64,000 nt of DNA from an uncultured Kordiimonas sp. (lineage in GTDB: Bacteria > Pseudomonadota > Alphaproteobacteria > Sphingomonadales > Kordiimonadaceae). The position numbers were made by a program, and so were the translations under genes. Below the pieces are notes generated by a model. It was not told where the DNA came from. It saw nothing but the letters and a program-made list of their open reading frames with translations, and did not search any database. This document shows, piece after piece, positions 1 to 64,000 of the stretch. The stretch spans positions 930,001-994,000 of the forward strand of contig CANNDZ010000001.1 in assembly GCA_947503575.1 (NCBI GenBank), given 5' to 3'. The stretch's first letter is position 1; the number at the start of each line of letters is the position of its first letter.

Positions 1-1
1 T

Positions 2-436
2 TTGATGCGCAGTTCAGTTGGCTTCGATCACCTGAACCGTTTGCTCGACTCGGCGCTTACCAGCGACGGAGCCAATGCGTATCCGCCCTATAACATCGAA
101 AAACTGTCGGAAGACGATTACCGCGTCACCATGGCTGTTGCTGGGTTTTCGCCCGAAGAACTGACGATTACCGTGCAGGAAGGTACGCTTATCCTAACAG
201 GTAAAGCTCAGGAAGATGACACCGACCGCAAATTTTTGCATCGCGGTATTGCCAAGCGCGCGTTTGAGCGCCGGTTTGAACTTGCCGATACCATTCAGGT
301 AGGCGACGCCAGTTTTGAAAACGGGCTACTGCAGGTAGAACTTCGGCGGGTGATCCCAGAGCACAAGAAGCCGCGTAACATCGCAATTCGCTCAGGCGAT
401 GCGCAGATGAAGACCATCGAGTCTGACGCCGCTTAA
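2..436 (+). CDS. ibpA: Hsp20 family small heat shock protein, IbpA-like (5' end outside window)
   Basis: ATP-independent holdase chaperone that binds unfolding proteins in the cytoplasm. The visible 144 residues open with a short helix-rich stretch (VGFDHLNRLLD) that in IbpA proteins is preceded by roughly ten residues, so the true start probably lies before the window. An alpha-crystallin domain follows (about residues 32-125), with the YRVTMAVAGF strand, the ENGLLQVEL strand and a C-terminal tail containing NIAI, the I-x-I type anchor used in oligomer assembly. The gene stands alone. An inverted repeat downstream (451-488) may end its transcript. The family call is firm; the symbol follows IbpA similarity rather than any operon evidence. 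Confidence 0.9.
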   Translation: MMRSSVGFDHLNRLLDSALTSDGANAYPPYNIEKLSEDDYRVTMAVAGFSPEELTITVQEGTLILTGKAQEDDTDRKFLHRGIAKRAFERRFELADTIQVGDASFENGLLQVELRRVIPEHKKPRNIAIRSGDAQMKTIESDAA

Positions 437-450
437 CTCCCAACCTTTCC

Positions 451-488
451 GCGACCGGTCTATTGGCTTAGCGCTCTGCGCCGGTCGC
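451..488 (+). terminator. Inverted repeat after the Hsp20 gene, possible terminator
   Basis: GCGACCGG (451-458) pairs perfectly with CCGGTCGC (481-488) around a 22-base loop, just after the Hsp20 stop codon. There is no T-run, so it is either a weak or factor-assisted terminator or simply a stabilising 3' hairpin. Confidence 0.35.
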
Positions 489-593
489 GCCAATTCTATT
501 GAATTCTCCCACGACCCTCGCTGTCGTACACCTTGTGGAGGCAGGCCGTTGATTGTCAAATTCTTGGTCTCGCCTCCATTTTTTACAAACCAG

Positions 594-788
594 CTATGAT
601 TTGAAAAAGGCGTCTGCCGCCGCGCGGCTAGCAGTTTTTGCCTGAATTTCAGCCTTCGTACGGTCAATCTCACTCTCAAGGCGCTGTACCCGCTCTGCCA
701 GCTCATCCGCGCTGATCGTTGACAGGTCCTCTTTTTCAACATCGCTCAGCGGGCCGGTTTTCTTGCGTGGCTCATCATCAATATCCAT
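594..788 (-). CDS. DUF1192 family small protein
   Basis: A 64-residue acidic, coiled-coil-like protein of the alphaproteobacterial DUF1192 family, whose function is not established. It begins MDIDDEP-RKK, then has a helical heptad-like stretch (residues about 27-55) with leucines, isoleucines and charged residues, and ends in the family's ASRAAADAFFK-type tail. The start is supported by GGGAGG five bases ahead of the ATG. It is transcribed divergently from the quinone oxidoreductase gene, with under 60 bases between the two starts, so the two share a promoter region. Confidence 0.85.
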   Translation of the reverse strand: MDIDDEPRKKTGPLSDVEKEDLSTISADELAERVQRLESEIDRTKAEIQAKTASRAAADAFFKS

Positions 789-846
789 TCTGGCCTCCCT
801 TTATCGTCTCTGCCATACTTGGTCACAACTTAACAGCGGAAGGCAG

Positions 847-1833
847 ATGATGAAAGCAGTAGAGATTTCAACACCCGGCGGCCCTGATGTATTACAGGCG
901 GTGGAACGCCCTGATCCTGCACCCGGCGATGGGCAGGTTTTGATCCGCGTAAAAGCAGCAGGTGTTAATCGCCCGGATGTTGTGCAGCGGTTGGGCCTAT
1001 ATCCGCCGCCACCCGGTGCTTCGGATATCCCGGGGCTTGAAGTCTCAGGCGTTATCGAAGGTGTTGGTGCGGGCGTTTCATCGCTGAAAGTGGGGGATGA
1101 AGTCTGTGCTTTGGTGCCTGGGGGTGGCTATGCCGGGTTATGCATTGCACCCGAGGAAACATGCCTCCCGAAACCCAGTGGACTGTCATTCATAGAAGCA
1201 GCCGCATTACCGGAAACATTTTTTACCGTGTGGTCCAATGTGTTTGACCGCGCTGGCCTGAAAGCTGGCGAAACCCTACTGGTGCATGGTGGCTCGTCCG
1301 GTATTGGCACAACTGCCATTCAGCTAGCTAAAGCCTTTGGTGCTCAAGTAATAACCACAGCAGGCAATGCAGAAAAGGTCTCTTTCTGCCAGTCTTTGGG
1401 GGCTGATTTGGCCATCAACTACCGCGATCAGGATTTTGAGGCAGCAGTCAGTGAGTTCACCGGCGGCACGGGCGTGAATGTCGTGCTTGATATGGTCGGC
1501 GGGAGCTATATCGCCAAAAATATCAATTGTATGGCACCCGATGGAAGGCACGTTTCCATCGCCTTCCTGCAAGGCCCGGCGGTCGAGTTGAACATGATGC
1601 AGGTTATGCTCAAGCGGTTGGTATTAACCGGCAGCACGCTGCGCCCTCGGGATAATGGGTTCAAGCAAGCGATCGCGCAGGCTTTGCACCAGAAGGTTTG
1701 GCAACTCTTGGAAGCGGGGACAGTGAAACCCGTTATTGATACTGTTTTTCCGCTTGAGAAGGCGGCAGACGCGCATCATTTGATGGAATCAAGCGCCCAT
1801 ATGGGTAAAATAATGTTGGAGATTGACGCATAA
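847..1833 (+). CDS. NAD(P)H quinone oxidoreductase, zinc-independent MDR family (PIG3-like)
   Basis: Medium-chain dehydrogenase/reductase of the quinone oxidoreductase branch, expected to reduce quinones or similar carbonyl compounds with NADPH in the cytoplasm. The N-terminal GroES-like fold (about residues 1-125) contains VNRPDVVQRLGLYPPPPGAS, typical of the TP53I3/PIG3 group, and lacks the zinc-binding cysteines of alcohol dehydrogenases. The Rossmann part has HGGSSGIG at about residues 145-155, followed by the cofactor-binding strand ending TTAG. The 328-residue length is normal for the family. I chose ATG 847 (ATG 850 is equally possible), because translation from an earlier in-frame codon would add 28 residues foreign to the family. 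It is a single-gene unit. Confidence 0.88.
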   Translation: MMKAVEISTPGGPDVLQAVERPDPAPGDGQVLIRVKAAGVNRPDVVQRLGLYPPPPGASDIPGLEVSGVIEGVGAGVSSLKVGDEVCALVPGGGYAGLCIAPEETCLPKPSGLSFIEAAALPETFFTVWSNVFDRAGLKAGETLLVHGGSSGIGTTAIQLAKAFGAQVITTAGNAEKVSFCQSLGADLAINYRDQDFEAAVSEFTGGTGVNVVLDMVGGSYIAKNINCMAPDGRHVSIAFLQGPAVELNMMQVMLKRLVLTGSTLRPRDNGFKQAIAQALHQKVWQLLEAGTVKPVIDTVFPLEKAADAHHLMESSAHMGKIMLEIDA

Positions 1834-1890
1834 GGTCGTCATAAAGTCATCATATTGGGCAAAAAATGTATATTTTGTGCAATAATCGCG

Positions 1891-1919
1891 GTGACAGGCG
1901 GTAAAACCCTTGCTAGGGT
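1891..1919 (+). promoter_or_regulatory. Putative promoter of trcR
   Basis: GTGACAG (from 1891) and GCTAGGGT (1912-1919) are separated by 14 bases. This resembles the alphaproteobacterial (Caulobacter) housekeeping pattern TTGACGS, 10-14 bases, GCTANAWC. The match is partial and untested. Confidence 0.35.
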
Positions 1920-1940
1920 CACCTCAATGGAGATGACCCT
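1915..1940 (+). promoter_or_regulatory. Inverted repeat in the trcR leader
   Basis: AGGGTCACCTC (1915-1925) and GAGATGACCCT (1930-1940) pair at 10 of 11 positions around a four-base loop. The repeat overlaps the likely promoter -10 or start point and lies about 90 bases ahead of trcR. It could be an operator or a hairpin at the 5' end of the mRNA. It is not followed by a T-run. Confidence 0.5.
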
Positions 1941-2029
1941 CTCCACCCCTTTCCGAAAATTCAGGTCCAGGGGGCAGGCTGCGACAGCAGTTCTGCGAGG
2001 GCTGATGTATTGACTGTAGGAAAAGTAAA

Positions 2030-2641
2030 ATGACACAACCGTTAATGCCGATGGCCACAGCCGTGTGGCTTATTGACAATACTGCGTTGACATTCACCCA
2101 GATTGCCGAGTTCTGCCAACTGCATGAGCTTGAGGTTCAGGGTATTGCTGATGGCACTGTTGGCACCCACATCGTGGGCCAGGACCCAACAGTGAGCGGC
2201 CAGTTAACGCAGGCTGAACTGGACCGTTGCCAAGCCGACCCCAAAGCGCGGTTGGTATTGACCGAAGACGACGTGAAAGCGGTGACGCGGACGAAAGGTC
2301 CGCGCTATACACCGGTTTCAAAGCGGCAGGATAAACCCGATGCCATTGCCTGGCTTGTGCGCCACCACCCTGAATTGACAGATTTGCAAATCAGCCGACT
2401 GGTTGGGACGACCAAGCCAACGATACAGGGCATCCGCGAGCGCACCCACTGGAATATCCAGAACATTAAGCCACAAGACCCTGTTGGACTGGGTTTGTGT
2501 CGTCAACTGGAGCTGGACGAGGCGGTGCAGTTGGCTGCAGAAAAGCGTGAGAAAGCGGCCGCTAAGGCCTCCAAGGCGGCAGGATCGCAGGAAGCTGAGA
2601 AGCCCGCCGAAACTGCGGACGCGCCTGAAGTGACGGAATAA
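2030..2641 (+). CDS. trcR: Cell cycle transcriptional regulator TrcR (DUF1013)
   Basis: Conserved alphaproteobacterial protein of family PF06242, annotated as the cell-cycle regulator TrcR. The conserved part (about residues 1-165) begins with a helical segment that looks like a sigma-70 region-4 type or helix-turn-helix module (TALTFTQIAEFCQLHELEV). It contains a second HTH-like stretch, DLQISRLVGTTKPTIQGIRE (about residues 120-139), and the WNIQNIKPQDPV motif. The last 35 residues are low-complexity, rich in Ala, Lys and Glu. AGGAAAAGT precedes the ATG. The gene is monocistronic, with a hairpin in its leader and a strong terminator behind it. Identification is confident; the regulon cannot be read from sequence. 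Confidence 0.9.
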   Translation: MTQPLMPMATAVWLIDNTALTFTQIAEFCQLHELEVQGIADGTVGTHIVGQDPTVSGQLTQAELDRCQADPKARLVLTEDDVKAVTRTKGPRYTPVSKRQDKPDAIAWLVRHHPELTDLQISRLVGTTKPTIQGIRERTHWNIQNIKPQDPVGLGLCRQLELDEAVQLAAEKREKAAAKASKAAGSQEAEKPAETADAPEVTE

Positions 2642-2668
2642 GCGGATCGCACTCAGCCTTTAAGGTCT

Positions 2669-2706
2669 AATAAAAAAGCGCGGGGCAAAATGCCTCGCGC
2701 TTTTTT
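2669..2706 (+). terminator. Rho-independent terminator of trcR
   Basis: GCGCGGGGC and GCCTCGCGC pair with one G-T wobble around a short A-rich loop. The stem is flanked by an A-run and followed by six Ts, about 30 bases after the trcR stop. The A-run on the other flank means it may also stop minus-strand transcription from the DUF465 gene. Confidence 0.85.
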
Positions 2707-2727
2707 GGTTCCAAATGCGGTGTCTGG

Positions 2728-2898
2728 CTAATGTCTGACCCGCAATCGTATTAATTCCTCTTTCAGGCGGAGCTTTTGTTTCTTGAGTTCCATCAGTCGC
2801 ATGGCGTCTGGATGCGGTCGCAACTCTTCTCGCGCGATGACGTCCTCAATTTCAGCATGTTTCTGGTTCAGTGATGCAACATGCGTATCTAAGCTCAT
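2728..2898 (-). CDS. DUF465 (YdcH-like) small protein
   Basis: A 56-residue helical protein reading MSLDTHVASLNQKHAEIEDV at the N-terminus and KKQKLRLKEELIRLR near the C-terminus, the hallmark of the DUF465/YdcH family: two helices with a PHPDAMRLMELKKQKL centre. Its function is not established. The start ATG at 2898 has GGAG seven to ten bases ahead; the stop is TAG at 2728-2730. It is convergent with trcR and shares the bidirectional-looking terminator at 2669-2706. A second DUF465 gene lies about 800 bases away at 3686-3883. Confidence 0.8.
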   Translation of the reverse strand: MSLDTHVASLNQKHAEIEDVIAREELRPHPDAMRLMELKKQKLRLKEELIRLRVRH

Positions 2899-3113
2899 GC
2901 CCGTTTCTCCTCATTAATTTTGTTTAGCTTTGTATTTCATCACGTCATCTTCTGTGAGTCACGTAAAGATTCTGGCATGAAAGTTTCGCTGATTTATCGG
3001 CAGGTTAGCAGGCTGTATAAAATCCTGCGCGAAATAGAAAACCGTTTTCATGGAAAGAATCGCATCTCCACGCTCCTCGATGCACACTTTTTGAAATTAT
3101 CTTGCGTGCGCTA

Positions 3114-3596
3114 TTATGCCGTAGAGGTGCCCCCTGCTGCCTTCTGCATCTGCGCAAGCAAGTCGGTTGGGTCCAACCCAAGCGGCGTTGCATAATGATG
3201 TAACAACTCGATGCGCTGGCTTGCGTCGTTTGCCAAATTTGCGCCTTGATCATTCCAACAGGCAATGAGTGCGGCTTGTTCGCGCTTTTCTGCCTCTAAT
3301 TCTTCCGCAAGGGCAGCATGATAGGCTTCGCTACCTCTCTCCAAAGCTATGCGACGGTCCCTCAAGGGCTTCAGAGTTTTCAGCTGCCAGTGGTTTGACA
3401 AGCTAAAAAGGGCGTCAAATCCCGCGCGTGTTAAGAGTATTCGCCTGGCTTGGAAAAACAGCCCCAACAACAGCAGGTTAACATCGGCATTCCGTTCATT
3501 TTGCAGGCGAAGACAAATGTCTTTCACCGCCGGGCGCGCATAGACCTGAAGAGAGAATTGCCAAAAGTCTTCTGAATGCAGATGTAGTTGCGCCAC
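3114..3596 (-). CDS. TIGR02444 family protein
   Basis: A 160-residue, mostly helical protein matching the TIGR02444 (DUF2390) family of unknown function. The N-terminal signature is seen directly: DFWQFSLQVYARPAVKDICL (about residues 10-29), followed by LQNERNADVNLLLLGLF. The middle is rich in charged helices and the C-terminus ends PTDLLAQMQKA. No signal peptide or membrane span is present. It is flanked on both sides by DUF465 genes, the downstream one on the same strand and the upstream one divergent. Function is unknown. Confidence 0.75.
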   Translation of the reverse strand: MAQLHLHSEDFWQFSLQVYARPAVKDICLRLQNERNADVNLLLLGLFFQARRILLTRAGFDALFSLSNHWQLKTLKPLRDRRIALERGSEAYHAALAEELEAEKREQAALIACWNDQGANLANDASQRIELLHHYATPLGLDPTDLLAQMQKAAGGTSTA

Positions 3597-3685
3597 GCGG
3601 GTCTTCCTGATTTTTATGTCGCATTAAGTTTTTTAAATCTTATTAAAATGCTAGCATTGACGCATTAATCAGCCAAAGGTGAAAA

Positions 3686-3883
3686 ATGGACGAAGAGGCC
3701 ATCCGCGCACGTCTTGCCATGAAAAAGGAAGAACACCGCGACCTGGACGATGCCATCAAGGCAATCCAGTCGGCGGCGGTGTATGATTTGTTACAGGTCC
3801 AGCGGCTCAAAAAACGAAAGCTGGTTTTAAAGGACGAGATTTCCGCGCTTCAGGCTATGTTGGTGCCGGATATTATCGCCTAA
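3686..3883 (+). CDS. DUF465 (YdcH-like) small protein
   Basis: A 65-residue protein with the DUF465 layout: a first helix with charged heptads (IRARLAMKKEEHRDLDDAI), a short linker, then LLQVQRLKKRKLVLKDEI, which corresponds to the family's conserved LKKxKLxLKDxI block. The start has AAAGGTG upstream at normal spacing. The promoter region before it is A/T-rich. It is a paralogue of the gene at 2728-2898; the C-terminal halves are clearly alike. Function is not established. Confidence 0.82.
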   Translation: MDEEAIRARLAMKKEEHRDLDDAIKAIQSAAVYDLLQVQRLKKRKLVLKDEISALQAMLVPDIIA

Positions 3884-3910
3884 ATATTGTTGTTTTAATT
3901 GACTGGGGTT

Positions 3911-4663
3911 TTAGCGAACCTTCTCGCCATCCTTCATGTCTCGCTTGTTTTCATACATGGCCTTGTCCGCCTTATCGAGCGCATCATCAGGTTTATCGCC
4001 TGACCGGAAAGTATAAGTGCCAAACGCCAGGCTCATGGTCACCGGGTCACCTCCTGCCTCGCCGCCTAACTCCAAGGGGTTTGCAGTGATAATATCCGCC
4101 AGCGCTTTGGCTTTCTCTGAGCCAACAGTTTCATCGGCCTGAGCCAGAATAACGCCAAACTCATCACCGCCCAGCCTGCCAATAACGTCTGTTGTCCGCA
4201 CATTATCAACCAACAGGCGCGCCACATGAAACAGCGCCTTGTCCCCAGCGTCATGACCGTATTTGTCGTTGATATTTTTCATATCATTCAGGTCGATAAA
4301 CATAAGCGTAGATGGAGTGCCATAGCGTTCGGCAAAAGAAATCATGCGGTTCAGTTCGCGCACAAACGCGCGCCGGTTCGGGATCGGCAGAAGTGCGTCT
4401 GTATCCGCCACATCTTCCATTTCCCGCAAGCGACGGTTGGTGCGATCAAGCTCGGTCCGTAACGACTCAACTTCTTGCATCAAAGACATAATAGCGTGGT
4501 GAACGCGTTCGGTCATTTCCTCAGGTGGGATGCCAAGAACCTGCACCGTATCCTCGATACGCCGGACACTGCTGCTGTCGCTGGCCGACCCGGTGAGTTC
4601 CGCGCGGCCTGCTGGCCGTGTGGGGGCGGTTCTCACAACGCCGGGTGTGCTCGATACTTTCAT
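3911..4663 (-). CDS. GGDEF diguanylate cyclase with allosteric I-site
   Basis: Makes cyclic di-GMP from two GTP. From ATG 4663 the protein has 250 residues. An N-terminal region of about 85 residues includes a coiled-coil stretch (LMQEVESLRTELDRTNRRLREME) that probably drives dimerisation. A GGDEF domain follows (about 85-245) with the intact active-site motif GGDEF at about 165-169 and the substrate region DLNDMKNINDKYGHDAGD. The I-site RxxD (RTTD) sits five residues before GGDEF, so feedback inhibition by the product is expected. There is no sensor, receiver or membrane segment. The start was chosen because AGGA lies nine bases ahead of it. A perfect 12-base palindrome lies upstream (4702-4713). 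Confidence 0.9.
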   Translation of the reverse strand: MKVSSTPGVVRTAPTRPAGRAELTGSASDSSSVRRIEDTVQVLGIPPEEMTERVHHAIMSLMQEVESLRTELDRTNRRLREMEDVADTDALLPIPNRRAFVRELNRMISFAERYGTPSTLMFIDLNDMKNINDKYGHDAGDKALFHVARLLVDNVRTTDVIGRLGGDEFGVILAQADETVGSEKAKALADIITANPLELGGEAGGDPVTMSLAFGTYTFRSGDKPDDALDKADKAMYENKRDMKDGEKVR

Positions 4664-4701
4664 GCCAAATCCTGTTGTTAAGGCAAACACCTTCTAACAG
4701 G

Positions 4702-4713
4702 GTTAATATTAAC
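4702..4713. promoter_or_regulatory. Palindrome GTTAATATTAAC upstream of the diguanylate cyclase
   Basis: A perfect 12-base palindrome 39-50 bases before the cyclase start, between it and the divergent purE promoter. It contains two TTAA blocks, reminiscent of but not matching the spaced TTAA-N7-TTAA site of CtrA. It is a candidate operator. Confidence 0.4.
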
Positions 4714-4778
4714 GAACCGTTGCACGGACGCCATTCAATTTTTGCAAACCGGTTGATTTCGCAAAGAGCCGCTGTGCC

Positions 4779-4806
4779 TTGCAATCAAGGCGCTCGTGCC
4801 TATAAT
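4779..4806 (+). promoter_or_regulatory. Promoter of purE-purK
   Basis: TTGCAA (4779-4784) and a perfect TATAAT (4801-4806) are separated by 16 bases, 55 bases before the purE start. This is one of the clearest promoters in the window. Confidence 0.65.
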
Positions 4807-4861
4807 GCGCGCTCTTCCAGCGTCTGCTGGACTATTGGGGCCATAAAACAGGACGGGAACC

Positions 4862-5356
4862 GTGACACACACACCTCCATTGGTCGGCATCATTATGGGT
4901 AGCCAATCCGATTGGCCCACGATGAAACATGCAGCGGATATTTTGGATGAACTGGGCGTTCCGTTTGAGACAAAAATCGTCTCGGCGCATCGCACGCCAG
5001 ACCGCCTGTATCAGTATGCAAAGTCCGCAAAATCAAACGGCCTGAAATGTATCATTGCCGGTGCTGGTGGCGCGGCGCATTTGCCGGGTATGGCGGCAGC
5101 TATGACCTCGTTGCCAGTGTTTGGCGTGCCGGTCCAGTCGGCGGCTTTGTCCGGCCAGGACAGCTTGTTATCCATTGTGCAAATGCCGGGCGGCGTTCCG
5201 GTTGGCACGCTGGCAATTGGCAAGGCAGGGGCCAAAAATGCTGGCCTTTTGGCAGCAGCAGTGCTTGCGTTAATGGACGACGCGCTGGCTGACCGTCTGG
5301 ATGCGTGGCGTTTGGCACAAACCGAAAGCGTCGCAGACGCCCCAACAAACGACTAG
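4862..5356 (+). CDS. purE: N5-carboxyaminoimidazole ribonucleotide mutase PurE
   Basis: Class I PurE converts N5-CAIR to CAIR in purine synthesis. The 164-residue length fits. Visible family motifs are [13 protein letters not shown] (phosphate-binding N-terminus, residues 9-21), the [14 protein letters not shown] loop with the catalytic histidine, [11 protein letters not shown], and the [20 protein letters not shown] substrate segment. Translation starts at GTG 4862 after GACGGGAA. Fourteen bases separate its stop from purK, whose product makes the PurE substrate; the pair is a standard two-step operon. Confidence 0.97.
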
Positions 5357-5370
5357 ACCCGAGGCATACA

Positions 5371-6444
5371 ATGACACGCGTTAACCCTGGCGGCACCATC
5401 GGAATTTTAGGCGGCGGACAGTTGGGGCGGATGCTGGCCCTTGCCGCCGCCAACCTCGGGTACAGGTGTCATATCTTTTGCCCGGAAGAAAACAGCCCTG
5501 CTTTTCAAGTGGCCGACACAACAACTGTGGCGTCGTACACCAATGAAGAGGCATTAATTGACTTTGCACAGTCTGTTGATGTGGCAACCTATGAATTTGA
5601 AAATGTACCTGGGAACACAGCGGATACGGTATCTGCCCATACCCTGCTGCGCCCCGGCGCGCGGGCGCTGACAGTGACGCAGGATCGGTTAACGGAAAAA
5701 CAGTTCCTCAACGATGCAGGGGTTGAAACCGCGCCCTATCAGGCATTTCATACGGCAGACGAATTGGAAGCCGCATTCAAAACCATTGGCCGACCATCGG
5801 TCGCAAAAACGCGCCGGTTTGGGTATGATGGCAAAGGCCAGCAGTTGATCAAAACACCCAAGGACCTTGAATTGGTTTTGGATGTTACCCAGAACATGCC
5901 CGCGATCCTCGAAGGGTTCATTCCGTTTGACCGGGAAATCAGTGTGATTGTTGCGCGCAGTGCATCTGGCGATGTGGCGGCTTACCCCGTCGGTGAAAAC
6001 GTTCATACCAATCATATTCTTGATACGACCGATGTGCCGGCTGCGGTGTCAGATCGCATTGAAGCAACGGCAAAAGTGCTGGCGACCAAGGTCGCAAATG
6101 CCCTGGATTACATCGGCGTCATGGGCGTAGAGATGTTTGTAACAGACAGCACCGGCCAGATTATTGTTAACGAGATTGCACCGCGCGTGCACAATTCCGG
6201 TCACTGGACAATGGACGGCGCGCACACAAGCCAGTTCGAGCAACACATACGTGCCATCTGTGACTTGCCGCTCGGCGATACGCAGGCACGCGGCAAGGTG
6301 CGTATGAAAAACCTGCTGGGTGAAGATATCCTGAATTTGGACGAGTTTCTGGAAGACCCGACGGCCAGCGTACATCATTACGGCAAATCAGACCCGCGCC
6401 CTGGCCGTAAAATGGGCCATGTGACCTGGGTTAAGACGGAATAG
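5371..6444 (+). CDS. purK: N5-carboxyaminoimidazole ribonucleotide synthase PurK
   Basis: ATP-grasp enzyme that carboxylates AIR with bicarbonate and ATP to give N5-CAIR for PurE. From ATG 5371 it has 357 residues. The N-terminal pre-ATP-grasp domain begins GTIGILGGGQLGRMLALAA. The ATP-grasp core includes the VAKTRRFGYDGKGQ loop and EGFIPFDREISVIVARS. The VNEIAPRVHNSGHWTMD motif carries metal-binding and catalytic residues. Earlier in-frame codons fall inside purE and add nothing recognisable. Only three bases separate the stop from the next gene, so the ASCH protein is probably co-transcribed and translationally coupled. Confidence 0.97.
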   Translation: MTRVNPGGTIGILGGGQLGRMLALAAANLGYRCHIFCPEENSPAFQVADTTTVASYTNEEALIDFAQSVDVATYEFENVPGNTADTVSAHTLLRPGARALTVTQDRLTEKQFLNDAGVETAPYQAFHTADELEAAFKTIGRPSVAKTRRFGYDGKGQQLIKTPKDLELVLDVTQNMPAILEGFIPFDREISVIVARSASGDVAAYPVGENVHTNHILDTTDVPAAVSDRIEATAKVLATKVANALDYIGVMGVEMFVTDSTGQIIVNEIAPRVHNSGHWTMDGAHTSQFEQHIRAICDLPLGDTQARGKVRMKNLLGEDILNLDEFLEDPTASVHHYGKSDPRPGRKMGHVTWVKTE

Positions 6445-6447
6445 CCT

Positions 6448-6849
6448 ATGTATCGCTCTGCCAGCACATCCGACAGTGGATTGGTGGAGTTTTCCTTTGG
6501 GGACTCTGCTGAGATGGCCAGGGCCCTGCTTGCGCTGGTATTATCTGGTCGAAAAACAGCCACATGCTCCGCTTTTGATATGTACCCAGACAAAAAAATT
6601 GTGGAGGTTGGGGAACAACAAATTGTGCTGGATGAAATGGGCAGGCGTGCCTGCATAATAGAAATTACAGCGGTCGAAATCACGAAGTTTTCTGAAGTAG
6701 ATGCGGCTTTTGCTGAGAAAGAGGGCGAAGGCGACTTAAGCCTTGCCCATTGGCAAGCCTCTCACAAAGCGTACTTTACTCAGACGGGTTGCTATAAGCC
6801 CGACATGCTGCTTGTTTGCGAACAGTTCAGGCTTATAGAAGTTTTTTAG
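6448..6849 (+). CDS. ASCH domain protein
   Basis: A 133-residue protein of the ASCH superfamily, a beta-barrel fold related to PUA and proposed to bind RNA or modified nucleosides. Evidence is the LALVLSGRKTATCSAF block near residues 28-45 (the family's GxKxxT-type element) and the TAVEITKFSEVDAAFAEKEG and HWQASHKAYF segments common in the family. The start follows purK by three bases, implying co-expression with purEK. Its stop codon directly abuts the stop of the convergent YjhX-like gene. Substrate is unknown; a role in nucleotide or RNA metabolism is only suggested by the operon. Confidence 0.75.
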   Translation: MYRSASTSDSGLVEFSFGDSAEMARALLALVLSGRKTATCSAFDMYPDKKIVEVGEQQIVLDEMGRRACIIEITAVEITKFSEVDAAFAEKEGEGDLSLAHWQASHKAYFTQTGCYKPDMLLVCEQFRLIEVF

Positions 6850-7107
6850 TCATCGGTTATCAAGCTGCGCCCTTACGCTCAAGAGGCCACGCAAGGTGAT
6901 CCGGTAGGGGCCACCACCGCGGCTTGCAATAAAGCGCCTACGTTTCAGGCGTTTAAAAAGCTCAATTGAAAAGCCAGACAAATACCAACCTTCGCGGTTC
7001 ACACAGATTGCTTTGCCAATTTTTCTGCGCTCGTCACGCTCAATGATTATACGTCCACCCTGCGCCAAGGCATGCAACGCACGTTGTTCTGATTTGGAAA
7101 TGTTCAC
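6850..7107 (-). CDS. YjhX/TopAI family (UPF0386) toxin homologue
   Basis: An 85-residue protein matching the YjhX family. In Escherichia coli YjhX (TopAI) is a toxin that inhibits topoisomerase I and is countered by YjhQ. The reading from GTG 7107, VNISKSEQRALHALAQGGRI, lines up with the family N-terminus, and the C-terminal GGPYRITLRGLLSVRAQLDN matches its signature. A GTG 18 bases further upstream is possible, but 7107 has GGAG ten bases ahead and the family's usual length. No YjhQ-like acetyltransferase is nearby; the convergent ASCH gene is the only close neighbour. Two hairpins lie in its 5' region. Toxicity is inferred from the family only. Confidence 0.78.
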   Translation of the reverse strand: MNISKSEQRALHALAQGGRIIIERDERRKIGKAICVNREGWYLSGFSIELFKRLKRRRFIASRGGGPYRITLRGLLSVRAQLDNR

Positions 7108-7138
7108 GGGGATTTCGCTCCGCACAATAGAATTTATG

Positions 7139-7204
7139 CTCCTTCCACGTCAGTGGAGGAGGGGTTCTATTGACCTGCCAGCTCAACTTTGTTGAGGGGC
7201 AGGT
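7139..7204 (-). promoter_or_regulatory. Two hairpins ahead of the YjhX-like gene
   Basis: Hairpin A: CTCCTTCCAC (7139-7148) with GTGGAGGAG (7153-7161), nine pairs with one bulge. Hairpin B: ACCTGCC plus CTCAAC (7173-7187) with GTTGAG plus GGCAGGT (7191-7204), 13 pairs and a small internal loop. Neither has a T-run on either strand. They lie 30-100 bases upstream of the toxin-like gene and could be leader RNA structures or operators. Confidence 0.5.
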
Positions 7205-7283
7205 TTCAGCGGGTCTCTGCGAAGTAAGTCAAAAACGCTCCATAAGTCGTCGAGGAATATTTAGGGGCGATAAAAGGTTTTGT

Positions 7284-7949
7284 CTAGGGGATTAGAATCC
7301 AGGTCGCCCATTCGGCTTTTACCGTAAAACCGTATTTTTCCGCAAAGGCATACACGACCTGTCGCATCGGGTACCCTTTGGTGCGGCTCCAGTGCCAGTC
7401 ATCGCCGGTGATTCGCGCACTCGGCCACAAGGCATGGCTGACCTCAAGCTCATCCGGTTTTTTGTCGCAGTCGATGTATATGACATCGGGTTCAATGCCT
7501 GCATCCTTCAGCGCGTGAAGGGCCTCTGGCGACCAACCGCGATAGGGGATAAAGCGGTCCTTAAATTCTACCACATTGGCAAGTGCCGTTTTAAACGGGC
7601 CGTTTGCCGTAACGTCCGCCAGCATTTGCTGCTGAACTGCGGCGTCCGGGTATTTGCGCGTGAGGTTTGGCCGCCCGATATAGCGGCCCACCTGCCGGAT
7701 CAGATCATCATCCCACGGGTCAACGCCTATAACATTCAGGTCGGGGTGCACCGTCAGCCACCGGCGTGTTGACGCGCACAAAAAACAGCCAATTTCCAGC
7801 AAAAGCTGCGCGCCAGAGTCGCGGATCACGCCGTCAACCAGCTCGCGACCCCCACCGCCAAGGGTATAGTCCCACGGCTGGACGCCCCGAACATCAGGCC
7901 AGTCTGTAGCAGCTTGGAGTGTCTTGAAGGCGTTATCGCCCATAATCAT
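7284..7949 (-). CDS. Class I SAM-dependent methyltransferase-like protein
   Basis: A protein of about 221 residues with a Rossmann-type methyltransferase core. Seen directly are LLLEIGCFLCASTRRWL (motif I, with a G-x-C variation of the usual glycine pattern), NVIGVDPWDDD (acidic motif II), and PDVIYIDCDKKPDELEVSHAL (motif IV-like). The substrate is unknown. ATG 7949 was chosen because it begins seven bases after the transaldolase stop; ATG 7943 is equally possible. The gene follows the transaldolase gene on the same strand and is probably co-transcribed, though the spacing is the only evidence of a link. Confidence 0.65.
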   Translation of the reverse strand: MIMGDNAFKTLQAATDWPDVRGVQPWDYTLGGGGRELVDGVIRDSGAQLLLEIGCFLCASTRRWLTVHPDLNVIGVDPWDDDLIRQVGRYIGRPNLTRKYPDAAVQQQMLADVTANGPFKTALANVVEFKDRFIPYRGWSPEALHALKDAGIEPDVIYIDCDKKPDELEVSHALWPSARITGDDWHWSRTKGYPMRQVVYAFAEKYGFTVKAEWATWILIP

Positions 7950-7956
7950 ACGGTAG

Positions 7957-8610
7957 TTAGAGGATCGAGAAGCCGGTCGCTGCCCAGTCTTTGTCAAATC
8001 CGGCCAGGCCACTGGTGGTCAGCGGGTGGTTGAACAGCTTTTTCATTACTTCCCATGGGAAGGTGGCTACATCGGCGCCGATGCGCGCGCTTTCCAGTAC
8101 ATGAACGGGGTGGCGAACAGACGCGACCAGAATTTCCGTATCAAACGCGTAATTATCATAGATGGTGCGGATATCTTCGATCAGCTCCATGCCATCAAAG
8201 CCCACATCATCATGGCGACCCACAAATGGGGAAATGAAGCTTGCACCCGCTTTGGCCGCCAACAGTGCCTGATTAGCAGAAAAACACAGCGTTACATTGA
8301 CCATGATGCCATCTGCGCGCAGGGCTTTGCAGGTTTTCAGACCGTCCACCGTCAGCGGCACTTTAACAGCAATATTGTCGGCGATTTTTGCACATTTCAG
8401 GCCTTCTTTGAGCATCGTTTCATGGTCATGTGCCGTGGTTTCTGCCGACACGGGCCCATCAACTTCGTTGGCGATTTCCGCGATCACTTCAAAAAAATCA
8501 CGACCAGACTTTTTGATTAAAGACGGATTAGTCGTCACGCCATCAAGAAGGCCTGTCGCATTTGCTTCGCGAATCTCGTCAATATTGGCGGTGTCGAGGA
8601 AGAATTTCAT
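7957..8610 (-). CDS. fsa: Fructose-6-phosphate aldolase / transaldolase (TalC/FSA type)
   Basis: Small, 217-residue Schiff-base aldolase of the transaldolase TalC/MipB family, acting in the non-oxidative pentose phosphate pathway or as a fructose-6-phosphate aldolase. Visible motifs are [16 protein letters not shown] at the N-terminus, [19 protein letters not shown], and [14 protein letters not shown], which carries the Schiff-base lysine. [14 protein letters not shown] and a [19 protein letters not shown] block follow. Sequence cannot separate transaldolase from FSA activity with certainty. It is transcribed divergently from priA. Confidence 0.93.
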
Positions 8611-8713
8611 GGGTGCGCTCCGTGGCTAGGCATTTGACCGACCGCAGCATCATAACCTGCGCGGTGGCTGATGCCTATCCAAGATTGGGGTCAAATTCAA
8701 GCCTTATGGATGA

Positions 8714-8742
8714 TTGCGGTTGCGGCCCAGCTTTCCTATGCT
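8714..8742 (+). promoter_or_regulatory. Putative priA promoter
   Basis: TTGCGG (8714-8719) and TATGCT (8737-8742) are 17 bases apart, 36 bases ahead of the priA start. Good spacing, moderate sequence match. Confidence 0.4.
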
Positions 8743-8777
8743 ATGCACCTACCCACCTGTAAGGATATCCCACACCC

Positions 8778-11000
8778 ATGGACCAAACGGCGTTGAATTT
8801 AGGCGAACCTGACGCCGATGCGCTGCGTGTATCCGTGCTGTTGCCTGTGCCCTTGAAGGGACCGCTGGATTACCGACTTGATGCAGGCATGGAACGCCCA
8901 CCTGTGGGCTCGCTCGTCAAAGTGCCCCTGTCCGGCAGGACCGCAACAGGGGTGGTTTGGCCACAAGAGGAGGGGGCAGCCCGCAAAAATTTGCCACTGG
9001 CAAGGTTAAAACCTGTCGAGTCGGTTTTGCCCCTATCGCCCTTTTCACAGGATCTGATGCGGTTTGTCGATTGGGTCTCTGCCTATACGCTGTCCTCGCA
9101 GGGGGCGGTTTTGCGGATGTGCCTGTCGGTCCCAGCTGCGCTTGGTGATGTGCCGGTCAGAACGCAGTATGTTCGGGGTGAAATACCAACAGGACCTCGG
9201 ATAACCGCGGCGCGTCAGGCCGCGCTTGATGCAGCCAGCCTGGACAGGCCACAAACGGCGTCTGTTATTGCAGAAACAGCTGGTGTTTCTACGGGCGTTG
9301 TTCAGGGGTTGGTAAAATCGGGTGCGCTACGCACGGTTGAAGTGTCGGTTGACGCGCCTTTCCAGCAACCGGATTTGTCGATTGAAGGGCCTGATCTATC
9401 CAAAGAGCAGCAGGTCGCTGCTGGTGCCATCAAAGATCGCGTACAGTGCGGCGGATTTAAAACTTTTTTGCTGGACGGCATTACCGGCTCTGGCAAAACC
9501 GAGGTTTATTTTGAAGGACTGATCGAAGCCTTGAAGGAAGACGGGGCACAGGTGCTGGTACTGGTGCCTGAAATTGCCCTGACGGCACAGTGGCTCAAAC
9601 GATTTGAAGCCCGGTTTGGCGCGCGACCTGTCGTCTGGCACTCGGATATTGGTATGGCCCAGCGCCGCCGTGCCTGGCGCGCGGTCGCAAGCGGCGAAGC
9701 CCGCGTGGTGGTAGGGGCCCGGTCAGCGCTGTTTCTCCCGTATAAGCAACTGGCCTTTATAACGGTCGATGAAGAACATGATCCTTCTTTTAAGCAGGAA
9801 GAAGGCGTGCTGTATCACGCGCGGGATATGGCCGTTGTGCGGGCAAAGTTTGCGGATTGCCCAATTGTGCTGGCCAGTGCCACACCGTCCCTAGAAACAT
9901 TGGTTAACGCAGACGACGGCAAGTATGAAAAGCTGATTCTTAGGGAACGGTTCGGGCATGCCGTTTTGCCAGATATGTTCGCGGTTGATATGCGCGCCAG
10001 CGCACCAGTGGCCGGTAGCTGGATATCACCTGTGCTATCAGACGCCATGACAGCGACGCTGGCGGCTGGCGAACAGGTTATGCTGTTCCTCAACCGTCGG
10101 GGATACGCTCCTTTGACCCTGTGTAGAACCTGCGGTCATCGCATTGAATGCCCCAACTGCACCGCATGGCTTGTTGAACACCGATTTAAAAAAGAACTGC
10201 AATGCCACCAGTGTGGGTACATGCGCCCAACCCCTGCCGAATGCCCGGAGTGCAAATCAGAAGACAGTCTGGTTGCCTGTGGCCCCGGCGTGGAGCGTTT
10301 GTTTGAAGAAGTGTCTCATGCGTTCCCGGATGCGCGCACGGCCGTCATGACCAGCGATACGATGACGAACCCACGAGCCACAGCGCAGATGGTGTCGCAG
10401 ATAGCAAGCGGTCAGCTTGATCTGGTGATTGGCACCCAGATTGTGACCAAAGGGTATCATTTTCCGAATCTGACTCTGGTGGGCGTTGTTGATGCCGATC
10501 TGGGCCTGCGCGGCGGTGACCTGCGTGCCGGGGAGCGCACGTATCAGCAACTGGTGCAAGTGGCAGGCCGGGCCGGACGCGCGGAAAAGCCAGGTAGGGT
10601 GTTTCTGCAAACCTATGAGCCTGAGCATCCCGTTGTACAGGCGCTGTTGACCAGCGACGGTGATACCTTCATGCAGGCGGAGCGACAAGCGCGGCAGCGA
10701 TTTTCCATGCCGCCGTTTGGTCAGTTGGCAGCGCTTGTGTTATCGGGGCCCAACCTTGCTGATGTCTTTGAATATGGTCGTCGGTTGGCGAGCGCTGCGC
10801 CAGCGCTTGAAAATATGCAGTTTATGGGGCCTGCCCCAGCGCCGCTGGCACGAGTGCGGGGGATGCACCGTGTGCGTATGCTTGTGCATGGGGCCAAACG
10901 GACCGGTATTCAAAATATCATGCGGTCATGGGTGCAGTCTGCAAAGCCAGTGTCTGGCGTTAAAATCAAGATTGATATTGACCCCTATAGTTTTCTGTAA
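8778..11000 (+). CDS. priA: Primosomal protein N' (replication restart helicase PriA)
   Basis: 3'-5' DNA helicase that recognises stalled forks and reloads the replisome. Full length at 740 residues. The N-terminal DNA-binding domain has SVLLPVPLKGPLDYRL and VGSLVKVPLSGR. Superfamily 2 helicase motifs include Walker A GSGKTEVYF (about residues 236-245), LVPEIALTAQW, VDEEHDPSFKQEE (DEEH box near 331) and IGTQIVTKGYHFP. A zinc-binding insert at about 449-494 carries four CxxC pairs (CRTCGH, CPNC, CHQCGY, CPEC). The C-terminal domain ends KIKIDIDPYSFL, usual for PriA. It is a single-gene unit upstream of the ATP synthase operon, an arrangement common in alphaproteobacteria. Confidence 0.97.
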   Translation: MDQTALNLGEPDADALRVSVLLPVPLKGPLDYRLDAGMERPPVGSLVKVPLSGRTATGVVWPQEEGAARKNLPLARLKPVESVLPLSPFSQDLMRFVDWVSAYTLSSQGAVLRMCLSVPAALGDVPVRTQYVRGEIPTGPRITAARQAALDAASLDRPQTASVIAETAGVSTGVVQGLVKSGALRTVEVSVDAPFQQPDLSIEGPDLSKEQQVAAGAIKDRVQCGGFKTFLLDGITGSGKTEVYFEGLIEALKEDGAQVLVLVPEIALTAQWLKRFEARFGARPVVWHSDIGMAQRRRAWRAVASGEARVVVGARSALFLPYKQLAFITVDEEHDPSFKQEEGVLYHARDMAVVRAKFADCPIVLASATPSLETLVNADDGKYEKLILRERFGHAVLPDMFAVDMRASAPVAGSWISPVLSDAMTATLAAGEQVMLFLNRRGYAPLTLCRTCGHRIECPNCTAWLVEHRFKKELQCHQCGYMRPTPAECPECKSEDSLVACGPGVERLFEEVSHAFPDARTAVMTSDTMTNPRATAQMVSQIASGQLDLVIGTQIVTKGYHFPNLTLVGVVDADLGLRGGDLRAGERTYQQLVQVAGRAGRAEKPGRVFLQTYEPEHPVVQALLTSDGDTFMQAERQARQRFSMPPFGQLAALVLSGPNLADVFEYGRRLASAAPALENMQFMGPAPAPLARVRGMHRVRMLVHGAKRTGIQNIMRSWVQSAKPVSGVKIKIDIDPYSFL

Positions 11001-11302
11001 GTGGCCTTGGATGCGGCGTCCCTGATGGGTCTGTGTATGCTGGCAAACGCCGCTAAATCTGGCGCTTGTGTAAGATCAGTCGGCCCGCCACCGGGAAGAT
11101 TCCAGATTCAATGAATATGCCCGCTTGCAAGGGTCATATCTCTATGCTAGAGGGAGCACGCATTTGGGCTGGCCAGCGCCAAATCGTGGGATATTCCCAA
11201 GGTTAAAGCGGTCGTGAATTTTGAGCGTGAGCCATGCTTGTTCCGGGCATCTCACATAGTTGAGCCGATAGGTTCTGCCATTATTTTCAGGGGACGTCTG
11301 AC
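11001..11302. other. Intergenic region priA-atpH with leader structures
   Basis: No gene seen. The stretch holds the presumed ATP synthase promoter (11125-11154). After it come an imperfect palindrome TTGG-GCTGGCCAGC-GCCAA (about 11164-11182) and a hairpin GTGAG/ATGC with GCAT/CTCAC (about 11226-11254). The operon mRNA therefore probably has a structured leader of about 140 bases. Confidence 0.5.
11125..11154 (+). promoter_or_regulatory. Putative atp operon promoter
   Basis: TTGCAAG (11125-11131) and GCTAGAGG (11146-11153) lie 14 bases apart, resembling the Caulobacter-type pattern TTGACGS, 10-14 bases, GCTANAWC. About 150 bases ahead of atpH. Moderate match only. Confidence 0.35.
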
Positions 11303-11863
11303 GTGACCTCGCAAAAAGCGATTGTTTCTGGCTTATCGGGCCGCTATGCGCTGGCGATTTTTGACCTCGCCGTTGAGACTAAGGCGCTGCAAGCCGTCGA
11401 AACCGATTTTGCCGATTTGCGCACAATGCTAGCTGAAAGTGACGATTTTGCTGTTCTGGTCACTTCGCCAGTGATCGCCAGCGATGATCAGGTCAAAGGT
11501 ATATCGGCTGTTGCCGCCAAGGCCGGTTTCTCTGATCTGACATCGAAGTTTCTTGGTGTGCTGGCAGCGAATCGCCGCCTGACATCGCTAAAATCTATTA
11601 TGGATGCGTTTGACCGCCTTGCTGCTGACCACCGCGGTGAAGTAAATGCTAGTGTGATCAGCGCGAAAGCACTGACTAAAACGCAGATCACATCTCTGGA
11701 AAAGAATTTGAAGACAGCCATTGGGCAGGATGTTGCGATCGATCAGATCGTCGACGAAACCTTGCTCGGTGGTCTTAAAGTGAAAGTGGGCTCTCGAATG
11801 ATCGATAGCTCGTTGAAAACCAAACTCGACAACCTCGCAATCGCTATGAAAGGGGTTCAATAA
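11303..11863 (+). CDS. atpH: F1 ATP synthase subunit delta
   Basis: Delta subunit (OSCP homologue) that links the F1 catalytic head to the peripheral stalk of ATP synthase at the cytoplasmic membrane. The 186 residues show the N-terminal helical domain beginning [17 protein letters not shown] and the C-terminal region with [20 protein letters not shown] and [23 protein letters not shown], the conserved delta signature. It starts at GTG 11303 behind AGGGGAC. Its TAA overlaps the atpA ATG by one base, indicating translational coupling. First gene of a five-gene F1 operon. F0 genes are not here, as is usual in alphaproteobacteria. Confidence 0.96.
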
Positions 11864-13395
11864 TGGATATCCGTGCAGCGGAAATCTCTAAGATCCTTAA
11901 AGATCAGATCGCAAATTTTGGAACTGATGCCGAAGTTTCTGAAATCGGTACCGTTCTCTCTGTGGGTGACGGTATTGCCCGCGTATACGGCCTGGACCAG
12001 GTACAAGCTGGAGAAATGGTTGAATTTCCCGGCGGTGTCAAAGGTATGGCGCTGAACCTCGAAAGCGACAATGTCGGTATCGTGATTTTCGGTGATGACC
12101 GGGGCATTAAAGAAGGCGACACCGTCAAGCGTACTGGCGCGATTGTGGACGTGCCGGTTGGTAAAGGCTTGCTGGGGCGGGTTGTTGACGGCCTTGGTAA
12201 TCCAATCGACGGTAAAGGCCCGCTGGAAGATGTTACCCGCGAGCGCGTTGAAGTTAAGGCGCCGGGCATTATCCCTCGCCAATCTGTCTCCGAGCCAATG
12301 CAGTCTGGCCTCAAAGCGATTGATGCGCTTGTTCCTGTGGGTCGTGGCCAGCGTGAGTTGATTATTGGTGACCGCCAAACCGGTAAAACTGCTGTAGCGA
12401 TTGATACTTTCATCAACCAGAAAGCAACCAACGATGCTGCTGCCAGTGACAGCGACAAACTGTTCTGCATCTATGTTGCGGTTGGACAGAAGCGTTCAAC
12501 TGTTGCGCAGATTGTGAAGTCGCTGGAAGAAAACGGTGCGCTAGAATATTCGATTGTTGTGGCTGCCACGGCATCTGAACCTGCACCGCTTCAGTTCCTG
12601 GCGCCGTACACTGGTACGGCCATGGGTGAATTTTTCCGTGACAACGGCATGCATGCTGTGATCGTTCATGATGACCTTACCAAGCAAGCTGTCGCCTACC
12701 GCCAGATGTCTTTGCTGCTGCGTCGCCCTCCTGGACGTGAAGCCTACCCTGGTGACGTATTCTATTTGCACAGCCGCCTGCTTGAGCGTGCAGCGAAAAT
12801 GTCTGATGAGCGGGGCGGCGGCTCCCTGACGGCATTGCCTGTTATCGAAACACAAGCGGGTGACGTATCGGCATATATTCCAACCAACGTGATTTCGATC
12901 ACTGATGGTCAGATTTTCCTTGAGACAGAGCTGTTCTATAAAGGTATCCGTCCTGCAATTAACGTTGGTCTGTCGGTTTCTCGTGTGGGGTCTGCTGCAC
13001 AGATCAAGGCGATGAAACAGGTTGCTGGTTCGATCAAGCTTGAACTTGCACAGTACCGCGAAATGGAAGCCTTCGCGCAGTTTGGCTCAGACCTTGATGC
13101 CGCAACACAGCAACTGCTGAACCGCGGTGCTCGTCTGACAGAATTGCTGAAGCAGGGCCAATATAGCCCGCTGCCGGTCGAAGAGCAGGTTGTTTCGATC
13201 TTTGCTGGTGTGAACGGCTTTTTGGACAATATTCCGACAACGGATGTGACCCGTTTTGAGGAACAGTTCCTCGGCGAAATGCGTGCAAAGCATGCAGATT
13301 TGCTGGGCACGATCCGTAAGGAAGCCAAGCTAACAGACGAGACGACTGCAAACTTGAAGTCGATCCTTGAAACGTTTGCGAAGTCGTTTAGCTAA
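11863..13395 (+). CDS. atpA: F1 ATP synthase subunit alpha
   Basis: Non-catalytic nucleotide-binding alpha subunit of ATP synthase, 510 residues, normal length. The Walker A motif [13 protein letters not shown] is at about residues 169-181. The ATP synthase alpha/beta signature region appears as [20 protein letters not shown], containing the arginine that completes the beta active site. The C-terminal helical domain ends [16 protein letters not shown] precedes the ATG. It is translationally coupled to atpH. Confidence 0.98.
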
Positions 13396-13420
13396 GAACC
13401 CGATGAGGAGAGGCTGAGCA

Positions 13421-14314
13421 ATGCCAAGCCTTAAAGACTTAAAAATTCGCATCAATTCTGTAAAGTCGACGCAGAAGATCACCAAAGCCATGAAAATGGT
13501 GGCGGCATCTAAACTGCGCCGTGCACAGGATGCGGCTGAGGCGGCCCGCCCCTATGCCGAGCGGATGGAAAAGGTGCTTACGGGCCTTGGCCAGGCGGTC
13601 AAAGATCAGCCCGGCGCATCGCCTTTGTTGGCGGGAACCGGAAAAGATGATGTTCAACTTGTGATCGTTGCAACGTCAGAGCGCGGTTTGTGCGGTGGCT
13701 TCAACACCAATATCGTCAAGGTCGCCAAAGCACACATCCTGAAGCTGATTGACCAAGGCAAGACAGTAAAAATTCTGTGCATCGGGCGCAAAGGCCACGT
13801 GATCCTGCGCCGCGAGTTTGAAGACAAGATTATTGATCTGAAGGATATGTCCGGGGTCAAAAAACTTGGTTTTGGTGATGCACAGCCGATTGCCGCTGAG
13901 GTTTTGGCAATGTTTGAGCGCGGCGAATTTGACGTTGCGACGCTTTTCTATGCCAAGTTCCAGTCCGCGCTTGTCCAGATCAATACAAAGCAGCAGCTTA
14001 TTCCTGCGTCGCTGGATGATGCCGCGAACGAAAACGATGTCCAAGATGACCTTGGTGGCGCTGTTTATGATTACGAACCAAGCGAAGAAGCAATTCTTGA
14101 TGATTTGCTGCCCCGTAACGTGGCGGTCCAGATTTATCGGGGTCTTCTTGAAAATGCTGCGTCCGAGCAGGGCGCGCGCATGACCGCAATGGACAACGCA
14201 ACCCGCAACGCGGGCGACATGATTGACAGTTTGACGGTTACATACAACCGGACCCGTCAGGCGAACATCACTAAAGAACTGATTGAAATTATCTCGGGCG
14301 CGGAAGCGCTTTAA
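13421..14314 (+). CDS. atpG: F1 ATP synthase subunit gamma
   Basis: Rotor shaft of ATP synthase, 297 residues. The N-terminal helix reads [20 protein letters not shown] followed by [16 protein letters not shown], and the C-terminal helix carries [19 protein letters not shown], the gamma-subunit signature that packs in the alpha3beta3 core. A central [17 protein letters not shown] block is typical. AGGAGAGG precedes the ATG; the gap after atpA is 25 bases. Third gene of the F1 operon. Confidence 0.98.
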
Positions 14315-14337
14315 GCAGGTTACACGAAGGAGTGTAA

Positions 14338-15759
<1,422 letters not shown>

Positions 15760-15773
15760 GGAAAGCAGAGCTG

Positions 15774-16178
15774 ATGGCTGATATGCTTCACTTTGAAATC
15801 GTTTCGCCAGAGCGTCTGTTGAAAGACGCTCAAGCTGCCATGGTTGTTGTGCCTGGTGCAGATGGTGATTTTGCAGCATTGCCTGGTCATGCGCCGATGA
15901 TGTCGACAATTCGCCCTGGAGTGGTCGAGGTTTACGAGACCGAGGGCGGCGAGCCAGAGCAGTTGTTCATCAAAGGGGGCTTAGCGCAAATCAGCCCTGA
16001 TGGCCTGACCATTTTGGCGGAAGAAACTATCCATCTTGATGATGTGGATGCGGCGGATTTGTCCCAGAAAATTTCTGATGCAGAAAGCGAGCTTGCAAAA
16101 GCTCCTGACGATGTCGCCCGTACAGCGGTTGAAAAAGAGTTAGCATGGATGACAGCCTTATCGGGAATCGTTTCCTAA
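15774..16178 (+). CDS. atpC: F1 ATP synthase subunit epsilon
   Basis: Epsilon subunit of the central stalk, which couples gamma to the c-ring and can inhibit ATP hydrolysis. The 134 residues begin MLHFEIVSPERLLKDAQA and contain PGADGDFAALPGHAPMMSTI and FIKGGLAQISPDGLTILAEE, all family landmarks. The C-terminal inhibitory helical part (about residues 88-134) is present but short. Last gene of the operon; a terminator follows directly. Confidence 0.96.
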   Translation: MADMLHFEIVSPERLLKDAQAAMVVVPGADGDFAALPGHAPMMSTIRPGVVEVYETEGGEPEQLFIKGGLAQISPDGLTILAEETIHLDDVDAADLSQKISDAESELAKAPDDVARTAVEKELAWMTALSGIVS

Positions 16179-16203
16179 GAAAGTCAGCTTTAACTCGAAT
16201 AAA

Positions 16204-16232
16204 GAAGCCGCCTCTTTGGGCGGCTTTTTGTT
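16204..16232 (+). terminator. Rho-independent terminator of the atp operon
   Basis: AAGCCGCC and GGCGGCTT pair around TCTTTG and are followed by a T-run, about 25 bases after the atpC stop. It also separates the operon from the convergent rppH gene. Confidence 0.9.
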
Positions 16233-16256
16233 TGCTGGTTCCTGTGCTGTTGCCAG

Positions 16257-16730
16257 TCAGTCAAGCAGGTCGTTGATAACCTGTTGGTACACATCCCGCT
16301 TAAACGGCACAATTTCAGATACAAGCGCGTCTCTCTCCGTCCATTTCCATGCCCCGAATTCGGGATGTGCAGTGTTTATGTTGATGTTGCTATCACTTGT
16401 TTTCAACCGCATGAGCGCCCATCGTTGTTTTTGGCCGCAGTAGCGGCCTTTCCAGACTTTGCCGATCAGCTCTGCCGGCAGATCGTAATACACCCACGTC
16501 TCTGACATAGTTATTAGGTCCACGCCGGTTGCAGGCAGACCAATTTCTTCTTCCAGTTCCCTGAAGGCAGCCTGTTCAGGTGTTTCACCGTCATCTATGC
16601 CGCCCTGAGGCATTTGCCATGCACCAGGTTTATCCAGGCGTTCGCCGACAAAAATCCTGTCGCTCTGGTTAAGAAGCATAATACCGGCGCAGGGCCGATA
16701 CGGCAGTTTGCTGGCGGCGGCAGGTGTCAT
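16257..16730 (-). CDS. rppH: RNA pyrophosphohydrolase RppH (Nudix)
   Basis: Nudix enzyme that removes pyrophosphate from the 5' end of mRNAs, or hydrolyses dinucleoside polyphosphates. Its 157 residues start with YRPCAGIMLLN and contain PGAWQMPQGGIDDGE, then the complete Nudix box (G-x5-E-x7-REUxEEx2U, seen as GGIDDGE and FRELEEEIGL, about residues 43-65). The C-terminal FGAWKWTERDALVSEIVPFK matches alphaproteobacterial RppH/IalA. Its start overlaps the upstream deacetylase-like gene by four bases (ATGA), so the two are translationally coupled. Confidence 0.93.
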   Translation of the reverse strand: MTPAAASKLPYRPCAGIMLLNQSDRIFVGERLDKPGAWQMPQGGIDDGETPEQAAFRELEEEIGLPATGVDLITMSETWVYYDLPAELIGKVWKGRYCGQKQRWALMRLKTSDSNININTAHPEFGAWKWTERDALVSEIVPFKRDVYQQVINDLLD

Positions 16731-17707
16731 TGCGCTGTTGCAGTATGTAATTTGGCAACCTGTGATATCGGAGCGAGCCTAACCCCCCGGCTTTCCAGCC
16801 CGGCTGCCCAGATGCTTACAGCATCCATCGACACGGGAAGAGGCCGAATAATACCGACTGCATAACCGTTACGAAGGGCTGTTTTTTCAAGCTCGTCCAG
16901 TCGCTCGCTAATAACGGCAGCGGACAGTTCTTCATCGATGAAACCGATACGACTGTTGATGGCAAGCGGAACAGATAATCCGCGTGCAAGATCTGGCCCC
17001 ACGCTATATTGACTGGACTGGCTATCCACATACATAAGGCCCCGTGCCGACAAATCCCGCATGATTGGGCGCATACTGTCAACAGCGGCAGTAAACCGTG
17101 ATCCTTTGTGGCTGATAACTCCAACGTAACCGGTCAGCTTGGAAAGCGATTCGCGCAACCAGCGCAGGTTTTGATCCGGCATGTTGGTCACCAGCAGGGT
17201 TAATACGCCAGGGTCGTCCTGGGGGTAGTTAACTGGCTCCATCGGCACCATCAGCAAAACTTCGTGGTTGGCACGGCGTGCCTGCTCGGCCCACCCATTG
17301 TTACCTTGCCCAAACGGGGAAAAGGCAAACGTTGTATGTTCGGGCATTTCGGCCAACGCGCGGCGTGTGCGACGGGATTGCATCCCCATGTCTGTTACGA
17401 TGATCGCGATTTTTGCCTGGTCAGGTGCTTGCACCGGTGTTGCGGCATAATACTCAGAAGACCGGGTTCCATCTGGCCCGATGACGGGTAAAGGCCCCTG
17501 GTCACTCATTTCCAGAAGGTCACTGAATGCCTGCACTGGAATGGGTCGGAAAGCCGGTTCCTGCGGGCCAGCTGGTGCCTCAGCTACATCCATTTCCTGC
17601 TGCTGTGATGCAGGATCATATGTTGCTTCCAGCAGCGCAAGGCCGCCGAAAACCACGGTCAAACAAATGGCCCAAGCAATAGCAAGTGATCTGAAACTTG
17701 TCGGCAT
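16727..17707 (-). CDS. Divergent polysaccharide deacetylase family protein
   Basis: A 326-residue envelope protein of the 'divergent polysaccharide deacetylase' (DUF610, YibQ-like) family. Residues 8-28 form a signal anchor (AIAWAICLTVVFGGLALL), a low-complexity linker follows, and the NodB-like barrel begins KIAIIVTDMGMQSRRTRRAL (about residue 95). HTTFAFSPFGQGNNGWAEQA and HEVLLMVPMEPVNYP are family landmarks. The catalytic metal residues of true deacetylases are not obvious. It follows ctpA and envC, as in many alphaproteobacteria, which points to a role in cell-wall turnover. No enzymatic activity is claimed. Confidence 0.85.
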   Translation of the reverse strand: MPTSFRSLAIAWAICLTVVFGGLALLEATYDPASQQQEMDVAEAPAGPQEPAFRPIPVQAFSDLLEMSDQGPLPVIGPDGTRSSEYYAATPVQAPDQAKIAIIVTDMGMQSRRTRRALAEMPEHTTFAFSPFGQGNNGWAEQARRANHEVLLMVPMEPVNYPQDDPGVLTLLVTNMPDQNLRWLRESLSKLTGYVGVISHKGSRFTAAVDSMRPIMRDLSARGLMYVDSQSSQYSVGPDLARGLSVPLAINSRIGFIDEELSAAVISERLDELEKTALRNGYAVGIIRPLPVSMDAVSIWAAGLESRGVRLAPISQVAKLHTATAQ

Positions 17708-17802
17708 ATATGCTCATATCTTTCGGCGCGCTGAACTGGTGCCAAAATTACGCACAAAGTCGTTAAGAATCAATCAACACGATAGTTTTGATTGCGGATG
17801 CT

Positions 17803-19164
17803 TTATCGTGATGCTGGCTGGCGCACTTCTGCGACCTGCGCTTGTGGCAGGCTTGACATATTCTTCAACAGCTTGATCGCATAGCGTAGTTGAACATCAA
17901 CCGGGTCTTCATCGGCGTCCGCTTCTGCGACAGGCTCCAGGTCCTCCGGCAATGGTTCATCATATTCGCCTGCGCGGTCCTTGTTCACCTGATCATTTTC
18001 AATATGTCCCTGAAGATCGGCCTCGCGGCGCGCTTTGGCCCGGCGCTGGTTGGGAAACAATACTTCTATGTCCGGCTCCACACCGCGTTCCTGAATGGAT
18101 GTGCCGCTTGGGGTAAAATATCGTGCTGTGGTCAGGCGAACGGCCTGATTGCCGGAACGTCCAAGCCTGATTTCACTTTGTACGGTGCCTTTGCCAAATG
18201 TACGATCGCCCAATATCACGGCGCGACGGTGGTCCTGCAACGCACCGGCAACAATCTCTGACGCCGATGCAGAATAGGCATTTACCAGCACAACAACAGG
18301 CACACCCTCCAGCATGTCGCCGCTTGTGGCATACCAGCGGCTATTATTGTTGCGGATGCGGCCACGGGTGGAGACAATTTCGCCCCGGTCTAGAAAGGCA
18401 TCAGAAATGCGAATCGCCTCGTCCAGCAACCCCCCTGGATTATTGCGTAAATCCAGAATAACGCCGTCCATATTGTCGCCAAGTTCAGCAACCAGTTTCT
18501 CGATGGCGTTTTCCACACCTTCACCAGACTGCATGTTGAAGGTCGTTACGCGGATGTAACCGATGGTTTCATCCTCAACGCGGTGGCGCACTGACCGCAC
18601 CAGAATTTTTTCCCGCGTGATTTCAACGTCAAATGGTGCGGCTGTGTCTTCGCGCACAACCGTGATCGTGATTGACGAATCTACAGGTCCGCGCATTTCC
18701 TTGACGGCCTCGGTCAGCGTTTTACCGACAATCGCCTTGCCATCAATATGTGTTATCAGATCACCGCCCTGGATACCTGCTTTTGCCGCGGGTGTTTCAT
18801 CTATGGGCGACACCACTTTAACAACGCCGTTCTCCATCTGCACTTCTATACCAAGGCCGCCGTATTCGCCTTCCATCTGCACTCTAACTTGTTGATAAAC
18901 ATCAGGGTTCAGATAAGTAGAGTGGGGGTCCAGCGAGCGTAGCATGCCCTGAATCGCGGCTTCGATCAGTTCTTTTTCGTCAACTTCATCTACATAATTG
19001 TCGCGGACAAGTTTTAGAATATTGGTCCAGGTATCAAGCTGATTATATAGCTCGGTTTCTTTCGATTTCGACTCTGCGGCACTGGGTGTAGATATCAAGG
19101 GCATAGACACCATCAGGGCCATCACGGTGCCGGTTATAAAATTCCGCATATCGATACCTTTCAT
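17803..19164 (-). CDS. ctpA: Carboxy-terminal processing protease CtpA (S41 family)
   Basis: Periplasmic tail-specific serine protease. An N-terminal signal peptide (FITGTVMALMVSMPLI, cleavage near PSAAES) is followed by a helical region, a PDZ domain (about residues 90-170, YGGLGIEVQMENGVVKVVSP) and the S41 catalytic domain. SASASEIVAGALQD holds the catalytic serine, and DRTFGKGTVQSEI holds the general-base lysine. The C-terminal 80 residues are charged and low-complexity. ATG 19164 has AGGA at good spacing; ATG 19149, with AAAGG ahead, is a close alternative. It lies directly downstream of envC, suggesting coordinated peptidoglycan remodelling. Confidence 0.94.
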   Translation of the reverse strand: MKGIDMRNFITGTVMALMVSMPLISTPSAAESKSKETELYNQLDTWTNILKLVRDNYVDEVDEKELIEAAIQGMLRSLDPHSTYLNPDVYQQVRVQMEGEYGGLGIEVQMENGVVKVVSPIDETPAAKAGIQGGDLITHIDGKAIVGKTLTEAVKEMRGPVDSSITITVVREDTAAPFDVEITREKILVRSVRHRVEDETIGYIRVTTFNMQSGEGVENAIEKLVAELGDNMDGVILDLRNNPGGLLDEAIRISDAFLDRGEIVSTRGRIRNNNSRWYATSGDMLEGVPVVVLVNAYSASASEIVAGALQDHRRAVILGDRTFGKGTVQSEIRLGRSGNQAVRLTTARYFTPSGTSIQERGVEPDIEVLFPNQRRAKARREADLQGHIENDQVNKDRAGEYDEPLPEDLEPVAEADADEDPVDVQLRYAIKLLKNMSSLPQAQVAEVRQPASR

Positions 19165-19203
19165 ACTCTATATCCTGCGACGCCAAAACCGTTGCTGTCG
19201 CAT

Positions 19204-20424
19204 CTACCGTGCCGCACTTTGGCGTTGTAGCCAAGGCAGCGGATTAATGGGTTGGCCGCCGCGTCTCAGTTCCAGATAGAGACCATCATCACTATCACCA
19301 TTTGGCATGACACCGACAGGTTCCCCCATCAGCACCCACTGGCCCACGCCGCTTTGAAGCGATTCAAAGCCAGCCAACAAACTATGATAACCACCTCCAT
19401 GGTCTATGATCAACAACAGACCGTAATCCCGGAATGGTCCAGCGTAAACGACACTGCCATCATAGGGCGATATCACTTGTGCTCCGCCCCGTGCACGGAT
19501 GCGGATACCTTTGGCGCTTGTGGCACCATCTTTGCTGCCGAATCGCTGCACAATTGGTCCAATAGCCGGGTAGGGCAGTTGGCCTTTCAACTCGCCCAGT
19601 GCCTTGCCCAAGCTGCTGAAGGGTCGCTCTATTTCTTTCGGCCTATCACGCCGTGCAGCCAACGAACGCTGGTTTGCGGCCTGTTGTTCCAATTTCGCGA
19701 TCAAGTCCCGCAACGATTTTGCTTCACCGGCAAATTCACGTAATTCGCGGGCAAGTTCGCGTGCGCGCTCATCTGCCTGACCGGCTTCTGCCCGGCGGCG
19801 GTCCACCAGTGACGAAAGTTTTTCCTGATTTTGCGTTAAGGATTGCAAGTTGTTCTTCAGGCTAAAGCGCTGGTCTGACAAGTCGGTTTGAATGTTTGCC
19901 AAAAGCAGCAAATCCGTTTTGAGCGCAGATGCGCGTTCGTCAATCATCGGCACCAGAGACGCCATCAGGCTGGTTGAGCGTGCTGTTGTCAGCGCGTCAT
20001 CCGGTTTCAAAAGCGCAAGGACGGCAGGGCGTTGTGACAGTCTGCTTATTGCTGCCACCAGCTCAACGATATTGTCATTGTTAGCCAGCAGATCATCGCG
20101 TTTTTGGGTCATCTCTATTTCAAGATCGGCAATTCGGGTTTCCAGCCTGGTTACATTGCCTTCTGCGATTTGAATGGCGCGGGCGCTATCGATCAATTCT
20201 GCGGCCAGTTCATTGGCTTGTGCGCGTGCTCGCGCGCTTTGCAGTTCGAGGATCTCCCGTTGCCGTTGCCCTGCCGCAATTTCGGCTTCAATCGCTTCCA
20301 GTTTTTCCTTGGCGTCATCCCCTGATTGACGGGCTGACGCAGGCACTGTTGTGAACCATACCGCCGCCAGAACCAGCGTGGCCTTTATGCCCAACCAATC
20401 AAGCAGTTTGTTCAATCCTTGCAC
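19204..20424 (-). CDS. envC: Murein hydrolase activator EnvC-like, M23 (LytM) domain
   Basis: A 406-residue periplasmic protein with an N-terminal signal (KATLVLAAVWFTTVPASA). A long coiled coil follows (about residues 35-260, many Glu/Ala/Leu/Arg heptads), then a C-terminal LytM/M23 domain (about 290-400: GIRIRARGGAQVISPYDGSV, VVYAGPFRDYGLLLIIDHGG, YHSLLAGF). The usual catalytic H-x(n)-D and HxH zinc ligands look degenerate at the first site, as in EnvC-type activators that stimulate amidases rather than cut murein themselves. It starts at GTG 20424, overlapping the end of gpmI by 26 bases. A role in daughter-cell separation is inferred from the family. Confidence 0.88.
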   Translation of the reverse strand: MQGLNKLLDWLGIKATLVLAAVWFTTVPASARQSGDDAKEKLEAIEAEIAAGQRQREILELQSARARAQANELAAELIDSARAIQIAEGNVTRLETRIADLEIEMTQKRDDLLANNDNIVELVAAISRLSQRPAVLALLKPDDALTTARSTSLMASLVPMIDERASALKTDLLLLANIQTDLSDQRFSLKNNLQSLTQNQEKLSSLVDRRRAEAGQADERARELARELREFAGEAKSLRDLIAKLEQQAANQRSLAARRDRPKEIERPFSSLGKALGELKGQLPYPAIGPIVQRFGSKDGATSAKGIRIRARGGAQVISPYDGSVVYAGPFRDYGLLLIIDHGGGYHSLLAGFESLQSGVGQWVLMGEPVGVMPNGDSDDGLYLELRRGGQPINPLPWLQRQSAAR

Positions 20425-21973
20425 TAAACTCGATGCCCGTAAGCAAGCTGTGCCCGGTCATTTCGGTGGGCTGCTTGAGCCCCATAATGTTCAGCATCGT
20501 TGGGGCGACATCCGACAGGCTGCCATCCTGCAGGGTAATTTGGTGGTTCACGATGATGACAGGGACATCCAGTGAAGTATGGGCTGTATGCGGTTGGCCC
20601 GTGCTGTGGTCCATCATCATTTCCACATTGCCGTGGTCAGCCGTTACCAGCATCGCTGCGCCCGCTTGGGTGACAGCTTCTTCCAGGCGGGCAAGGCAGG
20701 TATCTATGGTTTCAACAGCCTTGATCGCCGCTGACATAACGCCTGTGTGTCCCACCATATCCGGGTTGGCAAAGTTAACGATGATCGCACCGTATTTGCC
20801 GCTTTTGATCGCCTCTACAAGCTTGTCCGTGACTTCGGGTGCGGACATTTCAGGTTTTAGGTCATAGGTGGCAACGTCCGGGGACGGCACCAATATGCGA
20901 TCTTCGCCTTCAAATACCGGTTCAATGCCGCCATTGAAGAAAAAAGTGACATGCGCGTATTTTTCGGTTTCTGCAATCCGCAGTTGCGGCACACTATTTG
21001 CCGCCAACACTTCACCCAAGCTGTTTTTAATATCCAGCGACGGAAACAGGATGGGATGAAACTCGCTAAGCGCCGTTGAATATTCAACCATGCCAAGTGT
21101 TGCAGCAAAAGTTGGCACCACAGCACGGTCAAACCCATCAAAAGCCGGGTCCAGAAGGGCGGTCAGGATTTCTCGTGCCCGGTCGGCCCGAAAATTTGCC
21201 ATCAGAAGGCCGTCGCTTGCTTTCATGCCGGTGTAATCACCAATGATTGTAGCTTTGGTAAATTCGTCGTTTTCCTGCCGCCCATAAGCCTGGTTAACTG
21301 CATCCGTCGCGCTATCGGCGCGGTTATCTGCGTGTGCGGCGGTGATCGCGCTATAGGCTTGCTCTACGCGGTCCCAACGCTTGTCCCGGTCCATTGCGTA
21401 GTAACGCCCTGTTACGGTCGCAATTTTTGCTAAAGACGGGGCATCAAGGTCAGCCTCAAACTTTTCAACAAATTCAAGCGCTGACTTGGGTGGTGTGTCC
21501 CTACCATCCAGAAAAGCATGGATATGGACGACGATCCCGTTTGCGGACAGGATGTTAGCAAGCGCAGCTATGTGATCCTGGTGGCTGTGCACGCCGCCCG
21601 GCGACAACAGGCCCATAAGATGCGCGGCACCGCCAGATGTTTGTAACTTTGTGATGAAGGTTGCTAGCTCTGGGTTCTTTTCCAAGGTGCCTGTTGCGAT
21701 GGCTTCATCAACGCGGGGCAGGTCCTGCAACACGACCCTGCCGCCGCCCAGGTTCATGTGACCAACTTCCGAGTTGCCCATTTGGCCTTCCGGCAAACCA
21801 ACAGCAAGGCCGCTGGTTTTAAGCCAGGCGCGCGGATATTCTCGCCACATACGGTCATAGGTTGGTGTGCTTGCCTGCTTGATCGCATTATCTGCGATGT
21901 CCTCGCGGTACCCCCACCCATCAAGGATGCACAGCACTACAGGCTTTTTAACCGATGCAGGAATGTTAGTCAT
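20399..21973 (-). CDS. gpmI: 2,3-bisphosphoglycerate-independent phosphoglycerate mutase
   Basis: Interconverts 2- and 3-phosphoglycerate using a phosphoserine intermediate and two Mn ions; glycolysis and gluconeogenesis in the cytoplasm. The 524 residues start with VVLCILDGWGYRE (metal-binding Asp). The catalytic serine lies in PEGQMGNSEVGHMNLG, with HIHAFLDGRDTPP and RYYAMDRDKRWDR in the inserted phosphotransferase domain. NPDMVGHTG and VTADHGNVEMM provide further metal ligands. Length and motifs are complete. It belongs to the minus-strand run between rlmH and envC. Confidence 0.97.
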   Translation of the reverse strand: MTNIPASVKKPVVLCILDGWGYREDIADNAIKQASTPTYDRMWREYPRAWLKTSGLAVGLPEGQMGNSEVGHMNLGGGRVVLQDLPRVDEAIATGTLEKNPELATFITKLQTSGGAAHLMGLLSPGGVHSHQDHIAALANILSANGIVVHIHAFLDGRDTPPKSALEFVEKFEADLDAPSLAKIATVTGRYYAMDRDKRWDRVEQAYSAITAAHADNRADSATDAVNQAYGRQENDEFTKATIIGDYTGMKASDGLLMANFRADRAREILTALLDPAFDGFDRAVVPTFAATLGMVEYSTALSEFHPILFPSLDIKNSLGEVLAANSVPQLRIAETEKYAHVTFFFNGGIEPVFEGEDRILVPSPDVATYDLKPEMSAPEVTDKLVEAIKSGKYGAIIVNFANPDMVGHTGVMSAAIKAVETIDTCLARLEEAVTQAGAAMLVTADHGNVEMMMDHSTGQPHTAHTSLDVPVIIVNHQITLQDGSLSDVAPTMLNIMGLKQPTEMTGHSLLTGIEFSARIEQTA

Positions 21974-22008
21974 GAAAAATAGTCCTAACTGATATGCTGG
22001 ATGCCAGT

Positions 22009-22470
22009 TTAATCCCGATGGTACGGATGCCCAGCATTAATCGACCAGGCGCGGTAAATTTGTTCTGATAAAAGCACCCGCACCAGCATATGAGGCCAGG
22101 TTAGTGCGCCAAATGCCAGCTTCAGATGGGCTTTATCGCGCACGCTGGTATGCAGGCCGTCTGCCCCGCCAATGACAAAGGCGATATCGCTGTATCCAGT
22201 TGATTGCCAGTCTGAAAGCTTTGCTGCAAACGCCCGGGAGTTTAACGCTTTGCCACCTTCGTCCAGCACCACAAGGGCTGCCCCATCCGGCACAGCGGCC
22301 AGCAAGCGGTCTGCTTCGCGCAATTTGCGTTCTTCCGCATTTGCTGACTGCTTTTTAATCTCGATTTCGATGATCGAATGTTTCCACGGCAGGCGCTTTA
22401 GATAGTCACCAACCAGCGTGTGTTCTGGGCCACGCTGCATGCGCCCGATGGCGATGATTGAAATATGCAA
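22009..22470 (-). CDS. rlmH: 23S rRNA pseudouridine1915 N3-methyltransferase RlmH
   Basis: SPOUT-class methyltransferase acting on pseudouridine 1915 of 23S rRNA in assembled 70S ribosomes. The 153-residue protein begins MHISIIAIGRMQRGPEHTLV and contains ALVVLDEGGKALNSRAFAAKL, the knot-forming FVIGGADGLH motif and the C-terminal LTWPHMLVRVLLSEQIYRAW with the family's ending HPYHRD. It follows rsfS, the usual order in bacteria. Confidence 0.96.
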   Translation of the reverse strand: MHISIIAIGRMQRGPEHTLVGDYLKRLPWKHSIIEIEIKKQSANAEERKLREADRLLAAVPDGAALVVLDEGGKALNSRAFAAKLSDWQSTGYSDIAFVIGGADGLHTSVRDKAHLKLAFGALTWPHMLVRVLLSEQIYRAWSINAGHPYHRD

Positions 22471-22550
22471 AGAACCCTCTCCGAAGCTAGTGCCCGGTTA
22501 CAAACCGAATTGGGTTCCCGTCGTCTACTGCAGATACAGCAGCTTTGGCC

Positions 22551-22994
22551 CTAATTCAGGATACGCTCGTCGGCGGTTTGTCCGGTATCAGCGGTTTCCT
22601 TGCCATGGTCAGCGTTTTCATCAATGTCGGTTGCCCACATTTTATCCAGATTATAGAAGCTTCTAACTTCTGGACGGAAAATATGAACAATCACGTCACC
22701 TGCGTCGATCAGCACCCAATCAGCCTGCTCAAGGCCCTGAACCACGATGTCTTTATGGCCCTTTTGTTTCAGGCCCTTGACGACATAGTCAGTCAGTGCC
22801 GCAACTTGCCGCTGTGACCTTCCGCTCGCGATAACCATAAAGTCTGCGATGCCGGTTTTGCCTGCTAAATCAATGGGAGTGATGTCTTCCGCCTTGTTAT
22901 CATCAAGCGATGAGATGACGGATTTCAAGAGATCCTCGGCGCTCATTGCCGGGACAGGATCAGTGACGCTATGCGTCTCCGATGATGCGTGCAA
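22551..22994 (-). CDS. rsfS: Ribosomal silencing factor RsfS
   Basis: RsfS/YbeB/Iojap protein that binds ribosomal protein L14 and blocks subunit joining in starvation. Key features are IDLAGKTGIADFMVIASGRS, VAALTDYVVKGLKQKGHKDI, and the conserved DWVLIDAGDVIVHIFRPEVR followed by FYNLDKMW. With the TTG start at 22994 it has 147 residues. That start has AAAGGA seven bases ahead, whereas the internal ATG at 22946 lacks a ribosome-binding site, so the rare TTG is preferred. The last 20 residues are acidic and variable. It lies 18 bases after nadD. Confidence 0.94.
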   Translation of the reverse strand: MHASSETHSVTDPVPAMSAEDLLKSVISSLDDNKAEDITPIDLAGKTGIADFMVIASGRSQRQVAALTDYVVKGLKQKGHKDIVVQGLEQADWVLIDAGDVIVHIFRPEVRSFYNLDKMWATDIDENADHGKETADTGQTADERILN

Positions 22995-23012
22995 GTAGAT
23001 GTCCTTTCTTGT

Positions 23013-23642
23013 CTACCGCCACCATTCATTGCCTTTATGGCGGCGGATACTTGTGGCTGAACCACTGTGTCGTGGTATTGATACAAAGGTCCAAGCCGGT
23101 GCTTTGGCGTTTGAAAAATTGCTATAATGCCGCCGGTATTGGCCGAACTGACAAGCAAATTTTCCGTGTAAGCCAGAAACAGAATACCCCGGACGATCAA
23201 AAATCGCAATGGGTAGCGTGCGGGCGATGAACTGCCACTCTTGCCACTGATGAAAGGAGGCTAAATTGTCAGCCCCCATAATCCAGACAAACTCGGTTTG
23301 TGGCATCCTTCGTGTCAGGGTGCGGATTGTATCTGCGCTGTAACGCGTACCCAGCTTTTTTTCGATGTCTGTGACGACCATTTTTGGCCTGTTGCCGACC
23401 AGCGCCCGCAGGCTTTTCTTACGGCGCTTGCGTTTCGCCATGTCATACTTTTGCTTTAGCGGGTTACCTGGGCTAACCATCAGCCATATGGCATCCAGAT
23501 CCAACCGCTTTAGCGCCTCAGAGGCGACATGTATGTGGCCTTCGTGCGCGGGGTTAAAGCTACCACCATAGAGGCCCACGCGCCGACCCCGCCAGCGGTT
23601 GGCGTGCCGGATCAGGGAAAAAGGTTTGAGGGGCTTGGCCAT
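23013..23642 (-). CDS. nadD: Nicotinate-nucleotide adenylyltransferase NadD
   Basis: Adenylates nicotinate mononucleotide in NAD synthesis. The 209 residues contain the nucleotidyltransferase signature GLYGGSFNPAHEGHIHVA (about residues 23-40, with the HxGH motif), the family motif IWLMVSPGNPLKQK, and FVWIMGADNLASFHQW. The C-terminal ISSTxIR-type stretch appears as SGSATSIRRHKG. It sits between proA and rsfS, a standard alphaproteobacterial order. Confidence 0.96.
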   Translation of the reverse strand: MAKPLKPFSLIRHANRWRGRRVGLYGGSFNPAHEGHIHVASEALKRLDLDAIWLMVSPGNPLKQKYDMAKRKRRKKSLRALVGNRPKMVVTDIEKKLGTRYSADTIRTLTRRMPQTEFVWIMGADNLASFHQWQEWQFIARTLPIAIFDRPGYSVSGLHGKFACQFGQYRRHYSNFSNAKAPAWTFVSIPRHSGSATSIRRHKGNEWWR

Positions 23643-23661
23643 CGGGTCAGTTAGGCTATCT

Positions 23662-24927
23662 TCAGGGCCGGGTCTGGCCGCTGCCGCGCACCTGATATTT
23701 GAAGCTTGTCAATTGCTCTAACCCTACTGGGCCACGTGCATGGATGCGACCGGTCGCAATACCAATTTCGGCCCCCATGCCAAATTCGCCGCCATCGGCA
23801 AACTGTGTTGAGGCATTATGCATTACGATAGCGCTGTCTACCTTGGTTAAGAAGGTCTGCGCAGCACCTGCATCTTCGGTGACAATACTTTCGGTGTGGC
23901 CTGACGAGAAGGCGGCGATATGTGCCAGCGCATCGTCAATATCATCGACAATTTTCACGGACAGGATCGCATCCAGATATTCGGTGCTCCAGTCCTCTTC
24001 GCTTGCAGGTGTCACGCGGCTGTCCATCGCCCTGACGGCAGTAACGCCGCGCACAGCGCACCCCTGTGCAATCAGGCTTTCAATAATTGATGGCAGGCTG
24101 CCCGCGGCTGCCCTGTCTACCAACAGTGTTTCGGCAGCGCCGCAAATGCCAGTGCGCCGCATCTTGGCGTTGAGCACAATATCATGGGCTTTTTGCGGGT
24201 CTGCTGCCTCGTGAATATAGACATGACAGATGCCTTCAAGATGGGCAAAAACAGGCACACGACTCTCGGTCTGCACGCGTTCCACCAAAGACCGCCCCCC
24301 TCTGGGCACGATAATATCGATCACACCAGACATGGTTAGCATCTTGCCAACAGCGGCACGGTCCCGCGTCGGCACGAGTTGGATCGCGTCTTCAGGCAGG
24401 CCCGCTTTTTTAAGGCCCTCGACAAGACAGTCATGGATCGCAGTGCTGGAATGGAAGCTTTCGCTGCCGCCACGCAGAATGACGGCATTGCCTGCTTTCA
24501 GACACAGGGCGCCCGCATCTGCGGTCACATTGGGGCGGCTTTCATAAATCACCCCGATCACGCCAAGTGGTACCCGCACGCGTGCGATATCCAGGCCGTT
24601 CGGACGTGTCCAGCGCGCCATTTCATCCCCGACCGGGTCGGGTAAGGCGGCGATATCCTCCAGGCTTTTTGCGATTGCTTCAATGCGCTGATCATCTAGC
24701 AGCAAACGGTCGATCATGGCCGCTGACAAGCCTTTTTCTGTGCCATACGCTATATCTTTGCTGTTGGCTTGCAGGATTGTCTGGCAATTATCCCTTAAAG
24801 CAGCAGCAGCTGATAAAAGTGCGTTGTTTTTCATGTCCGTTGTTGCCAAAGCAAGACGGCTGGCAGCGCTCCGGGCACTTGCGCCCAGTTCATCCATCAT
24901 TCCGTCTATTGTATGGCTATCGAACAT
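23662..24927 (-). CDS. proA: Gamma-glutamyl phosphate reductase ProA
   Basis: NADPH-dependent second step of proline synthesis from glutamate. The 421-residue aldehyde dehydrogenase-fold protein shows [35 protein letters not shown] and [16 protein letters not shown]. The catalytic cysteine lies in [16 protein letters not shown], and [19 protein letters not shown] is near the C-terminus. Nineteen bases separate it from proB upstream, whose product gives its substrate. Confidence 0.97.
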
Positions 24928-24946
24928 TGTTTTCTTTCATATGGCG

Positions 24947-26074
24947 TTAAATCAGCACCAAATCATCTCTGTGGATCAGGTTGGCGCGTCCGGTGTAGCC
25001 CAGTATCTGCATCAGATCGGCTGATTTCACTCCCGCAATGCGATCCGCATCCAGTGCATCATAGGCTACAAGGCCTTGTGCCACCAATTTACCATCTGGG
25101 CCCATGCAGGCCACCATATCCCCCCGGCTAAAGTTGCCATCAACAGATGTCACGCCTGCGGGCAACAAACTGGCACCTTTTTTCAAGGCTTCGACCGCGC
25201 CTGAGTCAATATGGATAAACCCTTTTGGGGCCATCATCCCCATAATCCATTGCTTGCGCAGCGTCAGGGGGTCTGAAGCTGCTGTAAACAGTGTTCCACG
25301 CTCACCAGCCCGCAACCGTGTAATTGGGGCAAGGTCACGCCCATCCATGATCACCATGGAACAACCACCCGCAAGGGCAATTTTTGCAGCCAGCAGCTTG
25401 GTGATCATGCCGCCAGTGCCAACTGTTACCTCGGCAGGGGGGCCTGCCATTGCTTCGATCGTGGGTGTAATTTCGGTTATGTGACCAATGAACTCTGCAT
25501 CCTCGTTACGCCTTGGATCAGCAGAGTACAGGCCGTCAATGTCGCTCAACAGCAACAGCAGGTCAGCGCGCATCATCTGGGCGACCCGGGCGGCAAGGCG
25601 GTCATTGTCACCAAACCGGATTTCGCTGGTGGCAACACTGTCGTTTTCGTTGATAACCGGCACGATGCCTTTTTCAATAAGGGTATCAACAGTGTTGCGA
25701 GCGTTCAGATATCGCGGCCGATCTTCCAGGTCATCAATCGACAGCAGTATCTGCGCGATCACTATATCGTTTTTGGCAAACTCTGTTTGGTAAGCCTGGG
25801 CCAGTTTTATCTGGCCAATGGCCGCAGCGGCCTGCGCATCTTCAAGCCGGTTGCTCCGTTGCTTTAGACCCAGCCCACTCAGCCCGAGCGCTACCGCGCC
25901 AGACGATACCAAAATGACCTGTTTGCCCTCGCTTTTCAGCATAGCAATGTCGTTCGCCAGTGCTGCCAGCCAATCGCTCCGCAGGGCTCCATCTTTCGCC
26001 AAAGTCGCGGAGCCAATTTTGATCACGATACGGTCAGCGTCATTAAGCCGTGCTGTCAGCAATGTGTAGGTCAT
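24947..26074 (-). CDS. proB: Glutamate 5-kinase ProB with PUA domain
   Basis: Phosphorylates glutamate to gamma-glutamyl phosphate. From ATG 26074 the protein has 375 residues. An amino-acid kinase domain (about 1-265) shows IVIKIGSATLAKDG, VILVSSGAVALGLSGLGL, ENDSVATSEIRFGDND and VGTGGMITKLLAAKIALAGG; a C-terminal PUA domain follows (about 285-370). The start was chosen because GGAAGAG precedes it at normal spacing and earlier codons lie in the obgE end. ProB-ProA-NadD is a continuous block. Feedback inhibition by proline is expected from the family. Confidence 0.97.
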   Translation of the reverse strand: MTYTLLTARLNDADRIVIKIGSATLAKDGALRSDWLAALANDIAMLKSEGKQVILVSSGAVALGLSGLGLKQRSNRLEDAQAAAAIGQIKLAQAYQTEFAKNDIVIAQILLSIDDLEDRPRYLNARNTVDTLIEKGIVPVINENDSVATSEIRFGDNDRLAARVAQMMRADLLLLLSDIDGLYSADPRRNEDAEFIGHITEITPTIEAMAGPPAEVTVGTGGMITKLLAAKIALAGGCSMVIMDGRDLAPITRLRAGERGTLFTAASDPLTLRKQWIMGMMAPKGFIHIDSGAVEALKKGASLLPAGVTSVDGNFSRGDMVACMGPDGKLVAQGLVAYDALDADRIAGVKSADLMQILGYTGRANLIHRDDLVLI

Positions 26075-26090
26075 CTGAAAACTCTTCCGA

Positions 26091-27188
<1,098 letters not shown>

Positions 27189-27293
27189 TCAAAGCGCGCA
27201 GTCGCTGTGGTCTCCAAGAAAATGGCAGTCTGCCGTTAGAAGGTGAGCCTTCCAGGCAACAAAAGCCAAAGTAAATGGTGACTCTAAGACAGC

Positions 27294-27326
27294 AAAAAAA
27301 GAATGCCGCGTGTGGCGGCATTCTGA
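27294..27326 (-). terminator. Rho-independent terminator of the chemoreceptor gene
   Basis: On the minus strand, AGAATGCCGCC and GCGGCATTCT form a stem of about ten pairs around a four-base loop, directly followed by seven Ts (the A-run at 27294-27300 on the plus strand). It lies about 30 bases after the chemoreceptor stop codon and so insulates obgE from it. Confidence 0.88.
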
Positions 27327-27358
27327 TCGTTTACTGTAAAGCACCGGTTTCGCGGCCG

Positions 27359-29524
27359 TCAGGCTGCTTCATCGTGTTGAACACGGCTGATGTTTTGCAC
27401 AAAAGAAGAGAATTGCTGTTTCAGCGCTGTTGTGTTGGAAGACAGCGAGTCCGATGAATCCGCCACACTCTGCGACGACTCTTTGGTGCGTTCTGCAACA
27501 GAATTGACCACCTGCAGCCGCTTCGTCACGTCGCTGGTACTGATTTGTGCTTCCTGAGCGTTTCGCGCAATCTCTGCCGTTGCTGCTGATTGTTCTTCAA
27601 TGGCAGCAGCAATTGCCGCCGATGATTCCGCCGTTTGCGCCACAATGCTTTTAATCTCATCAACAGCTTCTGCAATATCACCTGATACCGTTTGGATACC
27701 GCCAACTTGTGCCGAGATAGCGTCGGTTGCTTTTGCTGTTTGCTCCGCCAGGTCTTTTACCTCCTGTGCCACGACCGCAAAACCCTTACCGGCTTCGCCA
27801 GCGCGGGCCGCTTCGATGGTGGCGTTGAGTGCCAACAGGTTGGTTTGCGCCGCGATATCGCTGATAAGGTCAACAATTTCGCCCACCGTTTCTGATGTCT
27901 TTTTAAGATCCTTCGCAACCGCGACTGCATTGGACGCTTTTTCGTCTGCTGTTAAGGTAATGTGGGAAGAATGTTCCATCTGTCGCTGGATTTCTGTGAT
28001 GGATGCGGCCAGTTCTTCGCTTGCTGCTGCAACAGTCTGTACATTGGCATCTGTTTGAGTAGAGGCTCTAACCGCTTCATCGCTCTGCTCTTTATTATCC
28101 TCAGCTTGTTTTGCCATTGCGCGGGAGGTGTTATCCAATTCTCCAGCAGCAAGGGTCAGGGCTTTTACAAGGAATTTGACTTCTTCTTCAAATGCCGCGG
28201 TTATTTTTTCTGATTCTTCAATGCGTTTCTGCTGTGCTGCCGCAGCTGCACGGTCTTTTTCGCGTTCAAGTTTTTGCTGTTCGGCTTCTCGTTCTCGATG
28301 TGCCTCCTCTTCCTGCAATCGTATTTTTTCGGCTGCTTTTGCTTCTTTTTCCAACCGCAGACGCTCCAGACTATTGGCCTTTAGCTGCGCAATAGAGTTA
28401 GCCAGCGTTCCAATTGCACTGCCATAGTCAACAAAAGGAACCTCAACACTGAGATCGCCTTCGCCGATAGCCGTCATTTTTTTCTCCAGAACACCCATTG
28501 GGTTCGCGATACTGCGATAGACAGTCAGAGAGAATGCAACGACAATAACAAGCCCAACAGCGACGATAGCCAGCACAGTCATCAGATAATCGCTTGATTG
28601 CTTTTCCAATTGAGTGCTGGCAGCGAGGATACGGTCATTGGCAAAGCCCACACCCTCGTTCATCAGGTTGATACGAGCGGTTGTTTCATCAAACCAACGT
28701 TGCCCTGTGTAGGTATCGGTGCCGACTTGCCCGTTGGTTTGCACAACATAGTTGCGCATCTGCTCGACAGATCGCACAGAGGGGCCAACAACGGTGTCCG
28801 CATAAAACTGTTGTACAGGACGTGAGGCGAAATCGTTGAATTTGTTCAGATTGCTGTTTTCTTGCGCGTTCAACTCATAAAAGGTTTTTAATTGTTCAGG
28901 TGTGAACACGCCCTTGTTGTACCCAAGATTGCCAATCGACCGTTGCAGGCCAGCAAAGTTCTTGGCGACTTGCAGGCTAATGAAAGCGGAAAGCTCTCGC
29001 GTGATATCTGCGTCTGTTGTGGCAAGAGCTATACCTTTTTGCGCGAAAAACAGTGTTTCTATTGTATCGGAGTAGTATTTGAGCGTGTCATTGGTACTGA
29101 TTTCCAGGCTGCTAACCTGTTGTCGTTTAGCATCAAGGGTACCTAGCATTGCGTTTGCCTGCGCTAGTCTATCAGCTAGCTGAGCATCATAATTATCAAA
29201 AGGGAAGCTCGCGTGTGCAGTCAGATATGTCAACACGGCGTCGTCGACAACAGCGCGCTGGTCGGCAAGTGCAATTTTCTCTGCGGTTCTGCCCTGTGTA
29301 CCAATGTAAGCGGTTGACCGGCCACGCTCTTTTTGCAGTTCATGGATAAGCGTGCTCATGCTTGGAGCAAATTGCACGACCCTACTGATATTTGTTGCTT
29401 CTTTCGAGGCGTTGTAAGCTTGCAGGCTCAATGCCGTTGTCAATCCGACAATGAACAGCAAAGGCACGATGATCTGAGACAGAATTCGTGTGCCAATACC
29501 GAAACGGTTTAATAATTTTTCCAT
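27359..29524 (-). CDS. Methyl-accepting chemotaxis protein with NIT sensor domain
   Basis: A 721-residue transmembrane chemoreceptor. TM1 is at about residues 15-35. The periplasmic sensor (about 36-315) resembles the nitrate/nitrite sensing NIT domain: [17 protein letters not shown] is the NIT signature helix. TM2 (about 318-340, [15 protein letters not shown]) is followed by HAMP, a highly charged coiled coil (about 395-440) and the signalling domain with the conserved hairpin tip [20 protein letters not shown]. There is no CheR-binding pentapeptide at the C-terminus. GGGAG precedes the ATG. It lies between rpmA and obgE with its own terminator. Ligand specificity is inferred from the NIT resemblance. 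Confidence 0.88.
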
Positions 29525-29677
29525 TCTGCTCTCCCGGCAAAAACTGGAAAAGAGGCAATACCCTTTTCCTATTCACCCCCAAGACTCGGTGAATAGTTAG
29601 TGATAAAAGTACACCGCAAATTATATAAAAAGTGTTAATGCACCACGAAATCGGCTTTTTTGTAAAGAAGAGGCAAT

Positions 29678-29709
29678 AAAAAAAGGCGGGCCTCAGGGCC
29701 CGCCTTTTT
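29678..29709 (-). terminator. Rho-independent terminator of rplU-rpmA
   Basis: GGCGGGCC and GGGCCCGCC pair around a three-base loop, with A-run and T-run flanks, just after the rpmA stop. On the minus strand the stem is followed by Ts (plus-strand As at about 29678-29684). Confidence 0.9.
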
Positions 29710-29730
29710 AAATACTGTATTTAAGGTGTC

Positions 29731-29982
29731 TTAGTTGACAACAGACACAAATGCGCGGTCGTCTCTACCTTTAGAAAACTTGACCTGGCCTTCCACGAGC
29801 GCGAACAACGTGTGGTCCTTGCCCATGCCAACATTTTCACCCGGGTACCATTTGGTGCCCCGTTGGCGAACAATGATGTTGCCAGCAAGAACATTCTCGC
29901 CACCAAATTTCTTTACACCCAAACGGCGACCAATACTGTCGCGGCCGTTACGGGAACTACCACCAGCTTTTTTGTGAGCCAT
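29731..29982 (-). CDS. rpmA: 50S ribosomal protein L27
   Basis: Large-subunit protein whose N-terminal tail reaches the peptidyl transferase centre. The 83 residues start [20 protein letters not shown], the L27 signature, with [20 protein letters not shown] in the centre. There is no N-terminal extension of the kind that is cleaved in Firmicutes. Co-transcribed with rplU 30 bases upstream. Confidence 0.98.
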
Positions 29983-30012
29983 GAAAGTTACTCCTTAATA
30001 CTGTACCGCGCC

Positions 30013-30390
30013 TTATTCGGCTGCAGCTTCTTTGGTTTTTGTTTCAGTCTTCTTTTTCGCAGGCGCCTTTTTGGCAGCCGTTTTAGCGATCTTCGTCACG
30101 CGCAAAACCGTAATCTGTTGGCGATGGCCTTTCTTACGGCGGTAGTTGTGACGGCGCTTCTTTTTGAAGACCGTGATTTTTTTATCTTTTTTCTGCTCAA
30201 GTACTTCAGCAGTTACATTGGCACCCTTAACAAGAGGCTCGCCAACTTTTACGCCTTTTTCATCGCCGATCATCAGCACTTCATCAAGCGTTACTTTTTT
30301 TCCGACTTCGGCGTCCAGTTTTTCAACTTTCAGGACATCGCCCTCGGCGACGCGGTATTGTTTACCGCCAGTTTTTACAACTGCGAACAT
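30013..30390 (-). CDS. rplU: 50S ribosomal protein L21 with Ala/Lys-rich tail
   Basis: Large-subunit protein L21, 125 residues from ATG 30390. The start was chosen because [19 protein letters not shown] is the universal N-terminus and AAAGGAA lies ahead. The conserved [20 protein letters not shown] stretch is at about residues 79-98. A C-terminal extension of about 25 residues, rich in Lys, Ala and Glu, is common in alphaproteobacteria. First gene of the rplU-rpmA operon, behind a strong promoter (30536-30563) and a leader of about 140 bases. Confidence 0.97.
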
Positions 30391-30535
30391 CACAGTTCCT
30401 TTCTGTTTTTCGCGCCGCAGCAAACCGGGTGGGGCCTAACCCTTTGAAAAATCCCACACTTTGGGCGGTTTCCGCTGACTATTTTTCAATAGTACATAAA
30501 GCCGCGAAAGCATTGTTTCGCCGCCAATCGCGCGG

Positions 30536-30563
30536 ACTATACGGATTTCCCCCTTGCTGTCAA
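30536..30563 (-). promoter_or_regulatory. Strong promoter of rplU-rpmA
   Basis: On the minus strand a perfect TTGACA (complement of 30558-30563) is followed, 16 bases on, by TATAGT (complement of 30536-30541). Transcription should start near 30529, leaving about 140 bases of untranslated leader before rplU. Confidence 0.75.
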
Positions 30564-30672
30564 CCGAATAGGTGGGTCAAAACATGGCTGGATAACAATG
30601 CAGTGACGCGGTGACATTCCCTTTGGTCCAGGCGGCGATTAACGGTAAGAAAAGAAAAAAGCGGAGAGTCGC

Positions 30673-31599
30673 ATGACAACGATCATTGGTGCGGTGGTGC
30701 AAGTGGGCACCCCCTTGTATGATACACCGAAGACAATCCAGAAGCTGGGCGACTGGACATCCAGGGCGGCGGCGGAAAAAGCGCAGCTTGCCGTTTTCCC
30801 CGAAGCTTTTGTTGGCGGCTACCCCAAGGGTATTGATTTCGGCGTGCGGCTTGGCTCCCGGTCTGATGAAGGCAGGGATACATTCCGTCGCTACTATGAG
30901 AGCGCCATTGATGTGCCCGGGCCTGAGGTTGATACGATTGGTGAGATTGCCGCCAAGAACAACATAAATCTGGTTGTTGGTGTGATCGAGCGTGACGGCG
31001 GCACGCTGTATTGCACGGCTTTGTATTTCTCCGCAGATGGTTCACTGCTTGGCAAACACCGCAAGCTCATGCCAACGGCGCTGGAGCGCGTGGTCTGGGG
31101 TTTCGGTGATGGCTCCACGCTCACAGCCCCGAAAACCGACATTGGTACACTAGGCGGCGCTATTTGCTGGGAAAACTACATGCCGCAGCTTCGGCTGGCG
31201 ATGTACCAGAAGGGTGTGGAGTTTTACTGCGCCCCCACGGTGGATGACCGGGATGTATGGCTGCCAACCATGCAAACCGTGGCGCTGGAGGGCCGATGCT
31301 TTGTGCTGTCAGCATGCCAGTTTATGACGCGAGGGGACGGTCCTGCAGATTTTGACCCAATTCAGGGGGACGCGGCTGATACGGTGCTTATTCGGGGTGG
31401 AAGCTGCATTGTCTCACCGCTTGGCGAGGTGTTGGCGGCGCCAGTGTTTGGCCAGGAGGCAGTGTTGACGGCAGAGCTTGATAAGTCTGAAATCGTGCGC
31501 GGCAAATACGACATGGATGTAGTCGGCCATTACGCGCGGCCTGATGTCTTCAGCCTGTCGGTTAATGAAAAACCCCAGTCAGTGGTCATAACTGACTGA
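30673..31599 (+). CDS. Nitrilase, plant NIT4 / arylacetonitrilase-like
   Basis: Cysteine hydrolase converting nitriles to carboxylic acids and ammonia. It has 308 residues with the full triad: Glu44 in VFPEAFVGGYPKG, Lys131 in KHRKLMPTALERVVWGFGDG, and Cys165 in GGAICWENYMPQLR. The IDFGVRLGSR, DVPGPEVDTIGE and VGVIERDGGTLYCTALYFS segments closely resemble plant NIT4-type and bacterial arylacetonitrile nitrilases; NIT4 enzymes act on beta-cyanoalanine. GGAGAG precedes the ATG. It starts a region of catabolic genes. Substrate is not decided by sequence. A second nitrilase of a different subgroup is at 61441-62415. Confidence 0.92.
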   Translation: MTTIIGAVVQVGTPLYDTPKTIQKLGDWTSRAAAEKAQLAVFPEAFVGGYPKGIDFGVRLGSRSDEGRDTFRRYYESAIDVPGPEVDTIGEIAAKNNINLVVGVIERDGGTLYCTALYFSADGSLLGKHRKLMPTALERVVWGFGDGSTLTAPKTDIGTLGGAICWENYMPQLRLAMYQKGVEFYCAPTVDDRDVWLPTMQTVALEGRCFVLSACQFMTRGDGPADFDPIQGDAADTVLIRGGSCIVSPLGEVLAAPVFGQEAVLTAELDKSEIVRGKYDMDVVGHYARPDVFSLSVNEKPQSVVITD

Positions 31600-31631
31600 G
31601 GCTTAGATGCTCTCGGCGCTGGTTTGCTAAC

Positions 31632-32588
31632 TCAGCAAATACGCTTTTTCGCCGCCAGATACTGCGCTTCAAGTTGATCGACATACTCTGCCGTTGTCTG
31701 GATTTTATCCACGGCGCCAATGCCCTGACCGCAGCCCCAAATATCTTTCCAGGCTTTCGATTTTTCACTGCCACCTGATCCAAAGCTCATTTTTGATGGG
31801 TCACTTTCCGGCAGATTGTCCGGGTCCATACCGGCATCAACAATAGAAGGCTTCAAATAGTTGCCGTGCACGCCAGTAAACAGGTTGGTGTAAACAATGT
31901 CATCGGCTTTATAGTCAACGATCGCTTGTTTGTATCGTTCGTCAGCATTGGCTTCTTTGGTGGCGATGAAGGCAGACCCGATATAGCCAAAGTCTGCGCC
32001 CATGGCTTGTGCCGCCAAAACAGCATCGCCGGTCGCGATCGAACCCGAAAGGGCGATGGGGCCATCAAACCACTGACGAATTTCCTGAATAAGCGCAAAC
32101 GGGGATGTTGTTCCCGCGTGTCCGCCAGCGCCAGATGCCACTGCGATTAAACCATCTGCGCCTTTTTCAACTGCTTTTCGGGCAAATTTATCGTTGATAA
32201 TGTCATGCAACACGATACCACCGTATGAATGAATGGCTTCGTTTACTTCAACGCGTGCGCCCAGTGAGGTGATGATAATGGGCACTTTATACTTCACGCA
32301 CATGTCCACATCGTGCTGAAGCCTGTCGTTGGACCGGTGAACGATTTGGTTCACGGCAAAAGGAGCTGCCGGTTTATCTGGGTTTGCCTGATTGTAAGCA
32401 TCCAGTTCTTCCGTGATGCGGATTAGCCATTCTTCCAGCACAGGACCGGGCCGCGCGTTCAGGGCCGGGAACGAGCCAACAATGCCTGCTTTGCACTGTT
32501 CAATCACAATGTCCGGGTTGGAAATAATAAAAAGCGGTGACCCAATCACCGGAATACGCAAATTCTGAAGCTGTTCTGGCATGGCCAT
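31632..32588 (-). CDS. Nitronate monooxygenase family protein
   Basis: FMN-dependent TIM-barrel enzyme of the NMO / 2-nitropropane dioxygenase family, which oxidises alkyl nitronates to carbonyl compounds and nitrite. From ATG 32588, chosen for AAGGAG eight bases ahead, it has 318 residues. Features are LRIPVIGSPLFIISNPDIVI at the N-terminus, IVGSFPALNARP, the FMN-phosphate region with ASGAGGHAGTTSPFAL (GGHxG with the conserved histidine), and ALSGSIATGDAVLAAQAMGA followed by IGSAFIAT. It is convergent with the nitrilase gene. Some relatives are trans-enoyl reductases (FabK) or of unknown function, so the reaction is a family-level call. Confidence 0.82.
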   Translation of the reverse strand: MAMPEQLQNLRIPVIGSPLFIISNPDIVIEQCKAGIVGSFPALNARPGPVLEEWLIRITEELDAYNQANPDKPAAPFAVNQIVHRSNDRLQHDVDMCVKYKVPIIITSLGARVEVNEAIHSYGGIVLHDIINDKFARKAVEKGADGLIAVASGAGGHAGTTSPFALIQEIRQWFDGPIALSGSIATGDAVLAAQAMGADFGYIGSAFIATKEANADERYKQAIVDYKADDIVYTNLFTGVHGNYLKPSIVDAGMDPDNLPESDPSKMSFGSGGSEKSKAWKDIWGCGQGIGAVDKIQTTAEYVDQLEAQYLAAKKRIC

Positions 32589-32767
32589 AGCACTGTCTCC
32601 TTGGCGAGCCGGGGTATAAGGACCCTTGGCATTTTTTGGCGCGAAACTATTGATCATGGAAACTAGGACAGCCGATCGCACAGTCCAGAAAATAATTGGT
32701 TGTTACAGCTTACTTGAGTATGAACACTGGTGCTGCGGTGAGACAGGAAAACAAAGGAAAATAGATT

Positions 32768-33532
32768 ATGGCGTTGAAATCGATGCGTGCGAGTGCCTCA
32801 TTGTGGCGCGCGATCATGGTCATTTTCCTCATCAGCGGCGCAAGCAGCATGGTCGGCGCAGAGTTATTCCGCGCAGAATTGACTGACGATACAACGGCTT
32901 TTGAATTTGTCCTTTATGGTGACCTAAAGGAAACGGATGTCAGGCATTTGCAAATAGCGCTCGAAAAAAGTCGCCCTTCTGTTCTCGAAGCGCCGGGGTT
33001 ATCCGATATGCCAACCGTTAGTGTTAATGTCTGGCAGGACGAGGAGCGGTACCAGGAAGCGATGGAAGAAACGCTGGGTATGCGCGCGCCGGGATCTCGT
33101 GGATATGTGACAGGTGACAGCGAAATCAGGCTCTTGTTTCACCGGCGACTTTCAGCGCAGCGCGAAGCCGTCCATGAATTTGTTCATTCTGCGACCCTGT
33201 ATTTAAATCCTGATTTTGGCAATAATCCTCGATGGTTGTGGGAATCGGCAGCTATATATCTGGCTGGTGAGTTTGTAGACCCGGCTGCATCGCCGGTGTT
33301 TGAAGGCGGTAGATGTCCAACCATTGAAACGCTCAATTCTCCATTTGACCGGGGTGGATCGATATACAGTTCTGGTTTTATTTTGGGGGAATTTATCATC
33401 GCAACATGGGGTCCAAAATCGCTGCCCGCGCTCATAAGTGCCAACGGCGATACGGACAAAGTCCTCAATGTTAGTGAGGCTGATTTTGAACAGCGTTGGT
33501 GCGATTTTGTCCGGAAGAAATATTTAAATTAA
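32768..33532 (+). CDS. Exported HExxH zincin-like protein of unknown function
   Basis: A 254-residue protein with a signal peptide (basic start, then IMVIFLISGASSMVGA, cleavage near residue 30). In the mature part a complete zinc-protease motif, HEFVH, lies at residues 136-140. WLWESAAIYLAGE follows, with glutamates at 159 and 168 that could supply the third ligand, as in gluzincins. This resembles the peptidase MA-like group (DUF1570-type), though I cannot place it in a named family. An AAAGGAAAA stretch precedes the ATG. It is a stand-alone gene between nitronate monooxygenase and the epimerase. Peptidase activity is an inference from the motif. Confidence 0.6.
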   Translation: MALKSMRASASLWRAIMVIFLISGASSMVGAELFRAELTDDTTAFEFVLYGDLKETDVRHLQIALEKSRPSVLEAPGLSDMPTVSVNVWQDEERYQEAMEETLGMRAPGSRGYVTGDSEIRLLFHRRLSAQREAVHEFVHSATLYLNPDFGNNPRWLWESAAIYLAGEFVDPAASPVFEGGRCPTIETLNSPFDRGGSIYSSGFILGEFIIATWGPKSLPALISANGDTDKVLNVSEADFEQRWCDFVRKKYLN

Positions 33533-33559
33533 AGGACAGTTTGCCAGGTGTGCTGACGG

Positions 33560-34534
33560 TTAGCCCCATAGGGCCGGTGTCGGCGGCGCAATGGTGCCCT
33601 TTTCGATGACCAGCCCATTGTCCCGGTCTGAGGCAAGCAACAAAGGCCCATCCAGGTCTACAAACCGGCACCGGGGCGCGATTACCATGGCCGGGGCCAT
33701 CGCGAGCGACGTGCCCAGCATACAGCCAACCATCAGGCCAAGGCCTGCCGCTTCGGCTTTTTCGACCAGTTCAATTGCGGCTGTCAGGCCGCCGCATTTA
33801 TCCAGCTTGATATTGACCACGTCATACAGTGCAGCCAGCCGAGGTACATCAGCGGCTGTCATGCAGCTTTCATCAGCGCACACGGGGACCGGGCTTTTGA
33901 ACCCTGCCAGCACATCGTCCTGGCCGCGAGGCAAGGGTTGCTCAATCAGGTGAACATTGAGTGCTGCAAGTCTGAGGGCGAGCTCTTGCAACTGGTCAAA
34001 TGTCAGCGCTTCGTTGGCATCAACGATAATTTTAGCGTCGCGCCGCGCCTGATGAACCGCCGCCACGCACGCCAAAGGGTTGTCGCCGGCAAGTTTTAAC
34101 TTCAGCAATCGGGAGGTGGCATTCTCCGCGGCCAAGGCCATCGCAGCGGGGGTGTCGAGGCTTAACGTAAAGGCCGTTTCAACAGGCGCAGGGGTAAAAC
34201 CGGCCAGGTCAAAAATACTTTGGCCGGTTTGTTTTGTCTCCAGGTCCCACAATGCACAATCAAGCGCATTGCGCGCCCCACCCGCTGGCATCTCTTGTGC
34301 TATCAGGTCCCGGGTAAGCGGTCCCTGGTGGGCGGCAAAAAAAGCTTCCAGTTCTGCCCGCATTGTGTGCGGGGTTTCGCCTTTGTAATTAACGCCTGCC
34401 GCTTCGCCGCGACCAATCACATCATCCTGACGCAGGGTTAACACAAGCACATCGGTTGTGTCACAGCGTCGCCGCGAAATAACGAAGGGAACCTTTAAGT
34501 CCCATGTTTCGATTTTGATGTCGTGGCTGAACAA
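33560..34534 (-). CDS. Dipeptide (L-Ala-D/L-Glu type) epimerase, enolase superfamily
   Basis: Muconate lactonising / dipeptide epimerase subgroup. In murein recycling such enzymes convert L-Ala-D-Glu to L-Ala-L-Glu; others epimerise different dipeptides. Visible are the VPFVISRR capping segment, the first base in LLKLKLAGDN (KxK), metal ligands in IIVDANEAL, LIEQPLPRG and VCADESC, and the second base in VNIKLDKCGG. The start is uncertain. TTG 34534 lies four bases after the ubiX stop and gives 324 residues that fit the family. An upstream codon at 34597 would overlap ubiX by 59 bases. The gene is probably co-transcribed with ubiX. Confidence 0.85.
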   Translation of the reverse strand: MFSHDIKIETWDLKVPFVISRRRCDTTDVLVLTLRQDDVIGRGEAAGVNYKGETPHTMRAELEAFFAAHQGPLTRDLIAQEMPAGGARNALDCALWDLETKQTGQSIFDLAGFTPAPVETAFTLSLDTPAAMALAAENATSRLLKLKLAGDNPLACVAAVHQARRDAKIIVDANEALTFDQLQELALRLAALNVHLIEQPLPRGQDDVLAGFKSPVPVCADESCMTAADVPRLAALYDVVNIKLDKCGGLTAAIELVEKAEAAGLGLMVGCMLGTSLAMAPAMVIAPRCRFVDLDGPLLLASDRDNGLVIEKGTIAPPTPALWG

Positions 34535-34538
34535 AGGC

Positions 34539-35126
34539 CTATTTGCCGGTTGTGTTCGGACCTTGCCAGCGCTCCACAAGCCCGGTGTCCAGCTCAAACA
34601 AATCCAGCACCCTGCCTACCGTGTGATTGATGATGTCATCAATCGTTTGTGGGTTGGTATACATGGCGGGCATGGGCGGCGCGACAATTGCCCCCAGCTG
34701 GTTAGCTTCCATCATCAGTTTGCAATGCCCCGCATGGATCGGTGTCTCACGCGGCATCAAAACCAAACGCCGTCGTTCCTTCAGCGCCACATCAGCGGCG
34801 CGGGTCAGAAGGTCATCAGCGTGGCTGTGCACTATCGCAGACAGGTTTTTCATGGAACAGGCAGCGACAATCATGCCGTGGGTTTTGAAGGACCCGCTGG
34901 CAATGGATGCCCCCACTTGCGCCACGCTATGCACCGTGTCTGCCAGCGCTTCCACGTCTGAAGCATCAAGATCGGTTTCGATTTTAACATTCATGCGCGC
35001 CGTTTTCGACATGACCAGATGTGTCTCAACATTCCTGGCACTTTTCAGTACCTCAAGCATACGAATGCCATAGATCACGCCACTTGCGCCGCCAATACCA
35101 ATGATCAGCTTTTTTTGCTCGCTCAC
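34539..35126 (-). CDS. ubiX: Flavin prenyltransferase UbiX
   Basis: Makes prenylated FMN, the cofactor of UbiD-type decarboxylases used in ubiquinone synthesis and aromatic acid decarboxylation. From GTG 35126 (AAGGAG seven bases ahead) it has 195 residues. LIIGIGGASGVIYGIRMLEVLK is the flavin-binding N-terminus, and SGSFKTHGMIVAACSMKNLSAI and VLMPRETPIHAGHCKLM are family signatures. No ubiD partner is in the window. Partner in a two-gene unit with the downstream epimerase. Confidence 0.95.
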   Translation of the reverse strand: MSEQKKLIIGIGGASGVIYGIRMLEVLKSARNVETHLVMSKTARMNVKIETDLDASDVEALADTVHSVAQVGASIASGSFKTHGMIVAACSMKNLSAIVHSHADDLLTRAADVALKERRRLVLMPRETPIHAGHCKLMMEANQLGAIVAPPMPAMYTNPQTIDDIINHTVGRVLDLFELDTGLVERWQGPNTTGK

Positions 35127-35237
35127 CTGGTTACTCCTTTTCGCGTACCATATAGCGCTTGCTGGTGCATGCAATAGCGTCTATCGACCTTGATGGGTCG
35201 TCGCGCAGCGACACGCAACTTCCAGAATGAGTTACCA

Positions 35238-36104
35238 ATGACGCAGCTTCAAAAAAATCGCTTCATCTTAACCATCCGGTGCCCGGATGCCATGGGCATT
35301 GTTGCCGCAGTCTCTGGCTATCTAACCGGCAAGAATTATTTCATTGATGAATCGTCGCATTTTGGTGACCCGATAACGGGCATGTTTTTTATGCGTACCG
35401 TGTTTACGCCGACGGGGATTTCGCCTGCCCGCCAAGACTTTGCTGATGAGTTTGCCGCCATTGCAGATATGTTTGGTATGGAATGGCGTCTCGCCGATAC
35501 GCACATTAAACACAGGGTTCTGATCATGGTATCGAAGTTTGATCATTGCCTGAATGACCTGTTGTACCGGCACAGCACGGGCGCGCTCAACATGGAAGTG
35601 CCCGCAATCGTATCGAACCATATGGACTTGTCGGGTCTTGCGGACCGGCACGGCATTCCGTTTTTTCATATTCCGGTCAGTAAGGATACAAAACCGGAGG
35701 CTGAACAAAAGCTGCTGGACGTGATTGAGGAAACGCAGGCCGGCACCATTGTGCTCGCCAGGTATATGCAGGTTTTGTCTGATGCCATTTGCCGGAAACT
35801 GCAGGGCAGGGTGATCAATATTCACCATTCATTTTTACCAAGCTTCAAAGGGGCAAAACCTTATCATCAGGCACACGAGCGCGGTGTAAAACTGATTGGC
35901 GCAACCGCTCATTATGTTACGCCTGACCTGGATGAAGGGCCGATCATTGAGCAGATTGTTGAGCGAGTTGATCATACAAAAACGCCAGACCAACTGGTGG
36001 CCATGGGCCGGGACGCAGAAGCCATCGCCTTATCGCGGGCGCTGTCGTATCATCTTGATGACAGGGTGTTCCTGAATGGCAGTAAAACAGTGGTGTTCAA
36101 ATAG
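35238..36104 (+). CDS. purU: Formyltetrahydrofolate deformylase PurU
   Basis: Hydrolyses 10-formyl-THF to THF and formate, balancing one-carbon pools. It has 288 residues from ATG 35238. The N-terminal ACT domain (about 1-85) begins RFILTIRCPDAMGIVAAVSG. The C-terminal formyl-transferase-like domain has the catalytic Asn-His-Asp set: the VSNHMDL region, NIHHSFLPSFKGAKPYHQA, and GATAHYVTPDLDEGPIIEQ. The ribosome-binding site is weak. It is divergent from ubiX, and its stop lies four bases before the end of the convergent dehalogenase gene. Confidence 0.95.
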   Translation: MTQLQKNRFILTIRCPDAMGIVAAVSGYLTGKNYFIDESSHFGDPITGMFFMRTVFTPTGISPARQDFADEFAAIADMFGMEWRLADTHIKHRVLIMVSKFDHCLNDLLYRHSTGALNMEVPAIVSNHMDLSGLADRHGIPFFHIPVSKDTKPEAEQKLLDVIEETQAGTIVLARYMQVLSDAICRKLQGRVINIHHSFLPSFKGAKPYHQAHERGVKLIGATAHYVTPDLDEGPIIEQIVERVDHTKTPDQLVAMGRDAEAIALSRALSYHLDDRVFLNGSKTVVFK

Positions 36105-36108
36105 TCCG

Positions 36109-36792
36109 TTAGCTGGCCCAGCCCCCGCTAAATGGAATAGCCTGACCGACAAAAAAATCGCTTTCGCTTGAGGCCAGAAATACCGCAAGCGCGGTGTCTT
36201 CCTCAGGTTTTGCCAGTCGCCCCAGCGGGACTTCACGTGCAAGATTGGCTTGAAATTTTGGGTTTTCCTGCATTTCCTGTGGGTAATATGCCGGGTTTTC
36301 AACCCAGTTCTGGGCGATCAGATTGCACTGAATATTATCGCGCGCCAGCTCCACACCGACGGATTTGACGTAAGAAATTTGCGCGCCCCGCGCCGCAGAA
36401 TAGGCGGCCAAACGCCCCATCGGGCGCAAGGGCACAGCGCTGCCAAATACGACGATTTTACCGGACTTCCGCGCTTTCATCTGCGGAGCGACTGCCCGCA
36501 CCAAGCGGTGCAGCGGGTAGACCATAACCTCGAAAGCTGTTTGAAAGTCAGTGTCTTCAAGGGTTTCGACGGCTTTGCCATATAGATTTTCTGACGCCAG
36601 ATTTGCGACAAGGATGTCAATGTCACCGGCAGCATCAACTACTGCCTTGGCTTTTTCAGGCGCGGTTAAAATGGCATTATCGGCAATGACGGTCGCGCCT
36701 TCGCGTTTGAAATGCTCAACCGTCGCCGGCCCCATAAAATCTGCAGCCTGTGTAATTAGGGCTTTTTTTCCGTTAAGCCTGCCATTGCCCAT
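36109..36792 (-). CDS. Halohydrin dehalogenase-type protein (SDR fold, Ser-Tyr-Arg triad)
   Basis: Short-chain dehydrogenase-fold protein of 227 residues that lacks the SDR cofactor motifs and carries both halohydrin dehalogenase signatures. At the N-terminus the glycine-rich NAD motif is replaced by T-x4-F-x-G (Thr14, Phe19, Gly21; TQAADFMG), where the halide site forms in HheA/B/C. The catalytic triad reads S-x12-Y-x3-R (Ser118, Tyr131, Arg135) instead of the SDR Tyr-x3-Lys. NWVENPAYYP and AVFLASSESDFFVGQAI match the halide-pocket loop and C-terminal region of these enzymes. Such enzymes turn vicinal haloalcohols into epoxides and open epoxides with cyanide, azide or nitrite. The gene follows the RTX protease gene by 49 bases. 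The family call is strong; substrate is unknown. Confidence 0.85.
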   Translation of the reverse strand: MGNGRLNGKKALITQAADFMGPATVEHFKREGATVIADNAILTAPEKAKAVVDAAGDIDILVANLASENLYGKAVETLEDTDFQTAFEVMVYPLHRLVRAVAPQMKARKSGKIVVFGSAVPLRPMGRLAAYSAARGAQISYVKSVGVELARDNIQCNLIAQNWVENPAYYPQEMQENPKFQANLAREVPLGRLAKPEEDTALAVFLASSESDFFVGQAIPFSGGWAS

Positions 36793-36841
36793 TACTATTT
36801 GCCCCTGCCTTTGGCGTGTAAGTGACAGTATTTACTGGTAT

Positions 36842-39133
36842 TTATAAAAATACAAGCGACAGCGATGTGATGTCGTCTTCGTCCAATCCACTAAGAAAAA
36901 TCGAGCTGGTATCCCCGGTATCGACCAGTAAGCCCGAAACGCCGCCAAGGGTTGTCTGGCTTATTGCCGCCTGGATGCTCGCTTCATCAAAAAAGCCCGG
37001 AATATTTTCAAAGGCCAAACTGTCGGAAGTCACGCTGAAGTCCACAATGATGTCGTTGCCGTGGTTTGAAGTGAAAGCGAAGATATCATTGCCGTTACCG
37101 CCGGTAATTGTGTCATCGCCCGGCCCGCCCCATATCACGTCAGAACCGCTGCCAGCGTTGATCTCGTCATCCGCGGTGCCACCAAAGATGGTATCGTTTC
37201 CGGTGCCGCCGGTAATGATATCTTCATCAGAGCCCGCGAAAATAATATCAGCACCGGATCCGCCGTCTATTGTGTCTTCGTTGTTGGTTGCAGAGCCAAC
37301 GCCGCCGTATATCGTATCGTTGCCGCCGTTACCATTTATGGCGTCGTCGCCTTCCCCACCACCCAGGATGTCTGCACCATCGTCGCCAAAAATTGTATCT
37401 CTGCCGGTTCCCGCCCATAAAACATTTTGGCCGCCACCCGTTGTTACAACCGTTTCACCTTGAGTGTTATAGGATGCGCCGACCAGCAGATCATTACCAT
37501 CACCGCCAAAGAGGGTATCATTGCCTGCTGCGCTGGCACTTTCACTCGTGATATCGGCGTTTGCGTGCCCCCCCACGATGACGTCGTTGCCTGCTCCGGC
37601 ACCAAGGACATCATTACCTGCATTGCCCTCAACGGTATCATTACCTTGGTCATCTGGCCCCGCAAAGGCCTGGTCGTTCCCCGCACCGCCAGACACTTTA
37701 TCATTGCCTGCATTGCCCAGAAGAAAGTCCGCGCCATCTGCGCCCGATATAACATCATTACCGGCCCCGCCTTCGATGCGGTTGGCGGCAGCATTGCCAA
37801 CCACAGTATCGTTTCCGCCTGCTGCCAGGATGGTTTCGATCACTGTTTCCGGGCTTATAAATACAGTTTCGTCCCGCGATCCAACAACCGTGCTAAAGCG
37901 GCTGAAATATGTAACCGTTGTGCCCACGTCGATAAAAGACCCACCAAAGGCGCTTGCATCCGGTGACAGGTCAATTTTGACGTTTTCGTTGCCGCCAACA
38001 ATCTCGATCGTATCATTGCCGCCCGTGTCGAGGATCGTTTCAAAATACTCGTCATTAACATTGAACGTGTACACGTCGTCGCTGTCAGCGTCTTCTGACG
38101 GGCCATATATTTGCCGCAGTGCCAGCAAGTCCAGATATCCGAATGTGGTTGGGTAAAAACTGACACGCACGGCATCCGGAAAAAATGCTGACGTGAAACT
38201 CGTCGTCAGCAGGGTAAATTCTGCACCTGTAAATTCTTCGGGGAAGCTAGAGTCGTCCTCTTCGTTCACATGCTCAAGTCCGAGCGCGTGCCCCAGCTCA
38301 TGCAAAACGACAAATCGCAGCAGCCCTTCGCTTCGGATCTCGCTTTCAAAAATGGCGACATCGCCAGCCGAGGAAGACTCGCCCGGTAGCCCAGCAAGAC
38401 CAATGGTATTGCCGGAGTCAAAGGCGCTGTCGACGCCGTAAAGCCGCAGCGTGCCGAATGTTTCTTCTGTGTCCTCAACCTCAAGGAAGCGTATGTTGGC
38501 GTCTTCCGCAACTTGAGCTAGCCCATCTCTATAAAAGGCTTCTGCAGACGCCCCGATAGGGATGGCAAATTCTGTGATATCCACGTCGTCTAAGTTGAAA
38601 GACGAGAAGAACGTAGGGTTATCGCCCGGAATACTGAATGTGACCGTCGGTGTGTCGACACCGTTTCCGTACCCTCGTCCAAAAACCAATGTGTCGATGA
38701 TAATGTCACCGGTGTCAGCCACCGACCGCAGAACAAGTGGGTCAGGCCTGTCACTCAGGGCTTCTTCTTCCACGTATAGCGTGTAGCTGCCAATGTCGGT
38801 CAGGCTCACATTATTGAACGACGATGCGCCAATAAAATAGGTGCCGGACGTGCTGGGTGTAAACAGAATACGACTGTTGGTGGAGACACCGTCGTCATCA
38901 TCCTGTGTCGCAACTTGAAAGCCGCGATCATTAAAGACCCCGGTTAGGAATGGGTCCAGCAGCGTGCCGGATGCAGTTCTGCTGCCTTCAAGGTCGATCT
39001 GGTATGTAACGCCGCCAACCAAGTCTACAGCAAAAAAGTCGGTATCCCCTTCTACTTCAATGACGCCAGTGGCACTGCTGCCAACAGTCACTGAAAAGTT
39101 GGTGGCAATACTGCCGGTTGGTTCGTCGTCCAT
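36842..39133 (-). CDS. RTX serralysin-like metalloprotease (M10) with PPC domain
   Basis: A 763-residue secreted protein without a Sec signal. Domains in order: a bacterial pre-peptidase C-terminal-like (PPC) beta domain (about 12-120), a metzincin protease domain (about 125-360), and a long RTX region (about 420-700). The protease domain holds HELGHALGLEH (His278, Glu279, His282, His288). The RTX region has about a dozen GGxGNDxIxG-type calcium-binding nonapeptides. A C-terminal tail of about 60 residues ends SLSLVFL, hydrophobic as in type I secretion signals. PPC at the N-terminus is unusual for serralysins. AGGAG precedes the ATG. No type I secretion genes are in the window. Confidence 0.9.
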   Translation of the reverse strand: MDDEPTGSIATNFSVTVGSSATGVIEVEGDTDFFAVDLVGGVTYQIDLEGSRTASGTLLDPFLTGVFNDRGFQVATQDDDDGVSTNSRILFTPSTSGTYFIGASSFNNVSLTDIGSYTLYVEEEALSDRPDPLVLRSVADTGDIIIDTLVFGRGYGNGVDTPTVTFSIPGDNPTFFSSFNLDDVDITEFAIPIGASAEAFYRDGLAQVAEDANIRFLEVEDTEETFGTLRLYGVDSAFDSGNTIGLAGLPGESSSAGDVAIFESEIRSEGLLRFVVLHELGHALGLEHVNEEDDSSFPEEFTGAEFTLLTTSFTSAFFPDAVRVSFYPTTFGYLDLLALRQIYGPSEDADSDDVYTFNVNDEYFETILDTGGNDTIEIVGGNENVKIDLSPDASAFGGSFIDVGTTVTYFSRFSTVVGSRDETVFISPETVIETILAAGGNDTVVGNAAANRIEGGAGNDVISGADGADFLLGNAGNDKVSGGAGNDQAFAGPDDQGNDTVEGNAGNDVLGAGAGNDVIVGGHANADITSESASAAGNDTLFGGDGNDLLVGASYNTQGETVVTTGGGQNVLWAGTGRDTIFGDDGADILGGGEGDDAINGNGGNDTIYGGVGSATNNEDTIDGGSGADIIFAGSDEDIITGGTGNDTIFGGTADDEINAGSGSDVIWGGPGDDTITGGNGNDIFAFTSNHGNDIIVDFSVTSDSLAFENIPGFFDEASIQAAISQTTLGGVSGLLVDTGDTSSIFLSGLDEDDITSLSLVFL

Positions 39134-39378
39134 AAATGCTCCTGACCATGGGTCGTTTAGCTTCGGCCTTAAAGGTATCCATACCTTCGTTTATCTATCT
39201 CTGATCATAGTCGACCCGGACCTTAATCAAGCATGAACGAAAAACCTTTGTCACTCAATCCAACAATATCATCTGCGTCACTCAGGGCGGATGGGCATTA
39301 TTTACATTCTTCTGGATGATGGTAGGGTTTGGCCCGTTGGCGGCATTAATGCCGTTGTATCGCGATCAGGAGCCTGCC

Positions 39379-41301
39379 ATGCCGATGTCTATGCCCAAAT
39401 TTTTCACACGCCCGTTGCGGTCTTCTGTTGCAGCATCCTGTTTGCTGGGGTTGATGATTGGGCTGCCAGCCGGCACGCCCGCAACGGCGCAAAAAACAGC
39501 CAAGCCGGTTTTGCATGGCAAGCACTGGGTTGCGATTACGGGCAAGCCGCTGGCTGCAACAGCGGGCAGTATGACGTTTACGCGCGGTGGTAATGCTGTG
39601 GATGCCGCGTGCGCTATGCTCGCGGCGACCAGCACCATGTGGGATACCCTTGGCTGGGGCGGTGAAACGCAGGCGCTTATTTACAACCCCAAAACGGGCA
39701 AAGTGATTGGCATTAACGCGCTGGGTGTTGCCCCAACTGGCGCCACACCTGAGTTTTTCAAAAGCAAAGGCATGATGTATCCCCCTGAATATGGCCCGTT
39801 GGCGGCTGTTACACCGGGCACGCCAGGTGGCTTGATGGTGATGCTGGCTGAATATGGTAAATTAAGCCTAGCTGACGTTTTGGCGCCCGCCATGCAAATG
39901 GCCGAAGGATACCCGGTCGAAAAATCTCAGGCAGATAATATGGAGCGCCGTAAGGATGTGATCGCGCAGTGGCCGCAATCCCGCGATGTTTTTCTGCCGC
40001 ACATGAAAGATGATGACAGCCAGGAACGCGCCGCCCCCTATGAAGGCGAAATTTTAAGGCAGCCTGACTTGCTTTTGACACTGCAGAAGTTGGTGGATGC
40101 GGAAAAAGCAGCTCTTGCCGCCGGTAAAACCCGCAAGGAGGCGATATACGCGGCATATGACCGGTTTTATCGCGGTGATATCGCTGAGGAAATTGTGCGA
40201 GGTTCGGCAGAATTTGGTGGCCTTATGACGATGGAAGACCTGGATCGCTGGCAGGTACACATCGAAGAACCGGTTAGCACAAATTATAAAGGCATTGATG
40301 TCTATAAGTTAACCACATGGGTGCAGGGCCCGGTCATGTTGCAGGCGCTGAATATCCTCGAGGATATTGACCTTAAAAGCATGGGCTACAACTCGCAGCG
40401 CTATATCCACACGCTGTATCAGGCGATGAATTTGTCGTTTGCCGATCGGGATTTCTATTATGGGGACCCTTATGTGCCGCCAGCGGAACCGATTGAAGGC
40501 CTTTTGTCTAAAGATTATGCCAAAGCACGCCGCGCGCTGATAGATATGTCCCGCAATGATCCGACCATTAAACCGGGTGACCCGTATCCGTTTCAGGGTG
40601 ATACCAATCCCTATACTGACTTGCTTAAAAAATGGACCCCGATCCCCCCTGCTGCAGATGCAGACGGCACAGACGGCTTCCAGGTTGCAGGGGTGATGAG
40701 TGACGATGAGAGCTTTACGGCGGGCACCACGTCCATTCAGGCGGCGGACGCTGAAGGTTGGGTTGTTTCCGTTACGCCAAGCGGCGGCTGGATACCGGCG
40801 TTTATCGCCGGGGAAACAGGCATTGGCCTGAGCCAGCGGATGCAAAGCTTTGTGCTGGATGAAGGCTTGAACCCCTTCAATGTTGTGCAGCCGGGCCAAC
40901 GCCCACGGGCGACGCTAACACCCAGCCTTGCTCTAAAGGACGGCAAGCCGCTGATGGCTTTCTCGGTACAGGGCGGCGACACGCAAGATCAGAACCTGTT
41001 GCAGTTTTTCCTGAATATGGTGGAGTTCGATATGAACGTGCAGCAAGCGGCGGAAGCGCACAATATCACCAGCTATCAGATGCAAAGTTCGTTTGGTGCG
41101 CACAAGTCCGAGCCAGGCAGATTGCAACTGACCAAAAAAGTGCCTGAATGGGTACGGGCCCAGCTTGGTAAAATGGGCTACAGCGTTGAAATCGTTGACC
41201 GGACCTACAGCCCGATCACGGCCATTCATTTTGACCCTAAAACCGGGTCGATGTGGGGCGGTGCCAGTGATTACGGCGATGACTATGGCATCGCCTGGTA
41301 A
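39379..41301 (+). CDS. Gamma-glutamyltransferase family protein, divergent, exported
   Basis: A 640-residue Ntn hydrolase of the GGT family. From ATG 39379 (CAGGAG ahead) it has a signal peptide (SVAASCLLGLMIGLPAGTPATA). The large-subunit region has RGGNAVDAACAMLAATS and GPLAAVTPGTPGGLMVML. The self-cleavage site, normally TTHFS, reads AGTTSIQAADAEGW: the nucleophile threonine is kept but the following His is absent. RPRATLTPSLALKDG matches the small subunit. These changes suggest a YwrD/acylase-like subgroup with a substrate other than glutathione. A conventional paralogue starts at 62568. Confidence 0.85.
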   Translation: MPMSMPKFFTRPLRSSVAASCLLGLMIGLPAGTPATAQKTAKPVLHGKHWVAITGKPLAATAGSMTFTRGGNAVDAACAMLAATSTMWDTLGWGGETQALIYNPKTGKVIGINALGVAPTGATPEFFKSKGMMYPPEYGPLAAVTPGTPGGLMVMLAEYGKLSLADVLAPAMQMAEGYPVEKSQADNMERRKDVIAQWPQSRDVFLPHMKDDDSQERAAPYEGEILRQPDLLLTLQKLVDAEKAALAAGKTRKEAIYAAYDRFYRGDIAEEIVRGSAEFGGLMTMEDLDRWQVHIEEPVSTNYKGIDVYKLTTWVQGPVMLQALNILEDIDLKSMGYNSQRYIHTLYQAMNLSFADRDFYYGDPYVPPAEPIEGLLSKDYAKARRALIDMSRNDPTIKPGDPYPFQGDTNPYTDLLKKWTPIPPAADADGTDGFQVAGVMSDDESFTAGTTSIQAADAEGWVVSVTPSGGWIPAFIAGETGIGLSQRMQSFVLDEGLNPFNVVQPGQRPRATLTPSLALKDGKPLMAFSVQGGDTQDQNLLQFFLNMVEFDMNVQQAAEAHNITSYQMQSSFGAHKSEPGRLQLTKKVPEWVRAQLGKMGYSVEIVDRTYSPITAIHFDPKTGSMWGGASDYGDDYGIAW

Positions 41302-41390
41302 AACCGCGTTTTCAGAGTAGCGCTACCCACACCGTGTCCCGCCTTGGGCTCGGGTCACGGTGCAGGCGGGCATGCCTGAATAGGCTTTTC

Positions 41391-41660
41391 TTATGCGGCA
41401 GCAAGCAGGGTGGTTTCCACCTGCGCTGACCGCACGGTGATAATCTGGCGAATTTTATTCAGCAGGACATCAATGCTGTGGTCCTCAACATCGGGGCAAT
41501 AAAGCTCGATCCACTGCATACCATCATTGGTTTTACGTGCCGACATTGTGTCATACACCATGCCGCGTACGGCAAATAATTCCAGAACACGCGACAGTGT
41601 GCTGGGTTCACAATCTGCCTGTACACTAAAACGTGTGCGGCTGTTTCCTGTCATCACCAT
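41391..41660 (-). CDS. Small ACT domain protein
   Basis: An 89-residue protein that is almost entirely one ACT-like fold: RTRFSVQADCEPSTLSRVLE LFAVRG-type beta-alpha pattern, then a second strand MQWIELYCPDVEDHSIDVLL and a helix LNKIRQIITV. It resembles the regulatory subunits of acetolactate synthase (IlvM/IlvN type), but no ilvB is adjacent. AAGGAG precedes the ATG. It is divergent from the Lrp-type regulator, another ligand-binding protein, and the two share a 129-base promoter region with an operator-like palindrome. Amino acid sensing is an inference. Confidence 0.6.
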   Translation of the reverse strand: MVMTGNSRTRFSVQADCEPSTLSRVLELFAVRGMVYDTMSARKTNDGMQWIELYCPDVEDHSIDVLLNKIRQIITVRSAQVETTLLAAA

Positions 41661-41746
41661 TTCAGGGCTCCTTTTCGCTGATAGCAGGACTTTATCGCGG
41701 GATCGGCGGAAAAGGGTTCCTATTGTCAGGAAGATTGGGCATATTG

Positions 41747-41761
41747 TGAGAAATTATCTCA
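41747..41761. promoter_or_regulatory. Palindrome TGAGA-N5-TCTCA, possible Lrp operator
   Basis: A 15-base inverted repeat with an A/T-only centre, 29 bases before the lrp start, in the divergent region shared with the ACT gene. The length and A/T centre resemble Lrp-family sites, and such regulators often control their own gene. Confidence 0.5.
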
Positions 41762-41789
41762 ATATTATGTCAATAATCGGAAATATATT

Positions 41790-42284
41790 ATGACTATTGA
41801 TGAAACAGACGCACGTATTCTCGATTGTTTGCAGGAAGACGCCAGCATGTCGCTGAACGATATCGCTGACCTGGTGGCATCCAGCCGGTCGGCTGTCTGG
41901 CGGCGTCTGCAAAAGATGGAAACTGACGGTATTATCAAAAAACACACCATTCTTCTGGATGGCCCCAAGGTGGGGCTGGCAGTTATGGTGTTTGCCCATG
42001 TAAAAATGCAGGCTCAAAACCGCGACAGCCTGCCTGAATTTATTGAAAAAGTCAGCGGTTTCCCCGAGGTAATGGAATGCCATACCTTGATGGGTGACAT
42101 TGATTTTATCCTGAAGGTGCAGGTTAAGGATGTGCAGGCGTATGAAGAATTTTTCTGGAACCATCTGTCCAAAATCGACGGGGTTCGCGAAATCAGTTCA
42201 TCGATTGCGCTGACGGCGGTTAAAAATACCACCAGTTTGCCGGTTGCCCATCATATGCGGCGTGTGCAGGCTGCGTCGCTTTAG
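41790..42284 (+). CDS. Lrp/AsnC family transcriptional regulator
   Basis: A 164-residue DNA-binding regulator. The N-terminal helix-turn-helix (about 5-60) reads DETDARILDCLQEDASMSLN and RSAVWRRLQKMETDGIIKKH. The C-terminal RAM/ACT-like effector domain (about 70-150) has GFPEVMECHTLMGDIDFILK and a final strand ISSSIALTAVKNTTSLP, typical of Lrp. The ribosome-binding site is GGAAA. Its gene precedes the cobalamin-type transporter and cobQ genes and diverges from the ACT gene; either could be its target. The effector is unknown. Confidence 0.92.
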   Translation: MTIDETDARILDCLQEDASMSLNDIADLVASSRSAVWRRLQKMETDGIIKKHTILLDGPKVGLAVMVFAHVKMQAQNRDSLPEFIEKVSGFPEVMECHTLMGDIDFILKVQVKDVQAYEEFFWNHLSKIDGVREISSSIALTAVKNTTSLPVAHHMRRVQAASL

Positions 42285-42368
42285 CTTGCCCCTGCCGCCA
42301 TTCATGGCCTATAGCGGTTGACATGTCTGCATGGTCATCTGCCTGCAGATAATGGCACCAACTTTGAC

Positions 42369-43391
42369 ATGGGTATTGTCTTCATGCAGGCACGGTCAGC
42401 GCTATCCTACGCTCGCTTCAATGCCCTGTTGGGGCTTTTGCTGATTGCGGTCCTTATGGTGGCAGGCCTGTTTGGTCAAACAGATCTGAGCGTTGGGCAG
42501 CTTATCACTGGTTTGCTGGGGCAGGCCGATACAGCGACCAATATTATTGTTCGGGAACTTCGGCTGCCACGCATTTTGCTGGGTGCGCTGTGTGGTGCAA
42601 CGTTGGGGTATTCGGGCGCGCTGTTGCAAGGCCTGCTGCGTAACCCGTTGGCGGACCCGGGCGTGGTGGGGGTGTCTGCTTCTGCCAGCCTTGGTGCGGT
42701 TATCACGATTTATCTGGGCGCTGCGATGGTGGGGTCATTGACCGTCCCCATCGGTGCCATCAGCGGGGCACTGGCGGCCACCTTTCTGCTGTTGCTGGTG
42801 TCACTGCGCGACGCCAGCGTGCTTACGCTTATTCTGGCCGGTGTTGGTATTTCAAGCCTGGCGGCGGCGGGTATATCGCTGGTGATGAATTTTGCTCCGC
42901 ATCCTATGACACTGCAGGAAATGATCCTGTGGATGATGGGCTCGCTGGAAAACCGGTCTTACAACGACATCATGCTTGCAGCTCCCTTTATGGTCGCAGG
43001 CCTGTTGTGTGTTGCGGGCGCGGGGCAGGGCTTGAATGCGCTTAGCTTGGGCGAAGACACGGCGCGTACCCTCGGCGTAAACCTTAAATGGCTAAGGCTA
43101 CGCATTGTGGTGGGTACAGCGCTGGCGGTCGGGGCAACCGTTGCGGTCGCGGGTGCCATTGGCTTTGTCGGGTTGGTTGTGCCACATTTTGCCCGGGCGA
43201 TTGTTGGGTTTGAGCCCAAACGTATTCTTGTTCCCAGCGCGATGATGGGCGCAATTATATTGATGCTCGCAGATATCATCACGCGGTTGCCTGTTGGGTA
43301 TGGTCAGCTTCGCCTGGGTGTCGTGATGGGTGTTATTGGTGCGCCGATTTTCCTTTATATCATCTTTAAAACCCGGGACACCATGCGATGA
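42369..43391 (+). CDS. btuC: FecCD/BtuC family ABC transporter permease
   Basis: Integral membrane permease of type II ABC importers for vitamin B12, haem or siderophores. About 340 residues from ATG 42369, with nine to ten hydrophobic spans. Family landmarks are LRLPRILLGALCGATLGYSG, LLRNPLADPGVVGVSASASLG, SLGEDTARTLGVNLKWLRLR (the cytoplasmic helix contacting the ATPase), and IGFVGLVVPHFARAIVGFEP. No clear ribosome-binding site is visible, and ATG 42384 is an alternative start. It overlaps the ATPase gene by four bases. Location beside cobQ suggests a corrinoid substrate. No periplasmic binding protein gene is adjacent. Confidence 0.88.
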   Translation: MGIVFMQARSALSYARFNALLGLLLIAVLMVAGLFGQTDLSVGQLITGLLGQADTATNIIVRELRLPRILLGALCGATLGYSGALLQGLLRNPLADPGVVGVSASASLGAVITIYLGAAMVGSLTVPIGAISGALAATFLLLLVSLRDASVLTLILAGVGISSLAAAGISLVMNFAPHPMTLQEMILWMMGSLENRSYNDIMLAAPFMVAGLLCVAGAGQGLNALSLGEDTARTLGVNLKWLRLRIVVGTALAVGATVAVAGAIGFVGLVVPHFARAIVGFEPKRILVPSAMMGAIILMLADIITRLPVGYGQLRLGVVMGVIGAPIFLYIIFKTRDTMR

Positions 43392-44173
43392 CCGACCCGC
43401 TGGATATACAGATTCAGGGACTGTCCGTTCGTTACGGCGAAAAAACGGTTGTTGACGATGTCAGCCTGCACATGATCCCTGGCGAAATGGTGGGCCTGAT
43501 CGGCCCAAACGGGGCGGGCAAGACCAGCCTTCTGCGCGCGCTTTTGGGTCTTGCCGATATCACGGGCTCTATTACCATCGGGGACCGTGACCTTGCAGAT
43601 TTGGCCATAAAGGAACGGGCTCGGCTGTTTGCCTATCTGGCGCAGGGCGGCACTGTGCATTGGCCATTGTCCGTTGAAAGCCTGGTGGCGCTGGGGCGCT
43701 TGCCCCACAGAACACCGTGGCAGCAACTATCGGACGGTGACAGTCTTCACATTGAAGTTGCGATGAAAGCCACCGGCATTGAAGCTTTCCGTGACCGCAT
43801 CGTTACCCATTTGTCCGGCGGTGAGCGGGCGCGTGTGCTGCTTGCGCGGGCACTGGCGGCAAAGGCCCCGTACCTGTTGGCGGACGAGCCTGCCGCCGCG
43901 CTCGATCCGCACTATCAACTGGACATGATGGCGCTCTTGAAAGCGCATGTGACGGACACCACAGGCGCTGTTGTCGTGATGCACGACCTGAATTTGGCAC
44001 AACAGTTTTGCGACCGACTTTTGGTCATTAATGATGGCAAGCTGGTGGCAGACGGTCCCCCCAGCGACGTGTTAACCGATGTTTTGCTTGCCGATGTGTT
44101 TTCCATTCAGGCGGCGCGCTGGTCTGACGGCGGTGAGAGCTTTCTGGTCCCAAAAACCGTGACAGGGTCTTAA
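43388..44173 (+). CDS. btuD: ABC transporter ATP-binding protein (BtuD/FecE type)
   Basis: The 261-residue ATPase of the same importer. Walker A GLIGPNGAGKTSLLRALLGL is at about residues 36-55, the Q-loop is near YLAQGG, the signature motif is LSGGERARVLLARALAA, and Walker B is PYLLADEPAAALDP. The switch histidine is in VVMHDLNLAQQF. Its ATG overlaps the permease stop (ATGA), and cobQ follows after four bases, so the three genes form a tight operon. Substrate corrinoid by context; siderophore is the alternative. Confidence 0.9.
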   Translation: MTDPLDIQIQGLSVRYGEKTVVDDVSLHMIPGEMVGLIGPNGAGKTSLLRALLGLADITGSITIGDRDLADLAIKERARLFAYLAQGGTVHWPLSVESLVALGRLPHRTPWQQLSDGDSLHIEVAMKATGIEAFRDRIVTHLSGGERARVLLARALAAKAPYLLADEPAAALDPHYQLDMMALLKAHVTDTTGAVVVMHDLNLAQQFCDRLLVINDGKLVADGPPSDVLTDVLLADVFSIQAARWSDGGESFLVPKTVTGS

Positions 44174-44177
44174 ACCC

Positions 44178-45650
44178 TTGAGTGCGCGCCGTCTCATGCT
44201 GCAAGGCACCGGGTCTGATGTCGGTAAATCGGTATTGGTTGCAGGGCTGTGCCGGGTTTTCACAAATCGGGGCAAGCGCGTCCTGCCGTTTAAGCCGCAG
44301 AATATGTCCAACAATGCGGCAGCCACCGAAACGGGTGGTGAAATTGGCCGGGCACAATGGCTGCAAGCGGTGGCGGCGCGCGCAGAACCCGCAATCCACA
44401 TGAACCCTGTGTTGATCAAACCGCAAGCTGACATGACGGCACAATTGGTTATGCGCGGTAAAGCCATGGGGGAAATTGGATCAGTGTACTACCGCGACCA
44501 CAAAGATGAACTGCTCGATACAGTAATTGATAGCTACCAGACCCTGTGCGCAGATGCAGACCTTGTTTTGGTTGAAGGCGCAGGAAGCCCGGCAGAGGTA
44601 AACCTGCGTGCAGGCGACATTGCCAACATGGGGTTTGCGGTGCCAACCCAAACACCTGTAGCACTGGTGGGCGACATCAATCGCGGCGGGGTGATTGCAG
44701 CATTGGTGGGCACTCATGCGCTACTGGACGAACAAGAAAGAGCGCTGGTGCGCGGCACAATCATTAACCAGTTTAGAGGCGATGTTACCCTGTTTGATGG
44801 CGGTTTAACGGTTATTGAAGGTCGCACCGGTTGGTCAACGTTTGGCGTTGTGCCGTTCCTGCGCGCGTTCCGTGATTTGCCCGCAGAAGATGCTGTTGTT
44901 CTGGAGGCGGCGACCCCTGAGTCATCAAAAAAATACCTGATTGCGGTGCCCATGCTGCCGCGTATCGCCAACTTTGACGACCTTGACCCCTGGCAGGCCG
45001 ACAGTGATGTAACTGTAAAGTTTTGCCCGCCTGGTACGTCCTTGCCGCAAGACGCCGACCTGATCATTGTACCAGGGTCAAAAGCCACGATTGCTGACCT
45101 GCAGTTCCTGAAGCATGAAGGTTGGGCCACTGACATTCAGGCCCACGCCCGCGCAGGAAAACCTGTTGTTGGCCTGTGCGGTGGGTATCAGATGCTGGGT
45201 ACCAGCGTCACGGACCCGGGCGGTGTCGAAGGCCCGGCCTGCACGGAACAGGGGCTTGGGTTACTAGATGTAACAACCGTCATGAGTGACAGCAAAACCG
45301 TTGGGTTAATTGAGGCGCACTGTGTGCCCTTGCAAGCTGACGTAAAAGGGTATGAAATCCATGCAGGGGAAACGGCCCTCGGTGCTGGGGCGCAGCCCTA
45401 TATTGCAGGGCAGGGCAGGGTTTTGGGGGCCTGCACACCAGATGGCTTGATTGCGGGCACTTATATGCACGGATTGTTTTCAGATGGTGCTTTCCGGGCG
45501 GCGGTTGCAAACAGGTTGGGGTTCGCGGCGATGATCCGGCAAGACCACAGGGCGCGTATTGATCAGACACTGGATGATATTGCAGAGGCGCTGGAAACAT
45601 GCCTTGATATTGACGGTCTTTGGCAAGCATCGGAGGCAGACCATGCATGA
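44178..45650 (+). CDS. cobQ: Cobyric acid synthase CobQ
   Basis: Amidates four side chains of adenosylcobyrinic diamide to give adenosylcobyric acid in cobalamin synthesis, using glutamine and ATP. It is 490 residues long, starting at TTG 44178, four bases after btuD. The ATP-binding N-terminal domain shows GTGSDVGKSVLVAGLCR and LPFKPQNMSNNAAATETGGE. The class I glutamine amidotransferase domain (about 250-450) has the nucleophile in VVGLCGGYQMLG and the histidine in GTYMHGLFSDG. No other cob genes are here, so it probably serves corrinoid salvage together with the adjacent transporter. The TTG start implies low translation or coupling to btuD. Confidence 0.96.
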   Translation: MSARRLMLQGTGSDVGKSVLVAGLCRVFTNRGKRVLPFKPQNMSNNAAATETGGEIGRAQWLQAVAARAEPAIHMNPVLIKPQADMTAQLVMRGKAMGEIGSVYYRDHKDELLDTVIDSYQTLCADADLVLVEGAGSPAEVNLRAGDIANMGFAVPTQTPVALVGDINRGGVIAALVGTHALLDEQERALVRGTIINQFRGDVTLFDGGLTVIEGRTGWSTFGVVPFLRAFRDLPAEDAVVLEAATPESSKKYLIAVPMLPRIANFDDLDPWQADSDVTVKFCPPGTSLPQDADLIIVPGSKATIADLQFLKHEGWATDIQAHARAGKPVVGLCGGYQMLGTSVTDPGGVEGPACTEQGLGLLDVTTVMSDSKTVGLIEAHCVPLQADVKGYEIHAGETALGAGAQPYIAGQGRVLGACTPDGLIAGTYMHGLFSDGAFRAAVANRLGFAAMIRQDHRARIDQTLDDIAEALETCLDIDGLWQASEADHA

Positions 45651-46248
45651 TTTGATTATTGCGCTTGATCTGGTGGGTGTTTTTGTTTTTGCCGTTAGTG
45701 GTGCGCTGGCTGGTGTGCGCAAAAGCATGGACCTTTTTGGCGTTGCCGTGCTGGCGATGATGCCGGCAATAGGTGGGGGTACCTTGCGGGACCTTACCCT
45801 TGATCAGCCTGTGTTCTGGGTCGAAAATAACTGGCCCATATGGGCGGCGTTAGCGGCGGCATTCTCCAGTTTTTTCTTTGCTCGCTTTATTGAAAGTCGG
45901 TTGCGTTTTCTGACCTGGGCGGACGCGGTTGGCCTGTCGTTGTTTTGCGTGACGGGCGCTGAAAAGGCCTTGCAGGTATCAGGCAGCGTACTGATTGCGG
46001 TTATTATGGGCGTGGTGACCGGTGTGGCGGGCGGTATTATTCGCGACGTGATTTGCAACGAAATCCCGATTGTTATGCGCAGCGGCGAAATATACGCCAC
46101 TGCGGCTTTCATTGGTGCGGGGGCCTTTTGCCTGCTGGTGCTGACAGGCGTGCCCGAAACCGTCGCCGTTTGGGCCGCAATGGCAGGGGCCTTCCTGGCC
46201 CGCGCCGGGGGCATTATGCGCGGTTGGAGTTTGCCAACAGCAAAATAG
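45643..46248 (+). CDS. TRIC/YicG family (UPF0126) membrane channel protein
   Basis: A 201-residue inner membrane protein with six to seven spans of the UPF0126/YicG family, related to trimeric intracellular cation channels. Two internal repeats are visible: DLVGVFVFAVSGALAGVRK with AIGGGTLRDLTL, and the second half with GVAGGIIRDVICNEIPIV. The GGG/GGI-x-RD motifs are the potassium-binding kinks. The start ATG 45643 overlaps the end of cobQ by eight bases, so it is coupled to that operon, although a functional link with cobalamin is not evident. Confidence 0.9.
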   Translation: MHDLIIALDLVGVFVFAVSGALAGVRKSMDLFGVAVLAMMPAIGGGTLRDLTLDQPVFWVENNWPIWAALAAAFSSFFFARFIESRLRFLTWADAVGLSLFCVTGAEKALQVSGSVLIAVIMGVVTGVAGGIIRDVICNEIPIVMRSGEIYATAAFIGAGAFCLLVLTGVPETVAVWAAMAGAFLARAGGIMRGWSLPTAK

Positions 46249-46317
46249 GCCAATGGCGGTCAAACCAGGCTTTGCCTTGTCGCCGCCCCTGTTGGCAGCA
46301 GGTTAATCAGCAGCAGT

Positions 46318-47415
46318 TTAAAACGACAGGACGTAGCCTTTTTTCGGGCTGGCGCTGCCATCCAGAACACTGGCATATATCCGCGCCATTGCGTCTTCGC
46401 CGCTTTCCTCAACCACTTCGACCCAGTCGTCCGCGCGGGCAACAAAGCTGCCCCAGGCTTTGGCGATACGGTTTTGCATACCCTCTGGCCCCCACTCAGC
46501 GGAGCGTTTTTGCGCTTGCGACGGCGCAAAGAAAAGCGTTGGCGCCGGACCTTTTAGTTCCATGTTGCTGCCCATCTGATCCCAGTTGGTGGCGCCAACT
46601 GAACAGCTATATTTCAGGGCGTCATCAAAGGTTGCATGAATGCGGGCGCGAACGTCGCCGTTGCCCGCCATATCGACAAACACCGTTGGGACACTGCCAT
46701 CCAGTGTTTCGATGTCATCGTAAGCGAGTGTCTGATCATACAGTCCCATTGACGCGACAAAATCTACATTGCCCGGAGAGGTCAGGCCAACCACCTTAAT
46801 ACCGTCTCGCTGTGCCAGTTGGAATGCAAGGCCGTAAGCCGTTTTTGAGGATGCACTGGACAGGATCACCTGTGTGGCACCAAAAAAGTCATTATCTTCC
46901 AAAAAATCATCAATCAGGAACGACGTGGTGAACAGTGGCTTGAACAGCATCTGGATTTCTTCCAGGTCTGCGGTGTAGCCGGGATCGCCTGCGCAGCGTG
47001 TGTAATAATTATAAACAGGGCTTAATTCGGCGCGATGTTGCTTGCTGTCAAAAAAACCAGCGGGCGAATTTTTTGCAGGTGAAACAATCAGGTGTGTCGC
47101 CATCGGGAAATAGCCATAGTATTTGTCGCCGACCTTTATGTCATCAATGGCGCTGTCGGTTACAGTGGCAAAACCCCACACAGGCACAAAGCCAAAGCCG
47201 TCGGTACCGGAACTATTGGTAACAGGAAAAAAGTTCCAATATTTCATCGCTTCGCCAAACGCCGCGTAGGTCACATTGTTGGCGGTAAAGGCAAAGCGCT
47301 CAATGGCAAAGCGAATTTCGCCTGCTTCCAACGGGCGGTCGGCGGCGGCGCAGCCTGTCTGAAACCGGGTTTTTCCAATGTTGGTTTTGTCGACCATAAA
47401 TTCTGCGGCGTGCAT
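46318..47415 (-). CDS. DUF2855 family protein
   Basis: A 365-residue protein of the DUF2855 family, function not established. From ATG 47415 (AAGGGAGAG ahead) it shows FAFTANNVTYAAFGEAMKYW near residue 45, VWGFATVTDSAIDDIKVGDK, YYGYFPMATHLIV, then a central FGATQVILSSASSKTAYGLA and DGIKVVGLTSPGN. The last segments look like a medium-chain reductase Rossmann core, so it may be a degenerate MDR-type oxidoreductase. No metal ligands are evident. It is a stand-alone gene convergent with the cobQ-TRIC operon. Confidence 0.8.
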   Translation of the reverse strand: MHAAEFMVDKTNIGKTRFQTGCAAADRPLEAGEIRFAIERFAFTANNVTYAAFGEAMKYWNFFPVTNSSGTDGFGFVPVWGFATVTDSAIDDIKVGDKYYGYFPMATHLIVSPAKNSPAGFFDSKQHRAELSPVYNYYTRCAGDPGYTADLEEIQMLFKPLFTTSFLIDDFLEDNDFFGATQVILSSASSKTAYGLAFQLAQRDGIKVVGLTSPGNVDFVASMGLYDQTLAYDDIETLDGSVPTVFVDMAGNGDVRARIHATFDDALKYSCSVGATNWDQMGSNMELKGPAPTLFFAPSQAQKRSAEWGPEGMQNRIAKAWGSFVARADDWVEVVEESGEDAMARIYASVLDGSASPKKGYVLSF

Positions 47416-47581
47416 GATACTCTCCCTTGGCAATGCATATTCCCCATGTAGCGCCTGAGGGCCTAATTTCAAAGCATGCGGTGATGAAAAACCTGTTCGT
47501 CAAACTTTATCCAATGCTTGGCGAGGCTGAACATTCTTGGCATAGTAGCTTTTTTGGGGGCATTTATTTAGGAGTTTTAGG

Positions 47582-48409
47582 ATGAATTTCTTTAACGATG
47601 AGTCGATTAACTGGGAGGAATTAACAGCCCAGGGTATCGATTTGGGGTTGCTGATTTTGGGTGCCCTCGTCGTTCTGATCTTGGGTATGTGGCTTGCTGG
47701 ATTTGTGGAAAGTCGGCTGACCAAGCTGTTTGCCAAAAGTGATCGGATAGACAATACCGTCTCTGCCTTTTTGGCGAGCCTTGGCAAATATGCCGTCTTT
47801 ATCTTCACCGGTATCGCTTTGCTGGATCAGTTTGGCGTTGAAACCACCAGCCTTGTGGCCCTTTTGGGTGCTGCGGGCCTGGCAATTGGTTTGGCATTGC
47901 AGGGCACACTGTCCAATCTTGCTGCGGGTGTGATGCTGTTGATCTTCCGGCCGTTCAAAATTGGTGATTTTATCCAGGTTGGCGGCGAGTCTGGCACCGT
48001 GGAGGCCATTTCGCTTTTCACAACCCGGCTTGATACGCCAGACAATGTGCGGATCACCATCCCTAACGGGTCCGTATGGGGTAATCCAATCACCAACTAT
48101 AGCTTTCATGATACCCGCCGGGTGCAGGTGGTTGTGGGTATCGGATACGATGACAACATCGATGATGCCATGAAGGTTATTTCGGATATTGTTGCAGCGG
48201 ATGGCCGTTGTCTTGATACACCGGGACCCGTTGTTGCAGTGACCGAGCTGGGCGACAGTTCAGTCAATGTTATGGTTCGTGTCTGGTGTGCGTCCGGTGA
48301 TTATTGGCAGCTAAGCTGGGACCTGCTGAAACTTATTAAAGAAGCGTACGACGCTAAGGGAATCAATATTCCTTACCCAATTCGCACCATATACAATGTG
48401 ACGGACTAA
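47582..48409 (+). CDS. mscS: Small-conductance mechanosensitive channel MscS
   Basis: Inner membrane osmotic safety valve, 275 residues. Three transmembrane helices lie in the first about 125 residues. TM3 carries the glycine/alanine-rich pore helix LVALLGAAGLAIGLALQGTL, followed by NLAAGVMLLIFRPFKIGDFI, the MscS signature. The beta domain (TVEAISLFTTRLDTPDNVRI, then TIPNGSVWGNPITNYS) and the C-terminal alpha-beta domain follow. It ends PYPIRTIYNV, close to the family consensus. AGGAG precedes the ATG. Stand-alone gene. Confidence 0.95.
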   Translation: MNFFNDESINWEELTAQGIDLGLLILGALVVLILGMWLAGFVESRLTKLFAKSDRIDNTVSAFLASLGKYAVFIFTGIALLDQFGVETTSLVALLGAAGLAIGLALQGTLSNLAAGVMLLIFRPFKIGDFIQVGGESGTVEAISLFTTRLDTPDNVRITIPNGSVWGNPITNYSFHDTRRVQVVVGIGYDDNIDDAMKVISDIVAADGRCLDTPGPVVAVTELGDSSVNVMVRVWCASGDYWQLSWDLLKLIKEAYDAKGINIPYPIRTIYNVTD

Positions 48410-48474
48410 AAGTACGTATTTTGCCGCAAACGCCCTGCGTTTCTAAACGAAAGTGCAAATTACGAGAAATTTAC

Positions 48475-48508
48475 CGGCCCGCTTGTTGACAGGCGGGCCG
48501 CATCTTTT
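48475..48508 (+). terminator. Probable terminator of mscS
   Basis: CGGCCCGC (48475-48482) pairs with GCGGGCCG (48493-48500) around a ten-base loop, then CATCTTTT, about 65 bases after the mscS stop. The T-run is short. Confidence 0.55.
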
Positions 48509-48604
48509 ACCGTGCCACCTATGGTGTTTGGCGAGGCTGGTCCAAACCCGCTTGCACGAACCATGTCGTGCTCAATCAAATAAGTTTAGTTTTGGGAGGG
48601 GATC

Positions 48605-50713
48605 ATGAAACAGATTCTGAAAACATCGGTTGCGCTATCAGCACTGTTGCTGGCTGCGTGTTCGGATAATCAAACAGGCACTCAAACGGCCAATCAGGCA
48701 GGCGATGCTGCTGCGGATAACGCAAGCATGGCAGATGCGGCGCAAAAACCGGAACTTGGCACCTGGGGTGTTGACATGTCTGCTGCAAAACCAAGTGTTG
48801 AGTGGGGCGACAATTTCTTTGTTGCGGCCAACGGCACCTGGCTGGATGAGTTTGAAATTCCCGCCTCAAGAACTGGGTATGGTGCTTTTACTGTGTTATC
48901 AGACCGGTCCCGCGACCGAGTGAAATCCATCATTGATGATCTGTCTGCCGGGTCATTTGAGGCCGGATCGCTGGAGCAGAAAATCAGCGATTATTATAAC
49001 GCCTATATGGATGTGGAAACCATCAACGCGCTGGGTATTACGCCGTTGCAGCCTTCGCTGGACCGTGTTGCCGCCATCCAATCCAAAGAGGATTTGGTGC
49101 GGGCGTTTGGCCGTGAAGGCCTGGAGGGCAGCGAAGCGCCCATCACCCTTTTTGTCGGGCTTAATCGCGGTAATCCGGACCGGACCGTGTTGAACATAGG
49201 CCTCGGGGGCCTTGGCTTGCCAGACCGTGATTATTATTTGCAGGACAGCGAACGCTTTGCGGGTATCCGCGCGGCTTACACAGCCCACATCGCCCAGATG
49301 CTGGGTTTGGCGGGTATCGACGGTGCGGAGGAAAAAGCAGCGGCAATCCTTGCCCTTGAAACACGCCTTGCAGAAAAACAATGGCCGCGTTCACAGCGCC
49401 GCAACCGCGACCTGATCTATAACCCCATGAGCTATGCGGACTTCAAAGCTCAATATAGCGGTATTGATTGGGATGTCATGCTGGCAGAAAACGGCATTGA
49501 AGACCTTGAGGATGTGAATGTTTCACACCCTGAGCCAGTTGCAGCAGCCCTTGAAATCATCAATTCTGTATCGCTCGAGGACTGGAAGGCGTATCTGAGC
49601 TACCACCTTATTTCCAACAATGCGCCGTTGCTGTCTGAGGAAATTGATAATGCGAATTTCGATTTCTATAACAAAACACTGCGCGGCCAGCAGGAACAGC
49701 GGGAGCGCTGGGAGCGCGGTGTTCTGCGGGTTGGTGCCCGCAATGCCCTGGGTGATGCCGTTGGTCAGATTTATGTGGACCGGTATTTCCCGCCGGAAGC
49801 CAAACAGCAGATGGTGCAGTTGGTTGAAAACCTGCGCACTGCAATGGGCCAGCGTATTGATGGCCTGTCCTGGATGGGTGAAGAAACCAAAGTAGAAGCC
49901 CGTGCCAAGCTGGCGGCATTTCGGCCAAAAATCGCTTATCCTGATGTGTGGCGGGACCGGTCTGGTATCGACATTGTTGCCGGTGACCTGTTCCAAAGCG
50001 CGCGCAATATCGCGGCGTTCAACCAGGCTGAAGCGGCGGACCGGCTAAAACGCCCAAGCAACCGCGAGCGTTGGGGCATGACACCGCAAACGGTGAACGC
50101 TTATTACAATGCGCAGTTTAATGAGATTGTTTTCCCCGCCGCTATTTTGCAGCCCCCCTTCTTTGACCCGAACGCAGACCCTGCCGTTAACTACGGTGGT
50201 ATTGGTGCTGTTATCGGTCACGAAATGGGCCACGGATTTGACGACCAGGGCTCCAAGTCTGATGACAAGGGCATTCAGCGCAACTGGTGGACCGATGAAG
50301 ACCGCGCCAACTTTGAAAAGAAAGCCGATGTTCTTGTAGCGCAGTATAATCAGTTTGAACCGGTACCCGGTAACTTTGTCGATGGCCGGTTTACGCTAGG
50401 CGAAAACATTGGCGACCTTGGCGGTCTGTCGATGGCATATCACGCTTATAAACTGTCGCTGAATGGCAAGCCCGCACCGGTGATTGACGGCCTTACCGGC
50501 GATCAGCGCTTTTTCCTGGCGTGGGCACAGGTCTGGAAACGCAAAACCCGCGATGCAACGCTTGTTTCGTTGCTGAAATCAGATTCACACTCACCAGGGG
50601 AATTCCGGGTTAACGGTGTCGTGCGCAACATGGATGAGTGGTATGAAGCCTTTGGCGTCACACCAGAGCATGACTTGTATCTACCACCGGAAGAGCGTGT
50701 TTCTATTTGGTAA
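48605..50713 (+). CDS. M13 family zinc metallopeptidase, lipoprotein
   Basis: A 702-residue neprilysin/PepO-like peptidase anchored as a lipoprotein: the signal sequence ends LLLAAC at residues 15-20, giving a lipidated Cys. A Gln/Ala/Asn-rich linker precedes the M13 N-terminal domain (about 60-440). The catalytic domain contains NEIVFPAAILQPPFFDPNAD, the zinc motif IGHEMGHGFDDQG and the third-ligand motif ENIGDLGGL. The C-terminus ends ERVSIW, matching the family's invariant terminal Trp. The role is cleavage of small peptides in the periplasm or at the surface. GGGAGGGG precedes the ATG. Monocistronic with a clear terminator. Confidence 0.95.
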   Translation: MKQILKTSVALSALLLAACSDNQTGTQTANQAGDAAADNASMADAAQKPELGTWGVDMSAAKPSVEWGDNFFVAANGTWLDEFEIPASRTGYGAFTVLSDRSRDRVKSIIDDLSAGSFEAGSLEQKISDYYNAYMDVETINALGITPLQPSLDRVAAIQSKEDLVRAFGREGLEGSEAPITLFVGLNRGNPDRTVLNIGLGGLGLPDRDYYLQDSERFAGIRAAYTAHIAQMLGLAGIDGAEEKAAAILALETRLAEKQWPRSQRRNRDLIYNPMSYADFKAQYSGIDWDVMLAENGIEDLEDVNVSHPEPVAAALEIINSVSLEDWKAYLSYHLISNNAPLLSEEIDNANFDFYNKTLRGQQEQRERWERGVLRVGARNALGDAVGQIYVDRYFPPEAKQQMVQLVENLRTAMGQRIDGLSWMGEETKVEARAKLAAFRPKIAYPDVWRDRSGIDIVAGDLFQSARNIAAFNQAEAADRLKRPSNRERWGMTPQTVNAYYNAQFNEIVFPAAILQPPFFDPNADPAVNYGGIGAVIGHEMGHGFDDQGSKSDDKGIQRNWWTDEDRANFEKKADVLVAQYNQFEPVPGNFVDGRFTLGENIGDLGGLSMAYHAYKLSLNGKPAPVIDGLTGDQRFFLAWAQVWKRKTRDATLVSLLKSDSHSPGEFRVNGVVRNMDEWYEAFGVTPEHDLYLPPEERVSIW

Positions 50714-50737
50714 TCACACTTGCTAAAACACCTGTAA

Positions 50738-50763
50738 AGGGCCGGTTTTGACCGGCCCTTTTG
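50738..50763 (+). terminator. Rho-independent terminator of the M13 peptidase gene
   Basis: AGGGCCGG and CCGGCCCT pair perfectly around TTTTGA and are followed by TTTTG, about 30 bases after the stop. Confidence 0.85.
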
Positions 50764-51142
50764 TTATCAGGCCAGTGATGCGATAGCAATTTGTTGGGGT
50801 AATCATAGCAGGGTTTCCACGCCCTCAACCCAATTCAGGTCGTCTTTTTTGCCAAAAGCTTAACGGCAAGACCATGAAAGTATTTCCCCGAGGCGTGAAA
50901 TACAGCGCCACCCTTGCTGTCTATCCTACAGGGTGTGCTGCTATTCCAAACCCCTGGCCAGCACGATGAGTGAGGCGCGCCGACATCCCCCCAAAAGAAG
51001 GTTGGCGCGTCTCATCTATTTTCAGGCTAATTTTTTAAAATGCTGGCACGTCCATAGGCGCGTGTAGCCGTGCACATCCCCGCCTCAGAAAACACTCAGA
51101 TAATCCCCGATAGGCGGGGCTAATGCCCGATATGCGACTTGT
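50764..51142. other. Gene-free stretch with two hairpins
   Basis: No convincing gene in about 380 bases. A long imperfect hairpin pairs GATGAG (50965-50970) with CTCATC (51011-51016) and, inside, CGCGCC with GGCGCG; it is followed by TATTTT. A second pairs CCCCGCCT (51078-51085) with AGGCGGGG (51112-51119), close to the end of the araC gene. The first may end plus-strand transcripts, the second minus-strand ones; neither has a long T-run. Confidence 0.45.
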
Positions 51143-52090
51143 TCAGCTTGTCAGACGGCCTGCTTCTTTGCGCAGGCGTGCAGGCGTGATCCCCAAAACC
51201 TTTTTAACCGTTGTTGTCATATGGCTTTGCGATGCAAAACCGCAGTCATAGGCAATTTGGGCCAGGCACAGGCTGCTCTCGATCAACAGGTTTTTTGCTT
51301 TGTGGGCGCGCCGGTACATCACATAGGAATGAGGGGCCATGCCCACGGTCTCCTTGAAGCGCCGGGAGAAATGATAAGGGCTCATGGCAGCCACCCGTGC
51401 CAGCACATCCAAAGACAAATCCTGATCCAGATGGTCTTCGATATAATCCACTGTCAGGCGAATGCTTTTTGGCGGCAGCTTACCAAATTTGTCCAGCCGT
51501 GGTTTGTCTCCAAACCGGGAAAACCGCTTCAGCAAGGTTTCTGAAAACAGCAAAGCCCAGCCGTCCAGCGCCATACCGCCAATTTCATCGTCCCCAAATA
51601 CAGACGCATTAGCGGCATTCATTAAATTGATCATCGACTTGTCATGGGTGTTTGTAAAACGTTCCAGGTCATCCAGCTTGAAGTCGATGCCAAACATCGA
51701 CTCTGCAACATCCTGCAACAGCATGGTCGACAGATAATAATGGCTGAAGGTTACAACATCGTCGCTGAACCACGCCTGTGGCTCGCGCCAGTCATGTAGG
51801 GACGCACTACCAGCCACGGCTTTAATGTCTGGTTCTTCTGCGGTCCACACCGGTCCGCCAACACAATGATGGAACAGCCCCAGGAAATTGGGATCCGGGT
51901 TGGTAACGCTGGCTTTCAGCGGTGTGCGCCACAGCGTTGCCTTTAATGTTGTTTCCGCATCCAGCCCAACGGCCTTCAACAGGGAATCCGGTAGCTTTCT
52001 TCGCCCCTCAATCGCAGCGACCGGGGTTTCACTTGTCGCGTGCGTATCCAGCGCGCGGTGTAGCGTCATCGTATCAACAGGCTCGTTCAT
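51143..52090 (-). CDS. AraC family transcriptional regulator
   Basis: A 315-residue regulator. The C-terminal AraC/XylS DNA-binding domain (about 210-315) has both helix-turn-helix units: LDVLARVAAMSPYHFSRRFK and LCLAQIAYDCGFASQSHMT, followed by VKKVLGITPARLRKE. The N-terminal 200 residues are an effector or dimerisation domain that I do not recognise. ATG 52090 has GGAG at good spacing. Upstream lies a leader with a hairpin terminator on the same strand (52257-52286), so expression could be attenuated. The neighbouring iron-uptake-type operon is a plausible but unproven target. Confidence 0.85.
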   Translation of the reverse strand: MNEPVDTMTLHRALDTHATSETPVAAIEGRRKLPDSLLKAVGLDAETTLKATLWRTPLKASVTNPDPNFLGLFHHCVGGPVWTAEEPDIKAVAGSASLHDWREPQAWFSDDVVTFSHYYLSTMLLQDVAESMFGIDFKLDDLERFTNTHDKSMINLMNAANASVFGDDEIGGMALDGWALLFSETLLKRFSRFGDKPRLDKFGKLPPKSIRLTVDYIEDHLDQDLSLDVLARVAAMSPYHFSRRFKETVGMAPHSYVMYRRAHKAKNLLIESSLCLAQIAYDCGFASQSHMTTTVKKVLGITPARLRKEAGRLTS

Positions 52091-52219
52091 CGGGTCGTCT
52101 CCGGGCCGAGCGCGCGTGGGAGGTGCAAAGAAGATGGTCTCACAACATACAAGTGGCGCCGCAATTTTAAACATTGCGCCGTCACAAAGCTTAAGGGGCT
52201 GCCAGCATTACAGGCTGCC

Positions 52220-52294
52220 CTATGTATGACCACAGCTATCCCCCCTTACGGACAGCAAAAAAACGATGCCAAACCATATTGGCATCAGGGCCAT
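52220..52294 (-). CDS. Possible 24-residue hydrophobic leader peptide
   Basis: ATG 52294 to TAG 52220 encodes 24 residues with a hydrophobic core (MPIWFGIVFLLSV). GAGGA lies 12 bases ahead of the ATG, a little far. The reading frame runs straight through a terminator hairpin, so it would be made only on read-through transcripts, or the terminator could be an attenuator controlled by its translation. No similarity is known to me; confidence is low. Confidence 0.2.
   Translation of the reverse strand: MALMPIWFGIVFLLSVRGDSCGHT
52257..52286 (-). terminator. Orphan rho-independent terminator in the araC leader
   Basis: GATGCCAA (52265-52272) pairs perfectly with TTGGCATC (52279-52286) around a six-base loop. 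On the minus strand the stem is followed by G and seven Ts. No annotated minus-strand gene ends here: the nearest upstream gene is on the plus strand. It must therefore end a short RNA or attenuate araC. Confidence 0.75.
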
Positions 52295-52335
52295 CAACGG
52301 TATGATTCCTCGGTCATTCCTCTGAAAGCGCCCTG

Positions 52336-52365
52336 ATTATGCAGGTTTACACACAGTTCCGTCAA
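52336..52365 (-). promoter_or_regulatory. Minus-strand promoter ahead of the orphan terminator
   Basis: On the minus strand TTGACG (complement of 52360-52365) and CATAAT (complement of 52336-52341, preceded by TG) are 18 bases apart. Predicted start is near 52329, about 70 bases before the orphan terminator. Confidence 0.5.
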
Positions 52366-52484
52366 GCAAAGGTGACACTTACCGCAATATTGTGATAGAG
52401 GACCGCAAGGCCCTGTAACGACTATTGGTGGAAAAAGCGTATGCTAAAGCCGGGTCCAGAACGGCCCTTTGAAAGGCAAATGCC

Positions 52485-52976
52485 ATGACGCTGACCTGGA
52501 CTTTCCTGGGGTCGGGGCACTCAGGCGACAGTTTTCCGCAAGATGTTCCAGCGAAGATGATCCGCGAGGTAAGAGACATTGCCGCCCAAAAAGGGGGACG
52601 TGTTGGCTCCTTGAAGGTGGTTTTGCGCCTGCACAATGGCAGTTGCTGTGGTGCCAGCTACGAGATTGAAAACCTGCGCACTGGCCAGGCAGCGGCAACC
52701 GTCTTTATGTGTTGGGGGGACCATGGCTCTGAACACTGGTGGCATGCAGCCGTAAACCGGCAGCAGGAAAATGCCCAAGACACTGACATGGTTTGTGGAA
52801 CGTCGGAAGGTGAGCCGCCCAAGGTGCCCTGGATGGCGATTGCTGAGTTTTCTGAAGAACCGCGCCTGACCGCCAAACAGATAGACCTGGAACTCGCAAC
52901 CGCCTGGGCGCTGGTGTCGCTGTACGGCGATGAAACCTACCCCGAAGTGGGCGCTGTGCAGCGCTATCTGGCGTAA
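52485..52976 (+). CDS. Hypothetical protein of unknown family
   Basis: A 163-residue soluble protein I do not recognise. Visible features: VRDIAAQKGGRVGSLKVVLR followed by LHNGSCCGASYEIENLRTG with adjacent cysteines, then VFMCWGDHGSEHWWHAAVNR rich in Trp and His, and a C-terminal helical segment LATAWALVSLYGDETYPEVG. The clustered Cys, His and Trp could form a metal or haem site, but no known motif is present. AAAGG precedes the ATG. It is convergent with the PepSY gene, four bases from its stop, and divergent from araC. Confidence 0.6.
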   Translation: MTLTWTFLGSGHSGDSFPQDVPAKMIREVRDIAAQKGGRVGSLKVVLRLHNGSCCGASYEIENLRTGQAAATVFMCWGDHGSEHWWHAAVNRQQENAQDTDMVCGTSEGEPPKVPWMAIAEFSEEPRLTAKQIDLELATAWALVSLYGDETYPEVGAVQRYLA

Positions 52977-52979
52977 GCA

Positions 52980-54593
52980 TTATTCCGCTGCCAGTGGCTG
53001 GCGTATTTGTGCTTCCTCTTCTGTCTGTGCTTCAGCTCTTTTGCGCCCACTATCATTCTGTGACCGTTGTTTGGGTAACCTGCGGGAAACCCATAGCATC
53101 ACGACCCCGAGTGTCAGCAGCCCCACATCCACGTAGCCTGCCACTGTGTGTCCTGCGCCGAAAACGTCGGGCAGGCCGCCACCTGTTTTTGCAAAATTAA
53201 GGGCAGGCAAGCAAGCGAACAAAAGACCTGTTAAGCCCATCAAGTCCCGGGTGGCCTTATAGTCATTGCGGCGCAGGAATGCATATAAAATTGAGAGCGC
53301 CACAAGCGCAAAATACATATTGCCCGTAGCAGTCAGGCGCGCCGCTTCCGCTCCCCAATACAGTTTATCCAGTGTGAATATACCCGCTGTTGCCAGTGGA
53401 AACCCTAAACAAACCCCGGTTACAATGTGGCCTATTCGGCGGTAGGTGGCGGGGGGTTTACTGCCAGCGTTTCCGTGCAAGCGCCGCTCCAGCCACATAA
53501 TCAACCCCAGTGCCGTTATAATCGCTAAAGACAACCCAAGCACAAAATACAGCAACTTCAAACTGATGCCGCCATAGGTGCCATAATGGATAGGGGCAAA
53601 TGCGTTGCCGACCCTGAAGGGGGCACTAATCACCTCGAACTGGTCCCCATCAATATGCTCGCCAGTAACACCATTCAGTTCAAAGGCATCAATCGACGCC
53701 AGTTCAGTGTCCGGATCAAAAAAGACATCATACCGTGCGTTCTGGTCGCCCCAATTCCGCAGGATCACCCGCATCGGTACAAACCCACTGGTTGGCTCGC
53801 GCATCCTGCCCACCTCATCCAATGAATACATGGGTCGTTCGATGCCCGCCGGCTCAAGCGGTTTGCCAACCACCGCCTCAATCAGTGCTTCCTGATCGCC
53901 TTTGAAAGACAAGAGAGCAACAATCGGTGCCAGAATAGCAACCACTCCGAGGTAAGCGCCGGTGACAGCGATTGCAGCGTGGAACGGCAACCCCCAAAGG
54001 CCAAGAACCTTGTGCGCATCCTGCCATTTCAAACGCACAGACCGGAAAAATCTGAGAGTAAAAAGCTCTTGCGTCAGTTTGGTATGGATAACGATACCTG
54101 TCACAATGGCCAGCATCAAAATTATACCGGCCACGCCCACCAGCGCCCGGCCCACCTGCCGCCCGCCCAACGCTTCTGGCCACATAAGGTCCCGGTGGAA
54201 ATCCAAAATCCATTCTGACAGGCCCGCACCGCGCTCAGGCAACAGTTCTCCTGTGCTCGCGTTCCACCGTGCTTCAATAAACTCTACTGGTTCCCCATCA
54301 AAGTGGGTGCCGATCATGCCCATATAAAATGGGGACAGCGATGTGGGGTAATCGAGCCGGGCAAATTCAAGGTCGTCGCGGGTGTTTGCCGTTACCCAGC
54401 TTGCAAAGGTGTCATGGATTTCTACCCGCTGTTCCGGCACTACAAGACGTTTTGCAGGGTCTTCCCATGTATGAATTTCATGATCAAACAGGGCAAAACA
54501 GCCTGTGATACATACAATGAAAACAAACAACCCCAACGTAATGCCAGACCAAGAATGCAGGTCATAAATTCTAAGATGTCGTTCGCGATCCAT
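52980..54593 (-). CDS. PepSY-associated transmembrane protein (iron-uptake type)
   Basis: A 537-residue inner membrane protein of the PepSY_TM family, members of which are often encoded beside siderophore receptors and act as ferric-siderophore reductases or accessory proteins. TM1 is in GITLGLFVFIVCITGCFALF, with a PepSY-like periplasmic region after it. Further spans are near 170-190 and 210-235, FVLGLSLAIITALGLIMWLE near 360, and four more at the C-terminus. Conserved histidines (HLRIYDLHSW, FHRDLMW, HKVLGLWGLPFHA) could bind haem. The cytoplasmic tail is charged. Last gene of the TonB-receptor operon. Confidence 0.85.
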   Translation of the reverse strand: MDRERHLRIYDLHSWSGITLGLFVFIVCITGCFALFDHEIHTWEDPAKRLVVPEQRVEIHDTFASWVTANTRDDLEFARLDYPTSLSPFYMGMIGTHFDGEPVEFIEARWNASTGELLPERGAGLSEWILDFHRDLMWPEALGGRQVGRALVGVAGIILMLAIVTGIVIHTKLTQELFTLRFFRSVRLKWQDAHKVLGLWGLPFHAAIAVTGAYLGVVAILAPIVALLSFKGDQEALIEAVVGKPLEPAGIERPMYSLDEVGRMREPTSGFVPMRVILRNWGDQNARYDVFFDPDTELASIDAFELNGVTGEHIDGDQFEVISAPFRVGNAFAPIHYGTYGGISLKLLYFVLGLSLAIITALGLIMWLERRLHGNAGSKPPATYRRIGHIVTGVCLGFPLATAGIFTLDKLYWGAEAARLTATGNMYFALVALSILYAFLRRNDYKATRDLMGLTGLLFACLPALNFAKTGGGLPDVFGAGHTVAGYVDVGLLTLGVVMLWVSRRLPKQRSQNDSGRKRAEAQTEEEAQIRQPLAAE

Positions 54594-54602
54594 ATTGCCC
54601 TC

Positions 54603-54911
54603 CTAAACCATTGGTTCATTGGTGAAGACAATGGCTGCACTCGCCAGTGTCAGTGCTATTAACCCTGCAGTCACACGCTGCGGCTTTTCTGCCCAGTAAA
54701 CCCAAAACTGCAAAGCCACCCAGATGAAGGGAACCATCAGTGTTATGGTAATTGCCTTGTCTGGAAAGTTTGCCGGAAAAACCAACAGCATGGCGGCGGT
54801 AAAAAACAGTGTGGCACTCAAAGACCAGAATAAGATGCTGGTCAGGCGTGGTCTGCGCCACGTACTCACAATAATCAAAAGAGCAAAAAAGCCAAGAACA
54901 CCATACAGCAT
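54603..54911 (-). CDS. Small membrane protein, DUF3649-like (tentative)
   Basis: A 102-residue protein with three predicted membrane spans: VLGFFALLIIVST, LFWSLSATLFFTAAMLLVF, and ITLMVPFIWVALQFWVYWAE followed by a fourth weaker one at the C-terminus. Size, location and the LMVPFIW-x-ALQFWVYWAE pattern resemble DUF3649-type proteins that accompany PepSY and TonB siderophore genes, but the match is not certain. Its ATG overlaps the upstream gene's stop by one base, so it is coupled in the operon. Confidence 0.5.
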   Translation of the reverse strand: MLYGVLGFFALLIIVSTWRRPRLTSILFWSLSATLFFTAAMLLVFPANFPDKAITITLMVPFIWVALQFWVYWAEKPQRVTAGLIALTLASAAIVFTNEPMV

Positions 54912-55255
54912 CACAGCCCCTCCATAAATGATACGGTCAGTATTAAACTGGCAAATGCGGCCACCGGCAGCCCGGTTCTGCGGTGCAGCTCTGGGCGCCA
55001 TGCCGCCAGCATCAGGCTCAAAAGCCCAGTGGCGACAAACATGGCAAGCCAATAGGCGACGCCTCGCTCGGCCCCATTGATAGAAGAAAAAAAGACCAAA
55101 GACAGTGACACCAGCCCCCAGCCCAAAAGGCGTGTAAGCTTTTGCAGTAAAGGAGATGCTTTAACCTTGGGCCATCCGGTCCGGTTTTTACCAGCGTGAT
55201 AAAAGGCAAAAACCCCAAGATATAAAAGCAGGCTGGCGAGCATTACGGTTAGCAT
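54911..55255 (-). CDS. Small membrane protein, DUF3325-like
   Basis: A 114-residue protein with four spans (VMLASLLLYLGVFAFYHAG, LLGWGLVSLSLVFFSS, AYWLAMFVATGLLSLMLAAW and a C-terminal one). The layout resembles DUF3325, a family found with PepSY proteins and TonB receptors for siderophores: a short first helix, a basic loop, GWxLLxLSL, a G-x-YWL-x-MF helix, then WRPEL. It starts 11 bases after the TonB receptor gene. Role in iron-siderophore handling is inferred from that context. Confidence 0.6.
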   Translation of the reverse strand: MLTVMLASLLLYLGVFAFYHAGKNRTGWPKVKASPLLQKLTRLLGWGLVSLSLVFFSSINGAERGVAYWLAMFVATGLLSLMLAAWRPELHRRTGLPVAAFASLILTVSFMEGL

Positions 55256-55266
55256 ACTCTCTTCCC

Positions 55267-57453
55267 CTAGAAGTCCATATCCAGACGAATGGCCCAGGTA
55301 AGTTCATCTCCCAATCGCGCAGAGTTCTGGTTCACCACATTCAGTGTCGTGAAATAGTCTTCATCAAGCAGGTTTCTTACATAGCCGGAGATGCGAATAC
55401 TCTCGGAGATTGAATAACCAACTCTGGCATTAACAAGCGTGCGACTGTCAATCACGTTACTGGAGAAGTTGTCGACTTCATTGAAACTTGAAGACTGATA
55501 ATTCACATCAACGCCACCAAAGAACCCACTTTCATGGGTATAGTCAAAACCACCGTTCAGGGACAGGCGCGGTGCAAACGGAAAGCGGTTGCCATTGAAG
55601 TTGGGCTGGTTAGCTTCACTCTCCGGCTGGTTTGGGTCAAAATCGGCGTTCACAAAATCATTGAATTCTGCAACCGAGTAGCCAATGCCTGCGTAAATCT
55701 CAAACTGATCGGTCACGCGGTAAGTCAGATCGCTCTCCAAACCGTAAAGTGTCGACGAACCAGCATTCACCGTTTGTGAGAAGTTTTCGAAGGGCGCAGG
55801 CAGCGGTGTTGGTGTTTGTTGATCTGACCAATCAGAATAATAAATGTTGGTGTTCCAGCTCACACTGCCATCCAGCAACGTTACGCGGGAAGAAAGCTCA
55901 TAATTCCACAGATACTCTGGGTCAAACTCAGAAAGAGAGCCATCCACGAAGTTGATTTCAGCGCCACCAGCGCGGTAAGCGCGCTGCACGACAAACGCAA
56001 ACGTAGCGTCATCATTTGCATTCCAGCGTACACCAAATTTTGGCAACCAGGCATCAAACGTTGCATTGGTGATGCTTTCATCCGTTCCTTCCAGTGCGCG
56101 CAAAAAATCCAGTTGCGGTGGCAGGTCGCCGATGATGGTTGTCACTGTATTCTGAAAGTTATCCTGTTCTTCCCGGTCGTATCGCAGACCAAACAACAGA
56201 TCGAATTGTTCACTTAGTTCATATTCGCCGTCAAGGAAGCCTGCATAGTTTTCCGCCTCACCAACGCGCGCTGATTGCCGACCAATCGAAATCGTCGGGG
56301 GAATGGCCGGGTTGATAATGGAACCCGGAACAATGAAGTCATCTTCAAAACCTTCCTCGGTACTCACATAATAGAAGCCAAGGCCGAAGGACAGGCGATC
56401 ACCCTGGTATCGAATCCGGAATTCTTCAGAAAAAGCTTCGTCATCACCGGTGCGATCAAGTTCCGCAAGGGGCAGGGCGGTCAGGTCAAAATCTTCCTGC
56501 CGCAGGTAGTCAGTTGTCTGAAAAGTTGTGATGGATTGAAGTGACACCCGATCGCTTACTTCCCACGTTGCGTTGACGGACTGAATAAATGTCTCGGTTC
56601 CTTCGCGTCCAGGCGTGTTATACCCGACTTCACGAACAACTTCGTCGGCGCTCAACACTTCGCCGGCATCATTTGTAGGGGAAACAATGTCTTCGCCTGC
56701 GAAGTTTTCGGTATAAGAGGACGTAGAGATAATCTGGAAGTTTTCCGTTGGCTTAAACAGCAGCTTTAGCCGCGTATTCCAGAGTTCTGTGGCATCCGCC
56801 TCCGCATCCAGAAGAGTGTTGCGAATGAACCCATCCGTTTCCCGGTATTCTGCGGCAACCCTAAACGCTAGCTTTTCATCAATCAGCGGGCCACCAAAGG
56901 CCATGGCCCCATGGCGCTGGCCGTTGTTGCCTATTTCTGCTCTGGCTTTGGCTTCCCACTCAAATGATGGGTCTTTTGTCCTAATGTAGATCGCCCCGGC
57001 GAGGGCGTTTCTGCCAAAGTTGGTTGATTGCGGACCCCGGTAGACTTCGACTTGACCCAAATCCCATGACCCTAATGGCCCGAAGAAAGTGGTTTGGTTC
57101 CCTAGTGGTGCATCGTCAACATAGATTGTAAGCGTTGCACCCGATCCAGCCACTCCGCGCTGGTCAACGCCGCGAATTGCAAACCCCAAGCCCCCGAAGG
57201 ACGATGTGACGTTCGGGATACGGTCCACAATGTCATAGAGGTCCACAAGCGGTTCCCGCTCAATCTCAGCGCCGGTTTCCACGGTGACGCTTGAGGCGAC
57301 ATCGCGCAGCGTGCGATCAAATTTCTGACCGACAACAATAATTTCGTCCATGTGCTGATTGTCGCTGTCTGCATCCGCCTGATTTGCGGCTGCTACACCT
57401 GACGCGACCAAAAGTGCGGTTGCGCATACCCCTGAATAAAGAATGGCCTTCAT
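55267..57453 (-). CDS. TonB-dependent outer membrane receptor
   Basis: A 728-residue outer membrane receptor. From ATG 57453 (GAGGACG ahead) it has a signal peptide (YSGVCATALLVASGVAAA), a TonB box-like DEIIVVG, the plug domain (about 50-165: VDLYDIVDRIPNVT, GFAIRGVDQRGVAGSG, QVEVYRGPQSTNFGRNALAG) and a 22-strand barrel. It ends in a C-terminal aromatic strand (LTWAIRLDMDF), the outer membrane insertion signal. The accompanying PepSY and small membrane genes point to a siderophore. A Fur-like sequence and a palindrome lie just upstream. Confidence 0.92.
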   Translation of the reverse strand: MKAILYSGVCATALLVASGVAAANQADADSDNQHMDEIIVVGQKFDRTLRDVASSVTVETGAEIEREPLVDLYDIVDRIPNVTSSFGGLGFAIRGVDQRGVAGSGATLTIYVDDAPLGNQTTFFGPLGSWDLGQVEVYRGPQSTNFGRNALAGAIYIRTKDPSFEWEAKARAEIGNNGQRHGAMAFGGPLIDEKLAFRVAAEYRETDGFIRNTLLDAEADATELWNTRLKLLFKPTENFQIISTSSYTENFAGEDIVSPTNDAGEVLSADEVVREVGYNTPGREGTETFIQSVNATWEVSDRVSLQSITTFQTTDYLRQEDFDLTALPLAELDRTGDDEAFSEEFRIRYQGDRLSFGLGFYYVSTEEGFEDDFIVPGSIINPAIPPTISIGRQSARVGEAENYAGFLDGEYELSEQFDLLFGLRYDREEQDNFQNTVTTIIGDLPPQLDFLRALEGTDESITNATFDAWLPKFGVRWNANDDATFAFVVQRAYRAGGAEINFVDGSLSEFDPEYLWNYELSSRVTLLDGSVSWNTNIYYSDWSDQQTPTPLPAPFENFSQTVNAGSSTLYGLESDLTYRVTDQFEIYAGIGYSVAEFNDFVNADFDPNQPESEANQPNFNGNRFPFAPRLSLNGGFDYTHESGFFGGVDVNYQSSSFNEVDNFSSNVIDSRTLVNARVGYSISESIRISGYVRNLLDEDYFTTLNVVNQNSARLGDELTWAIRLDMDF

Positions 57454-57472
57454 AACGTCCTCAAGTTTGAAA

Positions 57473-57483
57473 CTAATAATTAG
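57473..57483. promoter_or_regulatory. Palindrome CTAAT-A-ATTAG before the TonB receptor
   Basis: An odd-length perfect palindrome of 11 bases, 20-30 bases ahead of the receptor start, in an A/T-rich stretch with the Fur-like site. Candidate operator. Confidence 0.4.
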
Positions 57484-57510
57484 TCGCATAAATAAGCCAA
57501 TCAAAAAGGA

Positions 57511-57534
57511 AAATGCAAATCATTCTTAATAATA
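57511..57534 (-). promoter_or_regulatory. Fur-like operator upstream of the TonB receptor operon
   Basis: AAATGCAAATCATTCTTAAT, read on the plus strand at 57511-57530, resembles the TGCAAAT-x-ATTCTCA type of bacterial Fur box. It is 60-80 bases ahead of the receptor start, where a promoter would lie. Iron repression of the operon is inferred. Confidence 0.5.
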
Positions 57535-57638
57535 AAAAGCGATCAAGGTGTAAAATATATCAATTCCATGGGTGTTGTTGCAGTTGCGTCACAAAGCCAC
57601 TGGCATTGATGGCTGGATGCGATATACAGGCAATGTGT

Positions 57639-57654
57639 AGTGGGTGTGCCCACT
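57639..57654 (+). promoter_or_regulatory. Short hairpin ahead of gcdH
   Basis: AGTGGG (57639-57644) and CCCACT (57649-57654) pair perfectly around TGTG, 29 bases before the gcdH start. A possible operator or leader hairpin. Confidence 0.35.
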
Positions 57655-57683
57655 TGGGTCTAAATTAGTGAGAGCGTTTTGTT

Positions 57684-58862
57684 ATGGCCGATAAGCCTGT
57701 TTTTACATGGGAAGATCCCTTTCTCCTGACCGAACAGTTGAGCGAAGAAGAGCGCCTTATTCAGGCATCTGCTTACGAGTTTTGCCAAAGCAATCTGATG
57801 CCGCGCATTCTGGAAGCCAACCGCCATGAGACGTTTGACCCTCAGATCATGCGCGAGCTGGGCGATGTGGGCTTGCTGGGTGCTACCATCCCAGAGGAAT
57901 ATGGCGGCGCAGGGGTTAATCATGTGGCCTACGGTTTGATTGCGCGCGAAGTGGAGCGGGTGGATAGTGGTTATCGCTCTGCGATGAGTGTTCAGTCGTC
58001 GCTTGTGATGCACCCCATTCATGCCTACGGCAGTGAAGACCAGCGCCAGAAGTATCTGCCCAAGCTGGCAAGCGGTGAAATGATTGGCTGTTTTGGCCTG
58101 ACGGAGCCTGACCATGGCTCTGACCCTGGCGGCATGAAAACCCGCGCTGAGGCTGTCGATGGCGGCTACCGCCTGACAGGTGCCAAAATGTGGATTACCA
58201 ATAGCCCGATTGCCGACATTGCGGTGGTTTGGGGCAAGCTCGATGGCCGCATTCGCGGGTTCATCCTCGAGCGCGGCATGGAAGGGTTCTCCACCCCCAA
58301 AATTAAGGGCAAGCTGTCGCTCAGGGCGTCGATCACCGGCGAAATTGTTATGGACAATGTGTTTGTGCCTGAAGAAAACCTGCTGCCGAACGCCAGCGGT
58401 CTGGGCGGGCCGTTTGGTTGTTTGAACAAGGCGCGTTATGGCATCGCGTGGGGTGCGCTGGGGGCGGCAGAGTTTTGCTGGCATGCGGGGCGACAGTATA
58501 CGCTGGACCGCGTCCAGTTTGGCAAGCCGCTGGCGCAAACGCAGTTGGTGCAGAAAAAACTGGCGGACATGCAAACCGAAATCACGCTTGGCCTGCAGGC
58601 GTGTTTGCGGGTTGGCCGGATGCTGGACGAAGGCACGGCAGCGCCCGAAAACATTTCGCTGATCAAGCGTAACAGTTGCGGCAAAGCGCTGGATATCGCG
58701 CGCGACGCCCGCGACATGCACGGCGGCAACGGGATTTCAGACGAATATCATGTGATGCGCCATATGGTGAACCTGGAAACGGTGAACACTTATGAAGGCA
58801 CGTATGATATTCACACGCTGATTTTGGGTCGGGCTCAAACCGGCCTGCATGCTTTCTTTTAG
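57684..58862 (+). CDS. gcdH: Glutaryl-CoA dehydrogenase
   Basis: FAD enzyme that oxidises and decarboxylates glutaryl-CoA to crotonyl-CoA in lysine, tryptophan and glutarate catabolism. The 392 residues match GcdH rather than general acyl-CoA dehydrogenases: [58 protein letters not shown], and [19 protein letters not shown]. The catalytic base Glu is at about 371 in [10 protein letters not shown]. It is followed 111 bases later by a CoA transferase gene, with a large inverted repeat between. Confidence 0.95.
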
Positions 58863-58876
58863 TGAATAAGTCGGCA

Positions 58877-58945
58877 CCAGCCCTCTCCGCCATCCGACCA
58901 CCGCACGGAATTACACTTGGGTGGCCGGTTGGCGGAGAGGGCCGG
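58877..58945. repeat. Large inverted repeat between gcdH and the CoA transferase gene
   Basis: A left arm (58877-58902) and a right arm (58920-58945) can pair over 25-26 positions with only three mismatches, around a 17-base loop. The core is CCCTCTCCGCCA against the complement TGGCGGAGAGGG. There is no T-run. It is far longer than an ordinary terminator stem and begins 14 bases after the gcdH stop. Confidence 0.8.
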
Positions 58946-58973
58946 AGCAGCCTAAAGCTTCAAAGAGGATGAT

Positions 58974-60197
58974 ATGGCGGGACCCTTACAAGGCATAAGA
59001 GTGCTGGATCTCAGCCGGGTGCTGGCAGGGCCTTGGGCCGGGCAGTGCCTGGGTGATTTGGGCGCGGACGTGATTAAAGTGGAGCGCCCGGGTGTTGGCG
59101 ATGACACCCGCAGTTGGGGCCCGCCATTTTTTGAAAGCAGCATAGAGCCGGGCGAAAGCATGGCCGCCTATTATATGTCGGCCAACCGTAATAAGCGTTC
59201 CATCACCATCGACATTACCAAGCCGGACGGTCAAGAGCTTGTCAGGCGGCTTGCGGCCAAATGCGATATTGTTATTGAAAACTTCAAGGCAGGGGGGCTC
59301 GCCAAATACGGGTTGGATTATGCAGGGCTTTCAGCCGTGAACCCCGGCATGATTTACTGCTCGATCACCGGGTTTGGGCATGCCGGCCCCTATAAAGACA
59401 GGCCCGGCTATGACTTTTTGGTGCAGGGGCTGGGCGGTATGATGAGTGTGACCGGCGAGCGCGATGACCTGCCGGGTGGTGGACCACAAAAAACCGGGAT
59501 TGCCACCGCTGATGTGTTCACCGGGCTGTACGGCGTGATCGGCATTCTGGCGGCGTTGCACCACCGGGAGCAAACCGGCGAAGGCCAGCATATTGACATG
59601 TCGCTTCTGGACACTCAGGTCGCGATTATGGGTAATCAGGCGCTTGGGTATCTGGTGTCAGGGCAAGAGCCGAAGCGGATGGGCAATGCCCACGCTAGTA
59701 TTGTGCCGTACCAAAGTTTTGCGAGCCGGGACGGCCATATTATTCTGGCCATCGGTAATGACGGCCAGTTTGCCCGTTTTTGCAAAGCGGTGGGCCGAGA
59801 GGACCTGTCATCGGACAAGCGATACCGCACGAACCCAAACCGGGTCAGGAACCGCGACACGCTCGTGCCGATCATCGCAGACATTATGAAATCCCGCACC
59901 ACGGACGAGTGGGTTAGTTTGCTGGAAGCCAACACTGTACCGGGTGGCCCGATTAATGGCATGAAGCGTGTTTTTGAAAACGAACAGGTTGTTGCCCGCG
60001 GCGTTAAAATTGACCTTGATCGCGGCAACGGTGAAACCGTGCCGTCAATCGCAAATCCGATCGTCTATTCATCGACAAAAGTCGGGTATGATCGACCGCC
60101 ACCAAAATTAGGTGAACACACGGACGAAATTCTTGATGAAGTGCTATCCTTAAGCGACGAGGAAAAGGCACGCTTTCGCACCATTTTGGGTGAATAA
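58974..60197 (+). CDS. CaiB/BaiF family CoA transferase, probably glutarate-specific
   Basis: Family III CoA transferase of 407 residues. GIRVLDLSRVLAGPWAGQCL and GADVIKVERPGVGDDTRSWG form the CoA-binding N-terminus; the likely catalytic Asp180 is in TGIATADVFTGLYG; PYQSFASRDGHI and a C-terminal GEHTDEIL are standard. The close relatives beside gcdH, such as human SUGCT, transfer CoA from succinyl-CoA to glutarate, so this product probably supplies GcdH with glutaryl-CoA. GAGG precedes the ATG. Substrate assignment rests on context. Confidence 0.88.
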   Translation: MAGPLQGIRVLDLSRVLAGPWAGQCLGDLGADVIKVERPGVGDDTRSWGPPFFESSIEPGESMAAYYMSANRNKRSITIDITKPDGQELVRRLAAKCDIVIENFKAGGLAKYGLDYAGLSAVNPGMIYCSITGFGHAGPYKDRPGYDFLVQGLGGMMSVTGERDDLPGGGPQKTGIATADVFTGLYGVIGILAALHHREQTGEGQHIDMSLLDTQVAIMGNQALGYLVSGQEPKRMGNAHASIVPYQSFASRDGHIILAIGNDGQFARFCKAVGREDLSSDKRYRTNPNRVRNRDTLVPIIADIMKSRTTDEWVSLLEANTVPGGPINGMKRVFENEQVVARGVKIDLDRGNGETVPSIANPIVYSSTKVGYDRPPPKLGEHTDEILDEVLSLSDEEKARFRTILGE

Positions 60198-60349
60198 TTT
60201 CCCTTTTTTTGCTTGTTTTCGTAATTTTTTGACGCTTTTTCGTCTCTTTTTCACGCACTGCACACGATTTCTTTATCGTTCTTGAGGTGCAACAGCGAGT
60301 GTCGCCCCCTATATGGCTGTCATCACTTCAACCGATAAGGGCTAGTACT

Positions 60350-60835
60350 GTGAAACAATTTCTCTCTAAAATTATCGTCTCTGCCATGTTGATGGTAGGG
60401 GCAAGCGTTGCAGCAAATGCTGCTGACGACCCCATCTATACCGGACTGTTCAACAACCGAGCAGTCAGCGGTTATGACACTGTTGCCTACTTTACGGCGG
60501 GCAAGCCCGTTAAAGGCAGCAAGAAGTTCCGCACAGACTATCAGGATACCGAATGGCGCTTTTCCAGCCAGGAAAACCTTGATCTTTTCCTGAGCGATCC
60601 CGCGAAATACGCCCCGCAATACGGCGGATACTGTGCCTGGGCGATGGCTGGCGGTGATGACGGCGAGCGCGGTTACAAGGCCAGCGGCGACCCCGAACAA
60701 TGGAAGATCGTCGATGGTAAATTATACCTGAATTACAATGCTGAGGTCAAAAGCAAGTGGGTGCAGGACATCCCCGGTTTCGTTGAAAAAGCTGACCGAT
60801 TTTACCCAGTGGTTGTTGACCTGAACGCTGAGTGA
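60350..60835 (+). CDS. Exported YHS domain protein
   Basis: A 161-residue protein with a signal peptide (LSKIIVSAMLMVGASVAANA) and a YHS-type domain: GYDTVAYFTAGKPVKGSKKF, then WRFSSQENLDLFLSDPAKY and PQYGGYCAWAMAGG. This is the short exported YHS family found in many marine alphaproteobacteria; it has been linked to metal or haem handling, but its function is not settled. The start is GTG 60350, the only codon that gives a proper signal peptide; the ribosome-binding site is weak. A strong terminator follows. The 150 bases ahead of it are unusually T-rich. Confidence 0.8.
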   Translation: MKQFLSKIIVSAMLMVGASVAANAADDPIYTGLFNNRAVSGYDTVAYFTAGKPVKGSKKFRTDYQDTEWRFSSQENLDLFLSDPAKYAPQYGGYCAWAMAGGDDGERGYKASGDPEQWKIVDGKLYLNYNAEVKSKWVQDIPGFVEKADRFYPVVVDLNAE

Positions 60836-60854
60836 ACCACACTAAACGAACCAT

Positions 60855-60880
60855 AAACCCCGCCTCGGCGGGGTTTTTTA
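60855..60880 (+). terminator. Rho-independent terminator after the YHS gene
   Basis: AACCCCGCC (60856-60864) and GGCGGGGTT (60867-60875) pair perfectly around TC, then a run of Ts. It lies 20 bases after the YHS stop and 20 bases before the VOC gene start. Confidence 0.92.
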
Positions 60881-60897
60881 TTCAGGGGGAATTCATT

Positions 60898-61407
60898 ATG
60901 AAATTCAAAAGCTTGATAGTCTTTTACGCGTTAACGCTTTTGTTGCTAGCCGCCCCGGCCCGGGCGCAAGATGCAGCTACAGTTGCGACAGAAGGCGTGA
61001 ACCATATCGGGCTGGCGGTAACCAACCTCGACGCTTCTGCTGCCTTTTTCACTCAAACACTTGGCTGGCGGCGTGCGGGTGGTGACCTGGACTATCCCGC
61101 CGTTTTTGTGACCGATGGCAACGCGTTCGTTACGCTTTGGCAGGTTGCAGACCCAAAGACGGCTGTACAGTTTGATCGCAGGAACAATGTTGGCCTGCAT
61201 CATCTGGCCTTTACGGTTAAAAGCCTAAAGGCGCTGCACGCCCTGCATGCGAAGTTACAGGATGCGGAGGGTGTTCGCATTGAGTTTGCCCCTGAGTTTA
61301 TGGGGCAGGGGCCCACCACCCACATGATGATCCGGGAACCATCAGGCAACCGGCTTGAATTTGTCGTGCCGGGCAGCCGCGTGCGGGCCGAACAGGGCGG
61401 CAACTAA
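60898..61407 (+). CDS. Exported VOC (glyoxalase-like) domain protein
   Basis: A 169-residue protein with a signal peptide (LIVFYALTLLLLAAPARA) and one vicinal oxygen chelate domain (about 30-160). VNHIGLAVTNLDASAAFFTQ carries the first histidine ligand, NVGLHHLAFTVKSLKALHAL the second region, and MMIREPSGNRLEFVVPG the third with a glutamate. The metal ligands look complete. Most VOC enzymes are cytoplasmic, so export is unusual. AGGGGGAAT precedes the ATG. It lies just after the YHS terminator. Reaction unknown. Confidence 0.82.
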   Translation: MKFKSLIVFYALTLLLLAAPARAQDAATVATEGVNHIGLAVTNLDASAAFFTQTLGWRRAGGDLDYPAVFVTDGNAFVTLWQVADPKTAVQFDRRNNVGLHHLAFTVKSLKALHALHAKLQDAEGVRIEFAPEFMGQGPTTHMMIREPSGNRLEFVVPGSRVRAEQGGN

Positions 61408-61440
61408 GCCGGGCGGTAACCTTGGGGCAAGCTTGGGGGT

Positions 61441-62415
61441 CTAATTCCTGAACTTCACCCTGGGTTGCGGCTGAGTGTTAACTGTTAGTTCAAACACATC
61501 TGGTCTGCTGTAATGGCCATCCGTGTCCAGGGTTTGTGCCGCTTCCTGCTGGACCGTCAGGTCGATCGTGCCCATCACCAGCGTGGGCTTGTCAAATACA
61601 GGGTCGGTAATGTAGCTGCCATCTGCGGCAATCACCGCACTGCCACCGTTGTGAATAAATTCATCGTTGTCACCGGGCATGGAAGCCAGCATCATTTCGG
61701 CTTCCCGCTCGTTTAGTTTCAGCGACGCAAAGCCATCCACAACATCGCCTTTGCTCATGATGGACCCTGCTGCGGCAACAGCGCATCGACCTTCAAAAGC
61801 ATAATGGCGGCTTGCCACTTGGTGCATGTCTTTAACAATTGGCCACTGTGCAACGTGAAGGAATTCCTTTTTTGCGTGCATTGCAGCCCGCGCCAAAGGC
61901 ATCCAGTGTTCCCAGCATATCAGGCTACCCAGCACACCCCATGGCGTATCAACAGTTTCAAGCGTCGACCCATCGCCGCGCCCCCACACCAGTCGCTCTG
62001 TATAGGTGGGCACCAGTTTCCGGTGCGGCACAGGGCTGTCCATGTTTGGGGAGAAAGTGAAGGTCGTATTATATAGGGTAGTGCCATCTCGTTCATGGGT
62101 GCCCAGCACGATAAATATGTTGAGCTCCTTAGCCAAATCCTGAAATGCCGTCAGATATTTGTCCCCCGCTACAACACTATTTTGTGCCAGCAGCCTGAAC
62201 AAAGCCTTTGCACCTGAATCATCCCACAAAGCTGCGCCCGGCGCGAAATCGAGCCACACCGGGTATCCGGGTAACCAGCATTCCGCAAATGCCACAATCT
62301 GGGCGCCTGCGTTGGCGGCATCTCGTACGTGGCTAATGGCTTTCTCTGCGCTTTTAGCCAAATTCAGGAATACCGGCGGTTCTTGTACAATCGCGATGGT
62401 TGGCTGTTGGCTCAT
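61441..62415 (-). CDS. Nitrilase, second subgroup
   Basis: A 324-residue nitrilase with the complete triad: Glu45 in VAFAECWLPGYPVWLD, Lys133 in PHRKLVPTYTERLVWGRGDG, and Cys167 in LGSLICWEHWMPLARAAMHA. The IIFVLGTHERDG-like strand and the C-terminal SRPDVFELTVNTQPQP follow the bacterial nitrilase pattern. It differs from the NIT4-like enzyme at 30673-31599 around the active site (HWM for NYM, CWLPGYP for AFVGGYP), so a different substrate range is expected. It is divergent from a GGT gene; a palindromic operator lies between. Confidence 0.9.
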   Translation of the reverse strand: MSQQPTIAIVQEPPVFLNLAKSAEKAISHVRDAANAGAQIVAFAECWLPGYPVWLDFAPGAALWDDSGAKALFRLLAQNSVVAGDKYLTAFQDLAKELNIFIVLGTHERDGTTLYNTTFTFSPNMDSPVPHRKLVPTYTERLVWGRGDGSTLETVDTPWGVLGSLICWEHWMPLARAAMHAKKEFLHVAQWPIVKDMHQVASRHYAFEGRCAVAAAGSIMSKGDVVDGFASLKLNEREAEMMLASMPGDNDEFIHNGGSAVIAADGSYITDPVFDKPTLVMGTIDLTVQQEAAQTLDTDGHYSRPDVFELTVNTQPQPRVKFRN

Positions 62416-62505
62416 GCCGGTCTCTCCTCAGGTGATAATGGCGTGATTGTGGTGGTGGCAGCATAAAGATTTTGTATAACGGTGTAGAAAATTTTTTTGA
62501 ACACA

Positions 62506-62535
62506 ATAGAGTGTGATCGCTCTATCGTAACGATA
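62506..62535. promoter_or_regulatory. Overlapping palindromes between nitrilase and GGT genes
   Basis: ATAGAG (62506-62511) with CTCTAT (62520-62525), and an exact TATCGT-A-ACGATA (62523-62535), overlap in the 152-base divergent region. TTGAAC (62497-62502) stands 17 bases ahead of CTCTAT, a possible promoter into the GGT gene. This looks like a repressor site (for example TetR type). Confidence 0.5.
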
Positions 62536-62567
62536 TAGCCAAAAAACCCCTTTGCCGGAGCCTTTGC

Positions 62568-64000
62568 ATGCGTTTCCTTACAGCCTTATTTGCCGCCCTG
62601 ATGGCCTTTTCTGCCGCACCTGTTGCGTCGCTGGCGCAGTCGTCAGCCCCTATTATCAGCTATGACAGCAAGTTTCATCCAACGCTGGCTCGCAAAGGCA
62701 TGGTTGTCAGTCAGGACTATTATGCCAGCGAAGCCGGGCTGGAAATTCTGCGTTTGGGCGGCAACGCGATTGATGCCGCTGTCGCTACCGGGTTTGCCCT
62801 GGCGGTGACCCATCCGCAGGCTGGCAACCTTGGCGGTGGCGGGTTTATGCTGGTTTACCTGAAGTCAGAAGACAAAGTGGTTGCCATAGACTACCGGGAA
62901 ATGGCCCCAGCCGGTGCATCGGCTAATATGTTCCTGGATGCTAGCGGCAATGTTGACAACACGCGGGCGCGTTTCAGTTTGCAGTCATCGGGTGTGCCCG
63001 GCACGGTCATGGGGCTGACAGATGCCTTGTCCAAATATGGCTCATTGCCACTGGGAACAGTTATGGCGCCGGCAATCCGTCTTGCGGATGAAGGGTTCCC
63101 TATGACGTGGGCGCTGAATGTATCCTTGAGCAGGTATCGCGAACGCCTGAGCCGTGACCCGGTAACCCGCGCACAGTTTTTCAAAGAAGACGGCACCGCC
63201 TACCCCCAGGGAGAGATTTTCCGGCAGCCTGAACTGGCTAAAACACTTAAAGAAATTGCTGCCAAGGGTGCAGACGGCTTTTACAAAGGCTGGGTTGCTG
63301 ACCGTATCGTTGAAACCATGCAAGCAGACGGTGGTCTGATCGACCGCCGGGACCTTGCAAATTATGTTGCCAAAGAGCGTGAACCACTGACCGGCACGTA
63401 TCGTGGCTATCAGGTGGTAACCATGCCGCCCCCCTCATCTGGCGGTGTTCATGTCCTGCAGATGTTGAATGTGCTGGAGGGCTGGGACCTGAAGTCGCTG
63501 GGGCACAATAGTGCAGACTATATTCACCGACTGACTGAAAGCATGAAGTACGCTTATGCTGATCGCTCTAAATATCTTGGCGACCCGGACTATTTTGATG
63601 TGCCGGTTGCTGCGCTGACGGACAAAGCCTATGCCGGCAGCATTCGCGGCAAGATAAACCTTGAACGCGCGACGCCATCAACAGAGATAGCCCCTGCACC
63701 CAAATTGCCATTCGAGAGCAAGGATACAACGCATTTTTCCACCATGGATGCGTCGGGCAACATGGTGGCCAACACCTACACGCTAAACTTCACCTATGGT
63801 AATGGTCGCACTGTTGCGGGGGCGGGTTTCCTGCTCAATAACGAAATGGATGATTTTTCTGCCAAGCCCGGTACGCCGAATGCGTTTGGGTTACTGGGCG
63901 GTGTGGCCAATGCCATCGCGCCGGGAAAACGCCCACTGAGTTCTATGACGCCGACGTTGTTGTTCCGGAACGGCCAGCCCGTGATGGCGACTGGCAGCCC
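62568..64000 (+). CDS. ggt: Gamma-glutamyltransferase (3' end outside window)
   Basis: Periplasmic Ntn hydrolase that cleaves or transfers the gamma-glutamyl group of glutathione and similar compounds. From ATG 62568 (GGAG ahead) the first about 478 residues are visible. A signal peptide ends near ASLAQ. The large-subunit motifs are LRLGGNAIDAAVATGFALAV and PQAGNLGGGGFMLVY, and the autocleavage/nucleophile site is the classic DTTHFSTMD (about residue 386). PGKRPLSSMSPTL-type sequence (GKRPLSSMTPTL) follows. The reading frame stays open to the window end. It is divergent from a nitrilase gene. Confidence 0.93.
   Translation, partial: MRFLTALFAALMAFSAAPVASLAQSSAPIISYDSKFHPTLARKGMVVSQDYYASEAGLEILRLGGNAIDAAVATGFALAVTHPQAGNLGGGGFMLVYLKSEDKVVAIDYREMAPAGASANMFLDASGNVDNTRARFSLQSSGVPGTVMGLTDALSKYGSLPLGTVMAPAIRLADEGFPMTWALNVSLSRYRERLSRDPVTRAQFFKEDGTAYPQGEIFRQPELAKTLKEIAAKGADGFYKGWVADRIVETMQADGGLIDRRDLANYVAKEREPLTGTYRGYQVVTMPPPSSGGVHVLQMLNVLEGWDLKSLGHNSADYIHRLTESMKYAYADRSKYLGDPDYFDVPVAALTDKAYAGSIRGKINLERATPSTEIAPAPKLPFESKDTTHFSTMDASGNMVANTYTLNFTYGNGRTVAGAGFLLNNEMDDFSAKPGTPNAFGLLGGVANAIAPGKRPLSSMTPTLLFRNGQPVMATGS

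Follow-up and report, generated by a model that had tools for sequence, protein, structure and literature searches.

The 64,000-nucleotide stretch of DNA from an uncultured Kordiimonas sp. analysed here, referred to as the window, harbors on its minus strand an open reading frame of 227 amino acids that very probably encodes a cofactor-independent halohydrin dehalogenase (HHDH) of the superclade comprising the B- and D-type enzymes. HHDHs, which make and open epoxides without NAD(P), are a known and industrially useful kind of enzyme serving the production of chiral alcohols and epoxides, and to our knowledge few of their branches have been sampled so far. The present identification is a sound one within this known family and does not introduce a new kind of enzyme. 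Membership in the family, as proposed in the sequence-only reading, is well supported by the sequence, the phylogeny, the model structure and the conservation of the motifs, and from the analogy with known enzymes we infer the activity, the substrate range and a role in the handling of halohydrins or epoxides in this marine alphaproteobacterium. No prior link between Kordiimonas and HHDHs was found in a search of open-licence papers. The Kordiimonas copy, together with the separate alphaproteobacterial clade to which it belongs, provides new candidates for enzyme screening; the biological interest is moderate to low, and the interest for screening is somewhat higher.

The encoded protein carries both HHDH motifs

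The open reading frame starts with an ATG codon. The following features were assigned, with residues numbered according to the query protein.

36109..36792, minus strand: very probable HHDH gene, 227 amino acids, B/D superclade; from sequence, trees and model
36730..36753, minus strand: motif 1, T14-x4-F19-x-G21, which by analogy would form the nucleophile pocket; aligned with T7, F12 and G14 of HheC
36388..36441, minus strand: motif 2, S118-x12-Y131-x3-R135, putatively catalytic; aligned with S132, Y145 and R149 of HheC
36280..36312, minus strand: loop Q161-N-W-V-E-N-P-A-Y-Y-P171, in which W163 and Y170 mark the clade of the query; from the alignment

The motifs T-x4-F-x-G and S-x12-Y-x3-R as well as the NPAYYP loop (N166-P-A-Y-Y-P171) are all located at the residues where they had been claimed. 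In the excerpt of PMC11976700, HHDHs are defined by T-x4-F/Y-x-G in combination with S-x12-Y-x3-R, and SDRs by T-G/A-x3-G/A-x-G in combination with S-x10-14-Y-x3-K. The query displays both HHDH motifs, with T14-Q-A-A-D-F19-M-G21 as motif 1 and Y131-SAA-R135 as the C-terminal part of motif 2, and departs from both classical SDR motifs, as TQAADFMG stands in place of the glycine-rich motif and Arg135 occupies the position of the lysine in Y-x3-K. A six-frame scan of the window revealed a single occurrence of the motif pair at suitable spacing. Shuffling the residues of 129 open segments of the window 100 times yielded a mean of 0.0 motif pairs, and the pair emerged in one of 20,000 shuffles of the query protein itself. 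These controls, together with the conservation among relatives described below, rule out a chance match.

Relatives were collected by an alignment-based scan of public genome contigs, for which the scan alignment contained the query twice; at least 506 were found and the best 80 were kept. The motif pair is carried by all 80; in L054, a residue outside the motifs is unresolved. The class and phylum samples contributed 14 additional loci, all 14 of which have the pair as well, and a fragment, L019, in which motif 2 alone is visible. T14, G21, S118, Y131 and R135 are invariant in the alignment of the query with 56 of the 80 kept relatives and also in 84 of 84 rows of the B/D superclade. According to the excerpt of PMC4989007, the motif pair led to the detection of 37 new HHDH genes, and 19 selected enzymes were confirmed to be active.

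In the alignment, residues of the query coincide with those of the halide pocket of HheC: Q161-N162-W163-V164 corresponds to P175 to L178 and Y169-Y170 to F186-Y187 of HheC. The alignment likewise indicates that the SDR segment following strand 2 is missing from the query, as it is from HheB and HheD2. This stretch is present in seven ordinary SDRs of the host genome, which are 22-29% identical to the query and have kept Y-x3-K in all seven cases.

Sequence searches place the protein next to HheB and HheD enzymes

The best matches in a sequence search of the PDB were HheD2 (7b73) with 228.6 bits, HheB (4zd6) with 221.6 bits, a HheB mutant (5b12) with 217.5 bits and a chloride-containing HheD8 triple mutant (8xxb) with 199.3 bits. 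Lower scores were obtained for 6a41, named 'dehalogenase' (123 bits), for HheA chains with 96-104 bits and, with 99.1 bits, for 8y11, the first NAD-bound SDR in the search; a chain named AbHheG_m scored 80.8 bits and the HheC chains 73-78 bits. Thus, every SDR listed is much more distant from the query than the B and D enzymes are, yet the query is no nearer to HheA and HheC (about 73-104 bits) than to some NAD-dependent SDRs such as 8y11.

HheD2 from a gammaproteobacterium is 51.6% identical to the query, equal to it in length and carries the motif pair, but belongs to a separate D clade and has F163 and F170 where the query has W163 and Y170. HheB of Corynebacterium sp. N-1074, 50.9% identical and aligned without gaps over 226 residues, shares W163 and D199 with the query. 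Nevertheless, it falls into a separate B clade and differs at Y19, F71, Q125, H162 and F170, where the query has F19, Y71, M125, N162 and Y170. Identity to HheD8, a D-clade enzyme represented in 8xxb by a chloride-bound form with three engineered changes, amounts to 45.5%. The motif pair and the triad are also found in HheC (1pwx) and HheA2 (1zmo), but the A/C group, including 6a41, forms a separate clade of 30-38% identity, and HheC possesses a C-terminal extension that the query lacks. The SDR 8y11, an L-2-keto-3-deoxyfuconate 4-dehydrogenase, shares the SDR fold and about 31-36% identity with the query, but binds NAD(H). The mean identity of the query amounts to 63% for both the Rhizobiaceae-type and the Rhodospirillaceae-type rows, 59% for the gammaproteobacterial clade, 55% for B, 53% for D, 33% for the A/C group and 26% for SDRs.

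Trees and a model structure group the protein with HHDHs

A tree of 95 rows, including a misframed SDR row (L010), recovered the B/D superclade with support of 100/98 and the query clade, comprising 17 rows, with 99/98. L010 was dropped from the cleaned trees and from the identity table. The cleaned tree was built with 59 of the 94 rows (gammaproteobacterial clade 22 of 49, B 10 of 13, D 5 of 5, query clade 15 of 17, A/C 3 of 3, SDR 4 of 7). With the bootstrap incompletely settled, support in this tree was 96/99 for the query clade (15 rows: seven Kordiimonas-type, five Rhizobiaceae-type and three Rhodospirillaceae-type), 98/94 for B, 93/95 for D and 94/94 for the gammaproteobacterial clade. 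In a second cleaned analysis, the superclade including HheB, HheD2 and HheD8 stood apart from the SDRs with 98/98. A phylogeny with HheA to HheG and ordinary SDRs had been proposed as a check. The trees cover the query clade, the gammaproteobacterial clade, B, D, A/C and, as the only outgroup, SDRs of the host genome, and within this set the query groups with the HHDHs. Placement among NAD(P)-dependent SDRs, the outcome that would speak against an HHDH, was looked for in the trees and was not found.

The fold of a model structure points in the same direction. An AlphaFold2 model built from 57 sequences and without ligand (pLDDT 89.9, pTM 0.89) has a predicted fold nearest to the solved HHDHs HheD2, HheB and HheD8, whose chains take ranks 1 to 9 in a Foldseek search. 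VIA-align yielded Z scores of 33.6 for HheD2, the best match of the model with an rmsd of 1.5 Å over 221 residues, 33.5 for HheB and its mutant, and 32.5 for HheD8 (1.4-1.6 Å), and listed the other 46 of 50 entries at Z of at most 28.5.

Proposed mechanism

The roles of the residues were taken from what is known of HheC and from the excerpts of PMC4989007 and PMC11976700. By analogy with HheC, HheB and HheD, Tyr131, its pKa lowered by Arg135, would take the proton of a vicinal halohydrin, while Ser118 would hold the substrate oxygen. The halide would then exit into a pocket formed by Thr14, Phe19 and Gly21 and the loop of Gln161-Val164 and Tyr169, which would replace the nucleotide site, and an epoxide would be released as the product. 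In the reverse direction, epoxides might be opened by halide or other small anions, for which the sequence-only reading had named cyanide and nitrite.

The gene occupies one conserved chromosomal locus in eight Kordiimonas genomes

The host groups with Kordiimonas: Kordiimonas and Kordiimonadaceae genomes are its closest named relatives, next to some MAGs that carry broader or other names. The HHDH gene was detected in 8 of 19 Kordiimonas genomes. It was present in 9 of 296 genomes of the order sample (E 1e-30), and in 12 of 385 and 4 of 398 genomes of the class and phylum samples, respectively (E 1e-40), the host being included in each. The family had been called rare, which agrees with these roughly 1-3% of sampled genomes, yet less so with the at least 506 relatives encountered in public genomes.

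The gene is chromosomal and resides at one conserved locus in the eight Kordiimonas genomes, where it is surrounded by the following genes of the window.

36842..39133, minus strand: RTX-repeat protein with a zinc-protease-like motif, HELGHALGLEH (by eye), 49 bases upstream of the HHDH gene
35238..36104, plus strand: formyl transferase (PurU-like), convergent neighbor, in 5 of 8 Kordiimonas loci
34542..35123, minus strand: flavoprotein (UbiX-like), in 7 of 8 Kordiimonas loci
33563..34534, minus strand: enolase-superfamily enzyme (epimerase-like), in 8 of 8 Kordiimonas loci

The RTX protein gene adjoins the HHDH gene upstream on the same strand in all eight loci. Its orthologs, at an identity of at least 63%, are present in all eight HHDH carriers and in none of the 11 other genomes, where the best match reaches at most 53%. 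Similarly, UbiX is 70-100% identical to that of the window in the eight carriers and 48-53% identical in 10 of the 11 other genomes, the remaining one having no match. These identities, used here in place of a species tree, suggest that the eight carriers constitute one lineage. A patchy gain or loss within Kordiimonas is unsupported, as the carriers match the eight genomes defined by these UbiX and protease identities.

Between the query and its seven Kordiimonas orthologs, codon position 3 differs at 52-66% of the sites and positions 1 and 2 at 10-17%, a contrast indicating that purifying selection keeps the gene. dS is near or past saturation in these comparisons and was not computable for three of the seven pairs. 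In the best 25 of 567 plasmid records, the closest match, from Novosphingobium resinovorum, was 49% identical, and the runner-up about 35%. IMG/VR contained one relative, a partial gene at a contig end with 60% identity. Given the low identity to the plasmid genes listed, the single IMG/VR fragment and the single conserved Kordiimonas locus, recent plasmid or phage cargo is likewise unsupported.

Alternative readings of the gene

An ordinary NAD(P)-dependent SDR that had lost its glycine motif and catalytic lysine through chance substitutions would have the same overall fold. Moreover, the gene resembles such an enzyme in profile searches: among the matches listed, Pfam returned general SDR models only (adh_short_C2, 112 bits), and in NCBIfam none of the best 25 of 190 matches, again general SDR models, reached its cut-off. 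These general models would account for an annotation as SDR. However, both the glycine-rich motif and the lysine are replaced not only in the query but in every one of the 80 kept relatives, the segment after strand 2 is gone as in HheB and HheD, and the bit scores, the tree and the Z scores all place the query with these two enzymes. We therefore consider this explanation highly improbable; the tree, the scores and the model speak for its rejection.

The second alternative overlaps with the assignment as an HHDH and refines it: the fold and the triad would be those of an HHDH, but the physiological reaction would involve natural epoxides, or else a different nucleophile or substrate, with dehalogenation as a side activity. 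No halogen-related gene was recognised beside the Kordiimonas HHDH gene, and its RTX, PurU-like, UbiX-like and epimerase-like neighbors comprise nothing that points to halohydrins or epoxides. In addition, the excerpt of PMC4989007 considers other physiological functions possible, because only two of the HHDH genes then known were located in an epoxide hydrolase operon. In other branches, a GST gene lies within 400 bp in 12 of the 80 loci, a count that includes the weak match of L076 lacking a Pfam match at 1e-5, and a glyoxalase gene lies within the same distance in 15 of the 80. Both kinds of genes were Pfam-checked on representatives. The profiles employed derive from genes of the very loci searched, so such genes are the ones found best, and many of the loci are close kin with common synteny. 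On the other hand, the query clade itself gave neither GST nor glyoxalase matches in its 16 other loci, some of which have short flanks. Furthermore, an ordinary SDR of the host is also situated 71 bp from a GST gene, so that this adjacency may not be special. No enrichment of GST, glyoxalase or epoxide hydrolase neighbors was demonstrated against the SDRs of the host genome, which make a poor control. Considering both sides, we regard a physiological reaction other than dehalogenation as possible, if somewhat unlikely.

A candidate subtype within the B/D superclade

Returning to the assignment as an HHDH of the B/D superclade, the query falls outside both the B clade (98/94) and the D clade (93/95). 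Moreover, its identity to the two verified HheD sequences compared, HheD2 and the HheD8 mutant, remains below 57%, the lower end of the 57-95% identity to verified HheD enzymes that the excerpt of PMC4989007 gives for HheD19 to HheD38. The same excerpt states that HHDH subtypes share less than 30% identity, which is at odds with the 47% computed here between HheB and HheD2. The position of the query clade within the superclade is loosely determined. Its pairing with the gammaproteobacterial clade as sisters obtained support of only 34/36, and neither a sister relationship with B (p-AU 0.265) nor one with D (p-AU 0.299) was rejected.

All 17 rows of the query clade combine W163 with Y170, which none of the 67 other superclade rows does; among the latter, HheB alone has W163. 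In the gammaproteobacterial clade, Y170 occurs in 47 of 49 rows and Y163 in all 49. N69 is present in all 17 query-clade rows and in 40 of the 49 gammaproteobacterial ones, but in no B or D row; this distribution indicates a partial link between the two clades. Among the sequences compared, no characterised member of the query's branch was found. Name searches yielded no HheE or HheF sequence. In a comparison that covered A/C, B, D and gammaproteobacterial sequences, the query belongs to neither the B nor the D clade as sampled, and the earlier suggestion of a new subtype is a possibility rather than a demonstrated result. That the Kordiimonas-Rhizobiaceae-Rhodospirillaceae clade marked by W163 and Y170 represents an undescribed HHDH subtype, and that the wider superclade may provide the epoxide/halohydrin step of a glutathione- or epoxide hydrolase-coupled detoxification, is a tentative and rather unlikely proposal. 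The glutathione- and epoxide hydrolase-related neighbors in some other branches bear on the wider question of the natural function of HHDHs, and this connection is testable.

Gene neighborhoods in other branches

An epoxide hydrolase gene identified by Pfam as EHN (L081:6810-7943) is located downstream of an HHDH-type gene, and L084 contains a homologue, assigned by cluster only. In the host genome, the epoxide hydrolase N-terminal family PF06441 (EHN) had no match, and 17 matches to GST_N_3 were obtained. The GST-adjacent SDR of the host (G000:C1:70496-71324, 71 bp) was one of 19 other SDR matches in this genome.

Around the B-clade genes, a conserved alphaproteobacterial block was observed in six loci (L073, L077, L085, L092, L093 and L098), comprising genes for an acyl-CoA dehydrogenase, a ferredoxin-reductase-like protein, a TauD-like dioxygenase, a GST, the HHDH and an O6-alkylguanine-DNA methyltransferase. 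The GST, the acyl-CoA dehydrogenase and the methyltransferase were Pfam-checked in one locus each, and the remaining members were assigned by eye. The methyltransferase gene lies 3′ of the HHDH gene in six alphaproteobacterial B-clade loci. The GST, glyoxalase, epoxide hydrolase and methyltransferase neighbors are compatible with the handling of reactive epoxides.

In six Rhizobiaceae-type loci of the query clade (L027-L033 without L030), a gene for a TetR-family regulator is located upstream on the opposite strand in five (Pfam-checked in one). By eye, acyl-CoA dehydrogenase-like genes were recognised in four and quinone-reductase-like genes in five of these six loci. This neighborhood may constitute an inducible catabolic cluster.

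Upstream of D-type genes, a glyoxalase gene was found at a distance of 9 bp in L096 and 42 bp in L097. The latter contig is titled Akkermansia muciniphila, and its gene nests with one from Comamonadaceae, indicating that the bin or the label may be wrong.

Follow-up and report, generated by a model that had tools for sequence, protein, structure and literature searches.

In Escherichia coli, the stop codon of the evgL leader overlaps the start of the regulator gene evgA; translation of the leader is required for the regulator, and control acts on the leader (PMC11210196). The B12 riboswitch leaders of ppe2 and metE in Mycobacterium tuberculosis are reported to combine premature termination with a translated open reading frame (ORF) under riboswitch control, from which the downstream gene is reached by termination-reinitiation (PMC11260477). 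Here, we analyzed a locus upstream of an araC-family gene from an uncultured Kordiimonas sp., located within a stretch of 64,000 nucleotides (the whole of which is referred to as the window), and compared it with G003 (JAEPQB010000001.1), a Kordiimonadaceae metagenome-assembled genome of the same genus and the closest relative holding the locus.

Similar to evgL-evgA, the locus exhibits a short putative leader ORF with a stop codon overlapping the start codon of a gene for a transcription regulator (PMC11210196). The E. coli system is controlled by CsrA, whereas no CsrA gene is present in the window genome or G003. No sequence relation between the two leaders is claimed, and EvgA is not known to be an AraC-type regulator. 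With the ppe2 and metE leaders (PMC11260477), the araC leader would share a structured RNA, premature termination, a controlled translated ORF, and reinitiation. Ligand and aptamer are known for the former, whereas the araC leader matches no Rfam family. Like orphan riboswitch candidates and cis-regulatory motifs in Rfam, the leader is located between a promoter and a gene and shows conservation and partial covariation as an RNA; unlike them, it occurs in two genomes only, with no ligand clue and no Rfam match. By analogy with evgL-evgA and with ppe2 and metE, each step of the mechanism considered below appears feasible.

The reading that we favor, with moderate confidence, is that the araC mRNA has a structured 5′ leader with three hairpins, which would control a leader ORF coupled to araC and to which a terminator (i.e., attenuation) would have been added in the window species only. 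Its features are as follows.

52336 to 52365, minus strand: putative sigma-70-type promoter, TTGACG - 18 nt - CATAAT (in G003, TTGACT - 18 nt - CATACT)
52290 to 52329, minus strand: hairpin H1 of the predicted consensus fold, with apical loop CCGAGGAA; contains block A (52298 to 52325)
52265 to 52286, minus strand: predicted hairpin H2, with an 8-bp stem and loop UAUGGU; compensatory changes versus G003
52257 to 52263, minus strand: run of seven Ts that would turn H2 into an intrinsic terminator, in the window species only (in G003, TTAACC)
52235 to 52256, minus strand: hairpin H3 of the predicted consensus fold, GCUGUCC-(GUAAGGGG)-GGAUAGC, holding the Shine-Dalgarno (SD) sequence AAGGGGGG (52247 to 52240)
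52087 to 52233, minus strand: putative leader ORF of 48 codons with a GTG start; its TGA stop overlaps the araC start (ATGA)
51143 to 52090, minus strand: araC-family regulator gene, 315 amino acids (Pfam HTH_18, 2.9e-24; HTH_AraC, 5.8e-21)
52485 to 52976, plus strand: divergent gene, 163 amino acids, family unassigned; co-occurs with araC and the element

Promoter and terminator-like hairpin upstream of araC

The start of araC most likely lies at 52090 rather than at the listed ORF start (52174), since the G003 ORF begins at the equivalent methionine. Upstream of araC, an initial annotation of this DNA had described a promoter pair (52336 to 52365) and a strong hairpin with seven Ts (52257 to 52286) on the minus strand, with no gene ending there, and both are present as described. 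The pair TTGACG-18-CATAAT at 52365 to 52336 is followed by the hairpin and its Ts at 52286 to 52257 (TGATGCCAATATGGTTTGGCATCG plus TTTTTTT), with a perfect stem of 8 to 9 bp (52286 to 52265) preceding the T run (52263 to 52257). No minus-strand gene ends at the hairpin: the nearest one upstream ends at 52980, and the plus-strand gene at 52485 to 52976 sits between this end and the hairpin region. From the sequence, we infer that minus-strand transcription starts near 52329.

Consensus counts over the surrounding 5 kb revealed no enrichment of promoters (4 versus 3.6 expected from shuffles) or terminators (7 versus 5.9). A strict terminator test, which demanded a perfect stem (8 bp or more) plus seven or more Ts and compared the whole window with shuffled windows, yielded 3 sites versus 0.09 per shuffled window, and the hairpin at 52286 to 52257 was among them. 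The other two, its sole equals in the window, were found on the minus strand at 27300 and 29684.

A GC-rich hairpin directly 5′ of a U-tract upstream of araC, as expected for an attenuator, is present in the window; G003 lacks it, and no terminator-like site was found at the G003 locus, which reads TTAACC in place of the seven Ts. If the locus were a simple intrinsic-terminator attenuator of araC, its conserved function would be termination at H2. The strong hairpin with seven Ts and no gene end fits this idea, but the termination signal is not conserved although the pairing is, and two highly conserved blocks (A and B, below) would be left unexplained; we consider it very unlikely. The broad form of the proposed leader or attenuator for araC was supported, with promoter hexamers and spacing, hairpin pairing, and araC synteny kept in G003, but the U-tract and terminator were not kept.

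Conservation and predicted fold of the proposed leader RNA

Comparison with G003 revealed ~105 conserved bases, 30 of them beyond the "terminator." The interval that had initially been singled out, 52220 to 52365, happens to enclose this entire element. Block A (52325 to 52298) is identical in G003 at 28/28 bases and block B (52256 to 52227) at 29/30, and the distance between them is 41 bases in both species. Elsewhere, identity amounts to 38% in the leader 3′ of block B, 39% in the promoter spacer, and 57% in the upstream region, compared with 72% for the araC coding DNA. Within 20 kb of synteny with G003, the 28-base run of block A is the third-longest exact match and the longest one placed outside coding sequence, both longer runs being located in coding sequence. 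At the promoter, 5/6 bases of the −35 and 5/6 of the −10 hexamer are identical and the spacing of 18 bases is the same, although only 7/18 spacer bases match; the retained hexamers and spacing point to transcription of the minus strand from a start immediately 5′ of block A. In this comparison, no part of the element is conserved less than the conspicuous terminator, which corrects a natural misreading of the locus.

The H2 stem reads GATGCCAA/TTGGCATC in the window versus GGCA(g)CCGA/TCGGTGCC in G003. In the one pairwise comparison on which the covariation case rests (window genome versus G003), structural alignment by hand, with a single bulged G, yielded four double substitutions, with 8/8 pairs kept and an identical TATGGT loop; among 5670 right arms at the same distance, 3 would pair in this way (5e-4). 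Automatic alignment with RNAalifold gave three double changes plus one change from G-C to G-U. As judged from these two sequences, pairing of H2 is conserved and termination is not.

The pairs of H1 and H3, both predicted from the consensus fold, are invariant between the two species. One pair of H3 is G-U and would read A·C on the opposite strand, which favors a minus-strand RNA. The RNA folds better than shuffled sequences (z, −3.3 to −1.9); in a longer stretch of G003, H1 was absent from the lowest-energy fold. In addition, UGACC in block A can pair with GGUCA in the GTG region, at energies that exceed the best fold by 4.8 (window) and 1.8 (G003) kcal/mol, and this competing pairing is a possible switch in the modeled folds. 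H1 and UGACC/GGUCA compete, forcing the latter leaves H2 formed, and no clear antiterminator of H2 was seen in the predicted folds.

The conservation pattern also bears on two products that had been suggested initially. The first, a small RNA of 70 to 75 bases, would fail in G003, where nothing would end the RNA, and stays conceivable in the window species. There, an independent RNA of ~70 to 75 bases acting in trans, composed of H1 and the H2 terminator, would have a full promoter-to-terminator unit and folds well (z, −3.3). However, such an RNA should keep its own terminator, and G003 has no T-tract or any terminator-like site, even though the promoter is kept; moreover, conservation is as high in the 30 bases 3′ of the terminator as in those upstream. 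We regard this reading as quite unlikely. A CsrA sponge of the CsrB/RsmZ type was rejected: PF02599 is absent from the window genome (G000) and G003, and was found in control genomes.

The second product, a hydrophobic peptide of 24 residues read across the terminator, is not conserved. The ORF exists (TTG/ATG...TAG, 52297 to 52220), but its frame is broken in G003 by one-base indels and early stops, and the stem covaries like an RNA helix. More generally, a conserved product consisting of a 24- to 25-residue hydrophobic peptide (52297 to 52220) or of a 7-codon ORF, MTEESYR, is highly improbable. Open frames exist for both, and the MTEESYR codons fall within an identical block; yet besides the broken 24- to 25-residue frame, MTEESYR stops after 7 codons in the window and runs for 16 more in G003, neither identical block contains synonymous changes, and the GAGG lies just one base 5′ of the ATG. 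Plus-strand coding of PPYGQ-x14-RYDSSVIPL, which is open in both species, was rejected as well, its middle residues being unrelated and its ends without synonymous changes.

The putative leader ORF and its proposed link to araC

Block B ends in AAGGGGGGATAGCT-GTG-GTCA, with the SD located six bases 5′ of the GTG in both species. The duplex of this SD with the anti-Shine-Dalgarno has an energy of −11.7 kcal/mol in the window and −10.9 kcal/mol in G003, which places it in the top 0.2 to 0.3% of random 20-mers. The own site of araC is weaker (−6.6 kcal/mol in the window and −3.8 kcal/mol in G003), and clearly weak in G003. In both species, no frame other than that of the GTG stays free of stops as far as araC. 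Its equivalent in G003 is a 46-codon GTG ORF that ends 16 bases inside araC, and the 18-base difference in length between the two species preserves the frame. The chance of such an open frame was 0.19 and 0.24 separately and ~0.045 jointly. Of the features expected of a coupled leader ORF, an SD and start codon of its own and a stop that overlaps or adjoins the araC start were found. The leader peptides of the two species are not alike, which suggests that, if the leader ORF matters, the act of translation is what would count. Between block B and araC, 136 bases in the window and 118 in G003 are unconserved. It is therefore unlikely that the ribosome-binding site of araC is controlled directly, and a link to araC would depend on coupling or termination.

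Blocks A and B might instead be DNA sites for a protein, e.g., AraC regulating itself and the divergent gene at 52485, with the 41-base spacing serving looping or cooperative binding. Two near-identical blocks separated by precisely 41 bases in either species, a direct repeat of 11 bases (GAGGAATSA) within block A, and the joint occurrence of element, araC, and divergent gene are all consistent with such an operator. It would, however, account neither for an H2 stem that changes its sequence yet keeps its pairs and loop nor for the strong SD and start codon at the end of block B, and a position downstream of the promoter is possible but less common for operators. We consider it unlikely, albeit less so than the other alternatives.

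Under the favored structured leader, minus-strand transcription would begin at about 52329 and produce an araC mRNA leader with hairpins H1, H2, and H3. The loop and 3′ arm of H3 would carry the very strong ribosome-binding site, shortly 5′ of the leader-ORF GTG, and the fold of H1 to H3 would set how often ribosomes enter the leader ORF, possibly switched by the alternative UGACC/GGUCA pairing. Translation of araC would likely be coupled to the leader ORF through the overlap of its stop with the araC start. In the window species, part of the transcripts would probably stop at the U-tract of H2, resulting in attenuation.

Distribution of the element and neighboring genes

The element, araC, and the divergent 163-amino-acid gene were found together in 2/20 genomes of the genus (the window genome and G003), between which the wider region is syntenic. 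Altogether, the element had 2 members in 1,504 genome look-ups, repeats included. A covariance model (R1, built from the two sequences) revealed no further members in samples of the family, order, class, and phylum. The weak matches inspected (17 to 24 bits) were at chance level, most of them breaking pairs or needing large inserts, and those with ORFs listed overlapped or abutted coding sequence. An exact search for the cores of blocks A and B in viral contigs gave no match, nor did the element match anything in plasmid and phage collections. In Rfam, neither the element nor the whole window matched a family, cobalamin or other; even at E values up to 10, the sole exception was a chance snoRNA on the opposite strand (E 0.19; 17 bits versus a cutoff of 90). 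A known aptamer, as expected for a riboswitch, was thus not found in Rfam. It is rather doubtful, though conceivable, that the leader is a new ligand- or protein-binding RNA (orphan riboswitch-like) that is narrowly distributed in Kordiimonadaceae and controls an AraC-type regulator via a coupled leader ORF, with one helix serving as intrinsic terminator in one species and not in its sister.

If true, the locus would add an unlisted cis-acting RNA from an order of marine Alphaproteobacteria that has received little study, and a conserved helix that acts as terminator in one species, with pairing alone kept in the sister, would represent a step in the gain or loss of an attenuator. The scale is small, comprising two genomes and one regulator.

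The AraC proteins of the window genome and G003 are 74% identical, and among GTDB representatives G003 held the only orthologous araC. In a relative, three tandem genes for AraC-type regulators (L120; G025:C8, 141 to 2886) are ~40% identical to this araC and have other surroundings. The divergent 163-amino-acid protein (52485 to 52976) had no match in Pfam or NCBIfam, and within the family it occurs only in the window genome and G003, both of which carry the element and this araC. Upstream, the segment from 52980 to 57504 encodes a TonB-dependent receptor and a PepSY_TM protein on the minus strand; it has no DNA match in the syntenic block of G003, whereas both sides are kept. Between two genes further along, a near-perfect palindrome of 94 bases (58862 to 58955) was observed, with a predicted fold of −53 kcal/mol (z, −6.1). 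It is single-copy in the window genome, while G003 contains at least 10 related copies (74 to 88%) on both strands, i.e., the palindrome belongs to a dispersed repeat with numerous copies in G003 only.
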